A stretch of 64,000 nt of DNA, taken from Candidatus Manganitrophus morganii. Its GTDB lineage: Bacteria > Nitrospirota > Nitrospiria > SBBL01 > Manganitrophaceae. The translations under genes were made by a program, and so were the position numbers. The number at the start of each line of letters is the position of its first letter. Within the stretch, counting starts at the first letter, position 1. Below, piece after piece: positions 1 through 64,000 of this stretch. The notes beneath the pieces are model-generated. The model had not been told where the DNA came from. It did no database searches and worked only from the letters and a program-made list of their open reading frames with translations. Where the stretch lies: assembly GCA_021651055.1 (NCBI GenBank), contig JAJHOH010000001.1:2418001-2482000 (forward strand), in the 5' to 3' direction.

Positions 1-695
1 CCTTTCCCTCTAGTGGCCCCATTCTCCAGGCTATTGGTCACGGCAGGGAGCGAAAGATCGGTACGTCGCAGGCCGCTGAGCTTCAGAATGAGAGTATTCG
101 CCGCGTGAATCTCTCCTTTCCGGTAGAGGGCCGATCCGTCGGATTCAGCCAGGCGATTCATGATCGCTCTCCTTTTTGGTGGCGACACCTTTTTGCTGAT
201 CAGTATCTGCTTGATCTGTGCGAGGAGCTCGACCCAACGTTGCTCTTCGGAGCGAAGGTTGTCTTTCACGTAATCCCGAATGCGTTTTGCCAATGCCGGG
301 CTCTTTCCCCCGCTGGAGACGGCAATCGTCATTCCCCCTTTTGAGAAAACGGCCGGCACAATAAAACCGTCCGAATCGCTTCGGTCGGCCAGGTTGAACG
401 GAATTCGCTTCCGTCTTCCTTCCCGGGCAATCGCTTCATTCACTGAAGGCTGATCCGTTGCAGCGAACGCCAACGCGGCACCGCCCAGATCCCCCCGCCG
501 ATAAGGCCGGTTATGTACGATGATCCGCTTTTCTGCTTCCCATCGGGTCAGACGGGGGGTCAAAGAAGGACTGATGACGGTAATCGCTGCGCCGGTCCTT
601 AAGAGGGAAGCGGTCTTTCTTTCTGCAACCGCGCCCCCTCCGATCACCACTACCGGACGCCCTTTTAAATTGAGAAAGAGTGGATAATAATTCAT
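1..695 (-). CDS. Precorrin-2 dehydrogenase / sirohydrochlorin ferrochelatase domain (CysG N-terminal, Met8-like), 3' end outside window
   Basis: The minus frame stays open from an ATG at 695 to the window edge (231 residues seen), so the C-terminus is missing. The N-terminus reads MNYYPLFLNLKGRPVVVIGGG, a Rossmann dinucleotide site typical of the family. It is followed by AERKTASLL, then FAATDQPSVNEAI, and PFNLADRSDSDGFIVPAVF with the SSGGKSPALAKRIR segment that marks the siroheme synthase N-terminal domain. The family oxidises precorrin-2 with NAD and inserts iron to give sirohaem. The start codon overlaps the bamD stop in a TAATG arrangement, so translation is probably coupled. Whether the missing part carries a methyltransferase domain (full CysG) cannot be seen. 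Confidence 0.88.
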   Translation of the reverse strand, partial: MNYYPLFLNLKGRPVVVIGGGAVAERKTASLLRTGAAITVISPSLTPRLTRWEAEKRIIVHNRPYRRGDLGGAALAFAATDQPSVNEAIAREGRRKRIPFNLADRSDSDGFIVPAVFSKGGMTIAVSSGGKSPALAKRIRDYVKDNLRSEEQRWVELLAQIKQILISKKVSPPKRRAIMNRLAESDGSALYRKGEIHAANTLILKLSGLRRTDLSLPAVTNSLENGATRGK

Positions 696-1429
696 TAGGG
701 AGAGGCGGTGGTGGAAGGAGTGAGATGAGAGAGGACCTGCTCCGCCTTGGGGGAGAATTCAGTTTCAGGATGTTCTTGCAGCAGCTTCTCGAAGGTTTCT
801 CTCGCCTCGTTCCAATGTTCGGCATGATAATGTGAGAGTCCTAAATAATAGAGGCTCTCTTCAATCAGTGACCGGCTTTCCCCTTTGGAGAGGGCTTTTT
901 GAAAACGTGCGATGGCGGCCGGGTAGGCGCCGTTCTTATAATAAAAACGGCCGACATAAAGATGGTGCGCCGCTTGACGACGGGTTAACTTTTTTAGCTT
1001 CTCCTCCGCTTCGCCCGTATAAAGGCTTTGAGGATAATCCTTGACGACCTTCTCGAATGCCACGATCGCTTTTTCCATCGGGCCGGGATCACGGTCGTTG
1101 GTGTTCATCTGCTTGTAATAACTCATTCCCAGCCGGTACTGCGCAAAGGCGGCCATCCGGTGGAAGGGGTGAAGCTCCAGGAAACGCTGGTATTCCTCCG
1201 ACGCGGCGGTGTAATCTTCCTTGACGTAATTTGCCTCGCCCCGTTTGAGCAGGGTGAGGCCATCGTAAATTTTCTCAACCCCCTGATCGGAGTTGTCGAC
1301 GATTTTCTCATCGACGCCGAGGAGTGAAAGGAGCTCCGACTTCTCTCCCGATCCCGCACAGCCGGCGAGGAAAAGCGTGAGAAGAAAGATTCCCCCGCGG
1401 TGAAATGCAAATCCCTTGAAAAATGGCAT
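695..1429 (-). CDS. bamD: Outer membrane assembly lipoprotein BamD
   Basis: This is a 244-residue precursor if translation starts at the ATG at 1429, which places a lipoprotein signal peptide at the N-terminus (hydrophobic FLLTLFLAGC, lipobox LAGC, lipidated Cys about residue 24). The mature part carries TPR-like helices: YDGLTLLKRGEANYVKEDY, then FLELHPFHRMAAFAQYRLGMSYY, and a later pair around YYLGLSHYHAEHWNEAR. Length and layout match BamD/YfiO, the accessory lipoprotein of the BAM complex that folds beta-barrels into the outer membrane. An upstream in-frame ATG at 1504 would bury the signal peptide, so it was not chosen. It shares a 1-nt overlap with the downstream siroheme gene. Confidence 0.85.
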   Translation of the reverse strand: MPFFKGFAFHRGGIFLLTLFLAGCAGSGEKSELLSLLGVDEKIVDNSDQGVEKIYDGLTLLKRGEANYVKEDYTAASEEYQRFLELHPFHRMAAFAQYRLGMSYYKQMNTNDRDPGPMEKAIVAFEKVVKDYPQSLYTGEAEEKLKKLTRRQAAHHLYVGRFYYKNGAYPAAIARFQKALSKGESRSLIEESLYYLGLSHYHAEHWNEARETFEKLLQEHPETEFSPKAEQVLSHLTPSTTASP

Positions 1430-1504
1430 TGTTCCGTATCCACACTTCAAAATAATGAAGTAATAAATAACAAATATCGGGGGAAAGCGCAAGGGCCATT
1501 TCAA

Positions 1505-1534
1505 TTGACAGAGACGGCATGGAGTTCCTATAAT
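1505..1534 (+). promoter_or_regulatory. Consensus sigma-70 promoter of fabH, abutting the start codon
   Basis: A perfect -35 TTGACA (1505-1510), an 18-bp spacer and a perfect -10 TATAAT (1529-1534) lie immediately before fabH. The ATG is at 1543, only 8 nt after the -10 box, so a normal start point (about 1541-1543) leaves no room for a leader or Shine-Dalgarno sequence. Confidence 0.8.
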
Positions 1535-1542
1535 TCCGTTCT

Positions 1543-2514
1543 ATGCCATCTCAGATCATCGGAACCGGAATTGCGCTCCCGAAACGGGCCGTCACCAATG
1601 AGGAGCTGTCGGGTCGGCTCGGTCTGAGCGAAAAGAAGATCGAGAAGATGACCGGTATTCAGAGCCGGCATTGGGTTGAAGCAGGGGAGACCACTTCTTC
1701 CCTGGCAGTGGAGGCGGCACGGAAGGCCCTGCAATCGGCCGATCTCCTCCCCGATGCGATCGACCTGATTCTTGTCTCGACGACCTCTCCCGATATGTCT
1801 TTCCCCTCGACCGCTTGTTTGGTTCAGAGAGCGCTTTCGACCCGGCCTATTCCGGCCTTGGACCTCAATGCCTCTTGCAGTGGATTCTTGTATGCCCTCT
1901 CCGTGGGGGATCAATTCATCCGGAGCGGGACGGCAAAACGGGTCTTGATTATCGCGGCGGAGGTGAAGTCCCCCTCCATTAACCCGGGGGATCCCTCCAC
2001 CGCGATTTTATTCGGCGACGGCGCGGCCGCGGTTGTGCTGGCGGAGGGAAAAAGAGGAATTCAATTGATCCGCCTCCATGCGGACGGCTCCCGGCACCGT
2101 TTGATTTCTCTCCCGGCGGGCGGCTCGCGATATCCGACCACCTCTGAGACACTGAGCGGCGGTCTGCATTATATCCGAATGGAAGGGAAAGGGCTTTTCA
2201 GAATGGCGGTGAAGCGGATGCAAGAGGCGCTTTTCTCTCTGGCCAAGGAGGCGAATCTCTCCTTATCCGAGATTGATTTCTTCATCTTTCACCAGGCGAA
2301 TTTAAGAATTCTAGAAACCGTATTCGAAAAAACCGGCATACCTCATGACAAAAGCGTCGTCACCATTCCACGTTATGGCAATACCTCTTCTTCATCGCTT
2401 CCGATTGCGCTCGATGAGGCGACCAGAACGGGGAAGCTAAAACCGGGGAATCGGGTGATCCTCTGCGCTTTCGGAGGTGGATTGACGTGGGGGACCGCTC
2501 TGATCGAGTGGTGA
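1543..2514 (+). CDS. fabH: 3-oxoacyl-[acyl-carrier-protein] synthase III
   Basis: The protein has 323 residues, the usual FabH length, and opens with the family-typical IIGTGIALPKR. The thiolase-fold catalytic triad is visible: Cys112 in LNASCSGFLYAL, His250 in FFIFHQANLR and Asn280 in RYGNTSSSSLP. FabH condenses acetyl-CoA (or another primer) with malonyl-ACP to start fatty acid synthesis in the cytosol. The start at 1543 is supported by alignment of the N-terminus with the family. The gene stands alone, divergent from bamD and ending next to a convergent small gene with no gap. The promoter position implies a leaderless mRNA. A specialised KAS III paralogue is possible, since no other fab genes are nearby. 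Confidence 0.92.
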   Translation: MPSQIIGTGIALPKRAVTNEELSGRLGLSEKKIEKMTGIQSRHWVEAGETTSSLAVEAARKALQSADLLPDAIDLILVSTTSPDMSFPSTACLVQRALSTRPIPALDLNASCSGFLYALSVGDQFIRSGTAKRVLIIAAEVKSPSINPGDPSTAILFGDGAAAVVLAEGKRGIQLIRLHADGSRHRLISLPAGGSRYPTTSETLSGGLHYIRMEGKGLFRMAVKRMQEALFSLAKEANLSLSEIDFFIFHQANLRILETVFEKTGIPHDKSVVTIPRYGNTSSSSLPIALDEATRTGKLKPGNRVILCAFGGGLTWGTALIEW

Positions 2515-2760
2515 TTACTTCTTTGCCTTTGAATCGGTGGAGAGGTTCGCCAAGATTTTTCTAAATCGATTTTTCCAATACTCACGGCGCTCCTTCTTCC
2601 AACGAGCGCGTTCATAAAGATCAGATGCTTCAGAGACCTCTTCTTTTTTAATGGGTTTTATGGGCGACTTTTTCAAGACAGGTCTTTTGGCGGCTTTTTT
2701 CTTTCGTGAAACGACCGCCTTTTTGGAAAGTGCTCCGATCTTTTTCTTTTTCAGCGCCAT
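2515..2760 (-). CDS. Small lysine-rich basic protein, unknown function
   Basis: This is an 81-residue protein whose first half is almost only Lys, Ala, Pro, Val and Ser (KKKKIGALSKKAVVSRKKK and similar), followed by a charged helix (ASDLYERARWKKERREYWKNR). It starts at an ATG at 2760 preceded by GGTGG. No family is recognised with confidence. The composition resembles histone H1-like tails and other nucleic-acid-binding basic proteins, so DNA or RNA binding is a plausible inference only. It lies 37 nt downstream of the repeat-containing exported protein, probably in the same transcript, and its stop directly abuts the fabH stop on the opposite strand. Confidence 0.6.
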   Translation of the reverse strand: MALKKKKIGALSKKAVVSRKKKAAKRPVLKKSPIKPIKKEEVSEASDLYERARWKKERREYWKNRFRKILANLSTDSKAKK

Positions 2761-2773
2761 TCATCCACCAACG

Positions 2774-2790
2774 AAAAGGGATTTCCCTTT
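2774..2790 (-). terminator. Weak hairpin between two small genes, possible attenuator
   Basis: A 6-bp stem (AAAGGG/CCCTTT) with a 4-nt loop, followed on the minus strand by a short T run, lies between the exported repeat protein and the lysine-rich protein. It is too weak for more than a tentative call. Confidence 0.3.
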
Positions 2791-2797
2791 CAGCCTG

Positions 2798-3145
2798 TTA
2801 CGACCTAGCCATCTGTAAGAGTGTGTCTCCGATCCTCTCCTGCGTCTGCCCCTGAGCATACCGGAGAATCGCCGCATCTTGGATCTGGCGACCTAACTCT
2901 TCCTGAAGCACCCCTTCCTCGGCTGTTAAGCCGATTGAGGCCGCTTCCTGAATGGCCTGGCCCAACCTCTCCTGAGCGAAACCTGCTTCGGTGCTCCGAT
3001 GTTGACTGAGGAGGGCCGCTTCTTGAATTGCCCTTCCGAGTGTTTCCTGTTTCTCTCCCTCTGTCGCAGGATGGGCTGGAACAGAGAATACCATTAAAAA
3101 AAGAAAGATAACAGGGATTAAGTATCCGATTTTTCTTGATTTCAT
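2798..3145 (-). CDS. Small exported protein with four short helical repeats, unknown function
   Basis: The protein has 115 residues. The N-terminus is a classical signal peptide (MKSRKIGYLIPVIFLFLMVF, cleavage probably after VPAHPA). The mature part of about 88 residues is built of a repeated helix: LGRAIQEAALL, LGQAIQEAASI, LGRQIQDAAIL and the divergent IGDTLLQMARS, spaced about 23-30 residues apart. The repeat is amphipathic and rich in Gln, Glu and Ala. No named family is recognised. The start is supported by a strong GGAGGTG Shine-Dalgarno and by the signal peptide. It is transcribed from its own near-consensus promoter, and its ribosome binding site can be paired in a leader hairpin. Confidence 0.75.
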   Translation of the reverse strand: MKSRKIGYLIPVIFLFLMVFSVPAHPATEGEKQETLGRAIQEAALLSQHRSTEAGFAQERLGQAIQEAASIGLTAEEGVLQEELGRQIQDAAILRYAQGQTQERIGDTLLQMARS

Positions 3146-3150
3146 CGTTC

Positions 3151-3180
3151 ACCTCCATATTTAGGATGCGATGAGGAGGT
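3151..3180 (-). promoter_or_regulatory. Leader hairpin that can pair with the Shine-Dalgarno of the exported repeat protein
   Basis: On the minus strand the leader contains ACCTCC (3180-3175) and, 18 nt later, its exact complement GGAGGT (3156-3151), which is the ribosome binding site of the gene starting at 3145. Pairing would close the site. The stem is only 6 bp with a long loop, so it would be moderately stable at best. Confidence 0.4.
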
Positions 3181-3220
3181 TTAACGAGCAAACTATCTCA
3201 AAAATAGCAACGCTAGCTTT

Positions 3221-3250
3221 ATCATACTCTCTTGGGATTATTAATGTCAA
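3221..3250 (-). promoter_or_regulatory. Sigma-70 promoter for the small exported repeat protein
   Basis: On the minus strand: -35 TTGACA (3250-3245), an 18-bp spacer and -10 TATGAT (3226-3221). This predicts a leader of about 70 nt before the ATG at 3145. The rest of the intergenic space to 3398 is very AT-rich and shows no coding potential, only short imperfect inverted repeats around 3267-3290. Confidence 0.7.
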
Positions 3251-3398
3251 GATATGAAAATAGATACTCTTTTAGTAAAAAAGAGCACTAAAATAGCTTT
3301 TATGAGAAAATTTACTTAGGATTATTATATTATTATGAGTACTAGCACCTAGTATATAGAAGGAGAATCAGAGTGTGAGGCAAGCATATACGAATCTT

Positions 3399-5891
3399 TT
3401 AATCGGGCTTTGCTGTCTTTTCATCCCAATGATAGGAGAGCCTGGAGGCGAGTTTGGTGATTGCTTCCCCATAAGATTTATCAATGTGTGAATTTCCAGT
3501 CCGAAGGATTTTCCATCGCTGAATGAATTGGTGAAAGAAATTTTGGGCTTCCCAAAGGTTTAGCTCAACATGAGCTCGATCGGAGATGTCTAAAAGATGA
3601 TCCGCTTGGCTGAGTGCATCTTTGCCGTTGGGTGATTCGATATCGAGCAGGCGCTGCATCTGCATGTTCAGCAAACTCCGCAAACGCTGTTCAATTTCCT
3701 CCACTTCAATATCCACTCCCCAGCGCTTCGCCTCATCGATAATCTGGATGGTCCGGTCAAAAACGGGTCGATCCGAAAGACGAGCCGCTTCCTCTTTCAG
3801 ATCATGGTTAAGCACCTGCTCCGCCGCCACGAGGTACGATTTCGGAATTTTGGCCTGAGTCGAGTTCAGGTAGAACATGAGTCGCTGGTGATCGAGGTAA
3901 ATCTGACGCCAGAGGTTTTCATAACGGCTGAAAAGAGAGCCGGAAACGTGCGAGAGGATCTTTCTTCTCGGTTCGATCAAGAGGTCATTGAGGCTGAAAG
4001 ACTTCTCACCGAGCGCATGATTCAGTCCGCGGACGACATCGGCCTGAGAGCCGCGGTAAAACTTTTCGATCAGATCGGATTTCATTTTTTCGTATCCTTC
4101 GACGCCGAGCATGCCGCCGACGGCGCAGTGAAAGTCGTGGCCGCCGAAGTGAAGAACCCCAAAAACCGCCTCTTCGTGATCGAATGTGATTTTAGAGGTC
4201 ACAAGAACCCGCCCAATCGCCAGGGTGACTGTTCCATCGGTGACCCTTCGGTAATCTTGCAGCGCGATCTGGTGGTTATACAAATCGCCGCTCTGCGGGT
4301 TTTCCTCGAAGAGCGAGGCAATAGCATAATGGGCGATGATTCGTTCCGGACCGATGACTGAACCGCCGACGAACCGCCGGTAGATCGAAGCTCCATCCCC
4401 GAATTCGGGAAGGTTGCTCTTCGCCTCTTTCAGCCGTTCTAGAAGGAGGTTTTCCGCTTTTCCCCCTAATCCCATCGGGTCGAGCTCTTTTGCAAGCTGA
4501 ATCGCCCGGCCGGCATATTTGAGGTTCTGTGTCGCCTCCAGACCCGAGATCTCATCGAAAAACCAGGCGCAACTGGTAAACATCAACAAAGCATTGCGCT
4601 GCATCTCCAACAGCTGAATAGCCTCTTCCCGTTCCAAGGGGTTCAGCGCCCGAGCCTGTTGCTGAGAGAGGAAACGTTCGGCCTCTTCCCAGGTCAGTCG
4701 GTTTTCCTCCCGCTTCCGGATCAAAGTGATGTAATGGTTCCGGGCCTCCCAAGGATCTTTGAGCCACCTCTTTCCCTTCGTTTCAAAGAGGAGATCGAGC
4801 GAGCCTTTCAGGGCGTCAAATCCTTCGCGCAACGGCTGGCGCCAGCGCTGGTTCCAGTCGGGATGTCCCCCCGACTGACAGCCGCAATTCGAGCGCCACC
4901 GCTCGACCCCGTGAAAGCAGCTCCAGGCGCTTTGATCGACGATTTCCACCTCATAGGCCGGCGGATTCTTCGAGAGATATTCTCCATAGTTGGTCCATTC
5001 GGCGATCTGTTGCCGCTCGATCGCCTGCAGGGTGTAAGCGAGGGCCATATCGCCGTGGGCAAAGTGGTGACCATAGGATTCGCCGTCGGTGGCAATGTGT
5101 AGAAGCTGCGGCCAGTCGCGTTGATCGGAGAAACCACCCTTGAGTCGATCGACGAAGGTTTCTCCGCTTCTGAGCAGCCGATCGAACGCGACCGAGTGGG
5201 AGATCGGCCCATCGTAGAAGAAGAGATCGATAAAGAGGCCGTCCGAGAGAAAGCATCGGTACGATCGGGTTGGATCGATCCCTTCCGCCCCTTCCCACTC
5301 CCCTTCGGCCTCCCGCTTCTTTCCATCCGGCGCGATCCGGCGTATCCGGCGGGCCTGATGCGGGGCCAGAATCGTGAACCGGATTCCCTCTTCTGCAAGG
5401 ACCTGGAGCGATTCCAGGTCGACCGCCGTTTCGGGAAGCCACATCCCCTCCGGTTTTCGCTGGAATCGGGACTCAAAATCGGCGATTCCCCAGCGAACCT
5501 GGGTGACTTTATCCCGTCGTGAGGCGAGCGGCATGATCAGATGATTATAGACCTGGGAGAGGGCATTCCCGTGCCCCCCCCGCTCCCGGAGGCTGATCTG
5601 ATCGGCCTCTAAGATTTTGCGATAGACTTCCGGCTGGGCCCGCTCCAACCAGGAAAGGAGGGTGGGGCCGAAGTTAAAGCTGATCTTCGTGTAGTTGTTG
5701 ACGATATCGAGAATCCGATTTTCATGATCGGCGATCCGGGCGGCGGTATTCGGAAGGTAGCATTCGGCCGAGATCCGCTCGTTCCAGTCGTGATAGGGAT
5801 GGGCCGAATCCTGGAGCTCGACCTCCTCCAGCCACGGGTTTTCGCGCGGAGGCTGATAGAAATGGCCATGAATGCAGAGATAACGTTTCAT
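3399..5891 (-). CDS. Glycoside hydrolase family 57 protein with DUF3536 C-terminal region
   Basis: The protein has 830 residues. The N-terminus KRYLCIHGHFYQPPRENPW is the family 57 strand-1 motif. GMWLPETAVD (Glu about 154) fits the nucleophile region and HIATDGESYGHH the conserved motif around the acid/base region. After about residue 400 comes the long helical part characteristic of DUF3536 GH57 proteins (HFGGHDFHCAVGGM, then a Glu- and Leu-rich helical tail). GH57 enzymes act on alpha-glucans as amylases, glucanotransferases or branching enzymes; the substrate of the DUF3536 subgroup is not established. It is the last gene of the glgC-phosphomutase-ROK kinase operon (3-nt gap), which supports a role in glycogen or malto-oligosaccharide turnover. 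Confidence 0.85.
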   Translation of the reverse strand: MKRYLCIHGHFYQPPRENPWLEEVELQDSAHPYHDWNERISAECYLPNTAARIADHENRILDIVNNYTKISFNFGPTLLSWLERAQPEVYRKILEADQISLRERGGHGNALSQVYNHLIMPLASRRDKVTQVRWGIADFESRFQRKPEGMWLPETAVDLESLQVLAEEGIRFTILAPHQARRIRRIAPDGKKREAEGEWEGAEGIDPTRSYRCFLSDGLFIDLFFYDGPISHSVAFDRLLRSGETFVDRLKGGFSDQRDWPQLLHIATDGESYGHHFAHGDMALAYTLQAIERQQIAEWTNYGEYLSKNPPAYEVEIVDQSAWSCFHGVERWRSNCGCQSGGHPDWNQRWRQPLREGFDALKGSLDLLFETKGKRWLKDPWEARNHYITLIRKREENRLTWEEAERFLSQQQARALNPLEREEAIQLLEMQRNALLMFTSCAWFFDEISGLEATQNLKYAGRAIQLAKELDPMGLGGKAENLLLERLKEAKSNLPEFGDGASIYRRFVGGSVIGPERIIAHYAIASLFEENPQSGDLYNHQIALQDYRRVTDGTVTLAIGRVLVTSKITFDHEEAVFGVLHFGGHDFHCAVGGMLGVEGYEKMKSDLIEKFYRGSQADVVRGLNHALGEKSFSLNDLLIEPRRKILSHVSGSLFSRYENLWRQIYLDHQRLMFYLNSTQAKIPKSYLVAAEQVLNHDLKEEAARLSDRPVFDRTIQIIDEAKRWGVDIEVEEIEQRLRSLLNMQMQRLLDIESPNGKDALSQADHLLDISDRAHVELNLWEAQNFFHQFIQRWKILRTGNSHIDKSYGEAITKLASRLSYHWDEKTAKPD

Positions 5892-5894
5892 AAA

Positions 5895-6875
5895 TTATTT
5901 TCCATTGTTCTTCGCGGCCAAGTGGACCAGATGCCCGGCCCCGATCATCCCGGCGCTCTCGCCGAGAAGCGCCCTTCGAATGATGATCCGCTTGAGGGCT
6001 TCCTCCGGCGTCATACCGAAGGCGCGGCGGGCCACCTCCTGTCGGAGCGGCTCTTCGAAGAGGTGAAAGGCGTTGCTGACCCCGCCCGAAAGGATGAAAT
6101 GGTGAATGTCGAGCAGGTTGGCCACGTTCGCGATTCCAATGCCGAGGTAATAGGACATTTTCCGAAAGACCGCTTCCGCAATCGGATGATGCTGCTCCGC
6201 CGCATCGGCGAGACCGGAGGAGGTGATCCACGCTGCGGGTGGCGCGGCGCTCCCCTCTACCCGACGCCACTCCTCCTGCGCCATTCGGACCAAGGCGGTG
6301 GAAGAGGCATAGACCTCCAGGCAGCCTGTGGAGCCGCATCCACAGGGGGGACCGTCGGGCGTAATCTTCATGTGACCGACCTCTCCCGCTTTCCCCGTTT
6401 CTCCAGGCCATAGTTTACCACCCAGCACCAATCCGCCGCCGACCCCGGTGCCGAGCGTAATGAGAAGGAAGTTATCGACGTTCTGCGCGGCCCCGACCCA
6501 GCGCTCTCCCATCGCCGCCGCACTGGCGTCATTTTCGATGACGACCGGAACGCCGACCGCCTTCTCGACCCGGGAGCGGATCGGAAAATTATCCCATCCG
6601 GGGAAATTGGGGGATTCAATGATCCGGCCCTCTTTGAAATCGAGCGCGCCGGGAACCCCCAGACCGACGCCGGCCAGCGATCGTCCGCCGCTCATTTTGC
6701 ATAGATCGGCGATGAGGCCGGCCACATTGTTGAGGACCCGCTCTTGCCCCTGGGCGACTTCCGTCGCGATCTTCCCTTCCGAGAGGATCTGTCCGGTCAG
6801 GTCGAGAGCCGCCCCCTTGATGTAGGTCCCTCCCAAGTCGATTCCAATGACGCAGGTTGATAACCGGTCCACCAC
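5895..6875 (-). CDS. ROK-family sugar kinase, probably glucokinase
   Basis: The protein has about 326 residues. The ATP-binding motif IGIDLGGTYIKG is near the N-terminus. GVGLGVPGALD, the sugar-binding ENDASAAAMGE and LGTGVGGGLVLGG follow. The ROK zinc-binding signature is present as CGCGSTGCLEVYAS, preceded by GHMKI, whose His is the usual zinc ligand. ROK kinases phosphorylate glucose or related hexoses at C6. The start is ambiguous: I use the GTG at 6875 just after the upstream stop; GTG at 6872 and TTG at 6893 are alternatives, the last overlapping the phosphomutase gene by 17 nt. Its place between the phosphohexomutase and a GH57 enzyme suggests it recycles free glucose released from alpha-glucan. 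Confidence 0.85.
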   Translation of the reverse strand: MVDRLSTCVIGIDLGGTYIKGAALDLTGQILSEGKIATEVAQGQERVLNNVAGLIADLCKMSGGRSLAGVGLGVPGALDFKEGRIIESPNFPGWDNFPIRSRVEKAVGVPVVIENDASAAAMGERWVGAAQNVDNFLLITLGTGVGGGLVLGGKLWPGETGKAGEVGHMKITPDGPPCGCGSTGCLEVYASSTALVRMAQEEWRRVEGSAAPPAAWITSSGLADAAEQHHPIAEAVFRKMSYYLGIGIANVANLLDIHHFILSGGVSNAFHLFEEPLRQEVARRAFGMTPEEALKRIIIRRALLGESAGMIGAGHLVHLAAKNNGK

Positions 6876-6876
6876 T

Positions 6877-8319
6877 CTACTCAATCGATTCAATCAGGGC
6901 CTGGCAGCTTCCGGCCAGACGCTCCGACTCCTTCTCTTCTGCGGTTTCGACATAGATCCGCACCACCGGCTCGGTTCCAGAGGGGCGGATCAACACCCAA
7001 CTTCCTCCCTCCAGGAAAAATTTCGTTCCATCGAGCTTGGAGGTAGAGATCACTTTCTTCCCTTCTATTGTAGCAGGCGGGTTCTTCAGCAGAGCGGCGA
7101 CCCGTTCCCGGCCCTTTTCCGAGAGGTGCAAATCGCGCCGCAGCGGAGAGAAGGGGCCGACCCGCCGGAAAAGATCGTCGAGCATCGTCCGGATGGGACG
7201 CTTGCGTTTGGCGACCATCTCCGCGACAAGAAGGCAGGTGAGAATGCCGTCTTTCTCCGGGAGGTGACCCCGGATCGAGATACCGCCGCTTTCCTCGCCT
7301 CCCAAGAGAATTTCATTTTTTGCGATCAGCTCGCCGATATATTTGAAGCCAACCGGTGTCTCAATGATCTCCAATCCGTGGTGCCGTGCAACGGCGTCGA
7401 CCAGATGGGAAGTAGCCACACTTCGGGCGACCTTGCCGGTCCACTTTCGATCGGTCACTAAATAATCGACGAGGAGGGCGATAATGTAATTCGGCACGAC
7501 CGGGATGCCCCCCCGGTCGAGGATTCCGAATCGGTCCGCGTCGCAATCGGTCGCCAGACCGAGATCATAATTCCCTTCCCGCGTTTTCAGGATGAGCTCC
7601 GAGAGGCTTTCCCCCTCCGGGTCGGGGCGGATGCCGCCGAAGGTCGGGTTCCGCTCGTCATGGATCAGATCGATTGTCGCTCCCATGTCGAGGAGAATCC
7701 GGTCAAGATAACCTAACGAGGTCCCCCAGAAAGGATCGACCGCCACGCGAAGCTTCCCTTGTTCGAAGGCAGACCGATCGAGAAGATGGGAAACCTTCTC
7801 CCGGTACGCATCGCCGATCCGTTCATCTTGCCAGAGCCCCTGCTTCTCCGCTTCGGCGCGCGTCAGTGGCCGAACAGCGTTCGGCTCCTTCAAAAGTGCG
7901 TTGGCCCGCTCTTCGATCTGCCTTGTTGTTTCCGGCAGGGCCGGTCCTCCCCAGGCGGGGGAGAATTTCAGGCCGTTCCACTCCGGGGGATTGTGGCTGG
8001 CGGTGACATTGATCCCCCCTGAGAGCTTGCGTTGGAGAATTTCGAAGGAGACGACCGGCGTCGGAACCGGATCGGCCGATCGGATAACGCCGATTCCGTT
8101 GCCGGCGAGGACCGAGGCGACCGCTTCCGCGAATCGCTTTCCAAGGAAGCGGGTGTCGTAGCCGACGATCACCTGAAGCTTGGAGCCTTTGCGATTTTCA
8201 TTCAAATAATCGGCGATCGCCTGTGCGACCACCCGAACGCGATCGAATGTGAAATCTTCCGCCAGAATTCCCCGCCACCCCGATGTCCCGAATTTGATCT
8301 TCTGGTTTTCATTTGTCAT
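6877..8319 (-). CDS. Phosphoglucomutase / phosphomannomutase family protein
   Basis: The protein has 480 residues of the alpha-D-phosphohexomutase superfamily, with all four signature loops: phosphoserine loop TASHNPPEWNG (Ser108), metal loop DCDADRFG, sugar-binding GGEESGG and phosphate-binding RPSGTEP near the C-terminus. N-terminal FGTSGWRG is also typical. The enzyme interconverts hexose 1- and 6-phosphates in the cytosol. Directly behind glgC (24-nt gap) it most likely makes glucose 1-phosphate for ADP-glucose synthesis, or returns it to glycolysis. Sequence alone does not separate glucose from mannose specificity. The start ATG at 8319 puts the active-site motifs at usual distances. Confidence 0.88.
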   Translation of the reverse strand: MTNENQKIKFGTSGWRGILAEDFTFDRVRVVAQAIADYLNENRKGSKLQVIVGYDTRFLGKRFAEAVASVLAGNGIGVIRSADPVPTPVVSFEILQRKLSGGINVTASHNPPEWNGLKFSPAWGGPALPETTRQIEERANALLKEPNAVRPLTRAEAEKQGLWQDERIGDAYREKVSHLLDRSAFEQGKLRVAVDPFWGTSLGYLDRILLDMGATIDLIHDERNPTFGGIRPDPEGESLSELILKTREGNYDLGLATDCDADRFGILDRGGIPVVPNYIIALLVDYLVTDRKWTGKVARSVATSHLVDAVARHHGLEIIETPVGFKYIGELIAKNEILLGGEESGGISIRGHLPEKDGILTCLLVAEMVAKRKRPIRTMLDDLFRRVGPFSPLRRDLHLSEKGRERVAALLKNPPATIEGKKVISTSKLDGTKFFLEGGSWVLIRPSGTEPVVRIYVETAEEKESERLAGSCQALIESIE

Positions 8320-8342
8320 CTGGTCTCTGGTCCCCTCTCCCG

Positions 8343-9563
8343 TCAGTAGAAGAACCGTGTCGGAGCGCGTGGAATCGTCACCACCCCTTTGTTATTTACC
8401 GTGAACCGCTGTTTGTCCCGCTCCAGATCGTAACCGATCTCTTCTCCCGGCTTGATGAGGTTGAACCGGTCAATAATACTCCGTTTGATCCGGCACCCCG
8501 ATCCGACCTCACAAAAGTCAAAGAGAATGGACTCTTCCACCTCGGACCCCGCTTCGAGCACCACCCCCCGACCAATGATGGACCGCTTCACCTTGGCCCC
8601 TCTAATAATGCTTCCTTCGCCGATGAAGGAGTCGACCACCTCGCCCCCCATCATCCGCGCCGCCGGCGCGTTCACCGCATCGGAGAGGATCGGCCATTCG
8701 AAGTTGTTCAGGTCAAACCGGGGATGTTCTCCCAGTAGGTCCATGTGCGCATCGTAATAGGCCTGAATGCTTCCGACATCGCGCCAGTAGCCCCGCTCTT
8801 CGTATTTTTTCAGCCCCGGGATCTCGTTTTGGCTGAAATCATATGCAAAGACCCTCCCCTCCGGAAAGAGTTCGGGGATGATGGTCCGGCCGAAGTCATG
8901 TTCACTGTGCCGCTTGGCGTCGTGCGAAAGGGCCTCCATCAAAATGTCTCTGTTGAAAAGATAGTTTCCCATCGAAGCGTAGGCGAATTTAGGGTTGCCC
9001 GGCATCGGAGGGGGATCTTTCGGTTTTTCCAAAAAGCCGATGATCCGACCCTCTTTATTTACTTTGATGACACCGAACCGATGGGCCGACTCGATCGGCA
9101 CCGGAATCGCCGCTACCGTGACGTCGGCCTCCCGCTCCCGATGATAGTCCATCATCTGGGCGATGTCCATTCGATAGATATGGTCGGCGCCGAAGACGAC
9201 CACGAGCTCGGGGTCGAAATTTCGGATGACGTGGAGATTCTGATAGACGGCGTCGGCGGTTCCCCGGTACCAGACCTCCCCCCGCCGCATTTGGGGCGGG
9301 GCGATGGTGATAAACTGGTGTTTGATCCGCCCCCCCAACCGCCAGGCGGCGCGAAGATGTTCGATCAAGGATTGGGACTTGTACTGCACCACGACATAGA
9401 TCGAATATATCCCGGAGTTGATGAAATTGCTGAGGACAAAATCGATGATCCGATATTTCCCCCCAAAGGAGACGGAAGGTTTGCTTCGATCACGGGTCAA
9501 CGGGAAGAGTCTCTCTCCGCGGCCGCCGGCCAACACCATTCCGAGCATTCTGGGTCTCTTCAA
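8343..9563 (-). CDS. glgC: Glucose-1-phosphate adenylyltransferase (ADP-glucose pyrophosphorylase)
   Basis: The protein has 406 residues. The nucleotide-binding motif VLAGGRGERLFPLTRDRSKPS is near the N-terminus, followed by GGKYRIIDFVLSNFINSG, VVVQYKSQSL, the WYRGTADAVYQN motif and FGADHIYRMD. The C-terminal third has the left-handed beta-helix repeats (SFIGEGSIIRGAKVKRSIIGRG). This matches GlgC, which makes ADP-glucose from glucose 1-phosphate and ATP, the committed step of bacterial glycogen synthesis. A TTG at 9563, six bases after AGAGG, is the best start; an internal ATG five codons later is possible. It is the first gene of the alpha-glucan operon. No glgA is present in the window. Confidence 0.93.
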   Translation of the reverse strand: MKRPRMLGMVLAGGRGERLFPLTRDRSKPSVSFGGKYRIIDFVLSNFINSGIYSIYVVVQYKSQSLIEHLRAAWRLGGRIKHQFITIAPPQMRRGEVWYRGTADAVYQNLHVIRNFDPELVVVFGADHIYRMDIAQMMDYHREREADVTVAAIPVPIESAHRFGVIKVNKEGRIIGFLEKPKDPPPMPGNPKFAYASMGNYLFNRDILMEALSHDAKRHSEHDFGRTIIPELFPEGRVFAYDFSQNEIPGLKKYEERGYWRDVGSIQAYYDAHMDLLGEHPRFDLNNFEWPILSDAVNAPAARMMGGEVVDSFIGEGSIIRGAKVKRSIIGRGVVLEAGSEVEESILFDFCEVGSGCRIKRSIIDRFNLIKPGEEIGYDLERDKQRFTVNNKGVVTIPRAPTRFFY

Positions 9564-9681
9564 GGTCGCCTCTGAAGCGTTAAAGGGAATCGATTCATTT
9601 GAAATGCGCGCGCATGGCGGGAAATTCTTCTCATCGATCAGGTACAGGTTGGAAGGATCAGAAGTCGTTCAAGCTACTCCT

Positions 9682-9711
9682 AACGTAGCAGATTTTTTTT
9701 GAGGGTGTCAA
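9682..9711 (-). promoter_or_regulatory. Probable promoter of the glgC operon
   Basis: On the minus strand: -35 TTGACA (9711-9706), an 18-bp spacer containing an A8 tract, and a weak -10 TACGTT (9687-9682) preceded by TGC, an extended -10 element. It leaves a leader of about 110 nt before glgC in which I see no gene. Confidence 0.5.
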
Positions 9712-9766
9712 GGATAAGACCTGTCGATTGAGGATTTCGGGGTGCGGATACGGTTTTCGATCACCG

Positions 9767-9795
9767 GTAGAGACGTCCCGGCGGGACGTCTCTAC
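9767..9795. repeat. Dispersed palindromic element, GTAGAGACG variant
   Basis: Two 14-bp arms (GTAGAGACGTCCCG and its exact reverse complement) are separated by one G. It lies in the 407-bp space between the divergent glgC and pdhA genes, between their promoters. It belongs to the GTAGGGGC-type palindrome set seen elsewhere in this window. Confidence 0.8.
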
Positions 9796-9834
9796 TCCTT
9801 TCCTGTTCCCCTTCCGCATTTCTGGGTGACCCTT

Positions 9835-9863
9835 TTGATTTTTGGGGCCAAACCTGCTAGAAT
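9835..9863 (+). promoter_or_regulatory. Probable promoter of the pyruvate dehydrogenase operon
   Basis: -35 TTGATT (9835-9840), a 17-bp spacer and -10 TAGAAT (9858-9863), the latter preceded by TGC as an extended -10. The predicted transcript begins near 9870 and has a leader of about 100 nt before pdhA. The leader has no evident ORF or strong structure. Confidence 0.6.
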
Positions 9864-9970
9864 TTTTTTAGTTTCAATTCAATGAAATCGATACTTCCAT
9901 CCGCCTCGGTAATCCCCTCCGCAGGGATTGATTGCTGCGACGCGATTCCCACCTTCAAGGAGAATGCACT

Positions 9971-10939
9971 ATGACTTCAAAAAAACCGCCGCTCATCGAA
10001 TTTCTTCGGCAGATGATTCTGGTCCGTCGATTCGAGGAGAAAGCGGCCGAGATGTACGCCCTCGGAAAAATCGCCGGTTTTTGCCACCTCTATATCGGCG
10101 AAGAAGCGGTGGCGGTCGGGGCGATCGGGGCGGCGAATCCGGATGATTATATCGTCACCGCCTATCGGGACCATGGACATGCTCTGGCCCGCGGGTTGGA
10201 GCCGAAGCGGGTCATGGCGGAGCTGTTCGGAAAAGCGACCGGGGTGTCGAAGGGGATGGGGGGCTCGATGCACCTCTTCGACGCCGGCAAAAATTTTATG
10301 GGAGGCTACGCCATCGTCGGCGGGCATATCCCCGTGGCGACGGGGATCGGCTTCGCCATGAAATACGAGAAAAAGGATCAGGTGGTCCTCTGCTTTTTCG
10401 GGGAAGGCTCCGTCCCCTCGGGGAACTTTCACGAAGCGCTGAATCTCGCCTCGCTTTGGCGATTGCCGGTCGTTTATATTTGTGAGAACAACCGATTTGG
10501 GATGGGGACCCCGGTGGAGCGGTCGTCGGCGCTCTACGACATCGCCCATGCCGCCAAGGCGCATGACATGCCGTTCCATCACATCGACGGGATGGACGTG
10601 ATCGATGTGTACAACCAGATGAAGAAGGTCATTGAAGGCGTTCGGGCCTCGAAGCGACCCATCTTTGTAGAGGCGCGGACCTATCGATACATGGGTCACT
10701 CGATGTCCGATCCGGCCCACGGGCATTATCGGACAAAGGCGGAGATCGACGAACAGAAAAAGCGCGATCCAATTTTAACCTTGCAGCAACGCTTGCTCGA
10801 GAAAAAGGAGATCACCCCCGAGGAGGTCTCTAAGATGGAGCGCGAGATCCAGGACATTGTCCTGGAGTCGGTCGAGTTTGCGGAAAAGAGTCCGGAGCCG
10901 CCGCTGGAGGCGCTGACGGAGTATGTTTATTCTAAATAA
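9971..10939 (+). CDS. pdhA: Pyruvate dehydrogenase E1 component, alpha subunit
   Basis: The protein has 322 residues. It has the E1-alpha opening LIEFLRQMILVRRFEEKAAE, the loop YRDHGHALARG, and GKATGVSKGMGGSMHLFD. The thiamine diphosphate motif runs from GEGSVPSGNFHEALNLA to VVYICENN. The phosphorylation-loop-like stretch YRYMGHSMSDPAHGHYR is present. It decarboxylates the 2-oxo acid with ThDP as the alpha2beta2 heterotetramer with the next gene. The start at 9971 is set by AGGAGA seven bases upstream; the longer reading from 9932 adds a non-conserved stretch. The complete pdhA-pdhB-pdhC-lpd-lipA set makes pyruvate the most likely substrate, though branched-chain or acetoin substrates are possible for such E1 pairs. 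Confidence 0.9.
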   Translation: MTSKKPPLIEFLRQMILVRRFEEKAAEMYALGKIAGFCHLYIGEEAVAVGAIGAANPDDYIVTAYRDHGHALARGLEPKRVMAELFGKATGVSKGMGGSMHLFDAGKNFMGGYAIVGGHIPVATGIGFAMKYEKKDQVVLCFFGEGSVPSGNFHEALNLASLWRLPVVYICENNRFGMGTPVERSSALYDIAHAAKAHDMPFHHIDGMDVIDVYNQMKKVIEGVRASKRPIFVEARTYRYMGHSMSDPAHGHYRTKAEIDEQKKRDPILTLQQRLLEKKEITPEEVSKMEREIQDIVLESVEFAEKSPEPPLEALTEYVYSK

Positions 10940-10940
10940 C

Positions 10941-11024
10941 GTTAGGCGTGAGACGTTAGGTGTAAGGGGTCAGGTCAAAAGATTAAATCTTGTACCCCTC
11001 GCGCCTCACGCTTACCGCCTCACC
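10941..11024. repeat. REP-like nested inverted repeat between pdhA and pdhB
   Basis: The core has AGGGGTCAGGTC (from 10965) closing with ACCCCT (10994-10999) around the small palindrome AAGATTAAATCTT. An outer pair GCGTGAG (10946-10952) and CTCACGC (11005-11011) encloses it. GGGGTCAGGTC-type sequence is characteristic of REP elements associated with REP-associated tyrosine transposases. It fills nearly the whole pdhA-pdhB gap and will form a hairpin in the operon mRNA. Confidence 0.65.
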
Positions 11025-11041
11025 TGTTTTTTGGAGGTGTA

Positions 11042-12022
11042 ATGGCCCATATTGCTTATCGTGATGCGCTCGGCCAAGCCATGAGCGAGGAGATGCGCCG
11101 CGACGACAAGATTTTCCTGATGGGGGAGGAGGTCGGGTTTTATCAAGGGGCATTTAAGGTCAGCCGGGGGATGCTCGAAGAGTTCGGCCCCATGCGGGTG
11201 ATCGATACGCCGATCACCGAGGCCGGTTTCACCGGCGTCGGCATCGGTGCGGCGATGGTCGGGCTTCGTCCGATCATTGAGATGATGACCTTCAACTTTT
11301 CGATCCTGGCGATGGATCAGATCATCAACAACGCTGCAAAGATCCGATCGATGTCGGGAGGCCAGTTCACCGTCCCGCTTGTCGTTCGGGGACCCGGCGG
11401 TTCGGCCGCGCGCCTCGCCGCCCAGCACTCCCAAAGCCTGGAGTCGCTCTATTGCCATATTGCCGGTCTGAAGGTGATCGCCCCTTCGGTTCCGAAGGAT
11501 GCAAAAGGCCTTCTCAAGAGCGCCATTCGGGATGAGAACCCGGTGATCTGTTTTGAAGCACAGGCCCTCTATGGAACGATGGGGGAGGTGCCGGAGGGCG
11601 AGTATACGATTCCGATCGGTGTCGCCGACGTAAAGCGCGAGGGAAAAGATGTGACCCTGATCGCCTGGTCGAAAATGCTCTTGATGTGTTTGAGAACGGC
11701 CGAGGAGTTGGCGAAGCAGGGGATTGATGCCGAAGTGGTCGATCCGAGGACGCTCCGTCCCCTCGATATGGAAACGATCTTGAACTCCGTTCGAAAGACA
11801 AACCGTGTCGTGATCGTGGAAGAGGCCTGGCCCTATGCTGGGGTCAGCGCTGAAATTGCAGACCGGATTACCCATGAGGCGCTCGATATTCTCGACGCCC
11901 CGGTCGAGCGGGTGACCGGTGTCGATGCGCCGATCCCTTATGCGAAGAATCTGGAGCAGGCCGCGCTTCCGAGTCCCGAAAAAATTATTCATGCTGTCAA
12001 AAAAGTGATGTATCTAGAGTAG
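11042..12022 (+). CDS. pdhB: Pyruvate dehydrogenase E1 component, beta subunit
   Basis: The protein has 326 residues with the transketolase-like pyrimidine-binding fold of E1-beta: AYRDALGQAMSEEMRRDDKI, LMGEEVGFYQGAFKVSRG, RVIDTPITEAGFTGVGIGAA (the Glu activates ThDP), and the C-terminal VVIVEEAWPYAGVSAEIA. It pairs with PdhA to form the E1 heterotetramer. GGAGGTG lies five bases before the ATG. It is separated from pdhA by the REP-like hairpin, which could alter the subunit ratio by affecting mRNA processing. Confidence 0.92.
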   Translation: MAHIAYRDALGQAMSEEMRRDDKIFLMGEEVGFYQGAFKVSRGMLEEFGPMRVIDTPITEAGFTGVGIGAAMVGLRPIIEMMTFNFSILAMDQIINNAAKIRSMSGGQFTVPLVVRGPGGSAARLAAQHSQSLESLYCHIAGLKVIAPSVPKDAKGLLKSAIRDENPVICFEAQALYGTMGEVPEGEYTIPIGVADVKREGKDVTLIAWSKMLLMCLRTAEELAKQGIDAEVVDPRTLRPLDMETILNSVRKTNRVVIVEEAWPYAGVSAEIADRITHEALDILDAPVERVTGVDAPIPYAKNLEQAALPSPEKIIHAVKKVMYLE

Positions 12023-12138
12023 TTTAAGCAAGCGGCTCTGTTAGTGCGAGCGTGGGCGTGGGGCATCGGAGGATAGAGTGGCGCCGCATTTGCGCCTCTC
12101 CACCGCACGGGCCCCACATAGAAGAAGATGAGGTTCTA

Positions 12139-13461
12139 ATGGCTAATCGTGTAGTGATGCCGAAGTTGACCGATACGATGGAGGAAGGGGTCCTCCTCAA
12201 ATGGTATAAACAGGAAGGTGAAAAGGTAGAGAGCGGAGATCCGATCGCAGAAGTGGAGACCGACAAAGCGGTGATGGATCTAGAGGCATTCGCATCGGGA
12301 ACGTTGAAGAAGATTCTGGTCCCGGAGGGGTATGTCGTTCCCTCGGGGGACCTGATCGCCCTGATCGCGCGAGAGGACGAAAACATCGACGAGGTCCTCT
12401 CGCACGAGTCGAAGCCGCGGATGCGGAAAAAAGAATTGAAGGGGGCCCCTCCGGAGCGGGAGAAACCCCCGGGCCCACAGGCGGAAGTCTCGCCCCAAGA
12501 GGAAGCTGGGGTGAGAGCGCCGGCACCAAAAGAGGCCCCACGAAAGGAAGCCCCCCGTCCGGCCGCACCGCCCCGAGCGGAAGGTGAGGAGATCAAGGCC
12601 TCCCCCTTGGCCAGAAAAATGGCGCAGGAGCGCGGAATCGACCTCAGGACCATCAAAGGGAGCGGTCCGGGGGGACGGATCACACAGCGCGATATCGAAG
12701 AAGCGGCCGTGCCCGAGGCGCAAGCGGCAGCCGCACCCGCGGCCCCGGCCGGCCAGGCGCGCCCGCAGACGGCGGCGCCGGAGGGAGAAGAGGTCGAGCT
12801 GTCGATGATCCGAAAGGCGATCGCCAAGCGGATGGTCCAAAGCAAGGCGCCGGTCCCGCACTTTTATGTCACTTCCGAAATCGACATGGGGAGGATTCTC
12901 TCCTTCCGGGATGAGATGGAAAAATCGCCCGACGGCGTCAAGCTGACGCTGAGCGAGCTCTTCCTCAAGGCGGTTGCCCTGACGTTGCAGAAGTTCCCCT
13001 CGTATCGTTCGATCTACCAGGGAGACCGGGTTCGAATTGTGAAGTCGATCGATGTCGGACTCGCCGTCGGCATCCCCGATGGGGTGATCACCGCCGTCAT
13101 CCGCGACTGCGATCATAAAACCCTGGCGCAGATCTCGGGTGAGGTGCGGGATAAAGTCAAGCGGGCCCGCGAAAAAGGATTGAAGCCGGAGGAGTATACC
13201 GGCGCCATTTTCAGCGTCTCCAACCTCGGCATGTTCGACGTGGAATCGTTCAGCGCGATCATCACCCCCCCGGAAACGGGGGTCTTGGCGATTGGATCGA
13301 TTCTCCAGAAGCCGATCGCGAACGACGGCAAGATCGAGGTCGGAAGGACGGTCAAGGTGACCCTCTCCACCGACCACCGGGTCGCTGACGGCGTCCAGGC
13401 GGCGAACTTTCTCAAGGAGCTGAAGCAGATCATTCAGAACCCACTCTATTTGGCGTTGTAG
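12139..13461 (+). CDS. pdhC: Dihydrolipoyllysine-residue acetyltransferase (E2) of pyruvate dehydrogenase
   Basis: The protein has 440 residues from the ATG at 12139. A single lipoyl domain occupies residues 1-80, with the modified lysine about K43 in VETDKAVMDLEA. A long Pro/Ala/Glu-rich linker follows to about 150. The peripheral subunit-binding domain is ASPLARKMAQERGIDLRTIKG, then a second Ala/Pro linker and the catalytic acetyltransferase domain ending with DHRVADGVQAANFL, which holds the catalytic His. E2 forms the core of the complex and transfers acetyl groups to CoA. An earlier in-frame start at 12052 adds unconserved residues and was rejected. The 116-bp gap to pdhB holds no gene, only imperfect inverted repeats. 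Confidence 0.92.
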   Translation: MANRVVMPKLTDTMEEGVLLKWYKQEGEKVESGDPIAEVETDKAVMDLEAFASGTLKKILVPEGYVVPSGDLIALIAREDENIDEVLSHESKPRMRKKELKGAPPEREKPPGPQAEVSPQEEAGVRAPAPKEAPRKEAPRPAAPPRAEGEEIKASPLARKMAQERGIDLRTIKGSGPGGRITQRDIEEAAVPEAQAAAAPAAPAGQARPQTAAPEGEEVELSMIRKAIAKRMVQSKAPVPHFYVTSEIDMGRILSFRDEMEKSPDGVKLTLSELFLKAVALTLQKFPSYRSIYQGDRVRIVKSIDVGLAVGIPDGVITAVIRDCDHKTLAQISGEVRDKVKRAREKGLKPEEYTGAIFSVSNLGMFDVESFSAIITPPETGVLAIGSILQKPIANDGKIEVGRTVKVTLSTDHRVADGVQAANFLKELKQIIQNPLYLAL

Positions 13462-13476
13462 GAAAAGGAGTCCAAC

Positions 13477-14877
13477 GTGGCGGACGAGAGATACGATGTC
13501 ATGATCTTAGGAGGCGGGCCGGGAGGATATGTTGCGGCCATCCGCGGCGGGCAGCTCGGTCTGAAGGTGGCCGTGGTCGAGAAAGAAGCGGTCGGCGGGG
13601 TCTGCCTTCACCATGGCTGTATTCCCTCGAAGGCGATTATCCGGAATGCCGAAGTTCTTTCTCTGATCCAAAATTCGGAAGCGTTCGGGATCAAAGTCGA
13701 TAACATCCGGCCTGATTATGGACAAGCGATCGATCGAAGCAAAAAGGTGATCCAGAAGCTCTACAGCGGGCTTCAGCATGTGATGAAAAAGGGCAAAGTC
13801 GATATCCACACCGGCGTCGGGAAGATCATCTCCCCCGATCAAATCGAGGTGACCGGATCGAACGGGAAGAAAACGATCCGAGCGGAGCGGCTGATCATCG
13901 CCACGGGGAGCCGCGTGCGAAGCCTGCCGGGTCTGAATGTCGACGGAAGACGGGTGATCACCAGCGATGAGGCGTTGTTGCTCCGGGATCTTCCGCGCTC
14001 GGTGACGATCATCGGGGGCGGGGCGATCGGTGTGGAGTTCGCCTATGTCTACTCGGTCTACGGGGCCAAGGTGACCATCGTTGAGATGATGCCGACCCTT
14101 CTGCCCTTGGAAGACCGAGAGGTGACGACGCTGCTGGAGCGAAGCTTCAAGAAGCGCGGCATCGAGATCTTCACGAAGACCCGCGTCGGGCCGATCAAAG
14201 ATCAGAACGGCGGCTTCGCGATCGAATTGCAAACGGCGGAAGGGGGAAAGACGCTGACCACCGACGCAATTCTGGTCGCCATCGGCCGGGCGCCGAACAT
14301 CGAAGGGATCGGTCTGGAGACGATCGGTGTGGCGATCGATGAAAAGCGCCGGTTGATTCAGGTCGATGAGCGGATGCGGACGAACGTGCCGAATGTCTTC
14401 GCCCTCGGCGACGTGACGACCCGGCCCGCGCTGGCGCATGGGGCGATGGCGCAGGGGGTCTCGGTCGTCGAGTCGATCGCCGGAATTGAGCGGCCGCCGG
14501 TCGATCTTCTCAACATCCCCAGCGCGGTCTACTGCCATCCGGAGGTCGCCTCGGTCGGTCTGACCGAAGAGAAGGCGCGCGAGGCGGGACATGAAATCAA
14601 GGTGGCGAAATATCCTCTGTCCGCCAACGGCCGGGCGGTTGCGCTCGGCGAGACCGAAGGGTTCGTCAAAGTCGTCGCCGACGCGCAGTACGGCGAGATT
14701 CTCGGCGCCCACATCATCGGACCGGAGGCGACGGAGCTGATCGGCGAGTTTGTCCTGGCGAAGACGGTGGAAGCGACCGCGCAGGAGCTGAAACAAGCAG
14801 TCCATCCGCATCCGACCCTTTCCGAGGCGGTGATGGAAGCAGGCGGCGCCATCTTTGGCGAGGCGATTCATTATTGA
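13477..14877 (+). CDS. lpdA: Dihydrolipoyl dehydrogenase (E3)
   Basis: The protein has 466 residues from a GTG start at 13477, with AAGGAG just upstream. The FAD-binding motif is MILGGGPGGYVAAI. The redox-active disulfide is Cys43/Cys48 in GGVCLHHGCIPSK, where the usual Thr-Cys-Leu-Asn is replaced by Val-Cys-Leu-His. The NAD-binding motif is IIGGGAIGVEFAYVY, then the second FAD segment NVFALGDVTTRPALAHGA, and the C-terminal dimer-interface motif HPHPTLSEAVMEAGGAIFG with the catalytic His. E3 reoxidises the E2 lipoyl groups and produces NADH. It lies 15 nt after pdhC in the same operon. Confidence 0.93.
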   Translation: MADERYDVMILGGGPGGYVAAIRGGQLGLKVAVVEKEAVGGVCLHHGCIPSKAIIRNAEVLSLIQNSEAFGIKVDNIRPDYGQAIDRSKKVIQKLYSGLQHVMKKGKVDIHTGVGKIISPDQIEVTGSNGKKTIRAERLIIATGSRVRSLPGLNVDGRRVITSDEALLLRDLPRSVTIIGGGAIGVEFAYVYSVYGAKVTIVEMMPTLLPLEDREVTTLLERSFKKRGIEIFTKTRVGPIKDQNGGFAIELQTAEGGKTLTTDAILVAIGRAPNIEGIGLETIGVAIDEKRRLIQVDERMRTNVPNVFALGDVTTRPALAHGAMAQGVSVVESIAGIERPPVDLLNIPSAVYCHPEVASVGLTEEKAREAGHEIKVAKYPLSANGRAVALGETEGFVKVVADAQYGEILGAHIIGPEATELIGEFVLAKTVEATAQELKQAVHPHPTLSEAVMEAGGAIFGEAIHY

Positions 14878-14883
14878 TTTATC

Positions 14884-14911
14884 GTTGGGGCGACGCATGC
14901 GTCGCCCCAAC
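14884..14911. repeat. Perfect 28-bp palindromic element between lpdA and lipA
   Basis: Arms GTTGGGGCGACGCA and TGCGTCGCCCCAAC meet with no spacer. It is identical to the copy at 55702-55729 except for one compensated base pair (GTT/AAC versus GTA/TAC), so the pairing is conserved. It sits just before the lipA ribosome binding site. Confidence 0.85.
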
Positions 14912-14923
14912 ATTTGGAGAACA

Positions 14924-15823
14924 ATGCCTGATCGACATTTCTTGACCCCCCCTCAGAAGCGGACGGAGCGGCTTCCCCCCTGGTTTAAGGTCCAGCCGAA
15001 GACCGGTGCGAACTACCTGAAGATTCGCCAACTGGTCAAAGATCTCAATCTTCACACCGTCTGTGAAGAGGCGCAGTGTCCCAATATTTGGGAGTGCTGG
15101 AACATCGGGACGGCGACCTTCATGATCTTGGGGGAGATCTGCACCCGGAGCTGCGGCTTCTGCGCCGTCACCTTCGGCCGCCCGACCGAGCTGGACCTCG
15201 CCGAGCCGGACCATCTGGCGGAGGCGGTCGCCGCGTTGGGGCTCGGCCACGTCGTCGTCACCTCGGTGAACCGAGATGAGTTGGAAAACGGCGGGGCGGA
15301 GATCTTTGCCGCGTCGATCCGGAGGATCCGGGAGCGTTCTCCGAATTGTACTGTTGAGGTTCTGATTCCCGATTTTCAGGGAAAGAAATCAGCCCTCGAT
15401 CTGGTCCTTGAAGCGAGGCCCGAGATCTTGGCGCACAACACCGAGACGGTCCCCCGGCTCCATTCGCATGTTCGTCCCCAAGCGAAGTACGACCGCTCGC
15501 TGCAGGTGTTGGCTTGGTCGAAGGAGGCCGGCCTTTTGACGAAGACCGGTTTGATGTTGGGGTTGGGGGAGACGATCGACGAGGTTCGGGCCGTGATGGC
15601 CGATCTGGTCGAGATCGGCTGCGATATTCTCACCCTCGGCCAATATCTCCAGCCGACCGCCAAACACCTGCCAGTCGCCCGTTTCGTCCACCCGGACGAG
15701 TTTGCTCTGCTGAAAAAAGAAGGCGAAAAAATGGGCCTGGCCCATGTGGAGGCCGGCCCGCTGGTTCGAAGCTCCTACCATGCAGAGAAGCAAGCGCGGG
15801 AGCTGCCGATGATGAATGGTTAG
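14924..15823 (+). CDS. lipA: Lipoyl synthase
   Basis: The protein has 299 residues from the ATG at 14924, with GGAGA upstream. The auxiliary iron-sulfur cluster motif CEEAQCPNIWECW is followed by the radical SAM cluster motif CTRSCGFCAV. ETVPRLHSHVRPQAKYDRSL and the C-terminal RSSYHAEKQA, with the conserved Arg-Ser-Ser-Tyr, are family hallmarks. LipA inserts two sulfurs into octanoyl groups on lipoyl domains, which directly serves PdhC in the same operon. lipB is not in the window. Confidence 0.95.
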   Translation: MPDRHFLTPPQKRTERLPPWFKVQPKTGANYLKIRQLVKDLNLHTVCEEAQCPNIWECWNIGTATFMILGEICTRSCGFCAVTFGRPTELDLAEPDHLAEAVAALGLGHVVVTSVNRDELENGGAEIFAASIRRIRERSPNCTVEVLIPDFQGKKSALDLVLEARPEILAHNTETVPRLHSHVRPQAKYDRSLQVLAWSKEAGLLTKTGLMLGLGETIDEVRAVMADLVEIGCDILTLGQYLQPTAKHLPVARFVHPDEFALLKKEGEKMGLAHVEAGPLVRSSYHAEKQARELPMMNG

Positions 15824-15865
15824 ATTTTCGATTAACTTGGAAGAGTTCGGATCTTGCCTGTAATA

Positions 15866-16063
15866 TTACGTGATCAACTTACCTTCTTTCGAAGCAATAA
15901 TATCCGACACTTGCAGTCTTCTTCGAATGTCTTCCATGGCGGAGACGAAATCGGTGAATACCGCCTTGTTGATCCAAAGATCGGTCGGGTGTTTCGGTTC
16001 GGGGTTCGCTTCCGCAACGATATAACCCCCTTCCACCTTTTCCAATAAGATTTTCTCAGTCAT
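15866..16063 (-). CDS. Small conserved-looking protein, unknown function
   Basis: This is a 65-residue acidic protein, beginning MTEKILLEKVEGGYIVAEAN and containing PTDLWINKAVFTDFVSAMEDIRRRLQ, which looks like a beta-hairpin followed by an alpha-helix. The ATG at 16063 has a strong GGGAGGGAGTAGGA upstream and a plausible promoter behind it, so I believe it is translated. No family is recognised. It is the only minus-strand gene between lipA and the aspartase gene. Confidence 0.6.
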   Translation of the reverse strand: MTEKILLEKVEGGYIVAEANPEPKHPTDLWINKAVFTDFVSAMEDIRRRLQVSDIIASKEGKLIT

Positions 16064-16086
16064 TCCTACTCCCTCCCGGTCATCAG

Positions 16087-16115
16087 GTTATAACATAATT
16101 TCGGCCGGCGTCCAA
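16087..16115 (-). promoter_or_regulatory. Possible promoter for the 65-aa protein
   Basis: On the minus strand: -35 TTGGAC (16115-16110), a 17-bp spacer and -10 TATAAC (16092-16087). The -35 box is poor and the -10 box good. It diverges from the aspartase promoter starting 20 bp away. Confidence 0.45.
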
Positions 16116-16134
16116 GTCACGGCTCCCTTTTTTC

Positions 16135-16163
16135 TTGATCATCTTACCTGAGAAGCATACAAT
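16135..16163 (+). promoter_or_regulatory. Promoter of the aspartase gene
   Basis: -35 TTGATC (16135-16140), a 17-bp spacer and -10 TACAAT (16158-16163). The predicted leader is about 45 nt and ends with GAGGGGAGAAAGGA before the ATG. Confidence 0.6.
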
Positions 16164-16214
16164 AAGCTCCATTTTACAACCTTTTACAATGACGTTTCGA
16201 GAGGGGAGAAAGGA

Positions 16215-17612
16215 ATGGAAACCAAGAAGGTCCGTAAGGAGAAAGATTCACTCGGAGAGCTGGAAGTTCCGGAGTCGGCGTATTACGGGGTGCAGACGGC
16301 GCGTGCGGTGGCGAATTTCCCGATCAGCGGGCTGCGTCCCCATCCCACCTTTATCCGCGCCAGCGCGATGGTGAAGTGGGCGGCGGCCCAGGCGAATATG
16401 GTAATCGGCAAGCTCGACCCCAAGATCGGAAAGATCATCCAAAAATCGGCCGAGGAGGTGATCGACGGAAAATGGAACGATCAGTTCGTCGTCGATGTCT
16501 TTCAGGCCGGCGCCGGGACCTCGCACAACATGAACACCAACGAGGTGATCGCCAATCGGGCGATCGAAATGCTCGGGGGACGACGGGGCGAATACAAGCT
16601 GGTTCATCCGAACGATCATGTCAACATGTCGCAGTCGACCAATGATGTCTTCCCCACGGCGATGCGGGTGGCGACCCTGCTGATGCTCCGGGACCTCGAT
16701 CCGGTTCTCGCCCGTTTTGAAAAAAGGCTTTCGGAGAAGGCAAAAGAGTTTGATGATGTGATCAAATCGGGCCGGACGCACCTTCAAGATGCGGTGCCGA
16801 TTCGACTCGGTCAGGAATTCTCCGGCTATGCCCGGGCCATTGCCCGTTCGCGAAAGCGGATCGCGGCGGCTTCGGAAGGATTAAAAGAGCTCGGGATCGG
16901 CGGGTCGGCGGCGGGAACCGGGATCAATACCCATCCCGATTACAAAAAGAAAATGGTCGCCGCGGTGAAAAAGATCTCCGGGCTCGATGTCGTCCCCTCC
17001 AACAACCTCTTCGAGCGGATGCAGAGCATGGCCGACTTCGTCGAAATTTCGGGCGCGTTGCGCGAGCTGGCGGTGGAGGTGATCCGGATTGCCAACGACC
17101 TTCGGCTTCTCTCCTCCGGTCCGCGGACCGGATTGGCCGAAATTGTCCTCCCGCCGGTTCAACCCGGCTCCTCCATCATGCCGGGAAAGGTCAACCCGGT
17201 GATGGCCGAGATGACGAACATGGTCTGCTTCCATGTGATCGGGAACGATCTGACGATCACGATGGCGGCGCAGGCGGGCCAGCTGGAGTTGAATGTCATG
17301 ATGCCGGTGATCAACTTCAATCTCCTCCAATCGATCGAGATTCTCACCCGCGATATCGACGTCTTCACCGAGCGCTGCATCAAGGGGATCACCGTCAACC
17401 GTGACCGGTGCAGAGCCTATGCGGAGACGAGCGTCGGGTTGGCGACCATTCTCAATCCGACGATCGGATACGAGGCGGCGGCGGTGGTGGCCAAAGAGTC
17501 GGCGGCGACCGGGAAGCCGCTCCGCGACATTATCATCGAGAAGGGAATCCTCTCTCCGAAAGAGGTCGATAAAATCCTCGATCCGGTGAAGATGACCGAG
17601 CCGAGCGAATAA
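16215..17612 (+). CDS. aspA: Aspartate ammonia-lyase (fumarase/aspartase superfamily)
   Basis: The protein has 465 residues. Superfamily landmarks are GAGTSHNMNTNEV, SQSTNDVFPTAM, SGRTHLQDAVP and the flexible catalytic loop GSSIMPGKVNP (residues 318-328, Ser320). The context around them favours aspartase over class II fumarase: LRLLSSGPRTGLAEI and the run after the loop (VCFHVIGNDLTITMAAQAG) match AspA, where FumC has a WLASGPR-type sequence and an Asn-Phe-Glu-Leu context. Aspartase reversibly splits aspartate into fumarate and ammonia. A combined or fumarase activity cannot be excluded without assay. It has its own promoter and a good Shine-Dalgarno. Confidence 0.8.
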   Translation: METKKVRKEKDSLGELEVPESAYYGVQTARAVANFPISGLRPHPTFIRASAMVKWAAAQANMVIGKLDPKIGKIIQKSAEEVIDGKWNDQFVVDVFQAGAGTSHNMNTNEVIANRAIEMLGGRRGEYKLVHPNDHVNMSQSTNDVFPTAMRVATLLMLRDLDPVLARFEKRLSEKAKEFDDVIKSGRTHLQDAVPIRLGQEFSGYARAIARSRKRIAAASEGLKELGIGGSAAGTGINTHPDYKKKMVAAVKKISGLDVVPSNNLFERMQSMADFVEISGALRELAVEVIRIANDLRLLSSGPRTGLAEIVLPPVQPGSSIMPGKVNPVMAEMTNMVCFHVIGNDLTITMAAQAGQLELNVMMPVINFNLLQSIEILTRDIDVFTERCIKGITVNRDRCRAYAETSVGLATILNPTIGYEAAAVVAKESAATGKPLRDIIIEKGILSPKEVDKILDPVKMTEPSE

Positions 17613-17624
17613 TCTTCAATGGAT

Positions 17625-17695
17625 GTAGGGGCGGACCTGTGTGTCCGCCCTTTTCATCTAATCCACCAGAGGGCGCACACGCAGGTGTGCCCCTA
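17625..17695. repeat. Bipartite GTAGGGGC palindromic element (two hairpins)
   Basis: Outer ends GTAGGGGC and GCCCCTAC pair. Inside are two hairpins: GGGCGGAC (17629-17636) with GTCCGCCC (17643-17650), and GGGCGCACAC with GTGTGCCCC near the right end. It lies between the aspartase and methyltransferase genes and ends 11 bp before the latter's start codon. Confidence 0.8.
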
Positions 17696-17705
17696 CGGAA
17701 TCAAA

Positions 17706-18332
17706 ATGGATATTGTCGATCCGGCCATTGAGGATTACCTTCTTTCTCTTCTCCCGCCGCGCGAGCCGGTTGTGGCGGAGATGGAAGCGCTGGCGGAGAA
17801 AATTCACTTTCCCATCGTCGGGCCGCTTGTCGGGCGGCTACTCTATCAGCTGACCCTCGTTCATCATGCGGAGCGGATCGCCGAGCTTGGCTCCGGTTTC
17901 GGCTACTCCGCTTATTGGTTTGCGAAGGGACTTCCCAAAACGGGAAAGGTGATCTGCACGGAGGGGTCGGCCGATCGGATCCGGCAGGGGATCGACTTTC
18001 TCCGGCGGGCGGGAATGGATCGTCAGGTCGAATTTCGCCAGGGAGATGCCTTGAACCTGATTACAGAGGCGGACGGTTCGTTCGACATTATCTTCTGTGA
18101 TATTGATAAGAGGTCGTATCCAGACGCCCTTGCGATCGGTCTTCCCCTGCTCAAATCCGGCGGGCTCTTTATTGCCGATAATGTCCTCTGGAGCGGCCGG
18201 GTCGCCTCCGCTTCAGACGATCCCGACACGGTCGGCGTTCAAATCTTCAACAAAACGATCTACTCCCACCCTCAACTGACCACCACGATCATCCCCCTTC
18301 GAGATGGGGTGTCGGTCAGCGTCAAACGGTAG
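17706..18332 (+). CDS. SAM-dependent O-methyltransferase, family 3 (CCoAOMT/COMT type)
   Basis: The protein has 208 residues. The SAM-binding motif is IAELGSGFGYSAYWFA, followed by GKVICTEGSADRI. The metal and substrate region FDIIFCDIDKRSYPDAL fits the Methyltransf_3 family, as do LLKSGGLFIADNVLWSGRVA and the C-terminal TTTIIPLRDGVSVSVKR. Members methylate catechol-like or hydroxamate-type oxygens using a divalent metal; the substrate here is unknown. The start at 17706 gives the usual family length. It lacks a strong Shine-Dalgarno (only CGGAA), and the repeat element sits directly upstream. Confidence 0.8.
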   Translation: MDIVDPAIEDYLLSLLPPREPVVAEMEALAEKIHFPIVGPLVGRLLYQLTLVHHAERIAELGSGFGYSAYWFAKGLPKTGKVICTEGSADRIRQGIDFLRRAGMDRQVEFRQGDALNLITEADGSFDIIFCDIDKRSYPDALAIGLPLLKSGGLFIADNVLWSGRVASASDDPDTVGVQIFNKTIYSHPQLTTTIIPLRDGVSVSVKR

Positions 18333-18354
18333 CGACGTCGCACCGATCTCATGA

Positions 18355-19098
18355 TTAGACAAATCGGGAAAGGTCGGTCAGCCGGGTCAGAATGTAATCC
18401 GGCCGGGGCTCTTCCGCAGGTGGGGGGAGGCCGATTGGGTTGACCCACGCTACGTCCATCCCGAGTTGCTTCGCACCGATCACATCATTTTCGAAGCTGT
18501 CGCCGATAAAAAGGCACTCGGCGGGGACGACGCCGATCTTCTCGCAGGCGGCGAGGAAGATTTCCGGGCGCGGTTTTCGGATTCCGATTTCGGAGGAGAT
18601 AATGACTGTCTCAAAACAGTGATCGACCCCTTCCCGCGTCAGGACCCGGTGGACGGTGTCGGTGTCGTCGAAGTTGGAGACAAGTCCGATTTGGTATTCT
18701 TCTTTCAGGCGAAGGAGCATCTCACGCACCGGAGGGGCGCATTCCAGGCAAAGAGAGATCCGGGTCAGATGGGTTTCCAGAAAGCGTTTGTGAAGCGCTT
18801 CCCGATGCTCACCCCGGCTCATTCCAAGGCGTTCCAGAAAACGCTCGAAGCGGACGGCGGAGGAGATCTCCTCTCCCGATCGGTCTCGGATGATCCAGAT
18901 CGATTCAGTCGTTTCGACGAAGTGGTTGTGGAACTCCTCATAAGCGATCGGAGCGGCATATTGCGTGAAGCACTCATATAGAAGGGGGCTGGTCGTCCGG
19001 ATCTCTTTTCCTTGAATCCGGGCGAGCGGCATCCGGTCGTTCCGGAAGGGCATGATCGTATCGCAAAGGTCGAACAGAAGGGCTTGATACTTTTTCAA
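18355..19098 (-). CDS. HAD-superfamily hydrolase-like protein with altered motif I
   Basis: The protein has 247 residues. Motif I reads LLFDLCDTIM, motif II GLVSNFDDTD, motif III has the lysine in EIGIRKPRPEIF and motif IV is LFIGDSFENDVIGAKQLGM, so this is a subfamily I HAD fold with an alpha-helical cap. In the usual DXDGT motif the second Asp is the general acid; here that position is Cys (Asp-Leu-Cys-Asp-Thr). Phosphatase activity is therefore uncertain. It starts at a TTG (19098-19096) that overlaps the queG stop, with AAGGAGAAG upstream, so it is probably translated by coupling. Confidence 0.75.
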   Translation of the reverse strand: MKKYQALLFDLCDTIMPFRNDRMPLARIQGKEIRTTSPLLYECFTQYAAPIAYEEFHNHFVETTESIWIIRDRSGEEISSAVRFERFLERLGMSRGEHREALHKRFLETHLTRISLCLECAPPVREMLLRLKEEYQIGLVSNFDDTDTVHRVLTREGVDHCFETVIISSEIGIRKPRPEIFLAACEKIGVVPAECLFIGDSFENDVIGAKQLGMDVAWVNPIGLPPPAEEPRPDYILTRLTDLSRFV

Positions 19099-20063
19099 TC
19101 GTCTTCTCCTTGGGAAACCTGAATCGCCTTTGCATTTCGGATTAGTCCCGATCGCTTCGTCCGGACGAGGGGGGTGTGGCTGAAGCGTTCCTTAAACCGG
19201 CGGTTGTCTTCGATCGAGCGGATTTCTTCCAACGAAAGCGACGGCCCGGCGCCCCGCTCGGGCGAGAAGCGCTCGACGTCCGTTTGAACCGGGTTGCGAT
19301 TGTAGGGGCAAACCTCTTGGCAGATGTCGCAGCCGAAGAGCCAACCTTCCATCTGAGGGTGAAACTCCTCCGGAATTTCCTTTTTGTTCTCGATCGTCAG
19401 GTAGGAGATACAGCGCCGCGCATCGAGCCGGTAGGCCTCGGTCAACGCTCCGGTCGGGCAGGCGTCGAGACAGCGCCGGCAGCTGCCGCACTGGGATGTC
19501 ATCGGAAGATCTTCGATCAATTCAAGATCGGTCACCACTTCGGCCAGAAAGACCCACGAGCCGTAATCGGGGGTGATCAGCGTCGTATTCTTACCGATGA
19601 AGCCGAGTCCCGCCCGCTCGGCGAAGGCCCGCTCCAGCAGCGGGCCGTGATCGACATATCCCTTCCAGCAGCGGCCGCCGCGATCTTCGATGGCGGAGAT
19701 CAGGAGTGCGAGTTTTTCCTCGATGATCGTATGGTAATCTTCTCCCCACGCGTATCGGGCGACCTTCCCCCGCGGGGAGCCTTCCGGAACGGATGGATCG
19801 GGCGAGGCGGAGGGGTAGTAATTGAGGGCGAGGCAGATCACGCTCTTCGCTTCCGGAAATCGCAGCTTCGGATCGGAGCGGACCTCGGGCGATTTTTGCA
19901 GGTAGGCCATCTCTCCGGAAAAGCCGTCCGCGAGCCATTCTGAAAAGCGGCGGCCCGCTTCTTCGACCGGATCGGCGGAGGTAATCCCGACCCGATGAAA
20001 GCCGAGTCCCGATGCCGTTGATTTTATCTCTGCCGTCCGTTTTAAAAGATCTACGCGCTGCAT
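19095..20063 (-). CDS. queG: Epoxyqueuosine reductase
   Basis: The protein has 322 residues. The N-terminal cobalamin-binding half includes ADGFSGEMAYLQ, YYPSASPD and YARYAWGEDYH-like sequence (KVARYAWGEDYH). The two 4Fe-4S motifs are CGSCRRCLDACPTGAL and CDICQEVCPYNRN, and RCISYLTIENKKEIPEEF between them is a QueG hallmark. The enzyme reduces epoxyqueuosine to queuosine at the wobble base of GUN-anticodon tRNAs, the last step of queuosine synthesis. It lies between mutT and the HAD gene in a three-gene minus-strand unit. Confidence 0.93.
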   Translation of the reverse strand: MQRVDLLKRTAEIKSTASGLGFHRVGITSADPVEEAGRRFSEWLADGFSGEMAYLQKSPEVRSDPKLRFPEAKSVICLALNYYPSASPDPSVPEGSPRGKVARYAWGEDYHTIIEEKLALLISAIEDRGGRCWKGYVDHGPLLERAFAERAGLGFIGKNTTLITPDYGSWVFLAEVVTDLELIEDLPMTSQCGSCRRCLDACPTGALTEAYRLDARRCISYLTIENKKEIPEEFHPQMEGWLFGCDICQEVCPYNRNPVQTDVERFSPERGAGPSLSLEEIRSIEDNRRFKERFSHTPLVRTKRSGLIRNAKAIQVSQGEDD

Positions 20064-20072
20064 TGAAAACCG

Positions 20073-20495
20073 TCACCCCTTTGTTTCGAGTGAATCCTGG
20101 GAGAGCTCTTTCGCAAGCTTTTCCAAGAGCGGCCGATTCGCTTCGGGGAAGGGAAGGGAGAGGAGCGAATCGGGTCGAATCCATTTTAATTCCTGCGAGG
20201 CGAGCGGCATTAACTCTCCGGAGAGGAGACGGCAAAAATAGGCGTGAAGGATCACCGTTCGATCTGTGTAATCGTGTGATCTTTCCCAGAAAAGCCGCTC
20301 GATCTCCACCGTCGCGCCGAGCTCTTCTTTGACTTCGCGCAGAAGACAGGCTGTGATGGTTTCTCCGGAATCCCGTTTTCCTCCGGGAAACTCCCAAAGC
20401 CCGGGAAGATGAACCCCCTCCTTTCGCCGGGTCACGAGGATCTCCCCGTCCCTGACGATAATCGCAATCGCCACCTCGATAATCGGCCCCTGCAA
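20073..20495 (-). CDS. mutT: Nudix hydrolase, MutT-like 8-oxo-dGTP diphosphatase
   Basis: The protein has 140 residues. The Nudix box reads GGKRDSGETITACLLREVKEELG, in which the key Gly, Glu and REXXEE residues are intact, preceded by ILVTRRKEGVHLPGLWEFPGG. This matches MutT/(di)nucleoside polyphosphate hydrolases that remove oxidised nucleotides. I chose the TTG at 20495 because AAAGGAG lies a few bases upstream and a good promoter ends just above it. A longer reading from 20624 would put the promoter inside the gene and adds 43 unconserved residues. Confidence 0.85.
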   Translation of the reverse strand: MQGPIIEVAIAIIVRDGEILVTRRKEGVHLPGLWEFPGGKRDSGETITACLLREVKEELGATVEIERLFWERSHDYTDRTVILHAYFCRLLSGELMPLASQELKWIRPDSLLSLPFPEANRPLLEKLAKELSQDSLETKG

Positions 20496-20529
20496 ACGTC
20501 TCCTTTCCGCCGGGTCATGGAACAGACGA

Positions 20530-20558
20530 ACTATAGCAGAAGTGAATTTAGATGCCAA
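20530..20558 (-). promoter_or_regulatory. Promoter of the mutT-queG-HAD unit
   Basis: On the minus strand: -35 TTGGCA (20558-20553), a 17-bp spacer and -10 TATAGT (20535-20530), preceded by TGC. The transcript would start near 20523, leaving about 28 nt before the TTG at 20495. Confidence 0.7.
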
Positions 20559-20623
20559 TCGTTGTAAGGATCTAAGCGCCGGGAAGGGGTAAGCGAAAGC
20601 GCCTCCGTTTCCGGCTTTATTCA

Positions 20624-20652
20624 TTGATCTTTTAAGGCGCTCCCGCTATAAT
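20624..20652 (+). promoter_or_regulatory. Promoter of rph-rdgB and possibly the tRNAs
   Basis: -35 TTGATC (20624-20629), a 17-bp spacer and a perfect -10 TATAAT (20647-20652). The transcript starts about 20659, 30 nt before the rph ATG, which has GAAGGAG upstream. Confidence 0.7.
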
Positions 20653-20688
20653 ACCCGATCTTCATCCCCCTGCTGAGAAGGAGCCTGA

Positions 20689-21411
20689 ATGCGCATCGAC
20701 GGAAGAAAAAAGAACCAACTGCGGCCGCTTAAGATCACGCGTAACTTTATCAAGCATGCGGAAGGCTCCGTCCTCATCGAGATGGGAGATACCAAGGTGA
20801 TCTGCACGGCGACCATCGAAGAGCGGGTTCCCCCTTTTCTCCGGGACAAGAAGAAGGGGTGGGTGACGGCCGAATATGCGATGATCCCCCGCTCTTCCCA
20901 CGAGCGAATTCCGAGAGAGTCGGCGCGGGGAAAAGTCGGCGGGCGGACCCATGAGATTCAGCGGCTGATCGGCCGGTCGCTTCGCTCGGTGGTCGATACA
21001 ACGACGCTCGGGGAGCGGACGATTTGGATCGACTGCGACGTCATCCAGGCCGATGGGGGGACGCGGACCGCTTCGATCACGGGGTCGTTCATCGCCCTGA
21101 TGGATGCCGTTCAATTTTTGCGAAAAGAGAAAAAGATCAATGCAATGCCGGTCCGCGACTATCTTGCCGCGATCAGCGTCGGGAAGGTCGGCGGCGAATT
21201 GCTTCTCGATCTGAACTATGCCGAAGATTCGACCGCGGAGGTCGATATGAATGTGATCATGACCGGCAGCGGGAAATTCGTGGAGGTTCAGGGGACCGCC
21301 GAGCAGCAGGCGTTCGCGAAGAAGGAGCTGGACGATCTTCTCCGGCTGGCGACGAGCGGGATCAAAAAGTTGGTGGCGAGCCAGAAAAAATTAGTCGGAG
21401 AGTTGGTTTAA
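20689..21411 (+). CDS. rph: Ribonuclease PH
   Basis: The protein has 240 residues. It opens [19 protein letters not shown] and carries the RNase PH signatures [21 protein letters not shown] and [19 protein letters not shown], with the phosphate-binding Arg and the catalytic Asp region [18 protein letters not shown]. The enzyme trims tRNA 3' tails by phosphorolysis. rdgB follows immediately, with no gap after the stop, and two tRNA genes lie just downstream. Confidence 0.95.
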
Positions 21412-22023
21412 GTGGTATTGGTGATCGCGACGGAGAACAAGCACAAAGGGGAAGAGCTCGCGTCGATCTTGCGGCAGGAGATGGAGATTGACGTCCGCAC
21501 GCTGGCCGACTTTCCCGGCGTGAAGCTTCCCCCCGAGACGGGATCGACTTATCGGGAGAATGCCGTTCAGAAGGCGCTCGCCGCGGCGAAGGCGACCGGT
21601 CATTGGGCGATGGGGGACGATTCCGGTATGGAGATCGATGCCCTCGGCGGGGCGCCGGGGCTTTACTCGGCGCGGTTTGCGGGGGAAGGGGTCACCTACG
21701 CCGACAACCGAAAGAAGGTCCTCGATCTGCTGGGGGACCGGCCGGACGACCAGCGGACGGCGCGTTTTCTCTGCACGATTGCCCTGGCCGGTCCGGATGG
21801 GAAGGTCGAGGTGGTCGAAGGGCGTTGCGAGGGGAGGATTACCCGGCGGGATGTAGGGGAGGGGGGATTCGGATACGATCCGATCTTCTTCCTGCCGGTC
21901 TACAACAAGACGTTCGCCGAGCTTTCTCCGGAGGAGAAAAATCGGATCAGCCATCGGGGATCGGCCGTCCGGGCCGCGATTCCGCTTTTAAAGAAAGCGG
22001 CCATAAAGAAAACGGCCTCTTGA
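21412..22023 (+). CDS. rdgB: XTP/dITP diphosphatase (RdgB/HAM1 family)
   Basis: The protein has 203 residues. The N-terminus VLVIATENKHKGEEL is the HAM1 substrate-binding motif (Thr-X-Asn-X-X-Lys). GDDSGMEIDALGGAPGLYSARFAG and EGGFGYDPIFFLP are diagnostic. It hydrolyses dITP, XTP and other non-canonical purine triphosphates. The GTG start at 21412 follows the rph TAA with no gap; the ribosome binding site GGAGAG lies inside rph, so the pair is translationally coupled. Confidence 0.94.
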   Translation: MVLVIATENKHKGEELASILRQEMEIDVRTLADFPGVKLPPETGSTYRENAVQKALAAAKATGHWAMGDDSGMEIDALGGAPGLYSARFAGEGVTYADNRKKVLDLLGDRPDDQRTARFLCTIALAGPDGKVEVVEGRCEGRITRRDVGEGGFGYDPIFFLPVYNKTFAELSPEEKNRISHRGSAVRAAIPLLKKAAIKKTAS

Positions 22024-22059
22024 GAAATCAGAGCCGATCGAGTATCTTTAGAGTCATTT

Positions 22060-22136
22060 CGGGGTGTGGCGCAGCCTGGTAGCGCACCTGCTTTGGGAGC
22101 AGGGAGTCGGAGGTTCAAATCCTCTCACCCCGACCA
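22060..22136 (+). tRNA. tRNA-Pro (UGG)
   Basis: This is a 77-nt cloverleaf. Acceptor CGGGGTG (22060-22066) pairs with CACCCCG (22126-22132), followed by discriminator A and an encoded CCA. The D arm contains AGCCTGGTAGC, the anticodon loop TTTGGGA has TGG, and the T loop has GGTTCAAATCC. Confidence 0.97.
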
Positions 22137-22182
22137 GTTTTAAATCGGAAAGTTTTTCCTGCTCCGCAATCCGTAATATCTT

Positions 22183-22258
22183 GCGCCTGTAGCTCAATGG
22201 ATAGAGCAATAGCCTTCTAAGCTATTGGCTGTAGGTTCGATTCCTACCAGGCGCACCA
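22183..22258 (+). tRNA. tRNA-Arg (UCU)
   Basis: This is a 76-nt cloverleaf. Acceptor GCGCCTG (22183-22189) pairs with CAGGCGC (22248-22254), followed by A and an encoded CCA. The D arm is AGCTCAATGGATAGAGC, the anticodon stem ATAGC/GCTAT encloses CTTCTAA with anticodon TCT, and the T arm is intact. Its 3' half (22222-22258) lies antisense to the end of the giant secreted protein gene. Confidence 0.97.
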
Positions 22259-25200
22259 TATTTTTTATCTTTCAGAAAACATTTTCTCCAGACAAGCGCC
22301 GCCAAAGCAAAGCAGAAGAGACCGGGTAAGAGTGCGTCGGCCGCGCCATCTCCTCCCAATGCACAGCCTCCGCCACCGCCGCCCGACGTTCCGCCCGGTC
22401 CGACAGGGCTAATGACGCCGCCGCCTCCTGTCGACCCGCCTGTTCCTCCCGACCCACCTGTTCCGGTTGTCGGAGAGGAGAGATCGAGAATGAAAAGCCC
22501 ATCCTCCGTTGCGCCGATTAAGATGAGCGAGGGGGTGACGGCAAGGGCTCTGATTGATTGTGCCGATGCTGTTAGCTCGTTGCTTCGCGCGACCCAATGG
22601 TCGCCCCCGTCGGGGGAGAAGTAAAGGCCGGCTGATGTGGCCGCGAAAATCTGGTCGTGTTCGTCCGGATGGATCAGCAGGGCGTAGATCGTCGGAAGGA
22701 TTGCCGGGAGGCCTGTGTTCACCGGAGAAAAGACAGTCCCGCCATCGGTGCTTTTGAAGACCCCCTGATCGCGCGTCCCCGCGTAGATCGTCTGGGGGTT
22801 GGTCGAATCGATCGTAAGGGAGTAGACGAAGACACTGACACCGGCGATTGGAATATCGCTCCAAGTCGATCCGCCGTTTGTACTCTTTGCGAGGTTCGGA
22901 GTTCCTGATCCTCCGGCATAGATCACCCTGGCGGAATCGATGGCGATGGCGTAGGCGCCAAGCGCTGCCCCCACGGCCGTCGAGTTCGGCAGATGAGACC
23001 AATTTGCTCCCCTGTTGGCAGACTTGATCACCAGAGAATCGGGCCCGGCGTTGTAAACGGAGGGGATCTGGAAGTTGCCCGCATAAACAGTGTTGGAATC
23101 AATGGGATCGATTGCGAGCGACTTGTTCTGCTCACCCGGGCTTCCGCCATCTGAAAGGACCTCCGTCCAGGAGCCGCCGCCATTGACGCTCTTTAAGATT
23201 TTTGCCGGTGTGACGCCGAAAATATCCCGACTCGACGCATACACCGTTAAGCCCTCCACGGCCAGCGCTCTGACATCTTTCCCGCTGATCCCGCCGGCGA
23301 GGACGGTCCAGTTGTTTCCGCCGTCGGTTGTTTTATAAACGTTCGATCCTCCCGCCGCATAGGCGGTTCCATCATTCGTTATATCCGCTGCGACCGTATG
23401 GAAAGTGGTTCCCGATACTCCACCGACGGAACTCCAATCTCCGAACGACAAAGCGGTAAAAGCCGTCGTAGTCACTATCGCGGTTGCCGATTGCGTCGAG
23501 GCCGATTGGGAGATCACTTTGATCGTGGCCGCATCGGAGTCCCCTTCGGTGGCGTCGGCAGGTATCGCCACTGTGACCGTGAAGTCGGCGGTCCCGGAGG
23601 CCGAGACCGGACCGATTGAGGCGGGGGGGGTGGTGGTCCAGGCATTGCCGGTTACGGTGACATTGTAGCTGTCGGTTGCGTTTCCCGCGTTCGTCACCAT
23701 GAGTGTGAAAGAAACCGTTGCCCCCGGATTGTCGAATCGGGTGCCGGAGGTCGGCGTGATCCCAACCGTGATTGTAGGCTTGTTGGCCGCATCCCCTGGA
23801 AAGGTGGGTGTTTGAATTTCTGTTAAATTGGAAAACCCATCTCCGTCGGAATCTTTGGGCTCGATTGTTGTGAACGATGCGGCGTTCCGTCCCTGGGCCA
23901 AATAATCTGCGCCGTAAGAAGTAAGAGGGCGGACCGCTGTAATAGAACTTGCGCTATTCGCATTGACATGACAGAGCTTGCAATGATTGAGCGTTGTGCT
24001 GGAGGTATTGTACTTGCTGTTAAAATCGGCGAGATTTGTAGGGCTTGCATCGACGAAGTTGGGAGCGGCCAATGCAAGCGCCATAAAACTAAAGATCCAT
24101 AATTTCAACTGAACCAGTTTATTCCTCGTTAGGCGTCTCCAGCTCAGAAGCATCAAAATAGCACCGATCAACGTCGGGTCAAACTCGCCGCCGTTCTTCA
24201 TCGCGCAGCCGCCACCACCGCCTCCATCTGATCCGCCGGTGGAGACCCCATCATTCCCATCGTCTCCCCCGGGGTCGACGCCGGCTCCCCCTCCGTTCCC
24301 TCCCGACCCGCCGCTGACGGTTGCGCTCATCGAAACCGAATTGTTTGCGCCGTTCGGATCGGTGGAGCCGGTCGAGACCTGGGCTTGTTGATTCAAATCG
24401 CCGGCGACGCTCGGCGCTACAACGATGGTGACGACTATGTTGGCCCCGTTGTCAATCACGCCTAAATTACAGGTCACGGTATCGGTCCCCTGACACGCTC
24501 CCTGCGGCTCTGCCGATACCAAACTCGTTCCGGCGGTGAGGGTCATCGTAACCACCACGCTGGTCGCCGCTTCGGGTCCTTGGTTGGTCACGGTGATCTG
24601 ATAGGCCAGGTTCTCTCCGGTTGAAACAGAGTTGGGTGTGACGGTAGACGATAGTGCAAGGTCCGACACGACTGTCGTTGTCGGCTCCGCCGAGAGATCG
24701 AGAAGAAAGAGTCCATTGCTGGTTGCGGCAATCAAATTGCGCGAAGGGGTGAGGGCCAATCCGTAGACCGTCTCGGAACTTGTCAGCGATCCGTTGTTTC
24801 CCGCGGTCCAAGTCTCCCCCCCGTCGAGCGTATAATAATACCCTTCGGATGTTCCGGCGTGGATGTATTTCGGATCGGCGGGATCGATCAGAAGCGCGCG
24901 AACGGCTGGGGGCAACTCAGGAAGGCCCGTATTCTTCTTCATCCATGAGGTGCCGCCATCGGCACTCTTATGCATTCCCTGGCTGGTTCCGGCATAGAGA
25001 ATCGATGTGTTTGTCGGATGAACCGCAAGGGAGTAGACAAACATGCTAGTGCCTGGGATGCGAATGTCGGTCCAGGTTATGCCTCCATTGTTGCTCTTGG
25101 CAACGTTCGGTGTTCCCGATCCTCCCACATAAACAACCCCGGCGGAGTCGAACACGATAGCATTCGCACCAAGTTCCGCTCCCTGAACTGTTGAGTTCGG

Positions 25201-27162
25201 CAGGTGATCCCAATTGGCTCCGCCATTGGTTGATTTAATTACCAAAGAATCGGTCCCGCCGTCATAAAGAGTGGGAATCTCAAAGTTACCCGCATAAAGA
25301 GTGTTGGGATTATTGGGATCAATTGCGAGTGACTTATCGGAACCCGGGCTTCCCCCGTTGGGAAGGACTTCTGTCCAAGAGGTGCCGCCATTGGTGCTCT
25401 TCGATATCTTTGCCGGCGTCGAGCTGACAAAATTGTCTCGGCTTGATGCGTATACGTTGTCCCCGTCTACAGCAAGTGCTCTGACATCTTTCCCGTTGAT
25501 CCCGCCGGCAAGCGCCGTCCAGTTGTTTCCGCCGTCGGTCGTTTTATAGACGTTTGATCCCCCTGCCGCATAGGCGGTTCCCTCGGTTGTTTCATCTGCC
25601 GCGACTGCGAAGAGACTGGTTCCCGACAACCCTCCGACGGATGCCCAGTTTATTAATGCCGTCGCGACCTCACGGGAGCCTGGCCCTTCAGTACCGCCGT
25701 CTACCGCCGTGATGACAAAATGATAGGTTCGGTTCGGCGTTAAGCCGGTTAATGTATACGGACCGGTCACGCCGCTCCGCTTTCTTCCCCCCCTTAGTGT
25801 TGCAAAGTTTTCTTTCGTCAGGCCCGATTGCTCGGAAATGTAGAGATTATAAGAATCGGCGCCGAGGATTTGGTCCCAGTTGATTGTGATTTGGTTTGCG
25901 CCCGGCGCCAGGGTGACCAGAAGCGGAGGAACCAGCTGCTGCGCGTCGGCCGGAGCGGTTCCGGTGAAGCGAAAGACCTCACTGTCGGCGTCGCCGTCAT
26001 TGCTGAGCCCGATCCAATGGACGAATCCATCCGCCAACCAAGGAAGACAGCAAGGGCTTCCCAACTGGGTGACCACCGATGTCGAAGGGGTCGGATCGAT
26101 TGTTGCGATGCCGCTTCCATCGTGGTAACGAAACGAGCCGCCCAGGTCGGTCCAGAAAAGCTGCCCCCGATGAAGTTGAAAAGGATGTTCCGTCGTGATG
26201 CCTAAATCGGTCGGCCGGTTAGTCGTGTCGGTCAATTGAACCCCGCCGTTGAAAATAATATGGACATCGGTCCCGTTGGCGTTGCCATGCAGCCAAGCGA
26301 TGTGTCGCCCGTCGGTCCGCGGGGAGAAGTTCCCGAAAGAGGCGTCCGTGTCGGTTGTCAGTTGAACGGGCGCGGGGTTCTCGGCCGTGCTGTCATAGAG
26401 GAGGATCTGTCTGATTCCATTAACAACCTTCTCATAGACCAAGCGGCCATGTTGAAGATGGAACCCGCGAAGGTTAGAACTCAAACTGTTTTCATCGGCA
26501 GTATCGACAGTGATGATATTCGTCTCATTGTAAAACTGGAGATGATATGTCCCTGCCCCATCGTCAAACACCCACGCAGCTTGGCAATCGCTCGACGAAA
26601 CACGGGCCGCGCCGGGGACGGAAGCATTTCCAGTCAGGTTGATCGCAGCACCAGTCTGAGGATCGATTTTAAAGACATGGTTCGCCTCGCCAACCGTGAG
26701 AGGAACCCGGAACCGGATGAAAACACAACCATCCGAAACAGAGACCGCTTCCGGATTCATTGCGTTAGCGTTGATTGGATTTGTCGCGCTCACCTTTACG
26801 GGAGTCCCGCCGTTGACCCACACCCACACGTCATCCGTTCCCCTTCGCCAAGCTCCGATCACCTCGTCGGCAGAGGCGCCACTACCCAGTGTGAAAACGA
26901 CGTTGTCAATAGACCCGGCCGCCGCTGTGGTGTCTTGAACCGGATCAGTGCTGGTTCCATCGTGGAAAAAGACCGTGTTCGTCTGGTCATACCAGAGGAC
27001 TTTTCCTTGACTGGTGGCGCTGTTCCGAAGGCTCCACCCTTCGTCATTGGCGTTGGTGGTGATCTGCGCGGCCGCTTCCGCCTTTTCGGTGAATGTAAGT
27101 GGGGATAATATGAGGGAAAGGAAGAGGGACAGAAAAGTATAGCGAAGGTTCTTGTGAATCAT
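22222..27162 (-). CDS. Giant secreted protein: two tandem propeller proteins fused in one frame, with a CXXCH motif
   Basis: The frame has 1646 residues from the ATG at 27162 (MIHKNLRYTFLSLFLSL, signal peptide ending TEKAEAAA). The first half (to about residue 1010) has a WD/TolB-like propeller, a fibronectin III domain (about 420-510), an Asp-box (BNR) propeller rich in TDGGNNW-type repeats (about 510-820), a DUF11 domain, a Gly-rich stretch with one Cys, then FDPTLIGAILMLLSWRRL, which resembles a C-terminal sorting tag. Then a second signal-like segment (KLWIFSFMALALAAPNF) begins a second unit: CKLCH haem motif (1061-1065), DSDGDGFSNL calcium-type motif, a NEW3-like domain, a second Asp-box propeller very like the first, a Gly-rich stretch with Cys, a transmembrane segment and Arg-Lys. 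The last codons run antisense through tRNA-Arg. Function unknown; probably cell-surface or exported. Confidence 0.7.
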   Translation of the reverse strand: MIHKNLRYTFLSLFLSLILSPLTFTEKAEAAAQITTNANDEGWSLRNSATSQGKVLWYDQTNTVFFHDGTSTDPVQDTTAAAGSIDNVVFTLGSGASADEVIGAWRRGTDDVWVWVNGGTPVKVSATNPINANAMNPEAVSVSDGCVFIRFRVPLTVGEANHVFKIDPQTGAAINLTGNASVPGAARVSSSDCQAAWVFDDGAGTYHLQFYNETNIITVDTADENSLSSNLRGFHLQHGRLVYEKVVNGIRQILLYDSTAENPAPVQLTTDTDASFGNFSPRTDGRHIAWLHGNANGTDVHIIFNGGVQLTDTTNRPTDLGITTEHPFQLHRGQLFWTDLGGSFRYHDGSGIATIDPTPSTSVVTQLGSPCCLPWLADGFVHWIGLSNDGDADSEVFRFTGTAPADAQQLVPPLLVTLAPGANQITINWDQILGADSYNLYISEQSGLTKENFATLRGGRKRSGVTGPYTLTGLTPNRTYHFVITAVDGGTEGPGSREVATALINWASVGGLSGTSLFAVAADETTEGTAYAAGGSNVYKTTDGGNNWTALAGGINGKDVRALAVDGDNVYASSRDNFVSSTPAKISKSTNGGTSWTEVLPNGGSPGSDKSLAIDPNNPNTLYAGNFEIPTLYDGGTDSLVIKSTNGGANWDHLPNSTVQGAELGANAIVFDSAGVVYVGGSGTPNVAKSNNGGITWTDIRIPGTSMFVYSLAVHPTNTSILYAGTSQGMHKSADGGTSWMKKNTGLPELPPAVRALLIDPADPKYIHAGTSEGYYYTLDGGETWTAGNNGSLTSSETVYGLALTPSRNLIAATSNGLFLLDLSAEPTTTVVSDLALSSTVTPNSVSTGENLAYQITVTNQGPEAATSVVVTMTLTAGTSLVSAEPQGACQGTDTVTCNLGVIDNGANIVVTIVVAPSVAGDLNQQAQVSTGSTDPNGANNSVSMSATVSGGSGGNGGGAGVDPGGDDGNDGVSTGGSDGGGGGGCAMKNGGEFDPTLIGAILMLLSWRRLTRNKLVQLKLWIFSFMALALAAPNFVDASPTNLADFNSKYNTSSTTLNHCKLCHVNANSASSITAVRPLTSYGADYLAQGRNAASFTTIEPKDSDGDGFSNLTEIQTPTFPGDAANKPTITVGITPTSGTRFDNPGATVSFTLMVTNAGNATDSYNVTVTGNAWTTTPPASIGPVSASGTADFTVTVAIPADATEGDSDAATIKVISQSASTQSATAIVTTTAFTALSFGDWSSVGGVSGTTFHTVAADITNDGTAYAAGGSNVYKTTDGGNNWTVLAGGISGKDVRALAVEGLTVYASSRDIFGVTPAKILKSVNGGGSWTEVLSDGGSPGEQNKSLAIDPIDSNTVYAGNFQIPSVYNAGPDSLVIKSANRGANWSHLPNSTAVGAALGAYAIAIDSARVIYAGGSGTPNLAKSTNGGSTWSDIPIAGVSVFVYSLTIDSTNPQTIYAGTRDQGVFKSTDGGTVFSPVNTGLPAILPTIYALLIHPDEHDQIFAATSAGLYFSPDGGDHWVARSNELTASAQSIRALAVTPSLILIGATEDGLFILDLSSPTTGTGGSGGTGGSTGGGGVISPVGPGGTSGGGGGGCALGGDGAADALLPGLFCFALAALVWRKCFLKDKKYGAPGRNRTYSQ
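22470..23433. repeat. Second copy of a ~0.96-kb Asp-box propeller repeat
   Basis: This stretch encodes the second propeller (from WSSVGGVSGTTFHTVAADI to GLFILDLSSP) and is closely similar, in DNA and protein, to 24680-25645. Identical stretches include YAAGGSNVYKTTDGGNNW and GKDVRALAV. It is an internal duplication within the giant gene. Confidence 0.85.
24680..25645. repeat. First copy of the ~0.96-kb Asp-box propeller repeat
   Basis: Encodes WASVGGLSGTSLFAVAADE to GLFLLDLSAEP, the paralogue of 22470-23433. Several Asp boxes of the form Ser/Thr-X-Asp-X-Gly-X-X-Trp are visible, for example TDGGNNW, TNGGTSW, TNGGANW and NNGGITW. Confidence 0.85.
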
Positions 27163-27279
27163 TAGAAAGGCTCCCGGGCTAGACGATATCGATACGAAAA
27201 CGCCCGGGCGGTTCCTTTCGCCCAAATCTTGAATGCGCCTCTTGCGCGGGTGACGGCGTAACGGATATAAGGGAGCTTT

Positions 27280-27308
27280 ATTCTAGAGGAAGTGAAAAGA
27301 GATATCAA
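27280..27308 (-). promoter_or_regulatory. Promoter of the giant secreted protein gene
   Basis: On the minus strand: -35 TTGATA (27308-27303), a 17-bp spacer and -10 TAGAAT (27285-27280). The leader to the ATG at 27162 is about 110 nt and contains small GC-rich hairpins (for example GCGC-AAGAG-GCGC and GGGCG-AAAGGAAC-CGCCC). No known riboswitch was recognised in it. Confidence 0.65.
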
Positions 27309-27415
27309 TCATTATCTACTTTAGGGATAATTGAGCGCGGCATCAAAAAGGCAAAAGGCGGGACGCGGGGTCGCGGTTCAATCCCTGGAGGGGACCCATT
27401 GTTCTATTCTAAAAA

Positions 27416-27928
27416 TTAGAATACTCGGGAAAAGGGTTTCCTTAAGTAGACCTGAGGCTTCGTCGGGGTCCAATCCGGCTCAAATTCCATGTGTTTTCCG
27501 GCGAATGCGGCGACTTCCTCTCCGAGGATCAAATAACAGCCTTCCGTGACCAATGGGGCATATGTCTGAATTTCAACGATCGGATGCTGCCGAAGGCCGT
27601 CTTCTAAAATAACCATGACCTTGTCCCTGGGGTGGATCATTTTTTTAATCGAATCGAGCACGGACGAATCGAGCAGGTTCCCTTCGATGTAACGAACATT
27701 GCTTTTCTGCGGCAGGTTTTTCGCGTCTTTGACGACGGTGATGACGGAGAGATCGCTGTCGATCTTTTTAAGAATGGAAGCGGAATAAAGGACGGAGTAC
27801 TTATCTTTGGTTCCGATTTGGATCACCCACTTCGGTTTTGTCTCTAAAAAGACCTCGGTGATCAGCCAATCCCACGGACTTTTCGTTTTAACCCCGTTAT
27901 AGCCGATTGTCGCTTCGTTGACCTGCAT
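27416..27928 (-). CDS. CmcI-like methyltransferase-fold protein, unknown substrate
   Basis: The protein has 170 residues from the ATG at 27928, with GGAGGG close upstream. The pattern WVIQIGTKDKYSVLYSASIL, then DLSVITVVKDAK, VRYIEGNLLDSSVLDSIKK, DKVMVILEDGLRQHPIVEI and YAPLVTEGCYLILGEE resembles the Rossmann core of the CmcI/cephalosporin hydroxylase family, which also occurs in glycan and rhamnosyl methyltransferase contexts. It is shorter than typical CmcI proteins and the glycine motif of SAM binding is weak (GTKDK). It is a single gene between pyrE and the giant secreted protein. No strong promoter or terminator was seen in 27929-28171. Confidence 0.55.
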   Translation of the reverse strand: MQVNEATIGYNGVKTKSPWDWLITEVFLETKPKWVIQIGTKDKYSVLYSASILKKIDSDLSVITVVKDAKNLPQKSNVRYIEGNLLDSSVLDSIKKMIHPRDKVMVILEDGLRQHPIVEIQTYAPLVTEGCYLILGEEVAAFAGKHMEFEPDWTPTKPQVYLRKPFSRVF

Positions 27929-28171
27929 CCATCCCTCCGCAAATCTTGTTAAAAATACCAAGTTGGTCGTTTTTGAACGTAATGCAACTCACATGCCTTG
28001 AACGGATGGAGCAACTCCATGCGCAGCAAGAAATAAATGGCTATTTTGGGGAGAATGGAGTGAAGAGGCCTTTATCCATTTGCAGAATTCTTCAAAAAAG
28101 TGAAAATTTTTTCCTGTGGAGATCCTAATGAAGGTTTCAGAGGGTGCTCTTTGAAAAAAAGAGGCGGGGGA

Positions 28172-28753
28172 TTATTTCTTTTGAAATCGGATGAGGCGCA
28201 TGAAGTCGTCGATGGTATAGAGCGATTCGAATCCGATTCCATCTGCGGCGATCCGCTCTGCTCCCCCTTCCTTTCGATCGATCAGGGCAATTACTTTCAA
28301 AACCGAGTAGCTTTCTTTCCGGAGCGCCTCGATCGTTCGAACCGTGGAGCCTCCGGTGGTGACGACATCTTCGACGACCACGAGCTTGGCATTGGGCTGG
28401 AGGGCCCCTTCCACCTGCTGCTCGCTGCCATGTCCCTTCGGTTCTTTTCGGACGATGAAGGCGGGGATCGGCTTGTTTTTGAGGAAGCTGATCAGGGAGA
28501 CGGCGGTGGCGATCGGATCGGCCCCCAGGGTCATTCCGCCGACCCCTTCGACCGGAAGACTTTTAATCCGATCGAAGATCTGCTCTCCGATGAGGAAGGC
28601 CCCTTCGGGATCGAGCGAAACCTTTTTGCAGTCGATATAGAAGGAGCTCATCTTCCCGGAGGTGAGCTTGAAGGTAGGTACCTCGCTGTAGCGGAAGGCC
28701 CGTTGGAAGAGGAGTTCGAGGAGCTTGTCGCGGTCGGAGCGGGAGAGAAACAT
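28172..28753 (-). CDS. pyrE: Orotate phosphoribosyltransferase
   Basis: The protein has 193 residues if started at the ATG at 28753 (MFLSRSDRDKLLELL). KLTSGKMSSFYIDCKKVSLDPEG and IGEQIF match OPRTase; GGMTLGADPIATAVSLIS follows, and the PRPP-binding motif is VVVEDVVTTGGSTVRTIEA. The enzyme makes orotidine 5'-phosphate from orotate and PRPP in pyrimidine synthesis. The start is uncertain because no clear Shine-Dalgarno precedes 28753. The longer reading from 28855 would run into the palindromic repeat and is unlikely. Confidence 0.9.
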   Translation of the reverse strand: MFLSRSDRDKLLELLFQRAFRYSEVPTFKLTSGKMSSFYIDCKKVSLDPEGAFLIGEQIFDRIKSLPVEGVGGMTLGADPIATAVSLISFLKNKPIPAFIVRKEPKGHGSEQQVEGALQPNAKLVVVEDVVTTGGSTVRTIEALRKESYSVLKVIALIDRKEGGAERIAADGIGFESLYTIDDFMRLIRFQKK

Positions 28754-28825
28754 ACTTATTGCATACCCGATTTCCAATCGGTAGTCAAGCATTTCCATGA
28801 TATCGTGGCCGTCATTTGAACCGAC

Positions 28826-28906
28826 GTAGGGGCGAGGCGCTTCCTCGCCCTGCACTCGTCCTGGTTTTCCCTGCCTGTCCGGGGCGACCCGCCGGGTCGC
28901 CCCTAC
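28826..28906. repeat. Bipartite GTAGGGGC palindromic element (two hairpins)
   Basis: Outer GTAGGGGCGA and TCGCCCCTAC are exact complements. Internal hairpins: GGGCGAGG with CCTCGCCC at left, and GGGGCGACCCG with CGGGTCGCCCC at right. It lies between the divergent pyrE and valS genes. Confidence 0.85.
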
Positions 28907-28983
28907 AAACCGGTAAACCGTTTACAACCTCCGGCGGCCCATGTTAATATAACCGACTCAAATCTTGTTTGCTGGGATCGACC

Positions 28984-31710
28984 ATGTCACAAGAAATTTT
29001 GGAAAAAGTGTACGACCCCAAGCGGGTCGAAGAAAAGTGGGTCGCCTTCTGGGAAAAGGAGCGGCTTTTCCATGCCGAGCCCGAGTCGGACCGCCCCTCT
29101 TTCTCGATGGTGATCCCCCCGCCGAACGTGACCGGTTCCCTCCATGTGGGGCATGCCCTCAACAATACACTCCAAGATATATTGGCCCGTTGGAAGCGGA
29201 TGCGCGGCTTTAATGTGCTCTGGGTTCCCGGCATGGATCACGCCGGGATCGCCACGCAGAATGTCGTCGAGCGTCAGCTCGCGAAAGAGGGGCTCGACCG
29301 ACATCAGCTCGGACGGGAGGATTTTATCAAACGGGTCTGGCAGTGGAAGGAGCACTCCGGCGGGACGATCCTGCGCCAGCTCAAGCGCCTGGGGGCGTCA
29401 TGCGACTGGGAGCGCGAACGGTTTACCTTGGACCCGGGACTCTCCGCCGCCGTCCGGGAAGTGTTTGTCCGGCTCCATCAAGAAGGGCTGATCTATCGGG
29501 CCGAGCGTCTGATCAACTGGTGCCCGCGCTGCCAGACGGCGCTCTCCGATATCGAAGTGGAGCATGAAGAGACCCGCGGCAAGCTCTACCGGATCGACTA
29601 CCCGCTGGCCGATCATCCCGATCAGAAAGTCACGGTCGCCACCACCCGGCCGGAGACGATGCTCGGAGATACGGCGGTCGCCGTTCACCCTGAGGATGAA
29701 CGGTATCAAAAACTGATCGGGAAAAAGGTCCGTCTTCCCCTGACCGGGGCCGAGATCCCGGTTATTGCCGATTCGGTGGTCGACCGGACCTTCGGGACCG
29801 GGGCGGTCAAGGTGACCCCGGCCCACGATTTCAACGACGAGGCGATCGGAAGGCGCCATCAGCTCCCTTTCGAGAATATTCTGACTCAGGATGCACATCT
29901 GGCAAAGACCTCTCGGACCGGCCGATACGCAGGGATGACGATTTCCGAGGCTCGAAATCAGGTTGTCCAGGATCTCGAAAAAGAGGGGCTCCTTCACGGG
30001 ATCGAAGAACATACCCATGCCGTCGGGCGATGTTACCGCTGCAAAACGGTGGTGGAGCCGTTTGTCTCGACGCAGTGGTACGTCCGGATCAATGATCCGA
30101 AGAACTCGCTCGCGGCCCCGGCGATCGACGCGGTCCGTCAAAAGAAGATCCGGCTGATTCCCGAAAGCTGGGAGCCGAACTATTTCGGCTGGATGGAGAA
30201 TATTCAGGACTGGTGCATCTCGCGGCAGATCTGGTGGGGGCATCAGATTCCGGCTTGGTACTGTCTGAAAGAGGCTGATAAAGAACCGATCGTTGCCCTG
30301 ACCCCGCCGGAGAAATGTCCCCGCTGCGGATCGACCGAGCTGCGGCAAGACCCCGACGTCCTCGACACCTGGTTCTCCTCGGCGCTCTGGCCCTTCTCCA
30401 CCCTCGGCTGGCCGCCGGAGGACCAGCCCGACCCCCGGAAACGGAAAGAGGCGGAACAGTTATTGAAGAGTTTCTATCCGACTTCGACGCTGGTCACCAG
30501 CTTTGATATCCTCTTTTTCTGGGTGGCCCGAATGGCGATGATGGGGCTTCATTTCATGAAAGAGGTTCCCTTCCGGGATGTCTACATCCACCCCCTCGTC
30601 CGCGATGCCGAGGGGCAGAAGATGAGCAAATCGAAGGGAAACGTCATCGACCCGCTCGAGATCATGGACCGGTTCGGGACCGATGCCCTTCGGTTTACCC
30701 TGGCGGCGATGGCTTCGCCGGGTCGGGATGTGAAGCTCGCCGAGGAGCGGATCGAAGGCTACCGGAACTTCGCCAATAAGCTCTGGAACGCCGCGCGATT
30801 TATCCTGATGAATCTCCCTGAAGGAGGGGTGACCGGGCCGGCGCCCGGGCTTGCGGAGCGATCTCCTGCCGACCATTGGATTACCAGCCGGCTTCATCGG
30901 GCCATCGGATCGATCAACGATTCGCTGGAGCGTTACCGGTTCGATGAGGCGGCGCAGGCGCTTTATCAATTCATTTGGCATGAGTTCTGCGATTGGTACC
31001 TGGAACTGGCCAAGGTCGATCTTCAGGGAGGAAGCGAGGCCGAGAAGCGGGCCACGGCCCATACCCTCAGCGAGACTTTCAGTGCGCTGTTGCAGCTGCT
31101 TCATCCATTGATGCCGTTTATCACCGAGGAGCTGGCGGTCCACTTTCCCCGCCAAGCGAAGAGCTTGGCTGTTGCCCCTTACCCAACGTCTGATTCGACG
31201 AAGGTGAATCCGGTGATCGAGGAGATTGTCCAAGAGATCGTCATCGAGACGGTCGTAAGGATTCGGAATCTTCGCGGAGAGATGAACATTCCTCCGTCAG
31301 AAGAACTGGCGGTCAATATTAGCGCGAACAATGAACGGGCGCGTGATCTCTTCCGAAATCATCTCCCCTATATCCAACGGTTGGCGCGTCTTTCCGAGCC
31401 AACCATTGGGATCGACATGCCCTTGCCCAAGCAGGCGGCCACGGTGTTGACGGATATGGCGAAGGTTTACATTCCAGTCGATGAAGCCCGCCTGCGGAAG
31501 GAGATCGATCGTCTGGAAAAGGCAATGGCGAAGCTCGACAAAGAGCTCGAGCCTGTGGAACGAAAATTTCAGGACCAGAATATCATGACCAAGGCGCCAA
31601 AAGAGGTCATCGCCAAGCTGGAAACGCAGCGGGCAGATTTGCAAGCAAAGAGAGCGAAGTTAAATGAGGATCTCCGCCGGTTCCGCGAAATGATCTCAGG
31701 GTCGGAATAA
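28984..31710 (+). CDS. valS: Valyl-tRNA synthetase
   Basis: The protein has 908 residues. The class I HIGH motif appears as [15 protein letters not shown] and KMSKS as [18 protein letters not shown]. The editing domain has [19 protein letters not shown] and [23 protein letters not shown] and [16 protein letters not shown]-like sequence ([16 protein letters not shown]) are ValRS-specific. The C-terminal 70 residues form the expected coiled-coil arm. It attaches valine to tRNA-Val. Start at ATG 28984; the ORF opens at 28969 but that start adds five unconserved residues. It overlaps nadC by one base. Confidence 0.96.
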
Positions 31711-32567
31711 TGGAGCCGTTTCTTTTAAAAAAACTGGTCGAGCGTGCCCTGGCCGAAGATCTTTCTTATGGCGATCGAACGACTGAAGCGCTCTTTCACC
31801 GTCCGGTTCCAGCGGTCGGCGAAATCATCGCCAAAGGAGATCTCGTCGTCGCCGGGCTCGATGTTGTTCAGACGGTCTTCGAACTCCTCGATCCAACGAT
31901 TCGGATTGAGGCCCACATCGCTGCCGGGCAGAAGGCCAAACCGGGCGATTCAATCGGATCGGTCTACGGTGACGGACGGCTTCTTCTCAAGGGGGAGCGA
32001 ACCGCGCTGAATTTTCTTCAGCGTCTTTCGGGCGTCGCCACCCAGACCCGGCGGTTTGTCGATCAGGTAGCCGGCACCGGGGCGAAGATCGTTGATACAC
32101 GGAAGACCACCCCGGGACTTCGAATGCTGGAGAAAGAGGCGGTCCGGCTCGGCGGCGGATGGAACCATCGGTTCCACTTGGGGGATATGGTTTTGATCAA
32201 GGACAACCACATCGCCCTGGCGGGCGGGGTTGCGAATGCTTTGAAGGAGGCGCATGCATCGCTCTCCCATCCTTTCAAAATCGAGGTGGAGACGACGACC
32301 CTGGCGGAGGTGAAAGAGGCGCTCCAAATCGGCGCCGAGATCATCCTCCTCGATAACATGTCGCTCACTGAAATAAAACAATCGGTCGAGTTGATCCGAA
32401 AAAGCGCTTCCGGTGTGAAGATCGAGGTCTCCGGCGGCGTTCGGCTGGAGAACGTGGCGGCGATTGCCGGGTGCGGCGTCGATATGATCTCGGTGGGAGC
32501 GTTGACCCATTCGGCGCCTGCGGTCGATATCAGCTTTGAAATGAAACCCCATTCGGAAAAGAAATAG
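31710..32567 (+). CDS. nadC: Nicotinate-nucleotide pyrophosphorylase (carboxylating)
   Basis: The protein has 285 residues, the usual length. EDLSYGDRTTEALF near the start, LNFLQRLSGVATQTRRFVD, IVDTRKTTPGLRMLEKEAVRLGGGWNHRFHLGDMVLIKDNHI and the C-terminal EVSGGVRLENVAAIAGCGVDMISVGALTHS are diagnostic of NadC. It converts quinolinate and PRPP to nicotinate mononucleotide in NAD synthesis. Its ATG overlaps the valS stop (TAATG), so the two are coupled. Confidence 0.95.
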   Translation: MEPFLLKKLVERALAEDLSYGDRTTEALFHRPVPAVGEIIAKGDLVVAGLDVVQTVFELLDPTIRIEAHIAAGQKAKPGDSIGSVYGDGRLLLKGERTALNFLQRLSGVATQTRRFVDQVAGTGAKIVDTRKTTPGLRMLEKEAVRLGGGWNHRFHLGDMVLIKDNHIALAGGVANALKEAHASLSHPFKIEVETTTLAEVKEALQIGAEIILLDNMSLTEIKQSVELIRKSASGVKIEVSGGVRLENVAAIAGCGVDMISVGALTHSAPAVDISFEMKPHSEKK

Positions 32568-32575
32568 GAGAAGAC

Positions 32576-33412
32576 GTGGCGCTGGATTTGGAAAGAATTG
32601 AAAAGCACTGCCGCAGCCACACCAAGGTTCGCGAGTGGGTACGGGAAATTATGTTGTTTGATCGGGTCGATTCGACCAATCGAATTGCCCTTGAGATGGC
32701 GTCGCAGGGTCTTCCGGGCGGAATCGTGATCCTGGCCGAGGCTCAGGAGAAGGGAAAGGGGCGGCTCGGCCGGGAGTGGTTTTCGCCGGAAGGGATGAAT
32801 CTTTACTTCTCACTCTTACTCCGTCCGTATCAACCGGCGCGCGACTTTCCCCTCTACTCGCTGGCGACCTCGGTCGCCCTCATTGAGGCGATTCAGCGGA
32901 CCACCGGATTGGCCGTTCAGATCAAATGGCCGAACGATGTTGTCCTGGAAGATAAAAAGTTGGCGGGCATTTTGTTGGAGTCCGAAGTCAGGGGGGACCA
33001 ATCGCCCTCCTTGGTGGTAGGCGTCGGGGTGAACGTCAATATCGGCTTAACCGACTTTCCGCCGGAGCTCCAGAAGAGCGCCACCTCCCTCCGGATTGCC
33101 CTAGGCCAGCCGGTCGATCGGGCCGATCTTTTAATTGAACTGTTCAATCAGTTGGTGGAACAATACCGGCTTGTGGACGACAAAGCCCTCCTGATCCAGG
33201 CCGTCAGACAACACTGCCAAACCTTGGGGAGACGTGTCCGCGTCCAGACCGCCCGCCAGGAGTTTGAAGGTTGGGCGGAGGATCTTCAAGAGGATGGGGC
33301 GCTGCTGATCCGGATGGGAGATGGAAACCAGCGGCGGATCTTGGTCGGAGATGTGACCCATCTTCGAGAAGTAAAAGACCCCTCCGCACATGGACGAAGC
33401 ACCCCTGCATAG
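32576..33412 (+). CDS. birA: Biotin--[acetyl-CoA-carboxylase] ligase, class I (no DNA-binding domain)
   Basis: The protein has 278 residues from a GTG with AGGAG upstream. The biotinyl-AMP binding motif GKGRLGREWFSPEGMNLYFS, the catalytic-core LQ/IKWPNDVVLEDKKLAGILLE motif (here VQIKWPNDVVLEDKKL) and VVGVGVNVNI are present, followed by the small SH3-like C-terminal domain. The N-terminus lacks the winged-helix repressor domain of E. coli BirA, so it is a ligase only. It biotinylates acyl-CoA carboxylase carrier proteins. It lies in the valS-nadC-birA-coaX operon. Confidence 0.92.
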   Translation: MALDLERIEKHCRSHTKVREWVREIMLFDRVDSTNRIALEMASQGLPGGIVILAEAQEKGKGRLGREWFSPEGMNLYFSLLLRPYQPARDFPLYSLATSVALIEAIQRTTGLAVQIKWPNDVVLEDKKLAGILLESEVRGDQSPSLVVGVGVNVNIGLTDFPPELQKSATSLRIALGQPVDRADLLIELFNQLVEQYRLVDDKALLIQAVRQHCQTLGRRVRVQTARQEFEGWAEDLQEDGALLIRMGDGNQRRILVGDVTHLREVKDPSAHGRSTPA

Positions 33413-33418
33413 GCCGAG

Positions 33419-34204
33419 ATGAAACCGGAACGAAAACAATCGCTGCTGTTGGTGATCGATATCGGAAACACCAATGTGGTGTTTGGCATCTTCGAGCGAA
33501 AGAAGCTCGTCGGAGAATGGCGGGTCGCCACCCACCTTCACAAGACGGCCGATGAATATGGAATTCTGCTCATCGATCTTTTACTTGCCCAAAAAATCCC
33601 CCTCTCGAAGGTGAAGGGGGCGATTCTCTCGAGCGTCGTCCCCCCTTTGACGCCGGTCTTTCAGGAGATGACCCGAAAGTATTTCTCGCTCGATCCGATG
33701 GTCGTCACCCATTCGCTGAAAACCGGTCTTCAGATCAAATACGACCAGCCGAAAGAGATCGGCGCCGACCGGATTGTGAACGCCGCGGCCGCTTATCATT
33801 TCTACGGCGGCCCCGTCGTCATTGTCGATTTTGGAACGGCGACCACGTTTTGCGTTGTCTCGGAAACGGGAGACTACTTGGGCGGGGCGATCGCCCCCGG
33901 ACTGATCATTTCGGCCGATGCCCTTTTCTCCCGCGCCGCAAAACTCCCCCGTGTCGAGCTGATCAAGCCGAAGCGAATCATCGGAAGAGATACGGTCAGC
34001 AGTATGCAATCCGGAATGATCTTCGGATATGTCGGGCTGGTAAACGAAATCGTCCGCCGTATCCATCGGGAGATCGGAACGGAAGCGCTTGTGGTGGCCA
34101 CGGGGGGACTCTCCAATCTTATCGCGCCGGAATGCAGCACTATCCAAAAGGTGAGGCCCGCCTTGACGTTGGAAGGGCTCATGATTATTTATCATCTGAA
34201 TTAA
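33419..34204 (+). CDS. coaX: Type III pantothenate kinase
   Basis: The protein has 261 residues. The ATP/phosphate motif LVIDIGNTNVVFGIF, GADRIVNAAAAYHFYGGP, IVDFGTATTFCVV and YLGGAIAPGLIISADALF define CoaX, and ATGGLSNLIAP is the adenosine motif. It phosphorylates pantothenate in the first step of coenzyme A synthesis. It follows birA closely, the common birA-coaX pairing. Confidence 0.94.
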   Translation: MKPERKQSLLLVIDIGNTNVVFGIFERKKLVGEWRVATHLHKTADEYGILLIDLLLAQKIPLSKVKGAILSSVVPPLTPVFQEMTRKYFSLDPMVVTHSLKTGLQIKYDQPKEIGADRIVNAAAAYHFYGGPVVIVDFGTATTFCVVSETGDYLGGAIAPGLIISADALFSRAAKLPRVELIKPKRIIGRDTVSSMQSGMIFGYVGLVNEIVRRIHREIGTEALVVATGGLSNLIAPECSTIQKVRPALTLEGLMIIYHLN

Positions 34205-34281
34205 GTCGCCTTCAACTGAGTTGAGCCTGAACCATGGGTCGGTCCAAGCTGCGTTTTCCGGGAGAAATGGGGGAAATTTGC

Positions 34282-34310
34282 TTGACAGTGTGGGGATGAT
34301 TTGGTAGGGT
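34282..34310 (+). promoter_or_regulatory. Heat-shock operon promoter
   Basis: A perfect -35 TTGACA (34282-34287), a 17-bp spacer and a weak -10 TAGGGT (34305-34310). The CIRCE operator begins 2 bp downstream, covering the transcription start, as expected for HrcA repression. Confidence 0.65.
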
Positions 34311-34311
34311 A

Positions 34312-34338
34312 CTGGCACTCTATCTATGAGAGTGCTAA
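34312..34338 (+). promoter_or_regulatory. CIRCE operator (HrcA binding site)
   Basis: CTGGCACTC, a 9-bp spacer and GAGTGCTAA match the CIRCE consensus TTAGCACTC-N9-GAGTGCTAA with only two changes in the left arm. It lies 41 bp before hrcA, the gene of its cognate repressor. Confidence 0.95.
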
Positions 34339-34379
34339 GATAGAAAATATATACTTATCATAGAGTTTGAGGAGTAAAG

Positions 34380-35462
34380 ATGCCGCTTGACGATCGCAGC
34401 AGATATGTCTTAAAGGCGATTGTCCTCTCCTACATCAAAACTGCTTTTCCGGTCGGATCCCAGGCCATCACCCGCAGTTTTGACATCGGAGTGAGTCCCG
34501 CCACCATCCGAAATATCATGGCCGATTTGGAGACGCAAGGATTCCTGATGCAGCCGCACACGTCGGCCGGCCGGATTCCGACGGAAAAGGGATATCGTTT
34601 CTACGTAGATAACCTTCTCCAAGATGCGGAATTATTGAAGGAGCAGGATGATATTCTTGGGCAGGCGGAGCAATTGATCCAGCGCGAGACCATTCAGGCC
34701 CTCTTGCAGGATACCTCCAAGCTCCTCTCGGATGCGTCGCAATATCTCGCGATCGTCACCGCCCCCAAGTTTTCATCCACCCGGATCAAGCAGGTGGAGT
34801 TCGTCCGGCTGAGAAAAAATTCGGTGATGGCGGTCTGTATCTCTCAGGACGGTTTCGTTCAGAATAAATTTTTTGAAGTCCCGGAGGATCTCTCTCAGAA
34901 AGATCTCAACAAAATCGCCGACACCCTCAACCACCTTTATTCGGGGTTGACCCTTCAGGAGATCCGCCAGAAATTATTAACGCAAATTCAAAAAATGAAA
35001 GATCTCTACGATCATCTTCTTCAGGAAGCCCTCGAGCTGACGCGGCGAACCTTCATGGACGGCGGCTCGGGCGGTATCGACGCAGAGCTTTATATGGATG
35101 GCGCATCCCATATGATCGACCATCCCGATTTTGCCGATTTCCGGGTGATGAAAGGATTGCTCAGCGCGTTCGAGGAAAAGAGGATGATCGTTCAGCTCCT
35201 CGATAAGTATATCGGAACGGAAGGGGTCCAGGTCTACATCGGTTCCGAAAATCCCTTTCTGGGGGATCACCATTGCAGTTTGGTGGTGGCCCATTATAAA
35301 AGGGGGAATCAGGTGTTAGGGACCGTGGGGATCCTCGGCCCGACCCGAATGGAGTACTCCAAAATTATTCCGCTGGTCGACTCGACGGCCAAGAAGGTCA
35401 GTCGGCTATTAGAAGAATCTTCCATGGAAGAGGAATCTTCTCTGGGAGAAAAAACAAAATGA
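34380..35462 (+). CDS. hrcA: Heat-inducible transcription repressor HrcA
   Basis: The protein has 360 residues. The N-terminal winged helix contains SRYVLKAIVLSYIKTAFPVGSQ, then GVSPATIRNIMADLETQGFL and HTSAGRIPTEKGYRFYVD, the HrcA signature. HrcA binds CIRCE as a dimer and depends on GroEL for activity. GAGGAG precedes the ATG. It is the first gene after the CIRCE site and so autoregulated together with grpE-dnaK-dnaJ. Confidence 0.96.
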   Translation: MPLDDRSRYVLKAIVLSYIKTAFPVGSQAITRSFDIGVSPATIRNIMADLETQGFLMQPHTSAGRIPTEKGYRFYVDNLLQDAELLKEQDDILGQAEQLIQRETIQALLQDTSKLLSDASQYLAIVTAPKFSSTRIKQVEFVRLRKNSVMAVCISQDGFVQNKFFEVPEDLSQKDLNKIADTLNHLYSGLTLQEIRQKLLTQIQKMKDLYDHLLQEALELTRRTFMDGGSGGIDAELYMDGASHMIDHPDFADFRVMKGLLSAFEEKRMIVQLLDKYIGTEGVQVYIGSENPFLGDHHCSLVVAHYKRGNQVLGTVGILGPTRMEYSKIIPLVDSTAKKVSRLLEESSMEEESSLGEKTK

Positions 35463-35527
35463 GCCTTTCCTCTCATTATATTATTATTGTTGATGCTCGG
35501 AGGGGGCCAGGGAAGTGAGGTGTTCTC

Positions 35528-36160
35528 TTGAACCAGCAGGATGAAAATAAAATAGGTGAAGAAAAAGAACGATTTGAAGAATCGAAAGGCCCGGCCACCG
35601 CGGAAGATGCTCCGGCGGAGTCGCCTGAAAAAGTGATCGAGACGCTTCGTGCCGGTTATGAAAAGAAGGAAGAAGAGGCGCGACAGGCCCAAGAACGCTT
35701 CATGCGGACGTTGGCCGATTTTGAAAACTATAAAAAAAGAGCGCAGAGAGATCAATCGGACGCGCTCAAATATGCCAATGAAAAGCTCATTAAAGAGCTC
35801 CTCCCGGTCATCGATAATCTGGAGCGGGCGCTGGCCCATTCCAGGGAGACGCGGGATTTTGACCGGATGATGGAGGGGGTCGAACTGATTCGGAAGCAAC
35901 TCCTCTCGGCGCTGGGAAAGTTCGGGGTCGTTCCGATCGAAAGTTTAAATCAGCCCTTTGATCCTTCTCTCCATCAATCGATCGGGCAGATCGAGGTGGA
36001 GGAGGGCTCCGATGCCAAAGAGAACCAGGTGATCGGAGAGACTCAAAAAGGTTATCATCTGAATGATCGTGTTCTCCGCCCTTCATTGGTGATGATTGCA
36101 AAGAAGAAGGCCCCTCCCTCTGGGGATGGCGCGGGGGCCGGCGAAGGGAATATAGGCTAA
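35528..36160 (+). CDS. grpE: Nucleotide exchange factor GrpE
   Basis: The protein has 210 residues from a TTG at 35528 with GAGGT upstream. The acidic N-terminus is followed by a long coiled coil (residues about 40-100, FMRTLADFENYKKRAQRDQ) and the C-terminal beta domain with FNPSLHQSI-like FDPSLHQSIGQIEVEEG and GYHLNDRVLRPSLVMIA. GrpE releases ADP from DnaK. The 65-bp gap from hrcA holds no other gene. Confidence 0.94.
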   Translation: MNQQDENKIGEEKERFEESKGPATAEDAPAESPEKVIETLRAGYEKKEEEARQAQERFMRTLADFENYKKRAQRDQSDALKYANEKLIKELLPVIDNLERALAHSRETRDFDRMMEGVELIRKQLLSALGKFGVVPIESLNQPFDPSLHQSIGQIEVEEGSDAKENQVIGETQKGYHLNDRVLRPSLVMIAKKKAPPSGDGAGAGEGNIG

Positions 36161-36313
36161 AATAAGCGTTCTCTCGGGGGAATGCCTAAACCCGGTGGAA
36201 AAGCGAATAGTGAGATCGGCACGTCTTTCTCATGCGTAGGTGGTAGCGATCGTATCGTAAAGACAGCAGGGGCGTGCGTTGCGGATTCATGCGAATCCTT
36301 AAAGGAGGAGACA
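36161..36313 (+). promoter_or_regulatory. dnaK 5' spacer with hairpin before the ribosome binding site
   Basis: This 153-nt spacer between grpE and dnaK has no stop-free gene of its own. Near its end GGATTC (36283-36288), loop ATGC and GAATCC (36293-36298) form a 6-bp hairpin 5 nt before the strong AAAGGAGGAG of dnaK. It may be an mRNA processing or stabilising element that raises DnaK output relative to GrpE. Confidence 0.4.
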
Positions 36314-38242
36314 ATGGCAAAGGTTATTGGAATTGATTTGGGGACGACGTTCTCCTGCATGTCGGTGGTGACCGGCGGAGAGCCGGAGGTGATCCCGAAT
36401 GCAGAGGGAAGCCGGACGACCCCCTCCGTCGTCGCCATTACCGATAAGGGAGAGCGGTTGGTAGGACAGCTTGCCCGAAGGCAGGCGGTCACGAACCCGA
36501 CCAATACGATCTACTCGATCAAGCGGTTGATGGGACGGAAATATGATTCGACCGAAGTAAAAGAGGCGATGAAGCGCCTTCCTTACAAGATCGTGAAGGC
36601 CCCCAACGGGGATGCGCACGTTGAAATTCAGGGAAAGGTCTACAGCCCTCCCGAGGTCTCGGCGATGATCTTGCAAAAATTACGGGCCGACGCGGAAGCG
36701 TTTCTGGGCGAGAAGGTGACCGAGGCGGTCATCACCGTCCCGGCTTACTTCGATGACAGCCAGCGGCAGGCGACCAAAGACGCCGGGCAGATCGCGGGTT
36801 TGAATGTCCTTCGGATCATCAACGAGCCGACGGCGGCCTCGCTGGCATACGGATTGGATAAAAAGAAAGATGAGCGGATCTCCGTCTATGACCTGGGAGG
36901 GGGAACCTTCGATGTCTCCGTCCTGGAGATCGGCGACGGGGTCTTCGAGGTCAAGTCGACGAACGGGGATACGTATCTCGGCGGCGACGACTTCGATCTG
37001 ACGATCATGGACTGGATGATCGAGGAGTTCCGGAAAGAGAACGGGATCGATCTGAAAAAGGATCGCATGGCCCTTCAGCGGTTGAAAGAAGCGGCGGAAA
37101 AAGCAAAGATCGAGCTTTCCTCTGCGATGGAAACAGAGATCAATCTTCCCTTCATCACCGCCGACGCCACGGGTCCGAAGCATCTGGTCATCAAATTGAC
37201 CCGGTCGAAATTGGAGCAGCTGGTCGATCCGCTCGTTCAAAGAACGATCGAGCCGTGCCGAAGGGCGCTGGCCGACGCCGGATTGACGCCAGCGGAAATT
37301 CATGAAGTGGTCCTCGTCGGCGGGATGACTCGGATGCCGAAGGTCCAGCAGGTGGTGAAGCAGTTCTTCGGAAAAGAGCCGCATAAGGGGGTCAATCCGG
37401 ATGAGGTGGTTGCCATCGGAGCGGCCATCCAAGGGGCGGTGTTGAAGGGAGAGGTGAAGGATGTCCTTCTTCTTGACGTGACGCCGCTCTCATTGGGAAT
37501 TGAGACCCTCGGCGGGGTGTTTACCCGAATCATCGATCGGAACACGACCATCCCGTCGAAGAAGAGCCAGATCTTCTCCACCGCGTCGGACAACCAGACG
37601 GCGGTGACGATCCGGGTCTTCCAGGGAGAGCGTGAGATGGCGACCGATAACAAGCTGCTCGGCCAATTCGACCTGATCGGTATTCCCCCGGCCCCGCGCG
37701 GTATTCCTCAGGTCGAGGTCACCTTCGACATCGATGCCAACGGCATCGTCCATGTTTCCGCGAAAGATATGGCGACACAAAAAGAGCAGTCGATTCGAAT
37801 CACCGCATCCAGCGGTCTCAATAAGGAAGAGATCGACAAGCTCGTGAAGGACGCCCAGGCGCATGCGGAAGAAGATAAGAAAAAGAAAGAGCTGATCGAG
37901 GTCCGCAATGAGGCCGACAATCTAATCTACGCCACCGAAAAATCGGTGACCGAATTCGGCGATCGGATTTCTCCGGAAGAGAAAAACCAGATTCTGGAGA
38001 AGATCTCACAGACACGAAAGGCGATGGAGTCGAATAACATTGAAGAGATTCGGGCGGCCATTTCCGAGCTCTCCAAGGCCTCCCATAAATTGGCCGAAGA
38101 GATGTATAAGAAGACCGGCGCCGGCGCGGCGGCCGGGGCTCAGGCGGGACCGACCGGAGACGGCGGGGCCGCCGGTGGGCAACAACAGGCCAAAGATGAA
38201 AACGTGGTCGACGCCGAGTTTGAAGAAACGGATAAAAAGTAG
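36314..38242 (+). CDS. dnaK: Molecular chaperone DnaK (Hsp70)
   Basis: The protein has 642 residues. The three Hsp70 signatures are [30 protein letters not shown] and [17 protein letters not shown]. The substrate-binding domain starts near [19 protein letters not shown], and the C-terminus has the lid helices, a Gly/Ala-rich tail and the acidic end [13 protein letters not shown]. The ATG at 36314 has AAAGGAGGAG upstream; the frame is open to 36182 but that extension is not DnaK-like. An intrinsic terminator follows the stop. Confidence 0.97.
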
Positions 38243-38260
38243 TAAAGTATGAGTCAGTCT

Positions 38261-38306
38261 CCAGCCGCCTGGCGGTCCTCGAAAGCCGATCAGGCGGCTG
38301 GTTTTT
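38261..38306 (+). terminator. Rho-independent terminator between dnaK and dnaJ
   Basis: CCAGCCGCCTG (38261-38271) and CAGGCGGCTGG (38291-38301) form an 11-bp GC-rich perfect stem followed by TTTTT. It must be read through, or bypassed by another promoter, for dnaJ to be expressed with dnaK. Confidence 0.85.
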
Positions 38307-38334
38307 AATGTCACTATTGATCTTAGGGAGTTCC

Positions 38335-39447
38335 GTGGCCAGCAAAAAAGATTATTACGAAGTACTCGGTGTCGAACGGACCGCTTCAGAGGAAGAGCTG
38401 AAGAAGGCCTATCGCAAGATGGCCCTTAAGTTTCATCCTGATCGAAATCCGGGTGATAAAGCGGCCGAGGAACAATTCAAAGTGGTCAATGAGGCCTACA
38501 GCGTTTTGGCCGACGCCGAAAAGAGGAAGAGTTATGACCTCTTCGGCCACGCCGGACCGGCCGGCGGCGGCGCGGGCGGTTTTGACTTCAATCAAGGGGG
38601 CTTCTCCGATATCTTCGGCGACATCTTCGAAGAGTTTTTCGGCGCTTCGGCCGGGGGGCGCGCCCGCACGCGGGCGCAGCGGGGGAACGATCTTCGCTAC
38701 AACATGACCATTACCTTTGAAGAAGCCTATTTCGGGAAGGAGGCGAAGATCAGATTGCGCCGTCCCGAAGCCTGCAGCGCCTGCAAGGGAACGGGCGCCA
38801 AGGGAGGGGCCACCAAGGTCTGCCCGACCTGCGGCGGCGCAGGGCAGCTTCGATTCCAGCAGGGAATGTTTGCGGTCAGCCGCACCTGCAGCCAGTGCCG
38901 GGGAGAGGGGCGAATCATCTCGGAGAGCTGTCCGCAGTGTAAAGGGGAGCGGTATATCGCGCGCGATAAGACGATCTCCGTCAAGATTCCTCCCGGGGTC
39001 GAGACCGGCTCGCGGCTGCGCGTCATGGGCGAGGGGGAACCGGGACTCAACGGCGGGCCGACCGGCGATCTCTACGTGGTCCTGACCGTGGAGGAGCATC
39101 CTCAGTTTTCCAGGGACGGCGATCACATCCTCTGTCAAGTTCCGATCAGCTTCGTCAAAGCGATCCTCGGCGGAAAGGTCGACGCCCCGACGATGAAGGG
39201 GCCGACGGCGGTGAAGATTCCTCCCGGAACGGCGGATGGAAAGATCTTCCGTCTGAAAGGGCTGGGTTTCGCGAATATCCGCGGATACGGGATCGGTGAT
39301 GAGCTGGTTCGGATCAAGGTCGAGATTCCGAGTAAAATCACAGCGAAGCAGCGGGAGCTTCTGGAAGAATTCGCGAAAATCAGCGGAGAGTCGATCGAGC
39401 CCGATTCGGGAAAACTCTTCGAAAAAGTGAAGAACCTCTTCGAATAA
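38335..39447 (+). CDS. dnaJ: Chaperone protein DnaJ (Hsp40)
   Basis: The protein has 370 residues from a GTG at 38335 with TTAGGGAG upstream. The J domain ([20 protein letters not shown]) contains HPD in [12 protein letters not shown] Gly/Phe region follows, then four zinc-binding CXXCXGXG repeats: [24 protein letters not shown] and CPQCKGER; the last is degenerate after the second Cys. It stimulates DnaK ATPase. An in-frame ATG at 38308 lies against the terminator and was rejected as start. Confidence 0.95.
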
Positions 39448-39473
39448 AAACAAGTGATCAGCGCCTCACTTCC

Positions 39474-40232
39474 ATGCCTGTCTATTTTATCCACTCAAAG
39501 CAGGTCGATCATGGAAAAATCACCGTCCAGGATCGTCTGGCCCACCATCTTCGCGATGTTCTCCGTTCGCAAGAAGGGGAGACCCTTCTTCTGGTCGATG
39601 AGCAACCGAAGCGGTACACCGCCCGGCTGATCGAATCGCATCCGGCGCGGCTGACCCTGGAGGTGCTGCACGAGGAGAACCCTCCCCCTTTTCCCCTTCC
39701 GGCCCTCCATTTGGGGATCGGCTTGTTGAAAGGGGAGAAGATTGAATGGGTTTTGCAAAAGGCAACCGAGCTGGGGGTGGCCCGGATGACCCCGCTGATC
39801 ACGGAGCGGGCGGTCGTCCGGCCCAAAGCGGACCGTCTGTCTCATCAGCAGGAGCGCTGGATGAAGATCATCACGGAGGCGGCTCAACAGTCGGGGCGCT
39901 GGAGCATTCCGATGCTCGACCCGCCGACCGAGCTGCTGGCGTTTCTGACGAAAACGGCCGGCTATGGCTTGAAGCTGATTTTCTGGGAAGGGGCACCCCC
40001 TCAATCGCCGCGAGGACGGATCGCGGAGGCGATCGCGTCTTCTCCGCGCGAAGGGGTTGTTCTGATCGGGCCGGAAGGCGGATTGGAGAAAGCGGAGGTC
40101 GATGCCGCCTGCGCGATGGGATATCAGGCGCTCTCTCTCGGAGCGCGGATTCTGCGGGCCGAGACGGCCGCGCTTTCCGCTTTATCGATCGTTCAATATG
40201 AAATCGAAGGGAAGATAAATGGAGCGCGTTGA
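39474..40232 (+). CDS. rsmE: 16S rRNA (uracil(1498)-N(3))-methyltransferase
   Basis: The protein has 252 residues of the SPOUT class. The N-terminal PUA-like domain includes HHLRDVLRSQEGETLLL, and the knot region has KGEKIEWVLQKATELGVARMTPLITERAV, EAAQQSGRWSIP, VVLIGPEGGLEKAEVDAA and LGARILRAETAALSALSIVQY, the RsmE hallmark. It follows dnaJ by 26 nt, a common arrangement, and overlaps the RDD gene by 14 nt. Confidence 0.93.
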   Translation: MPVYFIHSKQVDHGKITVQDRLAHHLRDVLRSQEGETLLLVDEQPKRYTARLIESHPARLTLEVLHEENPPPFPLPALHLGIGLLKGEKIEWVLQKATELGVARMTPLITERAVVRPKADRLSHQQERWMKIITEAAQQSGRWSIPMLDPPTELLAFLTKTAGYGLKLIFWEGAPPQSPRGRIAEAIASSPREGVVLIGPEGGLEKAEVDAACAMGYQALSLGARILRAETAALSALSIVQYEIEGKINGAR

Positions 40233-40749
40233 CCGGCCGATGGGAGGGGAGCTTCCCGAGTTCTTTCCCGCGTCGTTGTTTCCGGAAGAAAAGACAGAGA
40301 CCGCAGCGGTTCAACCGGCCGGTTTTCTTCGCCGTGTCGTCGCTTTTCTCATCGACTTCTTGATTATCGAAATTCTCTATCTCGCGCTGTTGGCCGCCGG
40401 TTTTCTCGGCATCCGCTATTCAACCGGAGGAGAAGGCCTTTTTCTTACCGAAGGGGGATCATTGACCCCCTGGGTGGCGCCTTTTATCGCCGCTTGGTTT
40501 TGCCTCTTTCTCGGCTATTTCACCTTCTTTCACGCGGATGGCGGCCAGACGCCGGCGAAGATGCTGGTCCGGATCAAAGTCGTCGCCTCCGGAGGTGCTC
40601 CCCTCTCCCCCTTCCGTGCGCTCGTACGGTCGTTCGGTTACTTTCTCTCCAGCTTCTTTTTCGGCTTCGGGTTTTTGATGACCATTTTTAATAGAAAAAA
40701 AAGAGCGCTCCACGATCTACTGACCCGAACCGAGGTGGTCCTCGCCTAG
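40219..40749 (+). CDS. RDD-family membrane protein
   Basis: The protein has 176 residues with three predicted membrane segments: FLRRVVAFLIDFLIIEILYL (containing the Arg and Asp that give the family its name), PWVAPFIAAWFCLFLGYFTF and FGYFLSSFFFGFGFLMTIF. Between them lies GGQTPAKMLVRIKVV and at the end RALHDLLTRTEVV, both typical of RDD proteins. The family's role is mostly unknown; some members are ion antiporters. It overlaps rsmE by 14 nt and its stop abuts the SurA-like start. Confidence 0.85.
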   Translation: MERVDRPMGGELPEFFPASLFPEEKTETAAVQPAGFLRRVVAFLIDFLIIEILYLALLAAGFLGIRYSTGGEGLFLTEGGSLTPWVAPFIAAWFCLFLGYFTFFHADGGQTPAKMLVRIKVVASGGAPLSPFRALVRSFGYFLSSFFFGFGFLMTIFNRKKRALHDLLTRTEVVLA

Positions 40750-41367
40750 ATGCGCCGTTTGATCCTCATTTTACTTTTATCCCTTCCGGTGTTTTCTTCC
40801 ATCGGGTTTGCCTCAGAGCCGGCGGAGCGGATCGCGGCGACCCTCAACGGCAAGATTATTTTTCTCTCCGACCTTCATCGCCATCAGGCCTTCTTTGAGG
40901 ACTTAGGAAAGAACGAGTCTGAGGAAGATTTAAAAAAAATATTGGAACAGGTCATCGAGAACCGGCTCCTCCGATCCGAGGCGCATCGATTTGTTCTTCA
41001 AGTTCCAACTGAACCGGAAGTTCAACAACGATTGAAGGCCCTCCGTGAGCGATTCAAAACGGAGAGCGCCTTCCAAGAGGTTCTCGGACAGACCGGGCTT
41101 TCTTTAGATGAATTAAAAGAGGAGATCAAAGAGTGGCTTTGGGTGGAGAAACTTCTCCAGGAACGGATTCACGCGTTTGTTTTCATTTCTCCGAAAGAGG
41201 TGACGCGGTATTATCAAGAGCATGCGGCCGATTTCGGCGGGAAGACGCAGGAGGAGGTTGAGCCGATGATCCGAAAAACCTTAAGCGAGGAAAAGCGGAT
41301 GACAAAGGAAATGGAGTACCTGGCTCGGCTGAGATCGCATGCGGAGATTCAAGTAAACTTGGAGTAA
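40750..41367 (+). CDS. SurA N-terminal-domain-like periplasmic protein
   Basis: The protein has 205 residues with a signal peptide (MRRLILILLLSLPVFSSIGF, cleavage near FASEP). The mature part resembles the SurA N-domain: ERIAATLNGKIIFLSDLHRH, a helical VIENRLLRSEAHRF, then LGQTGLSLDELKEEIKEWLWVEKLL and a final helix with FISPKEVTRYYQEH. There is no peptidyl-prolyl isomerase (parvulin) domain, so it would be a pure chaperone-like protein for outer membrane protein transit, if related at all in function. It is the last gene of the heat-shock operon and converges on ridA with a 7-nt gap. Confidence 0.7.
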   Translation: MRRLILILLLSLPVFSSIGFASEPAERIAATLNGKIIFLSDLHRHQAFFEDLGKNESEEDLKKILEQVIENRLLRSEAHRFVLQVPTEPEVQQRLKALRERFKTESAFQEVLGQTGLSLDELKEEIKEWLWVEKLLQERIHAFVFISPKEVTRYYQEHAADFGGKTQEEVEPMIRKTLSEEKRMTKEMEYLARLRSHAEIQVNLE

Positions 41368-41374
41368 GCGGCAA

Positions 41375-41833
41375 TCACCTTATCTCTACGATCATCTCCA
41401 ACTCCACCGGCGCGCCGAGCGGCAATTCGGCGGCCCCCAGCGCCAGGCGGGCGTGCCGGCCAGCATCGCCAAAAATTTGAACCAGGAGATCCGATGCGCC
41501 GTTTGCGACGGCCGGTTGCTGGGTGAATCCTTCGGCGGAGGCGACGTGGACGCCGATCCGGACGATCCGCTGGACCTGATCGAGCGAGCCAAGCTCGGCC
41601 TTGATGACTGCCAGCGCATTCAGCAGCGTGATCCGCGCCGCCTGCTGTCCCTGTTCCACCGTCAGCTCTTTCCCGAGCCTCCCCACCATCGCCATCTTCC
41701 CCTCCACCATCGGAATCATCCCGGATAGAAATAAGAGATTTCCGCTTCGAACCGCCGGGACATAGGTTGCGACCGGCTTGGGCGGGGAGGGTAAGGTAAA
41801 GCCGAGCGCTTGTAGCTTCTTTTCATAATCCAT
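41375..41833 (-). CDS. RidA/YjgF family protein
   Basis: The protein has 152 residues. FLSGMIPMVEGKMAMVGRLGKELTVEQGQQAARITLLNALAVIKAELGSLDQV and HARLALGAAELPLGAPVELEMIVEI match the long (YjgH-like, about 150-residue) branch of the family, though only short parts are quoted reliably here as motifs. Classic RidA deaminates reactive enamines; the C-terminal conserved Arg of that activity is here in the segment RHARLALGAAELP. Substrate is unknown. It follows deoB on the minus strand by 26 nt. Confidence 0.82.
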   Translation of the reverse strand: MDYEKKLQALGFTLPSPPKPVATYVPAVRSGNLLFLSGMIPMVEGKMAMVGRLGKELTVEQGQQAARITLLNALAVIKAELGSLDQVQRIVRIGVHVASAEGFTQQPAVANGASDLLVQIFGDAGRHARLALGAAELPLGAPVELEMIVEIR

Positions 41834-41859
41834 CGGAAAACTCCGGATGAGAAGTCGGT

Positions 41860-43050
41860 TTATGCAGCGGGTGCGGCGATCAGCGGAAGGAAGCTCTTTC
41901 CAACCGGCAGCGACCCGACCTCAAAGATCTCCGCCAGGGTCTGTCCCAGGTCGGCGAAGGTCGCTCGAATCCCGAGATCGCGCCCAGACTCAACCCCTTT
42001 CTGAAAAACGATCAGCGGCACATACTCCCGCGTGTGGTCGGTGCCGGGAAAAAGGGGATCGTTCCCATGGTCGGCGGTGAGAATCAGCCAATCCCCCTCC
42101 TTCATCTTCGAGACGATCTCAGGAAGGCGACGATCGAACTCCTCCAGCGCCTTCGCGAATCCGACGGCATCGTTTCGATGGCCGTAAAGCATATCGAAGT
42201 CGACCAGGTTCGTGAAGATCAATCCGGTGTCGGTCCGGTCGATGAACCGAACGGTTTGATCGATGCCGTCGTTGTTGTCGTGGGTGTGGACCGATTCCGA
42301 AATCCCCCTTCCCGAGAAGATATCTTCGATTTTTCCGATGCCGATGACCGGAATCCGCGCCGCTTGAAGACGGTCGAGCAGGGTCTCGCCCGGCGGGGCG
42401 ACGGAGAAATCGCGGCGGCGGTCGGTCCGGACGAATTTCCCCGGCTCGCCGATGAACGGCCTTGCGATGACCCGCGCAACCTGGTGCGGCGGCTTCAGGA
42501 GATCGCGGGCGATCCGGGAGATCTCCCAAAGTTTTTCGGGCGGGAGGGTCGCCTCGTGCGCGGCAATCTGAAAGACCGAGTCGGCGGAGGTGTAGACGAT
42601 CGGCGCCCCGGTCGCCATCTGCTCCGCGCCGAGCTCCTTGATGATCTCCGTTCCGGAGGCGACCTTGTTTCCGAGGACCTTCCGTCCGATCGCCGCTTCA
42701 AAAGGGCCGATCACTTCCGGCGGAAAGCCGTTCGGATAGGTGGGGAAAGGGGTGGGGGTGATCACCCCCGTCATCTCCCAGTGGCCGATCACCGTATCTT
42801 TCCCCGCCGATCGCTCCGCCATCTTCCCGAAATAGGCGATCGGATGAGGAACCGGCGCAATCCCTTCGAGATCGTCGATTCGTCCCACACCCCACTTCTC
42901 CAGCGTCGGAAGACGAAGCGCTACCGCTCGAGATATGTGGCCGAGGGTATCGCTCCCGGCGTCGCCGTACCGGTCCGCATCGGGGAGGGCCCCGGCGCCG
43001 ACGCCGTCGAGGACAATGAGAATGACCCTTTTCCGAGGGGCGTGCGTCAT
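41860..43050 (-). CDS. deoB: Phosphopentomutase
   Basis: The protein has 396 residues of the alkaline-phosphatase superfamily. [21 protein letters not shown] holds the first metal site, [15 protein letters not shown] the catalytic Thr, [14 protein letters not shown] is typical of DeoB, and [24 protein letters not shown] and [19 protein letters not shown] provide the other metal ligands. It interconverts ribose (or deoxyribose) 1- and 5-phosphate in nucleoside salvage. It lies 5 nt downstream of mltG. Confidence 0.93.
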
Positions 43051-43055
43051 CGCTT

Positions 43056-44051
43056 TCAGGCCCTCTTGCGTTGGTACTTGTTCACTGCGTTGTTGTGCTC
43101 GCGGAGGGTTTTCGAAAAGACATGGGTTCCGTCATTTTTGGAAACGAAATAGAGGTAATCGACAGAAGCCGGAAAAAGGGCGGCATAGAGCGATTCCTTC
43201 CCCGGATTCGCGATCGGGCCGGGCGGCAGGCCGATGAAACGATAGGTATTGTAAGGAGAGGGGATGCCGAGATCTCTTTTGCGAATATTCCCGTCGAATT
43301 CAGTGAGAGCGAAGATGACGGTCGGATCGCTCTGAAGACGCATCTTTTTCTTCAGGCGGTTGTGAAAAACGGCGGAGATCAGGCCCCGCTCGGAAGGATG
43401 CCCCGTCTCCTTCTCGATGATCGAAGCGAGGGTGACGACCTCCCGCTGCGTCATGCGGAGTTGATCGGCCCTTCTACGGAGTGATTCATCATAGGCCGCC
43501 TGAAATTGGGTGACCATTCGCCGGACGATCTCATGGGGCGGGGTTCGCTTTGGAAACTGGTAGGTATCGGGAAAGAGATATCCTTCCAAGCTTTCCCCTT
43601 CGATCCCGAACTCACTCATTAAGGTCGGATCGACCACGACTTTCATAAAGACCTCGGCCTCGGTGAGCTTGGCCGCTTCGAGCAGCTTCGCGATCTGCCG
43701 GGCGGTCGATCCTTCCGGAATCACCACCTGATAGTGAAGGATCTTGCCTCGCACGAGGAGATCGAGCAGCTCCATCGGCCGCATCGCCGTGTGGAGGCCG
43801 TATTCACCCGGCTTGATGTTTTTTTCATTTCCCGTCCAAGCGCCGAGGAGACGAAAATAAATTCGACTGGTGATCAGCCCCTCGCGCTCCAAAAGCTCGG
43901 AGACGCTGTTATAAGTGGCCCCTTCGGTGATTTCGATGACTTTGTGGGTTTCTGCAAGGGAGGGGGGATGATTCAGAAATTGGAGGCCGCGAACGGCCCC
44001 GACGGCAATGACGAGGGTAAAAGAAAAAAGGGTGATCCAAACCTTGACCAT
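43056..44051 (-). CDS. mltG: Endolytic murein transglycosylase MltG (YceG)
   Basis: The protein has 331 residues with an N-terminal membrane anchor ([17 protein letters not shown]). A LysM-like domain follows ([18 protein letters not shown]). The catalytic region has [39 protein letters not shown] with the catalytic Glu in [14 protein letters not shown] and [18 protein letters not shown]. It cleaves nascent peptidoglycan strands in the periplasm. The family is often next to alaS and the Holliday junction resolvase gene; here the resolvase gene is absent and a phasin-like gene lies between. Confidence 0.93.
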
Positions 44052-44206
44052 GCGCGCTCACTCGAAGGAGGTTGCTTCCCTCTGGATACAGACACCAAAT
44101 CTTTCAAGAAGTTGCTCGGACAACCTTTTCCGCCGACAGACAGGTGAGTCGTTTTCTGCTGTGGATCGGTTCATGACTTCTATTATAACGAATGAAGGCC
44201 GATACG

Positions 44207-44237
44207 AAAAGGGAGCCCGGTCAGGCGGCCGGCTCCC
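44207..44237 (-). terminator. Hairpin at the end of the phasin-like gene
   Basis: Arms GGGAGCC (44211-44217) and GGCTCCC (44231-44237) flank a GC-rich interior. On the minus strand the stem is followed by TTTT. It overlaps the stop of the phasin-like gene. On the plus strand it is followed by a longer T run, so it may act in both directions. Confidence 0.55.
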
Positions 44238-44544
44238 CTTTTTCGCGACGGGAGGACTCCCATCGTCGGAATTGGGCGGCCAGATCGGCGAGCTCTTTCT
44301 CCAGCCGGTCGATATCGGCCCGGGAAGGAAACCGGACATTCCCGGCGATTCTTTTGCCGAGGTCGGACATCTTCTGGTTGAGCTCCTGCTCCCCTTTTTC
44401 GGCCGATTCGAAAAAGGCCCGGACGCGCCGCGCCTCTTCGGTTTGGCTCTCCTCCCCCTTCTTCGCGAGCTCGTCGGCCACCTCTTTGGCCCGCTCGGTC
44501 AATGCAAGTCCGATTAAAGCGGCTTTCCTGAGTGCGGTAAACAT
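44221..44544 (-). CDS. Small coiled-coil protein, phasin-like
   Basis: The protein has 107 residues from the ATG at 44544, with AAGGAGG six bases upstream (a GTG at 44550 is too close to it). An N-terminal amphipathic stretch MFTALRKAALIGLALTERAK is followed by an almost continuous charged coiled coil (EELAKKGEESQTEEARRVRAF, then LEKELADLAAQFRRWE), quoted in part. This pattern occurs in phasin-type and polyhydroxyalkanoate granule regulator proteins. No phaC or other PHA gene is nearby, so granule binding is only a suggestion. Confidence 0.6.
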   Translation of the reverse strand: MFTALRKAALIGLALTERAKEVADELAKKGEESQTEEARRVRAFFESAEKGEQELNQKMSDLGKRIAGNVRFPSRADIDRLEKELADLAAQFRRWESSRREKGEPAA

Positions 44545-44588
44545 AGGCACCTCCTTAATAAAATAAAATGAAATTAGGAGACGATGCT

Positions 44589-44643
44589 GTAGGGGCGTGA
44601 TTTATCACGCCCAGCCAGAGGGCGCCATGAATGGCACCCCTAC
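44589..44643. repeat. Bipartite GTAGGGGC palindromic element (two hairpins)
   Basis: Outer GTAGGGG and CCCCTAC pair. Inside, GGGCGTGA with TCACGCCC (loop TTTA) and GCCAT with ATGGC form two hairpins. It lies between alaS and the phasin-like gene. Confidence 0.8.
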
Positions 44644-44668
44644 AAGTCAAAAGACCCGTTGCGGCGTG

Positions 44669-47314
44669 TTAATTTCCTCCGATCAGCTTCTCAATCACCT
44701 GGACGGCCTGCTCCAGGGCGGCGTCGAGTTTTTCGATCCGCTTGCCGCCGGCCTGGGCCATCTCCGGTTTCCCGCCGCCGGTTCCCTCGATGAGGCCGGC
44801 GATCCCTTTGACGATTTCCGAGGCCGAAAGACGCGAGGCCCAGTCGGGGGTGACCATCACGACGATCGATACCTTTTCCCCCTTCGGGTCTGGCGCACCG
44901 ACAATAATCACCCCCGATTTGAGCCGGTCGCGGAATCGATCGGCCTGCGCCCGGATATCTTTAATTTCCGCCGGGGAGATTTTCTCGGCGATCAGAGAGA
45001 CCGGTCCGATCTTGCGGGCATTCGCAAGAGGATCGGACGCGGGCGCCGCCGCGCGCGATTTGAGCCGTTCGATCTCCCGATCCTTTTCCTGAAGCTGGGT
45101 ATTCAGCCGCTCCGCTTTCTGGGCGACCTCTTCCGGCCGCGTCTTGAGGAGACTCGAAACCTCGCGCAAGACCCGCTCCTGATTTTTCACATGCTGATAG
45201 GCGGCCGGACCGGTGAGCGCTTCGATCCGGCGGATGCCGGCAGCGACGCTGCTCTCCTTGACGATCTTGAAGAAGCCGATCTCCCCCGCGCCGTGGCAGT
45301 GGGTGCCGCCGCAGAGCTCCCGGCTGAAGTCGGCGACCCGCACCACGCGGACCTTTTCGCCGTATTTTTCGCCGAAGAGGGCCATCGCCCCGGTGGCGAT
45401 CGCGTCTTTCGTCTCCATCACCTCGGTCTCGACATGGGCATCTTCTCGAATCCGCTCGTTCACCCGCGCCTCGATCCGGTCGATCTCTTTCTCGGTCAGC
45501 GCGGAGAAGTGATAGAAGTCGAACCGAAGGCGGTCGGGGGCGACGAGCGATCCGGCTTGTTTGACATGATCGCCGAGGACCTCCCGCAGGACCGCATGAA
45601 GGATGTGGGTTCCGGTGTGGTTCCGCGCCGCATTTTTTCTCGCCTCGGCATCGACAGTCACATGAACCCGCTCGCCGACCGTGATCGTTCCTTGGACGAC
45701 CTTCGTCCGATGAAGATGAAGATCGGGGACCGGTTTAACGGTGTTGTTGATTTCGACCAGCGCTGTGGGTGACGAGAGGGTTCCTCGATCTCCGACCTGT
45801 CCTCCTCCTTCCGCGTAGAAGGGGGAGGGATTGAAAACGAGATCGACGGTTTCTCCCCCTTTTGCAGAAGAGACCCGTTCGGTTCCTTTCAGAATCGCCA
45901 GGAGGGTGACCTCTTCTTCAAGATGTTCATACCCGGTGAATTGGCTTTTTCCGATCTCTTCTACCAAGGCTCGATAGATCGGCGCCCCCCGCTCTTCCTC
46001 GCCGGCGCCGACCCACGATTTCCTTGCTCGCTCCCGTTGGACTTCCATCGCAGCATTGAAGCCGGTCTCGTCGACGCCGAGCCCCGCCTCTTGCGCCATC
46101 TCCGCGGCCAGATCGAGCGGAAAGCCGTAGGTGTCGTAGAGGGTAAAGAGATCTTCTCCCGGGATCACCTGAATCCCTTGGCCTTTCACCTTGGCAATGA
46201 TTCCTTCCAGGATCTGCACCCCCTGGTTCAGCGTATGAATGAACCGCTCTTCTTCCAGGAGAACCGCCTGCGCGATCTGTTTTCGATGCTGTTCCAGATC
46301 GGGATAGGGGCCGCGCATCGTGTCGATCACCACACCGGTCAGCTCGTGGAGAAAAGGATCATGGAATCCGAGCTGTTTTCCAAACCGGGCCGCGCGCCGG
46401 AGGATCCGCCGGAGAACATAGCCGCGTCCTTCGTTCGAAGGGATTACGCCGTCGTTGATCAAAAAAGTAATCGCGCGGAGGTGATCGGCGATGACCCGTC
46501 CCGCCATCGCTCCCCGGACCGCCTGCTCGGACTGGCCGGCCCGTTCGGCGATCGCCTTGAAAATCGGCTGGAAGAGATCGGTATCGTAGTTGCTCAAGAC
46601 TCCCTGGCAGACCGCTGTGATCCGCTCCAATCCCATCCCGGTGTCGATGCTCGGTTTCGGCAGCGGGGTCAGCTTTCCCTGGGCATCGCGGTTGTATTGC
46701 ATGAAGACCAAATTCCAGATCTCCAGATAGCGATCGCAGTCGCACTTTCCGATTCCGGGGCAGTCGGGATGGACCTGCGCTCCCTGATCGATCAAGATCT
46801 CGGAGCAAGGGCCGCACGGCCCGGTGTCTCCCATCTGCCAGAAGTTGTCTTTCTCGCCGAGCCGGAGGATCCGGTCGGCCGGGAGATACTTCTTCCAAAG
46901 CTCGGCCGCTTCATCGTCATCCCGAAAGACAGTGGCGTAAAGCCGCGCGGGGGGAAGCTGGAATTCCTTCGTCAGAAGCTCCCAGGCGAAGTCGATCGCA
47001 TCTTTTTTAAAATAGTCGCCGAAGGAGAAATTGCCGAGCATCTCGAAGAAGGTGTGATGCCGGGCGGTCTGGCCGACGTTGTCGAGGTCGTTATGTTTTC
47101 CGCCGGCGCGCATTGACTTCTGAGACGAGGCGGCCCGTTTGTAGGGACGCTTTTCCTCCCCTAAAAAGACCGCCTTGAACTGAACCATCCCGGCATTGGT
47201 GAAGAGGAGGGTCGGGTCCTTCTCCGGAATCAGCGGGGAGCTCGGCACCTCGGTGTGGCCGTGCTCGACAAAGTAACGAATGAATTTTGAACGGATCTCT
47301 GAGGAGGTCATCAT
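44669..47314 (-). CDS. alaS: Alanyl-tRNA synthetase
   Basis: The protein has 881 residues with all four regions. The class II core has IRSKFIRYFVEHGHTEVPSS, MRAGGKHNDLDNVG, HHTFFEMLGNFSFGDYF and GDTGPCGPCSEI. The tRNA-recognition segment runs through NEGRGYVLRRILRRAARFG. The editing domain has NHTGTHILHAVL and CGGTHCHGAGEIGFF (the two zinc-ligand pairs). The C-terminal coiled coil and oligomerisation domain ends with GKPEMAQAGGK. Where the family usually has a Cys next to MRAGGKHND, Ser occurs. It lies 11 nt after recX. Confidence 0.96.
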   Translation of the reverse strand: MMTSSEIRSKFIRYFVEHGHTEVPSSPLIPEKDPTLLFTNAGMVQFKAVFLGEEKRPYKRAASSQKSMRAGGKHNDLDNVGQTARHHTFFEMLGNFSFGDYFKKDAIDFAWELLTKEFQLPPARLYATVFRDDDEAAELWKKYLPADRILRLGEKDNFWQMGDTGPCGPCSEILIDQGAQVHPDCPGIGKCDCDRYLEIWNLVFMQYNRDAQGKLTPLPKPSIDTGMGLERITAVCQGVLSNYDTDLFQPIFKAIAERAGQSEQAVRGAMAGRVIADHLRAITFLINDGVIPSNEGRGYVLRRILRRAARFGKQLGFHDPFLHELTGVVIDTMRGPYPDLEQHRKQIAQAVLLEEERFIHTLNQGVQILEGIIAKVKGQGIQVIPGEDLFTLYDTYGFPLDLAAEMAQEAGLGVDETGFNAAMEVQRERARKSWVGAGEEERGAPIYRALVEEIGKSQFTGYEHLEEEVTLLAILKGTERVSSAKGGETVDLVFNPSPFYAEGGGQVGDRGTLSSPTALVEINNTVKPVPDLHLHRTKVVQGTITVGERVHVTVDAEARKNAARNHTGTHILHAVLREVLGDHVKQAGSLVAPDRLRFDFYHFSALTEKEIDRIEARVNERIREDAHVETEVMETKDAIATGAMALFGEKYGEKVRVVRVADFSRELCGGTHCHGAGEIGFFKIVKESSVAAGIRRIEALTGPAAYQHVKNQERVLREVSSLLKTRPEEVAQKAERLNTQLQEKDREIERLKSRAAAPASDPLANARKIGPVSLIAEKISPAEIKDIRAQADRFRDRLKSGVIIVGAPDPKGEKVSIVVMVTPDWASRLSASEIVKGIAGLIEGTGGGKPEMAQAGGKRIEKLDAALEQAVQVIEKLIGGN

Positions 47315-47325
47315 CTTTCCCTATT

Positions 47326-47901
47326 CTATTCCGATGCCGGGTTTGCCATCATCTTAAATACTTTAAAAATCGTCTCCGTATTAAAACCTTTCCGCTGCAA
47401 AAAAGCATAGGCTTTCTGCCGGGTTTTCAAATCGTGGAGTAAAGAGGCGTCTTTGAATCGCCGCCGGAGGGCCGCTTCCGCCTGCTCGACTAAGTCCCAC
47501 TCCTCCGAGCGGCCTTCGATGGCGCGATCGGCTTCTTCCGAGGAGATTCCCTTTTCTAGAAGCTCTCTTTTCAAGCGGATCGGACCGAAGTGGCGGTGTT
47601 CCGTGCGGAAGCGGACCCACTGCCGGGCGAAGCGATCGTCATCGAGATAATTCGCCTCTTTCAGCGAGGCGATCACCTCCGCGATGATCTCTTCCGAGTA
47701 ACCCTTCTCGGCGAGTTTGGTTTCGATCTCTTTGACGCTCCGATCCCGATAGGAAAGGAGCCGGTAGGCGGACTGTTTTGCACGATCGGCCGGGCGCGAC
47801 GCGCCGGCCGTTTGATGCGCTTCTCTTTCGCCGCTTGGGGCCGCCGGCGCTTCGGCGCGTCGGGCGGGCCTAGAAGCGGTCGACCTGTAGCTTTCCGCCA
47901 T
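47326..47901 (-). CDS. recX: Regulatory protein RecX
   Basis: The protein has 191 residues. After a low-complexity, Ala/Arg-rich N-terminus of about 40 residues come the RecX three-helix repeats: AYRLLSYRDRSVKEIETKL, EANYLDDDRFARQWVRFR, FGPIRLKRELLEKGIS and the last repeat around RQKAYAFLQRKGF. RecX inhibits RecA filaments and recombinase activity. The start at 47901 lies 31 nt inside pilT; internal starts nearer the conserved region are possible. The usual neighbours recA and alaS are both present, but pilT separates it from recA. Confidence 0.85.
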   Translation of the reverse strand: MAESYRSTASRPARRAEAPAAPSGEREAHQTAGASRPADRAKQSAYRLLSYRDRSVKEIETKLAEKGYSEEIIAEVIASLKEANYLDDDRFARQWVRFRTEHRHFGPIRLKRELLEKGISSEEADRAIEGRSEEWDLVEQAEAALRRRFKDASLLHDLKTRQKAYAFLQRKGFNTETIFKVFKMMANPASE

Positions 47902-49009
47902 CCGCTTGATCGTTCGATTCCTCCCAGCTCTCACTCGTCGACTGAATCCCCTTGACCTTCAGCGCGAAGTCTTCCGGATTGCTCGTCCACTTCAGTGCCT
48001 CTTCGTAGCTGATCAATTGCTGTTTATAAAGATGATACAACGACTGATCGAAGGTTTGCATCCCATACTGCGTTCCGCCGACGGCGAGGACGTCGTGAAC
48101 CCGCCGCGTTTTTTCGGGATCGATGATCGCCTCCCGAATCGTCTGGGTGGCGACCAAGACCTCCACCGCAGGGACCCGCCCGCGTCCGTCCGCTTTGGGG
48201 ACCAGGCGCTGTGAAATGATCCCCCGAAGGACCGAGGCAAGCTGCAACCGGACCTGCTTCTGCTGGTACGGCGGGAAGACCGAAATGATCCGATTGATCG
48301 TCTCGACCGCATCGAGCGTATGCAGGGTGCTCATCACCAGATGCCCGGTCTCGGCCGCCGTGAGCGCCGTCGAGATCGTCTCGAAGTCGCGCATCTCCCC
48401 CACCAGAATCACATCGGGGTCCTGACGCAGCGCGGAGCGCAAGGCGACGCTAAATGACTCGGTATCGTGGCCGATCTCCCGCTGGCTGACGATCCCCTTC
48501 TTGTCCCGGTGCAAAAACTCGATCGGGTCTTCGATCGTCATGATGTTGACCATCTGGTTCTGGTTGATGTAATCAACCATGGCGGCCAACGTAGTCGATT
48601 TTCCGCTCCCGGTGGTTCCGGTCACCAAGATTAAACCGCGATGTTCCGACGCCAGCTTCTCAATGATCGGGGGGAGGAGCAGATCGTTGACCGAGAGGAT
48701 CTTGGTCGGAATGACACGGAAGACCATCCCGATCGTCCCCCGCTGCTGAAAGACGTTGACGCGGAACCGCCCCAAGCCGGCCGCGCCGTAGCCGAAGTCG
48801 ATCTCGCACCGCTCTTTGAACTTCTCCTTCTGCTGCGGGTTCATCACGGAAAAGGCGAGGCTGATCGCCTCTTCCTGTGTGATTTTTGGAAATTTCTCCA
48901 ATGGAGCGAGCGATCCATGGACCCGGGCCATTGGGGCGACGCCGACCTTCAAATGAAGGTCGGACGAGCCTTTCTCCATCGCGGCCTTCAACAGCTCATC
49001 GATTTTCAT
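47870..49009 (-). CDS. pilT: Type IV pilus retraction ATPase PilT
   Basis: The protein has 379 residues from the ATG at 49009 with GGAGGGG upstream. N-terminal PAS-like domain with SDLHLKVGVAPM, Walker A GTTGSGKST (131-139), the Asp box TIEDPIEFLH, Walker B VILVGEMRDFETISTALTAAETGHLV and the His box STLHTLDA. The AIRNLIREGK-like retraction motif of PilT is replaced by the YKQQLISYEEALKWTSNPEDF region. It powers pilus disassembly (twitching) at the inner membrane. A start at 49147 would add 46 unconserved residues. It overlaps recX by 32 nt. Confidence 0.9.
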   Translation of the reverse strand: MKIDELLKAAMEKGSSDLHLKVGVAPMARVHGSLAPLEKFPKITQEEAISLAFSVMNPQQKEKFKERCEIDFGYGAAGLGRFRVNVFQQRGTIGMVFRVIPTKILSVNDLLLPPIIEKLASEHRGLILVTGTTGSGKSTTLAAMVDYINQNQMVNIMTIEDPIEFLHRDKKGIVSQREIGHDTESFSVALRSALRQDPDVILVGEMRDFETISTALTAAETGHLVMSTLHTLDAVETINRIISVFPPYQQKQVRLQLASVLRGIISQRLVPKADGRGRVPAVEVLVATQTIREAIIDPEKTRRVHDVLAVGGTQYGMQTFDQSLYHLYKQQLISYEEALKWTSNPEDFALKVKGIQSTSESWEESNDQADGGKLQVDRF

Positions 49010-49178
49010 ACGTTTCCCCTCCAGAATGAGTTCACATCGAGAATCGATCTCCCTGATATCTCTGGTGTAATCAGCCGGAGACCTTCCGCCTGAAAGTTTA
49101 CCATAGGGAAGCGATTCTGGGGGCCGGAGGGCCCTCTTGGAAATCACCCGCGGGTATGTATGAAATGGAATGAGCCGC

Positions 49179-49202
49179 TCCCGGGAAGCCTCCTTCCCGG
49201 GA
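49179..49202 (-). other. Perfect GC-rich hairpin between recA and pilT
   Basis: TCCCGGGAAG and CTTCCCGGGA form a 10-bp perfect stem around a 4-nt loop, 20 nt after the recA stop. No U tract follows on the minus strand, so it is better read as an mRNA-processing or 3'-protection hairpin than a classical terminator; partial termination remains possible. Confidence 0.5.
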
Positions 49203-49221
49203 ACATCTTTTCTTAAGCTTT

Positions 49222-50307
49222 TTAAGCTTTCACTTTGGTCCGCTCTGCGGCCAAGGCCGGCGCCGGGGCGACCGGCTCTTTCTTTCCGTTCGTCGGAAGG
49301 CCGCTGACTTCCCGGATCGCCAACTCGATCGTCGCTGCGGCGGCCGGATTCTCCTTCAGATAATTGATCGATTGGTCCCGGCCCTGTCCCATCCGGTCTC
49401 CCTTGTAGGAATACCAGGCCCCGCTCTTTTCGACGATCTTCTTTTCAACCCCCAGATCGAGGATCTCCCCCAGTTTGGAGACGCCGACGTTGAAGAGAAC
49501 GTCGAATTCGGCCTGCCGGAAGGGGGGAGCGATCTTGTTTTTGACGACCTTCACGCGAACGCGGTTTCCGGTCACCTCTTGGCCTTCTTTGATCGCCTCG
49601 ATGCGTCGGATGTCGAGCCGGACCGAGGAGTAGAACTTCAGCGCATTTCCGCCGGTGGTCGTCTCCGGGTTTCCGAACATCACGCCGATCTTCATCCGGA
49701 TCTGGTTAATGAAGATCACGGTGGTCTGCGACTTCGAGATCGCCGCAGTCAGCTTCCGAAGCGCCTGCGACATCAATCGGGCCTGCAAACCCATATGGGA
49801 GTCTCCCATCTCCCCCTCGATTTCAGCGCGGGGAACCAGGGCGGCCACGGAGTCGATCACGATGATGTCGAGGGCGCCGCTCCGAACGAGGGTCTCCGCG
49901 ATCTCCAATGCCTGCTCTCCCGTGTCGGGCTGAGAGACAAGGAGGTCATCGACCTTCACCCCCAGGCGTCCGGCGTAGTGAATGTCGAGGGCATGTTCCG
50001 CATCGATAAACGCGGCGGCCCCTCCCGCCTTTTGCGCTTCGGCAATGGCATGAAGAGAGAGGGTCGTCTTTCCGGACGACTCCGGTCCGAAGATCTCGAT
50101 GACCCGTCCGCGGGGAAGTCCGCCGACTCCCAAGGCGATATCGAGTCCCAGCGATCCGCTTGAGATCACGGGAATATTGGCCGAAATCTCATCGGCCCCC
50201 AATTTCATGATCGCCCCTTTACCGAACTGCTTCTCGATCTGCGACATTGCCAGCTCAAGCGCTTTTCCTCGCTGGCTCTCTCTCTCCTTTAATTCTCGCT
50301 CTGCCAT
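49222..50307 (-). CDS. recA: Recombinase RecA
   Basis: The protein has 361 residues. Walker A is GPESSGKTT (74-82), followed by FIDAEHALD, Walker [23 protein letters not shown], loop L2 [29 protein letters not shown] (partly quoted) and the [14 protein letters not shown] segment. It forms filaments on single-stranded DNA, drives strand exchange and triggers LexA cleavage. AAGGAG precedes the ATG. The upstream pgpA promoter region carries an inverted repeat that could be the SOS operator of this operon, since no separate promoter is visible in the 34-nt gap after thpR. Confidence 0.97.
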
Positions 50308-50341
50308 GTTTTCTCCTTGATAAAGTAAGTGATGTCTCTTA

Positions 50342-50929
50342 TCAAAACCCCATGACCCGTTCTCGAGGGGCTCCCCCCAGCGCCGTGGTAAACAGCGGGC
50401 TATAAACCGATCCTTCCGGTCTCATCCGGCTTTCCATCAGGGTGACGCTCTCCATTTCACAACGTCCGATTTGGAGCCCGTTTCCCTCCGCGACCCAGCG
50501 TGTAAAGGTTTCGGGGACCGGCCCTTTGATTCGACCCAACGTGAGATGCGGCCGATAGGGGCGGGTCTCGATGGAAAATCCCAACGCCGCCATCCGCGCC
50601 GAGAGATTCTGCTGCAGGGCAAGGAGCGGCGGCTCATTCGAGACGCCGGCCCAGAAGACCTTGGGAGAGGAGGGTTTCGGAAAGACCCCTAATCCGGTGA
50701 TCTGGGTGGAGAAGGGCGTCGCCTCACGGGCCGACTCCCGAATCTGCGCTTCAATTCTCGGCTGCAGGGCCGGGTCGGTCCAACCCAAAAAGAAGAGGGT
50801 CAGATGAATCTGTTCCGGATCGACCCAGCGAATGGAAGAAGCCTTTTGCCGGCCGATCTCTTCCAGCGCCTCGCAGCGCTTTCGTATTTCTTCCGAGATC
50901 GGCAAGGCAATAAAAAGACGAATTCTCAT
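50342..50929 (-). CDS. thpR: RNA 2',3'-cyclic phosphodiesterase (ThpR, 2H family)
   Basis: The protein has 195 residues. The two HXTX motifs of the 2H phosphoesterase fold are HLTLFFLG and HLTLGRIKG, and the N-terminus [12 protein letters not shown] is typical. These enzymes hydrolyse 2',3'-cyclic phosphates on RNA and were once called 2'-5' RNA ligases. Its position between the PncC/CinA gene and recA is the usual one in many bacteria. Confidence 0.9.
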
Positions 50930-50996
50930 ATCGGGGTTCTGATTTTCGATCCCCTCTTATACCATTTTTTTACTTTTTTTGAAAGAGAGGCGGGGA

Positions 50997-51050
50997 TTAC
51001 AAATGCGGAATGCGAAGTGCGGAATACGAAGCAGAAAAAGGGGATCAGGT
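50997..51050. repeat. Low-complexity intergenic repeat with REP-like half element
   Basis: Tandem-like words GCGGAATGCGAA, GTGCGGAATACGAA are followed by AAAAGGGGATCAGGTCGG, which resembles the GGGGTCAGGTC core of the repeat at 10965. It lies between the PncC and thpR genes and shows no complete hairpin, so it may be a decayed copy. Confidence 0.4.
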
Positions 51051-51063
51051 CGGCCTTTGGGAT

Positions 51064-51555
51064 TTAACCGCGGGTGAGATATCTTCTCACTTTCTCCAGC
51101 GCCGTCTGCACCGCCTCGGCTTGGATCGTTTCTCGATCGCCGTGAAATTGGAACTGCTCGGGAATGGTTTCGCGGCCATCCGAGAGGGCGATGTAGACCA
51201 ACCCGACCGGCTTCTGAGGACTTCCCCCGTCCGGCCCGGCGATCCCGGTGACCGAGAGGCCGAGATCGACCCCCGCCTTTTTCCGGATTCCTTCGGCCAT
51301 CGCGGCGGCGACCTCCGCGCTGACCGCCCCCTTCTCTGCCAGAAGGGCGTTTGGGACCCCCAGCAGCTTCTCTTTGGATCGGTTGCTGTAGGTCACACAG
51401 GCCGAATCGAAATAGCGGGAGCTGCCCGGGATACGGGTCATCCGGGCGGCGATCCCTCCTCCGGTGCACGACTCGGCGATCGCCAGCCATTTTTTCTGCT
51501 GCAGGAGAAGTTTCCCGATGATCTCTTCCAGGGTTTTTCCCTCTCGGATTTCCAT
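51064..51555 (-). CDS. pncC: CinA C-terminal-domain protein, nicotinamide-nucleotide amidase (PncC type)
   Basis: The protein has 163 residues, a stand-alone CinA C-terminal domain. LAIAESCTGGGIAARMTRIPGSSRYF is the signature, followed by GAVSAEVAAAMAEGIR and LGLSVTGIAGPDGGSPQKPVGLVYIAL. PncC deamidates NMN to nicotinate mononucleotide in the pyridine nucleotide cycle, and in some genomes the gene is tied to recA and competence. It starts at 51555 in a TAATG overlap with pgpA. Confidence 0.9.
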   Translation of the reverse strand: MEIREGKTLEEIIGKLLLQQKKWLAIAESCTGGGIAARMTRIPGSSRYFDSACVTYSNRSKEKLLGVPNALLAEKGAVSAEVAAAMAEGIRKKAGVDLGLSVTGIAGPDGGSPQKPVGLVYIALSDGRETIPEQFQFHGDRETIQAEAVQTALEKVRRYLTRG

Positions 51556-52100
51556 TAACCCCCCGGTATATCGTTGAGGATTAGTGCGAGCAGTTGAAGG
51601 AAGACGATCGTGTAGGCGCCGGCCAGGAGGTCGTCGGCCATGACCCCCCATCCTCCCGGAAGCCGCTCCAATCGCCGGCAGGGAGGGGGTTTGAGGATAT
51701 CAAAAACGCGAAAGGCAATCAGACCGGCGAACCACCATCCGACCGACGGAGGAATCAGAAAAAGGACCCCCATCATCGTCACAATCTCGTCGATCACAAT
51801 TTCGGATGCATCTTTTTTCTGAAAGAACGATTCGGATAAACCGGCCGTATGGACCCCCAAAAAGATGAATGCGATGAGGGTGAATAAATAGAGAACCGGC
51901 GGGAGGGGGCGAAGGGCGAGAAAGAAGGAGAAACCGAGGAGGCTGCCGAGGGTTCCCGGCATGATGGGGAAATAGCCGACGCCGAAGCCGGTTGCAATCC
52001 AGCGCGCCCATTTCGGAGAGGGATCTCGATCCGAGGCGTTCCCGTCCATTTTTGAGAGGGCGTCTTGTTCGGAGCGCGCCTCCTTTTGTTTTGTCTTCAT
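51555..52100 (-). CDS. pgpA: Phosphatidylglycerophosphatase A
   Basis: The protein has about 181 residues from the ATG at 52100. After a charged N-terminus comes WARWIATGFGVGYFPIMPGTLGSL, then several membrane helices, the metal-binding EIVIDEIVTMMGVLF, FRVFDILKPPPCRRLERLPGGWGVMADDLLAGAY, all diagnostic of PgpA. It dephosphorylates phosphatidylglycerophosphate at the inner membrane. The start is uncertain; a nearer ATG 17 codons on is possible. The reading from 52232 would include the promoter and was rejected. It is the first gene of the recA-containing operon. Confidence 0.88.
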   Translation of the reverse strand: MKTKQKEARSEQDALSKMDGNASDRDPSPKWARWIATGFGVGYFPIMPGTLGSLLGFSFFLALRPLPPVLYLFTLIAFIFLGVHTAGLSESFFQKKDASEIVIDEIVTMMGVLFLIPPSVGWWFAGLIAFRVFDILKPPPCRRLERLPGGWGVMADDLLAGAYTIVFLQLLALILNDIPGG

Positions 52101-52143
52101 CACTCGAACGAGACCCTCACCGCTGGTTTGGGTGATATTAGAA

Positions 52144-52183
52144 AATGTTGAAAAACAGTAACATTCAGGCATTTTCATGTCAA
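52144..52183 (-). promoter_or_regulatory. Promoter of the pgpA-recA operon with overlapping inverted repeat
   Basis: On the minus strand: -35 TTGACA (52183-52178), a 17-bp spacer and a poor -10 TACTGT (52160-52155). The -10 lies inside a perfect inverted repeat AATGTT (52144-52149) / AACATT (52160-52165), a candidate repressor site. Given recA downstream, an SOS regulator such as LexA is a reasonable guess. Confidence 0.5.
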
Positions 52184-52225
52184 GAGAATCGGTCCGGTTC
52201 AAGAGGGAAACCCCCTTCGGCTCCG

Positions 52226-52254
52226 TTGACAATGAGGTCGTAAAATGTTATAAA
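52226..52254 (+). promoter_or_regulatory. Near-consensus promoter of the 334-aa protein / SMC-like ATPase operon
   Basis: A perfect -35 TTGACA (52226-52231), a 17-bp spacer and -10 TATAAA (52249-52254). It diverges from the pgpA promoter 43 bp away. The sequence AAAATGTTATAAACAG over this -10 resembles AAAATGTTGAAAAACAG over the other promoter's -10. Confidence 0.75.
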
Positions 52255-52260
52255 CAGAAG

Positions 52261-52617
52261 CGTTTTAGGTAAGAACGGAGTGAGGTTTTAAGACTGGTTT
52301 TTGCTTTTGAAATTGATTTTGTAAGCTCCTTCTCGTTGTCCTGCTTTTCCGTCTGTTTGCCTCTGAGATCTTCCAACCTCTTCGTATTTTTTGATCCTTC
52401 CAGCGGCGTTTTTTAGCGCTTGGGCTCCGTTTATTGCTCATAAACGATTGCACAAGGAACGTTTTACTGCGCGTTCAGGTGCAATTCGACATGTGTGACA
52501 GGAGCGGTCTCACGGGAGCTCCCCATGGGGAGCGGACCTCCTTGATGAGCCGCGAGTTGATCTTAATTGCATCCTGCGAATTAGAACCGACGGCATCGCA
52601 GGAGAGAAGGAGAAAAA
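52261..52617 (+). other. Long untranslated leader (~355 nt) before the 334-aa protein
   Basis: No convincing gene lies here on either strand. The first 150 nt are pyrimidine-rich. CGTTTAT-TGCTC-ATAAACG forms a hairpin at 52428-52446. A perfect 16-bp palindrome GCTCCCCATGGGGAGC is at 52518-52533. The leader ends with GAGAAGGAG before the ATG. No known riboswitch or small RNA family was recognised. A 67-codon frame beginning at 52434 lacks a ribosome binding site. Confidence 0.5.
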
Positions 52618-53622
52618 ATGAGTATTCCTACCGCTAAGAAAGATTCGTTTGAAACCCTCCAGAAAGAAAACCAAGCCCTCCGAAATCAGAACGTCGCCCT
52701 CCTCGGCGACGGAGAAGTTTTTATCCGCCGGGACGCCTCCGGAGTCATGCGCGCCTGCAAGATGCCGGTCCCCCTTTCCGAGCGCAACAAAGAGATCCAG
52801 CGGATCGGCGAGCACTGGATGATCACGTCGGCCGGCGCCGACAAACTCAACCAGCTTCCCGGCCTGAACATCATGACCCCCCCCTCCGTCGTCGTCGACG
52901 GAAAAGAAGTGTCCAACCCCTACATCGAACGGCATCCGAAGACGCGGGCGATCCAGTCGGTTTATGTCCGGAAGATCATCTTCGGTCCAAACCCGATCGG
53001 GAATATGGTCGGCGTCGACTATACCCTTTTTTTCAACGTCTATACCTACTTTCTCCAGGACCTTCAGGTGAAGGTCCGGCGCTACCCGGTCTGCGGGACC
53101 TATGGGATGAAGGAGAAGCCGCCCGCTTCCCTCTCCCCCGATCGTCCGGGACGTGCGCTCGTCTTTTTCGAAATTGAAGATCCGGTCGGCCTCTGGGTCG
53201 ATCTCTCGCATGGGGAGATCCAGGAGGTTTTCAATCAGCATGTCAGCCGGCAAAAATTCGGAGACCGCCACGCCCAGTCGATTTGCACCCGAAACGCGCT
53301 GTTGAAGCATCCGGCGATCGCCGCCAAAACGGTCGAGGTCCAGAACGGGGTGGCCAAGATCACGGTCTATGGCTTCAAGCACGATTTCGATTTCAAGAAA
53401 TTCGCCGAGCTCGGCGAAAAGATCGAAAAGGGACAGACCGATCCGAGAGAGGTCCAGGTCGAACGGGCGATCGAAGAAGCCCGGTTCGAAGAGGTCAGCC
53501 TGGAAGGGGCGCTGGAAGGGGATGAATACGGCGCCATCCCGCCGGAAGATCAGGAGCGGATATCGGGTCCGTCCAAACCGGCGGAGAATCCCCCCGCGGC
53601 GAATCCCGCCAAGGAGGGATAA
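52618..53622 (+). CDS. Unrecognised 334-aa protein encoded directly before an SMC-like ATPase
   Basis: The protein has 334 residues, probably cytosolic, with no signal peptide. An N-terminal helix (ETLQKENQALRNQ) is followed by a mixed alpha/beta body: GEVFIRRDASGVMRACKMPV, MITSAGADKLNQLPGLNI, IFGPNPIGNMVGVDYTLFF, and FGDRHAQSICTRNALLKHPAI. The end is acidic and Pro/Ala-rich, probably disordered. I do not recognise a family. The RHAQSICTRNALLKHPAI segment is reminiscent of a segment near the end of RecT-type annealing proteins, a weak hint only. GAGAAGGAG sets the start. The next gene begins one base after its stop, so the two proteins are very likely made together. Confidence 0.75.
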   Translation: MSIPTAKKDSFETLQKENQALRNQNVALLGDGEVFIRRDASGVMRACKMPVPLSERNKEIQRIGEHWMITSAGADKLNQLPGLNIMTPPSVVVDGKEVSNPYIERHPKTRAIQSVYVRKIIFGPNPIGNMVGVDYTLFFNVYTYFLQDLQVKVRRYPVCGTYGMKEKPPASLSPDRPGRALVFFEIEDPVGLWVDLSHGEIQEVFNQHVSRQKFGDRHAQSICTRNALLKHPAIAAKTVEVQNGVAKITVYGFKHDFDFKKFAELGEKIEKGQTDPREVQVERAIEEARFEEVSLEGALEGDEYGAIPPEDQERISGPSKPAENPPAANPAKEG

Positions 53623-55683
53623 ATGTCGAAGCTGGCACGTCTTCGTCTTCATAACTTTAAGGGGAAGCGGTCCGAGTGGGCGATCGCTCCCAAGATGCTC
53701 TTGGTCGGACCGAACGGGGCCGGCAAGAGCGCCTTGCTCCAGGCGGTCATGGTCGGCATTCTCGGCTATGAGCCGCGCCTTGGCCGGACTCCGGCTTCCG
53801 TGGTTCAACTTGCCTCCGGCCGGGAGATGTCGGTGGAGATCGAGACCGAAGCAAAATTCATCCTTCACCGAACCTTTAAGCTCAGCCGGGGGGCGGTCTC
53901 GACCTCGGTTTGGGTTTCGCCCCATCAAGGGGAGAAGAATCTGGCCGACGCCCATCGGCGCATCGCCGAAGAAGTGGGTGATTTTGCAGTTTCTTTCGAT
54001 CTCAATGCGTTTCTCTCCCTCTCCGATGCGAAGAAGCGGGCGTTCCTCTTCGGGCTCTCGCCGACGAAAGAGCTCGGATGGGAGAAAGCCCATCTGAAGA
54101 GCCGGCTGATCCAAGCGGTCCGCGCGCCTGTCAGCTCCCTCACGCTGCACGCCTGGATCGACAAGGCCTTCGCCCTCTGGACGGAGGGCCACGATCTTCA
54201 GTCGAACTTCGATCGGATGCTGATCCATCTTAAGAAAGAATTCTCCCTCTGGTCCCTTCGAAAGAAGGAAGGAATCTCGGCGGCGCGCCGGATGCTTCAC
54301 ACCCGAAATCAGGAGCCGTTCGTTCCTTCCGAAGCGGCACGGACGACCCAACGGGAGATCGAAGAGATTCAAGAAAGGATCATCCTCATCCGGGAAGAGC
54401 TTGCCAAGGATGAGGCGCGTCGGAAATCGGCGGAAGCGCGGGGACGAGAAATCGAAGGATTACGGTCCCGTTTGATTGAGCGGGAGGCCGCCGCGGCCTC
54501 CGTTGAGAAGATCCGAACGCAGATCGCCGAACTGCGGAGCCGGTCGTTTGATCGCGTGCCGCTGCAAGCGGAAAGAGACCAGGTCGAGCAGGCGACGGCC
54601 GCCCTCTTTGGCGAGATCGAGCAGGAGGAGAAGCGGCTGAATGGGCTGAAGATCGCATTGGAGATGGAGAAGAAAGGGCTCGATCGCGCCGAATCGGTTC
54701 AGGGTATCTGTCCCGTGGTCGAAGGGATTCAATGTCCGGTCGACTTCACCCCGGTGATTACACAGGGACGGGATCGGCTCTCCGCGCAGGAAACGGCGAT
54801 CTGCGAGAGCGAGTCGTTGCAATCGATGCGATGGCAGCGCTATCGGGGATTGCAGGCGAGCCTCGGACCCCTTCAGGCGCGCGCTCTGTCGCTGGATCGG
54901 GAAGAACGCGAAACGCAAAAGCAGATCGCCGTCTGGGAGGAGATGCTTCAGCGCGCTGGCCAAGGGGAGGAGAAGCAGGCGGAACTGATGGCGGCCTTGG
55001 CCCGGCTGGAGGCGGAAGAGGCGTCCGACGGCGGTTATGCCGATCCCGCCGATCTGATCCTCCAAAAAGAGGGGCTCGAGCGCCATCTGGAGGAACTGAA
55101 GCGCCGTCTCGCCGAACAGGAGGAGCGGCGCTCCCTCTGGATCGCCTACCAGCAGAACCAGGTCGACCTGAAAAAGGCCGACGCGAATGTGGAGGCGCTG
55201 AAACAGCTGATTGTGGCCCTCGGCCCAAAGGGGCTTCAGGGGGAGATGATCAAGGAGATGATCCGGCCCTTTTCGAAGATCGTCAATGACCTGCTCCACG
55301 CGATCGATCCTGAAAAAGAGTTGAGCTTCCGTTTTCAAGATGTCCGGGGAAACGAAATCTTCGAGATGGGGTGGAAGCGGGGCGAGCATTTCATCCCGTT
55401 TGAAGCCCTCTCGACCGGCGAGCGGGTGCTCTTCTCCGCCGCGCTGATGACGGCGTTGATCCTCTTCCGCGAGCCGCGCTGCCGGTTGTTGCTGGTCGAT
55501 AATCTCGAAAGCGTCGACCTTCACCACCGCCGGCGGTTCATCGAGGCGCTCTGTGCCTTCGTCGATGAAGGGCACCTCGATCATTTCATTGTCGCGGGGG
55601 TGGAAGGAATTCCGCCGGGAGATGCCGCCCGCCTTGGAGTGAAGATGATCCAGATGGCCGACCCGGCAATGGCTTCGGCTTAA
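53623..55683 (+). CDS. SMC/SbcC-like AAA ATPase with central coiled coil
   Basis: The protein has 686 residues. Walker A GPNGAGKS (29-36) follows LARLRLHNFKGKRSEWAI, as in RecF/SbcC/Rad50 proteins. FLSLSDAKKRAFLFGL (130-145) is typical of phage- and SbcC-like ATPases. Two coiled-coil arms (about 230-355 and 385-530) flank a hinge with two Cys (C363 and C371, ICPVVEGIQCPVD), similar to but longer-spaced than a Rad50 zinc hook. The signature is LSTGER (596-601) and Walker B LLLVDN (D626), with Asn instead of the usual Glu. No nuclease or TOPRIM domain is present. AAGGAGG precedes the ATG. It probably works on DNA ends with its neighbours. Confidence 0.8.
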   Translation: MSKLARLRLHNFKGKRSEWAIAPKMLLVGPNGAGKSALLQAVMVGILGYEPRLGRTPASVVQLASGREMSVEIETEAKFILHRTFKLSRGAVSTSVWVSPHQGEKNLADAHRRIAEEVGDFAVSFDLNAFLSLSDAKKRAFLFGLSPTKELGWEKAHLKSRLIQAVRAPVSSLTLHAWIDKAFALWTEGHDLQSNFDRMLIHLKKEFSLWSLRKKEGISAARRMLHTRNQEPFVPSEAARTTQREIEEIQERIILIREELAKDEARRKSAEARGREIEGLRSRLIEREAAAASVEKIRTQIAELRSRSFDRVPLQAERDQVEQATAALFGEIEQEEKRLNGLKIALEMEKKGLDRAESVQGICPVVEGIQCPVDFTPVITQGRDRLSAQETAICESESLQSMRWQRYRGLQASLGPLQARALSLDREERETQKQIAVWEEMLQRAGQGEEKQAELMAALARLEAEEASDGGYADPADLILQKEGLERHLEELKRRLAEQEERRSLWIAYQQNQVDLKKADANVEALKQLIVALGPKGLQGEMIKEMIRPFSKIVNDLLHAIDPEKELSFRFQDVRGNEIFEMGWKRGEHFIPFEALSTGERVLFSAALMTALILFREPRCRLLLVDNLESVDLHHRRRFIEALCAFVDEGHLDHFIVAGVEGIPPGDAARLGVKMIQMADPAMASA

Positions 55684-55701
55684 TCAATCGGCCGGGTTTG
55701 C

Positions 55702-55729
55702 GTAGGGGCGACGCATGCGTCGCCCCTAC
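55702..55729. repeat. Perfect 28-bp palindromic element before the UvrD-like gene
   Basis: Arms GTAGGGGCGACGCA and TGCGTCGCCCCTAC join without spacer. One compensated pair distinguishes it from the copy at 14884-14911. It occupies most of the 70-bp gap between the SMC-like ATPase and the helicase. Confidence 0.88.
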
Positions 55730-55753
55730 AATCACATTTCATGGAAAGCGAAT

Positions 55754-57586
55754 ATGAAATTAATTGAAAATCTCAATGAAGCACAGCGGCGGGCGGTGGA
55801 GAGCCGCGCACAGGTGATCCTCGTGAATGCCGGCGCCGGAAGCGGGAAGACGGCGGTCTTAAGTCTCCGGTTGGTCCGGCTCCTGAAAGAGGGAATCTCC
55901 CCTTGGAATATGCTGGCGCTTACCTTCACACGCCATGCGGCGGGGGAGATGCGCCGCAGGATCGAGGCGGAAATCGGAGAGCAGCGCAAGCTGAGCCTTC
56001 TGACCTTCCATGCGTTTGCCGCCTCTTTGCTGGAGCGGTGGGGGGAAATTCTCGGCTATCGAAAGAACTTCTCCATCTACGATCAATCCGACCAGGTGGA
56101 GCTGCTCCGCGAAATTCTCGACGAGCTGGGGATCAAGCGCGACCCGGCGGAAGCGGTCCGGGAGTTCCAGACCGGCCGGTTTTTCCAGAATGATCCCCTT
56201 TTTCGCGAATATCAGCGCCGGCTGAAGGAAGGAAACGCTTTCGATTATCGCGGGCTGTTGCAGTCGGCCAACCTCCTCCTTCGTGAGCACACCGCCGTCC
56301 GAGAGACCTACCGATCGCGCTTCAGCCATCTTTTGGTCGATGAAGTGCAGGATACCGATTCGGATCAGTGGGAGATGATCAACCTGCTGCAGCCGGCGCA
56401 TCTCTTCATGGCGGGGGATGATTATCAGAGCATCTACCGGTTTCGCGGCGCGAATATCGACCACATCCTCTCCTTCCCGAAGATGGTCCCCGAGGTGGAG
56501 GTCATTCGGCTTGAGCAAAATTATCGATCGACCGGTCCGATCGTCGAGGCGGCCAACCGGCTGATCGCCCACAATCGATACCAGCTCGAAAAGCGGCTTC
56601 GGACCGATTGGGCCGGATCGGTCGCCGTCTCCGTGATGCAGGCCGAGACCCCGGAGAAAGAAGCGGAGGCGGTGGCGACGATCATCAAACGCGATTATGG
56701 AAAGGCGGAGTGCCGTCCTTCCGAGATGGCGATCCTCTATCGGACCCATGCGCAGGCGGTCCCACTTGCCAGGGCGCTCCAGCTTCGAAAGATCCCCTAT
56801 CAGGTGGTCACCTCCTCCTTTTGGGAGAAAGAAGAGGTCCGGCATCTCTTGAGCTTCCTGATCATCCTTTACAACCCGGGGGATGATTATCATTTAAAGA
56901 AGATCCTTCCGAAGGAGCATTATTCTCCGGAGGTTCTCTCCTCGCTCAACCTTGAAGCGGCCCGCGCCGAGCGGCCTCTCTTCGATCTGCTTCCCGCCTC
57001 CTGGTTCAAAGAGCATCTTCTCGATCTTCAGGAGAAGCTCTCGAAGGGAGCGTATCCGACGGTTTTGGATCTGGCGAAGGAGGTCGATCGCCGATTTCAG
57101 TTCTCCGAGCGTTACCGAAAAGAGGGTTATCCGCTGAAGGAAGCCCATCTGCAGAAGCTCTTCGAGAAGATCGCCCGTTGGCAGGCGGAGAATCAGGAAG
57201 ATCACTCGCTCTCCGCTTTTCTGCGGTGGCAGTTTACCCGATCGGTCCAAGACGAGTTGCGGGATGAAGAGGACTCCGTGAAGCTGCTGACGATCCACGC
57301 CGCCAAGGGATTGGAATGGCCGACCGTCTTTCTCTGCGGCCTCGAACAGGGGCTCTTCCCGCTCCGGCCAGCGCTTTCGTCGGAGGCAGAGTTGGAGGAA
57401 GAGCGGCGGTTGATGTATGTGGCGATCACCCGCGCGAAGGAACGCCTCTACCTCCTCTGGTCGAAGGAGCGGACCCGTTTCGGGCGGCCGGTTCGAAACC
57501 GGCCGAGCCAATTTCTCACCGAAATGATCGGAACGATCCCTTCTCCTCAATCGGGTTCCGGGTCCGCTTCTCACCTCGCTGATTAG
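55754..57586 (+). CDS. UvrD/Rep-family superfamily 1 DNA helicase
   Basis: The protein has 610 residues with all SF1A motifs: Q-motif LNEAQRRAVES, motif I NAGAGSGKT (25-33), Ia LALTFTRHAAGEM, II LLVDEVQDTDSDQWE, III AGDDYQSIYRFRGA, IV LEQNYRSTGPIVEAA, V VKLLTIHAAKGLEWPTVFLCG and VI EERRLMYVAITRAKERLYLL. Such enzymes unwind DNA 3' to 5'. It is somewhat shorter than UvrD/PcrA (about 700) and lacks their C-terminal extension. It lies 70 bp behind the SMC-like ATPase on the same strand, with a palindrome between, so shared transcription is likely but not certain. Start ATG 55754 is inferred from the family N-terminus; its Shine-Dalgarno is weak. Confidence 0.9.
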   Translation: MKLIENLNEAQRRAVESRAQVILVNAGAGSGKTAVLSLRLVRLLKEGISPWNMLALTFTRHAAGEMRRRIEAEIGEQRKLSLLTFHAFAASLLERWGEILGYRKNFSIYDQSDQVELLREILDELGIKRDPAEAVREFQTGRFFQNDPLFREYQRRLKEGNAFDYRGLLQSANLLLREHTAVRETYRSRFSHLLVDEVQDTDSDQWEMINLLQPAHLFMAGDDYQSIYRFRGANIDHILSFPKMVPEVEVIRLEQNYRSTGPIVEAANRLIAHNRYQLEKRLRTDWAGSVAVSVMQAETPEKEAEAVATIIKRDYGKAECRPSEMAILYRTHAQAVPLARALQLRKIPYQVVTSSFWEKEEVRHLLSFLIILYNPGDDYHLKKILPKEHYSPEVLSSLNLEAARAERPLFDLLPASWFKEHLLDLQEKLSKGAYPTVLDLAKEVDRRFQFSERYRKEGYPLKEAHLQKLFEKIARWQAENQEDHSLSAFLRWQFTRSVQDELRDEEDSVKLLTIHAAKGLEWPTVFLCGLEQGLFPLRPALSSEAELEEERRLMYVAITRAKERLYLLWSKERTRFGRPVRNRPSQFLTEMIGTIPSPQSGSGSASHLAD

Positions 57587-57596
57587 GACGGGGACG

Positions 57597-57626
57597 GTAG
57601 GGGCGAGGCGGTGCCTCGCCCGCCCA
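57597..57626. repeat. GTAGGGGC element, left half
   Basis: GTAGGGGCGAGGC and GCCTCGCCC form a hairpin (loop GGT) as in the left arm of the element at 28826, but no right hairpin or closing CCCCTAC follows. It lies just after the helicase stop. Confidence 0.65.
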
Positions 57627-57680
57627 CCACATGAACGATCCAATTATTTGAACGTTTCCCTTGCGCGATCCTGTCTCCAT

Positions 57681-57700
57681 CTCATAGAATGATCTATGAG
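57681..57700 (+). promoter_or_regulatory. Perfect inverted repeat before the NHL lipoprotein
   Basis: CTCATAGA, spacer ATGA and TCTATGAG (8-bp arms) end 1 bp before the TGAGGAG ribosome binding site of the gene at 57711. It could be an operator or an mRNA hairpin next to the ribosome binding site. Confidence 0.5.
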
Positions 57701-57710
57701 TGAGGAGACA

Positions 57711-58871
57711 ATGAAGCGACCCCTCTTTTTAATCGTATCTCTTTTCTTTCTCTTCTCGGCATGCGCTTATTTCCCTTTCCCCGAAGGGGCGATTCCCGCC
57801 TCGACGCCGGGTCAGAAGACATTTCAGGGAAGCCCCGAAAAAATCGTTTCGATTGTGGCGGGGTCGGGTCAGCGCGGCCTTCAAGACGGACCGGCGTCGC
57901 TGGCGCGATTTGCCTGGCCGACCGGGATTGCGATCAACCGGCGGGGCGACCGGTTCGTCGCCGATTATGACAACCATGTCATCCGGAAGATCGACCGCTT
58001 CGGTTGGGTGACGACTTTTGCGGGACAGGGGGTTCCCGGCTTCGCCGATGGGAAGGGAAGAGGGGCGCTCTTTCACGGTCCCGATACGCTCGCGATGGAT
58101 GGAGACGACAACCTCTATGTGGCCGACGCCGACAATTTCCGGATCCGAAAAATCACGCCGGATGGGGTCGTTTCAACAGTTGCCGGGAGCGGAAGGCAGG
58201 GCAATAAAGAGGGAGCGGCCGAGGAGGCGGAGTTTGTCTATCCAACCGGCGTGGCGGTGGCCCCGGACGGAAGCCTCTATGTGGCCGATCGGGGGGCGCA
58301 TCGAATCAAACGGGTCACCCCGACGGGGATCGTCATGATCGTCGCCGGGACCGGCGAGCCGGGATATCACGACAGCCTCGCCTACTTTTCAAAATTCAAT
58401 CAACCGATGACGGTGGCGGCCGACAACGGCGGGAATGTTTATGTCGCCGACGCAGGATCGCACACCATCCGGCGGATCGGCTCGGACGGCAACGTCATGA
58501 CGGTGGCCGGATCGGGGGAGCCGGGAGATCGAGACGGGCTTCGAGAGGAGGCGCAGTTTTACTGGCCGACCGGCGTGAGCGTCGATATCGAGGGAAACCT
58601 GATCGTCTCGGACAGCAAGAACCATCGCATCCGGAAGATCCTCCTCCCTCAGGGGCGGGTGAGCACTTTGGCGGGGAGCGGTCAGCCGGGCGATATCGAT
58701 GGGATGGGGCTTTCAGCCGGGTTCGACTTTCCGACGGGAATCGGGATCGACCCGGCGGGGAATATCTACATCGCCGATTCCGCAAACCATCGCATTCGCG
58801 CGATCCATCCGGGAATTCTCCGGGTGGGGGACCACGCTTGGGAAGCCCGTTCGCGGTTTGCCGAGCGATGA
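57711..58871 (+). CDS. NHL-repeat lipoprotein
   Basis: The protein has 386 residues. The N-terminus MKRPLFLIVSLFFLFSAC is a probable lipoprotein signal (Cys about residue 18). The rest is a beta-propeller of NHL repeats, recognised by recurring GDGASARFxxPTGVAVD-type units: ARFAWPTGIAINRRG, LYVADADNFRIRKIT, VVSTVAGSGRQG, FVYPTGVAVAPDGSLYVAD, FYWPTGVSVDIEGN and FDFPTGIGIDPAGNIYIAD, about six in all. NHL propellers bind proteins, carbohydrates or RNA, or act as lyases; no catalytic motif is evident. Convergent with the response regulator, 3 nt apart. Confidence 0.82.
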   Translation: MKRPLFLIVSLFFLFSACAYFPFPEGAIPASTPGQKTFQGSPEKIVSIVAGSGQRGLQDGPASLARFAWPTGIAINRRGDRFVADYDNHVIRKIDRFGWVTTFAGQGVPGFADGKGRGALFHGPDTLAMDGDDNLYVADADNFRIRKITPDGVVSTVAGSGRQGNKEGAAEEAEFVYPTGVAVAPDGSLYVADRGAHRIKRVTPTGIVMIVAGTGEPGYHDSLAYFSKFNQPMTVAADNGGNVYVADAGSHTIRRIGSDGNVMTVAGSGEPGDRDGLREEAQFYWPTGVSVDIEGNLIVSDSKNHRIRKILLPQGRVSTLAGSGQPGDIDGMGLSAGFDFPTGIGIDPAGNIYIADSANHRIRAIHPGILRVGDHAWEARSRFAER

Positions 58872-58874
58872 AAT

Positions 58875-60014
58875 TTAAAGATCGGCAAAGAGGGCCGACT
58901 TGAGGAGGATCCGGTCGTGCTCCTCCTCGATCGTTTCGATCAGCGCCTTCACGACTTTCGGATCGAACTGAATTCCCGAGCAGTGATTGAGCTCCGCCGT
59001 CGCCTCTTCCAGAGAGAGAACCTTCCTGTATTCATAAGGGTAATCGGAGACCATCGCATCGAATGCGTCGGCCACGGCGACGATCCGCGCCAGGAGGGGG
59101 ATGTCCTCTCCGCCGATGCCGTCGGGGTATCCTTTCCCGATGTAATACTCGTGGTGATGCCGGATCAAGGCGAGAACGTTCGGGGAAAGGTTCAACGGGG
59201 CGACGAGATTCACGCCGATTTCGGGATGTCTTTTGATCGCCTCCATCTCCTCGGAGGTATACTCTCCCTTTTTCTGGACCACCTGCGGGTCGATGCCGAG
59301 CTTGCCGATGTCGTGCATGTAGGCGCCGATCTGCAGCTCTTCTTTCTCCGAATCGGTCAGTCCGAGGCGTTGCGCGATCAGGTAGGAATAATAGTTGACC
59401 CGGCTCGAATGGCCGTAGGCGTACGGATCTCTTTTTTCAACGGTGTCGATGAGGGCCCGGATGAAGTCAAAATGGTTGACCCGCCGCTCCTCCTCGATTT
59501 CTTGCTCCGTTTTTTCGAACATCTTCTTGACCCCCTCGAGAAGGGAGTGGTCCTGTTCGAGCAGCTTGATCCCTTGGGAGAGTTCTTTCTCGGCGCCGAT
59601 CAATCCTCCGATCTGGATCAGGAACTCTTTTAATTGATCCATCTGCCGCTTCTTTCCGGCGGCCCGATTCACGGCGGTCAAAACGTCCCCCATGTTAAAG
59701 GGCTTCAGGAGATAGGAGGAGGCGCCTAAATGGAGTGCATCGAGCACTGTTTTGAACTCCCCGTAACCGGTGATGACGATGACCTCGATGTCTCCATGCA
59801 TCTGTTTAATTTGGCGAAGGACATCGATTCCTTGCAGGTTGGGAAGCCGGAGGTCGAGCGTCACCACATCGACCGGTTTTTCCTTCAGCTGGGCCAATCC
59901 CATTTCTCCCGAATCGACGGTGAGGACGTCGAAGTAAGGGGAAAGGATCATTTCGAGCGATTTTCTGGGGCCGAGCTGATCTTCAATGATCAAAATCTGA
60001 GGACGTTTTGACAT
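58875..60014 (-). CDS. Response regulator with HD-GYP domain (probable c-di-GMP phosphodiesterase)
   Basis: The protein has 379 residues from the ATG at 60014, with AGGAGG upstream. The receiver domain has acidic ED (11-12), phosphoacceptor Asp54 in VTLDLRLPN, Thr82 and Lys104 (LLKPF). After a helical linker (120-185) comes the HD-GYP domain: YGHSSRVNYYS, HD at 234-235 in YMHDIGKLGID, RHHHEYYIGKGYPDGIGGEDIPLLARIVAVADAFDAM with GYP at 295-297 (segments quoted in part). All metal ligands appear intact, so c-di-GMP hydrolysis is likely. No cognate histidine kinase is visible in the window. Confidence 0.92.
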   Translation of the reverse strand: MSKRPQILIIEDQLGPRKSLEMILSPYFDVLTVDSGEMGLAQLKEKPVDVVTLDLRLPNLQGIDVLRQIKQMHGDIEVIVITGYGEFKTVLDALHLGASSYLLKPFNMGDVLTAVNRAAGKKRQMDQLKEFLIQIGGLIGAEKELSQGIKLLEQDHSLLEGVKKMFEKTEQEIEEERRVNHFDFIRALIDTVEKRDPYAYGHSSRVNYYSYLIAQRLGLTDSEKEELQIGAYMHDIGKLGIDPQVVQKKGEYTSEEMEAIKRHPEIGVNLVAPLNLSPNVLALIRHHHEYYIGKGYPDGIGGEDIPLLARIVAVADAFDAMVSDYPYEYRKVLSLEEATAELNHCSGIQFDPKVVKALIETIEEEHDRILLKSALFADL

Positions 60015-60075
60015 CTCGTTCCTCCTGGAAAAAGTGTTCAATCGTTCCGGTTCCTATCCCTTCTTAGAGCAAATC

Positions 60076-60118
60076 CCAGACCGTCTCGATCTTTTGTAAA
60101 GAAGCGAGATCGGTCTGG
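60076..60118. other. Long stem-loop between algH and the HD-GYP regulator
   Basis: CCAGACCGTCTCG and CGAGATCGGTCTGG pair with one bulge around a 16-nt loop. No T run follows on the minus strand. It could terminate the algH transcript or structure the regulator's leader. The remaining bases of 60015-60229 show nothing else. Confidence 0.45.
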
Positions 60119-60229
60119 ATTTCCTCCAAAAGTTAAAGAAAATCTGCACACTTTTGTCCGCGGATGTGGAGCCGGCGACAGGGTTCTACAAGAGGGTATG
60201 ATGGGGTAGCGAAAAGAAGTAAGGTGGGA

Positions 60230-60787
60230 TCAGTTCAGGTTTGGATCGAACGGCATCGTTGCATAAAAGGCCCATTCCGGTCCGAACCGGCGCATCATTT
60301 GCGGCCAAATGAGGGTCGGGTCGGCGTCAAAGATCAGCGCCGCATCGGCCGGGAGCGTCCGCCAGGCGCCCGAGGACATCTCCCCTTCCAATTGGCCGGG
60401 CGCCCAACCGGCATATCCCAAGCAACAACGGATCTCTCCGTCGGGGCCGAGCGCTCCCGGCGTTTTCAGCTCATCCAAATCCTTGGCCAGGTAGACGTCC
60501 TCCAGGACGCTGTGATTTTCGAACGTTGCATCGCCCCGGCAGAGAATCAACATTCCGTTCTTCGCCACGGGGCCGCCGGCGTAAACCCACTCGCCGCCGG
60601 CCAGCTTGGGAAAATCTTCGATCAACGTCGAGACCGCCACTTCCGTCGGGCGATTGATGATCAATCCCAACGCCCCTTCCGGTCCATGCTCGCACATCAG
60701 GATCACCGACTGCCGGAAGTTGGGATCGTTGAGCATCGGCATTGCAATCAGCAATTTTCCCTTGAGCGTTTCTATCGCCTGTTCCAT
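60230..60787 (-). CDS. YqgE/AlgH family protein
   Basis: The protein has 185 residues from the ATG at 60787 with GGAG five bases before it. LKGKLLIAMPMLNDPNFRQSVILMCEHGPEGALGLIINRP is the family start; WVYAGGPVAKNGMLIL, RCCLGYAGWAPGQLEGEMSSGAW and LIFDADPTLIWPQMM follow (all partly quoted). The family is widespread in diderm bacteria; the molecular function is not settled, though AlgH affects transcription of virulence traits in Pseudomonas. It lies between a GH57 gene and the response regulator on the same strand. Confidence 0.9.
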   Translation of the reverse strand: MEQAIETLKGKLLIAMPMLNDPNFRQSVILMCEHGPEGALGLIINRPTEVAVSTLIEDFPKLAGGEWVYAGGPVAKNGMLILCRGDATFENHSVLEDVYLAKDLDELKTPGALGPDGEIRCCLGYAGWAPGQLEGEMSSGAWRTLPADAALIFDADPTLIWPQMMRRFGPEWAFYATMPFDPNLN

Positions 60788-60865
60788 GAAATCTCCAGAT
60801 CCGCGATCCACTCCGATACCCCTATCTTAACCGGACGATATTCTCTTCGCAAGCAGGGGGAACAC

Positions 60866-62452
60866 CTAAGCGCCTGCATAAAGCCGATAGTCGATCTCCG
60901 GGAAGAGGTTGTCTTTTTCTTCGATCTCTTTGAGCGAAATTTCATGAATCCGCTCCGATGAAATCTCTTCATAGAGCCGGGTAAAGCGGGAGAGGTGATC
61001 GTAGGTTCGCTTGACGGCATACGGAACGGACGTTCCCGTTTTCATGATAAAAGCCCAGTCCGAAGCCTGCGCCAAGAGGAGCTCGCGGGCGGCTTGGCGC
61101 AGCGCTCGTTTCTGAAGGCCGTCCGCTTGGGGAAAGCGTTGGGCCAGTGAGACCATCCGATCGGCCGCTTGATGAAGGTGGCGATAAATCCAATCATTGC
61201 TCCCCTCCAGCCAGACCTCGTTGTATCCCTTCCATCCCCAGCTGCACATCGGCGGGGTCGCCACCTGATTCCTCGGATTCTCGCGGAGATACTCTGCCGG
61301 TGTGGTGAGGCGGAAAATGTTCTGATCGTAGGCGCTTTTCCGAATGAAAAAGTCGATCCATTCCGGTCCTTCAAACCACCAATGCCCGAAGAGCTCGGCG
61401 TCGTAGGGGGCGACGATCACCGGCTTTCGCCCCATGGCGTCGTGGAGGTGTGCGATCTGGCGTTCCCGGTTGAACATGAAATTTCCCGCGTGCTCCGCCG
61501 CCCGGTCGATCGCCCATCCCCGGTGATACGGCTCCTTGTGGTCGGTTTTCCCGGTAATCCGGTGATATTTGATTCCGGTTGAAATGCGGATGCCGCCGTC
61601 GTGGATGTAGGGCCGGACGTAGTCGAGATCGAGGTCAAAGCCGATGTCGCGATAGAAATCGCGGTAAACGAAATCGCCCGGGTAGCCCTCCTCCGCGCTC
61701 CAGACCTGCTTCGACGATTCGACATCCCGTCCGAACGCCGCGACCTTCGCGGGGGTGTAGATCGGGGCGTAGAGGGCATATTTCGGACGGGGAACGGCGT
61801 GGAGGAGTCCATGAGAATCGACGATGAAATATTGAAGCCCGGAGGCGGCCAGGTGTTCTTCCAATCCGGGATAATAGCCGCACTCGGGAAGCCAGATCCC
61901 GCGGGGACGCCGGCCGAAGTGGCGTTCATATTCCCGCGCGCCGATCTCGACCTGCGCCCGCACGGCATTCGGATTGACCGCCATGAGCGGAAGAAATCCG
62001 TGCGTGGCCGCCGAGGTCATCAGCTCGACCGAGCCTTCTTCCTGGAAGGCGCGAAAGGCGGCGAGAAGATTCCGCCGGTATCGATCGTTGAAGACGGTCC
62101 GCGCTTCCCGGAACCGATCGAGATACATCCGGGCGGTCGAATGAAACTCCGGCTGGCTCCGCGTCCGATGCACTTCCTTCTCCGCAAGCTCGATCAGCCG
62201 CTCGATGTGTTCCAAATAACGCCGCTGCAGAAGCGGATCGCTGAGCATGGCGGCCAGGGTCGGCGTGATCGAGAGGGTGATCCGAAAGGGGACCCGATCG
62301 TTCAATAGTTTTTCAAAGATCGTGATGAACGGAATATACGTTTCGGTAATGGCCTCAAAGAGCCAATCCTCTTCGAGGAACTCCGGATATTCGGGGTGGC
62401 GCACAAAGGGAAGGTGTGAATGGAGAATGAGTGAGAGAGATCCTTTTTCCAT
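60866..62452 (-). CDS. GH57 1,4-alpha-glucan branching enzyme
   Basis: The protein has 528 residues, the usual length. The first motif is LILHSHLPFVRHP; the nucleophile is Glu190 in GIWLPECGYYPG and the acid/base Asp351 in APYDAELFGHWWFEGPEW, both at the distances known for the Thermus/Thermococcus branching enzymes. YFIVDSHG, PMCSWGWKGYNEVWLEGSNDW and the helical C-terminal domain agree. It makes alpha-1,6 branches in glycogen, so it completes a path with glgC although it lies about 50 kb away. DUF4912 precedes it, a common partner. Confidence 0.9.
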   Translation of the reverse strand: MEKGSLSLILHSHLPFVRHPEYPEFLEEDWLFEAITETYIPFITIFEKLLNDRVPFRITLSITPTLAAMLSDPLLQRRYLEHIERLIELAEKEVHRTRSQPEFHSTARMYLDRFREARTVFNDRYRRNLLAAFRAFQEEGSVELMTSAATHGFLPLMAVNPNAVRAQVEIGAREYERHFGRRPRGIWLPECGYYPGLEEHLAASGLQYFIVDSHGLLHAVPRPKYALYAPIYTPAKVAAFGRDVESSKQVWSAEEGYPGDFVYRDFYRDIGFDLDLDYVRPYIHDGGIRISTGIKYHRITGKTDHKEPYHRGWAIDRAAEHAGNFMFNRERQIAHLHDAMGRKPVIVAPYDAELFGHWWFEGPEWIDFFIRKSAYDQNIFRLTTPAEYLRENPRNQVATPPMCSWGWKGYNEVWLEGSNDWIYRHLHQAADRMVSLAQRFPQADGLQKRALRQAARELLLAQASDWAFIMKTGTSVPYAVKRTYDHLSRFTRLYEEISSERIHEISLKEIEEKDNLFPEIDYRLYAGA

Positions 62453-62500
62453 GGGAACCTCCTAAAGGCCGTTCAGAGCTGTGAGGCGACAAAGAAGAGA

Positions 62501-62540
62501 ACGTGAGGCGTGAGGGGTAAAAGCGCCTGACGCCTCACGT
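62501..62540. repeat. Inverted repeat over the end of the DUF4912 gene
   Basis: ACGTGAGGCGT (62501-62511) and ACGCCTCACGT (62530-62540) form an 11-bp perfect stem with an 18-nt loop holding GAGGGGTAAAAGCGCC. The arms resemble the outer arms of the repeat between pdhA and pdhB. The right arm overlaps the DUF4912 stop codon. Confidence 0.65.
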
Positions 62541-63287
62541 GTTTTCGCTTTTTCGGAGCAGTCCCGGAGAGAAGAGGCTTGAGATCGCCTCTCTTTCTTG
62601 CTCGAACGGCTCCAGCGGCAACCTTCTTCCTTCGTCGGAGGCAAGCGTTCCTTCCGGCGACCACCACTCTTCATCGAACCGGTCGGAAGGGCCGGCCGGT
62701 GGGGTGTGGGCGCTGTTTGATCGGGCGATCGTCGCGAATGCGCCGGAACGGGACTTCATGCCGATATCGATCAAAAAATTCCGGTCGGGTTTGCCGACAT
62801 CGACATACCAGTTTCCGATCCGGTGGTCGACGTCAATGTCCCAAAAATGGGTCAAATCGCTCCGCTCCGAAAGATCGTAAACCCGCAGGGCGAGGCGGCT
62901 TTCCGGATCGGCCAGTTTCCGATGGGTCTCTCCGATTCCTTCGTGGGTCACCTCCCAATAGCTGTAGATCCACCAGGGGTCGCGGACCAGGGCGACGACC
63001 TGGTTGACGCCATATTCCATTGGAATCTCCGGATAGGTTGCAGTGCCGACGCCAGCCCTTTCCTCTTCGGCTTCTCCCTCTCCGGCATGTTCGGTCATCC
63101 TGCTTGCCGTGACCGCTTCTTTCTCCGTCAAGGGGGCGGGCTCCCTTTTTTCCGCCGGAGAAAGCGATTCCAGCAAAACGGAAACGATCTCGCTCTTACG
63201 CATGGAAGGGCGAAGACGAATCGCATGGGTCTTGGCGAGAGAGCGAAGGGCGGCGATATTCTTTTTTTCAAGCTCTTGTCGATTCAT
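62535..63287 (-). CDS. DUF4912 domain protein
   Basis: The protein has 250 residues. The N-terminal 45 residues (LEKKNIAALRSLAKTHAIRL, SMRKSEIVSVLLES) look like a Rho-N/SAP-type helix-extension-helix. An acidic linker follows. The DUF4912 core begins near EYGVNQVVALVRDPWWIYSYWEV and includes LRVYDLSERSD, WDIDVDHRIGNWYVDVGKPDR and FATIARSN. The core is thought to be a beta-rich carbohydrate- or ligand-binding fold, and these genes frequently precede GH57 enzymes, as here. GAGGAG sets the start. Role unknown. Confidence 0.82.
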   Translation of the reverse strand: MNRQELEKKNIAALRSLAKTHAIRLRPSMRKSEIVSVLLESLSPAEKREPAPLTEKEAVTASRMTEHAGEGEAEEERAGVGTATYPEIPMEYGVNQVVALVRDPWWIYSYWEVTHEGIGETHRKLADPESRLALRVYDLSERSDLTHFWDIDVDHRIGNWYVDVGKPDRNFLIDIGMKSRSGAFATIARSNSAHTPPAGPSDRFDEEWWSPEGTLASDEGRRLPLEPFEQEREAISSLFSPGLLRKSENT

Positions 63288-63336
63288 GAAGACTCCTCAC
63301 TTTTCACTGCATCGTACAATCATCCATTACGAAGGG

Positions 63337-64000
63337 TCATTCCTTATCCAGGTGATGTGGGGTGGTCTGGGGTGATCCGGGGCGGCTCGGCGCGCCCTGG
63401 GTGGCGTGTCGGCAATACGGACAAGCGGTCCACTCGGGCTGAAGGAACTTCCCGCAGGAAGCGCAGACATAGGGAGAGGCGCAGCCGCAGTGGGGGCAGA
63501 TCAGATAATCGAGGTGAAGCGTTCGGTGACACTGAGGACAAAGATTCCTAAAGGTCTCTTCCATTTCAACCACACGGATGACCTCCTCCGTCGTGGTGAT
63601 CCCCTGTGCGACCTTCTGAAGGCCGTCTTCCTGCAAGGTGCTCATTCCGAAGGCGGCCGTCATGGCGCGGATCTCTTGCTCGGTTACGCCGCTCGCGATC
63701 AGCTCCCTTAATTTGGTGGAGAGGGTGAAGAGCTCAAAAATGCCGCGCCGACCCGAGAAACCGGTGTAGTGGCAGGCGGCGCATCCTTTTTCTTGAAAGA
63801 AAGCGCCACCCGCCGGCGCTTCCACCCGGCATTGGAGGCAGAGCTTTCGGACCAGGCGTTGTGCAACGATGCCGACCACCGCGGAGGAGACGAGGTATCG
63901 CGGGATTCCGATATCAATCAGCCGGGTGATCGTCGAGACGGCGTCATTCGTATGGAGCGTGGAGAGAACCAGGTGGCCGGTCATCGCTGCGCGAAAGGCG
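63337..64000 (-). CDS. PilB/GspE-type secretion ATPase with C-terminal zinc ribbons, 5' end outside window
   Basis: 221 residues of the C-terminal end are visible; the frame is open to the window edge ([20 protein letters not shown]), so the N-terminus and Walker motifs are missing. The visible part has the His box, [19 protein letters not shown], a tetracysteine zinc motif (CLQC and CAAC) and GRRGIFELF. This identifies an assembly ATPase of the PilB/GspE family. After the usual end the protein continues about 60 residues with three to four more CXXC pairs (CPQC, CPHC, CASC, CPYC), a double zinc ribbon not normal for PilB. Confidence 0.85.

Follow-up and report, generated by a model that had tools for sequence, protein, structure and literature searches.

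A phage-derived operon for homologous recombination, resident in the chromosome since the ancestor of Candidatus Manganitrophus, is our preferred reading (probability roughly 0.7) of three genes that adjoin recA in these manganese-oxidising Nitrospirota. The operon would pair an annealing-like protein of 334 aa, here called P334, with an SMC/Rad50-like ATPase and a UvrD-like helicase that replace the exonuclease. The trio is probably a captured phage recombination kit because P334 sits where phages keep their annealing protein, and the strongest evidence on its role is the exchange of P334 for a Rad52-type protein in an otherwise identical phage operon. Gene context thus makes an annealing function of P334 likely, favouring the RecT-like role that the initial annotation had guessed. 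From the narrow host distribution we infer that transfer ran from phage to host; the reverse direction is possible, and the domesticated function could differ from the one in phages.

Organization and conservation of the three genes

The window, meaning the whole 64,000-nucleotide stretch analysed here, belongs to a complete chromosome of 4.29 Mb. An ORF check of the window bore out the earlier description of three consecutive same-strand genes, the first two 0 nt apart. All are adjacent and on the + strand: P334 (52618..53622, 334 aa, PHROG 32428 family), a proposed single-strand-annealing-like protein; the SMC/Rad50/SbcC-like ATPase (53623..55683, 686 aa, PHROG 32642 family); and the UvrD/PcrA-like SF1 helicase (55754..57586, ~610 aa, phrog_1967 family). 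The P334 stop codon (TAA, 53620-53622) runs straight into the ATG of the ATPase gene at 53623. As listed, the helicase ORF spans 55715-57586 (623 aa), and its first ATG (55715) falls within a perfect 28-bp palindrome, GTAGGGGCGACGCATGCGTCGCCCCTAC (55702..55729), located between the ATPase and helicase genes. Alignment with the genus genomes indicates that the helicase probably starts at 55754 rather than 55715, therefore leaving a 70-nt gap behind the ATPase. The length of this gap differs within the genus, and among the intergenic regions compared the palindrome is confined to the window and its closest relative, being absent from more distant genus genomes; by its distribution it appears to be a recent repeat outside the conserved module. 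A related stretch, GTAGGGGCGAGGCGG, is present at about 57599.

A near-consensus promoter had also been claimed for the operon, and the + strand ahead of 52618 showed none of the sigma-70 type. This region does contain an inverted repeat with 8-bp arms, TCCTGCGA-N16-TCGCAGGA (52572..52603, + strand), a candidate RNA hairpin or operator that ends three bases before the P334 Shine-Dalgarno sequence (AAGGAG, 52607-52612). All eight pairs (8/8) are kept in five genus genomes, two of them with compensatory changes on both sides and one as G-C/G-U. The perfect copy is the only one in the genome, and Rfam gave no match. The repeat may form an RNA hairpin controlling P334, or may act as an operator; this reading is tentative, as the sequences compared are few (five) and related.

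P334 was present in 6/6 Candidatus Manganitrophus genomes sampled, and the order of the trio is kept at one chromosomal site wherever the contig permits. All 52 genomes from other genera in the order and class sample lacked it, and a phylum sample of 296 genomes yielded no carrier beyond the genus. In four relatives the trio is flanked by recA, thpR, cinA, and pgpA on one side and by NHL, response-regulator, and algH genes on the other; the contig of a fifth relative is fragmentary and begins inside P334. The neighbours as a whole (pilT, recA, thpR, cinA, pgpA, algH, and GH57) are housekeeping genes, with no defence island and no further genes of phage type noted there. The initial annotation had proposed looking for conserved co-occurrence and for a location in defence islands: the trio does recur, being kept in 6/6 genus genomes and repeated with its gene order in dozens of phage contigs, and the location proved to be among housekeeping genes. 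The module was also to stand or fall with the identity of P334 and the proximity of the genes; P334 matches no known housekeeping family, and the three genes are kept as neighbours in related genomes. All three are under purifying selection, with dN/dS of 0.03-0.08 for P334, 0.10-0.18 for the ATPase, and 0.06-0.09 for the helicase, and the P334 values resemble those of RecA (0.06-0.08). In one relative (G004, contig L012, 676-15187), matches to P334, the ATPase, recA, pilT, and GH57 are split between frames, which probably reflects assembly errors.

P334 and its phage relatives

P334 had been described as unassignable, and this assessment held: it is matched by PHROG 32428 (phrog_32428, E 4e-54), a family of no known function, and had no convincing model match in Pfam, NCBIfam, or PADLOC. 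In these three collections the RecT, Erf, and Rad52_Rad22 family models left it unmatched, and there was no OB-fold profile match. A short segment said to be reminiscent of RecT is undetectable by profile. Sequence profiles of P334 compared with those of Sak/Rad52, RecT, and Redbeta also gave no match, a comparison without power because the known pairs Sak-RecT and RecT-Redbeta failed to match each other as well.

An AlphaFold2 model of P334 was built from an alignment of 24 sequences, from which the row of an annotated plasmid record was left out. Its mean pLDDT is 72, with ten-residue block means mostly of 79-93 over residues 51-230; an earlier model from four near-identical sequences (pLDDT 32) was discarded. 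The predicted elements are strands at 112-124 and 130-140, a helix at 141-155, strands at 181-187 and 190-195, and a helix at 199-230. The Rad52/RecT superfamily fold consists of a helix crossing a three-stranded sheet, a beta-hairpin, and more helices (PMC11783212). Foldseek returned nothing at E <= 0.001, with RAD52 chains at E about 1. By VIA-align, three RAD52 entries scored Z 4.3-4.7 over 117-120 residues, under a Z of 8; of the solved structures listed they aligned over the greatest length, but uS5 ribosomal proteins reached a higher Z, up to 5.2, over 86-88 residues. This list re-ranks Foldseek matches only, and RecT and Redbeta structures are not among its entries. Viral models also gave weak matches, some of them to RecT, ERF-like, Rad52-like, and "phage recombination" proteins. 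As judged from the model, the similarity to RAD52 is within background, and the prediction is compatible with a Rad52-type fold without proving one.

More telling were the genes that surround P334 in viruses. An IMG/VR scan with the genus alignment recovered four contigs in which P334 is 31-35% identical and the ATPase and helicase genes follow it as in the host. A wider scan for P334 gave 27 loci in two groups. Every locus of the first carries the trio in the host order. The second has no ATPase or helicase relatives nearby, and there the gene after P334 encodes a PD-(D/E)XK-type protein that matches the Cas4-domain exonuclease phrog_1990 (1e-12, 9e-12); in L036, a direct scan placed the match (2e-6) one small ORF after P334. 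This exonuclease was found by search in 8/9 second-group records and by direct scan in the ninth (L048), and in 0/11 of the first group. No RecT, ERF, or Rad52 match was seen in 20 P334 phage records, which may be incomplete. In a tree of P334, the host copies cluster as a separate clade that joins the phages with the exonuclease partner, under midpoint rooting and with a long-branch warning. Several first-group proteins (L019:7971-8999, L020:5011-6162, and others) end in terminal-Phe tails such as GGDMF, GEGEF, and GEVKF; the host copies have no such tail.

The ATPase family served as a second entry point into IMG/VR, yielding 39 loci with the helicase downstream in 39/39 and P334 upstream in 35/39; these counts are of loci rather than independent events, because some contigs recur between scans. 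L268 holds a complete trio whose P334 is 37% identical to that of the window. In two of the 39 loci, L254 and L255, the P334 slot is filled by a Rad52_Rad22 protein (PF04098, E 4e-23 and 2e-21; 82 and 77 bits against a Pfam cut-off of 20.3), and the L254 protein also matches phrog_1097, "Erf-like ssDNA annealing protein," at 1e-56. At L259, the gene immediately before the ATPase and helicase pair encodes an SSB (PF00436, E 2e-33). At L262 (2923-3816), a phrog_10048 protein occupies the slot before the same two genes and may be another unrecognised annealing-type protein.

The association of such an ATPase with an annealing protein has precedent, since Firmicutes phages carry SMC genes beside recT and sbcC beside sak4 (PMC8093625). 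A three-gene module that includes UvrD was not described in the literature searched. Neither P334 nor the ATPase had a match in the annotated phage collection, so we know of no named isolate phage with the module.

The ATPase and the helicase

The second gene had been called SMC/SbcC-like without an SbcD partner, and both parts of this description were confirmed. The protein matches SMC_N (E 8e-8) and AAA_21 (1e-7) in Pfam, PHROG 77 "SbcC-like" (E 5e-28), and, over almost its full length, phrog_32642 (E 2e-78; function unknown); its head is similar to that of Rad50. Neither its surroundings nor the whole genome yielded an SbcD over the curated cut-off, by which SbcCD was ruled out as an identity for the system. 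By sequence there was also no second copy of the ATPase in the genome, and the protein had no TOPRIM match.

Motifs were compared in ten members, the window's ATPase and nine phage homologues. Walker A (GPNGAGKS) lies at 53707..53730 (+ strand). A mid-coil C-X7-C pair (C363 and C371; 54709..54735, + strand), present in 10/10 aligned members, is a candidate variant of the Rad50/SbcC hook. In the stretch from the ABC signature LSTGE to Walker B LLLVDN (55408..55503, + strand), Asn627 replaces the usual catalytic Glu. All ten members share Walker A and the signature, and the residue after the Walker B Asp is Asn in 9/10 of them and Asp in 1/10. Its consistent lack of this glutamate suggests that the family hydrolyses ATP slowly and may work as a switch. 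In the closest phage trio (L268:1884-3959), the ATPase has a CPTC hook, with Walker B Asp-Asn as in the family. Like SbcC/Rad50 of MRN-type complexes, the ATPase has a split head, a long coiled coil, and paired mid-coil cysteines; unlike them, it has no SbcD/Mre11 partner, C-X7-C rather than CXXC, and Asn for the Walker B Glu.

The third gene is, as proposed, a UvrD-like SF1 helicase, with matches to the UvrD N- and C-terminal domains (PF00580, 1e-62; PF13361, 3e-54), to phrog_1967 (E 2e-109), and to PcrA of 1pjr (E 1e-91). It shares its Pfam domains with the UvrD/PcrA/Rep SF1A helicases, has no nuclease domain, and is an extra member beside the host PcrA, one of four further UvrD-type proteins being encoded in the genome besides it. 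It is 36-38% identical over its full length to the phage-module helicases, against 30-33% to the host's others, and in a tree with several long branches it joins the former (support 90/92) and not the latter.

Proposed function and competing explanations

Under the preferred reading, P334 would most likely act like RecT, Redbeta, and Rad52, binding complementary single strands and annealing them. The ATPase would most likely bind or bridge DNA ends under an ATP switch, with no nuclease partner, and the helicase, moving 3'-5', would open the duplex at ends or nicks and supply P334 with single strands, a step that in the sister lineage of P334 phages would be the job of the Cas4-type exonuclease. 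In the host, the trio would probably help to repair breaks and collapsed forks, either independently of RecA or in its support. RecET and lambda Red-type modules likewise set an annealing-type gene beside a DNA-end-processing gene in phage recombination regions, a layout matched by the second-group phages with their Cas4-type exonuclease; the trio differs in having an SMC-like ATPase and a UvrD-like helicase in place of a nuclease and in being chromosomal and genus-wide in its host. P334 shares with the Rad52/RecT/Redbeta superfamily its operon slot and type of partner, and the order of sheet, helix, hairpin, and helix in its model is compatible with their fold (PMC11783212), but sequence similarity is undetectable and the fold match is below significance. 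By analogy only, the DdrA/DdrB single-strand-annealing repair of Deinococcus (PMC3834827) also keeps a chromosomal annealing-type protein for repair, without an ATPase-helicase operon.

The alternative that P334 is an ssDNA-binding or replication/recombination-mediator protein, working with the ATPase and helicase in end processing or replication restart, strikes us as unlikely. It would account for the SSB in the slot at L259, for the replication-initiator genes found near the phage genes, and for the phenylalanine tails of the first group, which we would compare to those of SSB. The same slot, however, holds a Rad52/22 annealing protein at two loci, the second-group exonuclease adjoining P334 is more in keeping with an annealing partner, and P334 lacks both an OB-fold profile match and, in the host, the tail. 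Less probable still is that the trio is an old prophage remnant fixed without joint function, or that the helicase is an independent housekeeping PcrA. The phage type of all three genes fits a remnant, as do the variable ATPase-helicase gap and its palindromic repeat in two genomes, but low dN/dS in all three genes, their conserved order, and a site otherwise free of noted phage genes speak for a functional unit. As for PcrA, the genome encodes a separate and much better one (868 against 438 bits for the trio helicase), which just misses the NCBIfam cut-off of 911.

The initial annotation had left open a recombination, repair, or anti-phage unit, of which recombination is now the best supported. 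That the operon was recruited to anti-phage defence, using its ATPase and helicase in a Gabija- or Lamassu-like way, we consider highly improbable. PADLOC does report LmuB (E 3e-13) and AriA (1e-9) for the ATPase and GajB (4e-87) for the helicase, but these matches are generic to the ATPase and helicase superfamilies, and for the helicase, PcrA outscores every GajB model. There is neither a TOPRIM domain nor an effector nuclease, the trio is inherited vertically at a single genus site among housekeeping genes rather than being patchily distributed, and its homologues sit in phage replication/recombination regions. The likeness to Gabija (GajA-GajB) noted earlier extends to an ATPase gene adjoining a UvrD-like helicase gene; the absence of TOPRIM was correctly seen, and the ATPase family, the additional P334, and the phage relatives set the trio apart. 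As candidate systems, Gabija was rejected with a GajA match (E 5e-4) confined to the Walker A region (residues 3-43 and similar short stretches), and Lamassu with an LmuB match limited to the ATPase, P334 free of effector matches at E <= 1, and GajB-type helicases as the best matches of the third protein.

Returning to the recombination operon, a bolder version in which P334 founds a further Rad52-like annealing family, and in which a nuclease-free phage pathway, its single strands prepared by the Rad50-like ATPase with degenerate Walker B and by the UvrD-like helicase, has become a core repair function of the genus beside recA under control of the leader hairpin, is put forward tentatively, at somewhat less than even odds. 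The proposal gives a testable function to two phage families of unknown role, PHROG 32428 and PHROG 32642, and suggests an annealing-protein module that uses a helicase and an SMC-type ATPase instead of an exonuclease. The manganese-oxidising Manganitrophus would also exemplify a bacterial lineage in which a phage recombination module has become fixed. A P334 that does anneal DNA could serve for recombineering in hosts where RecT proteins perform badly.

It is also worth recording where else such sequences occur. A contig scan limited to two peptide patterns matched two Manganitrophaceae genomes (one of them Candidatus Manganitrophus GAC4) and gave one short Bacteroidales match; further chromosomal copies may exist. 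The Clostridioides plasmid pESS17301a (L022:8004-8966) encodes a distant P334 relative (phrog_32428, E 2e-21) that adjoins a 1787-aa helicase/methyltransferase/DUF960 protein, with E2-ligase-like and ThiF genes upstream and the gene of an SMC-like AAA ATPase a few kb away.
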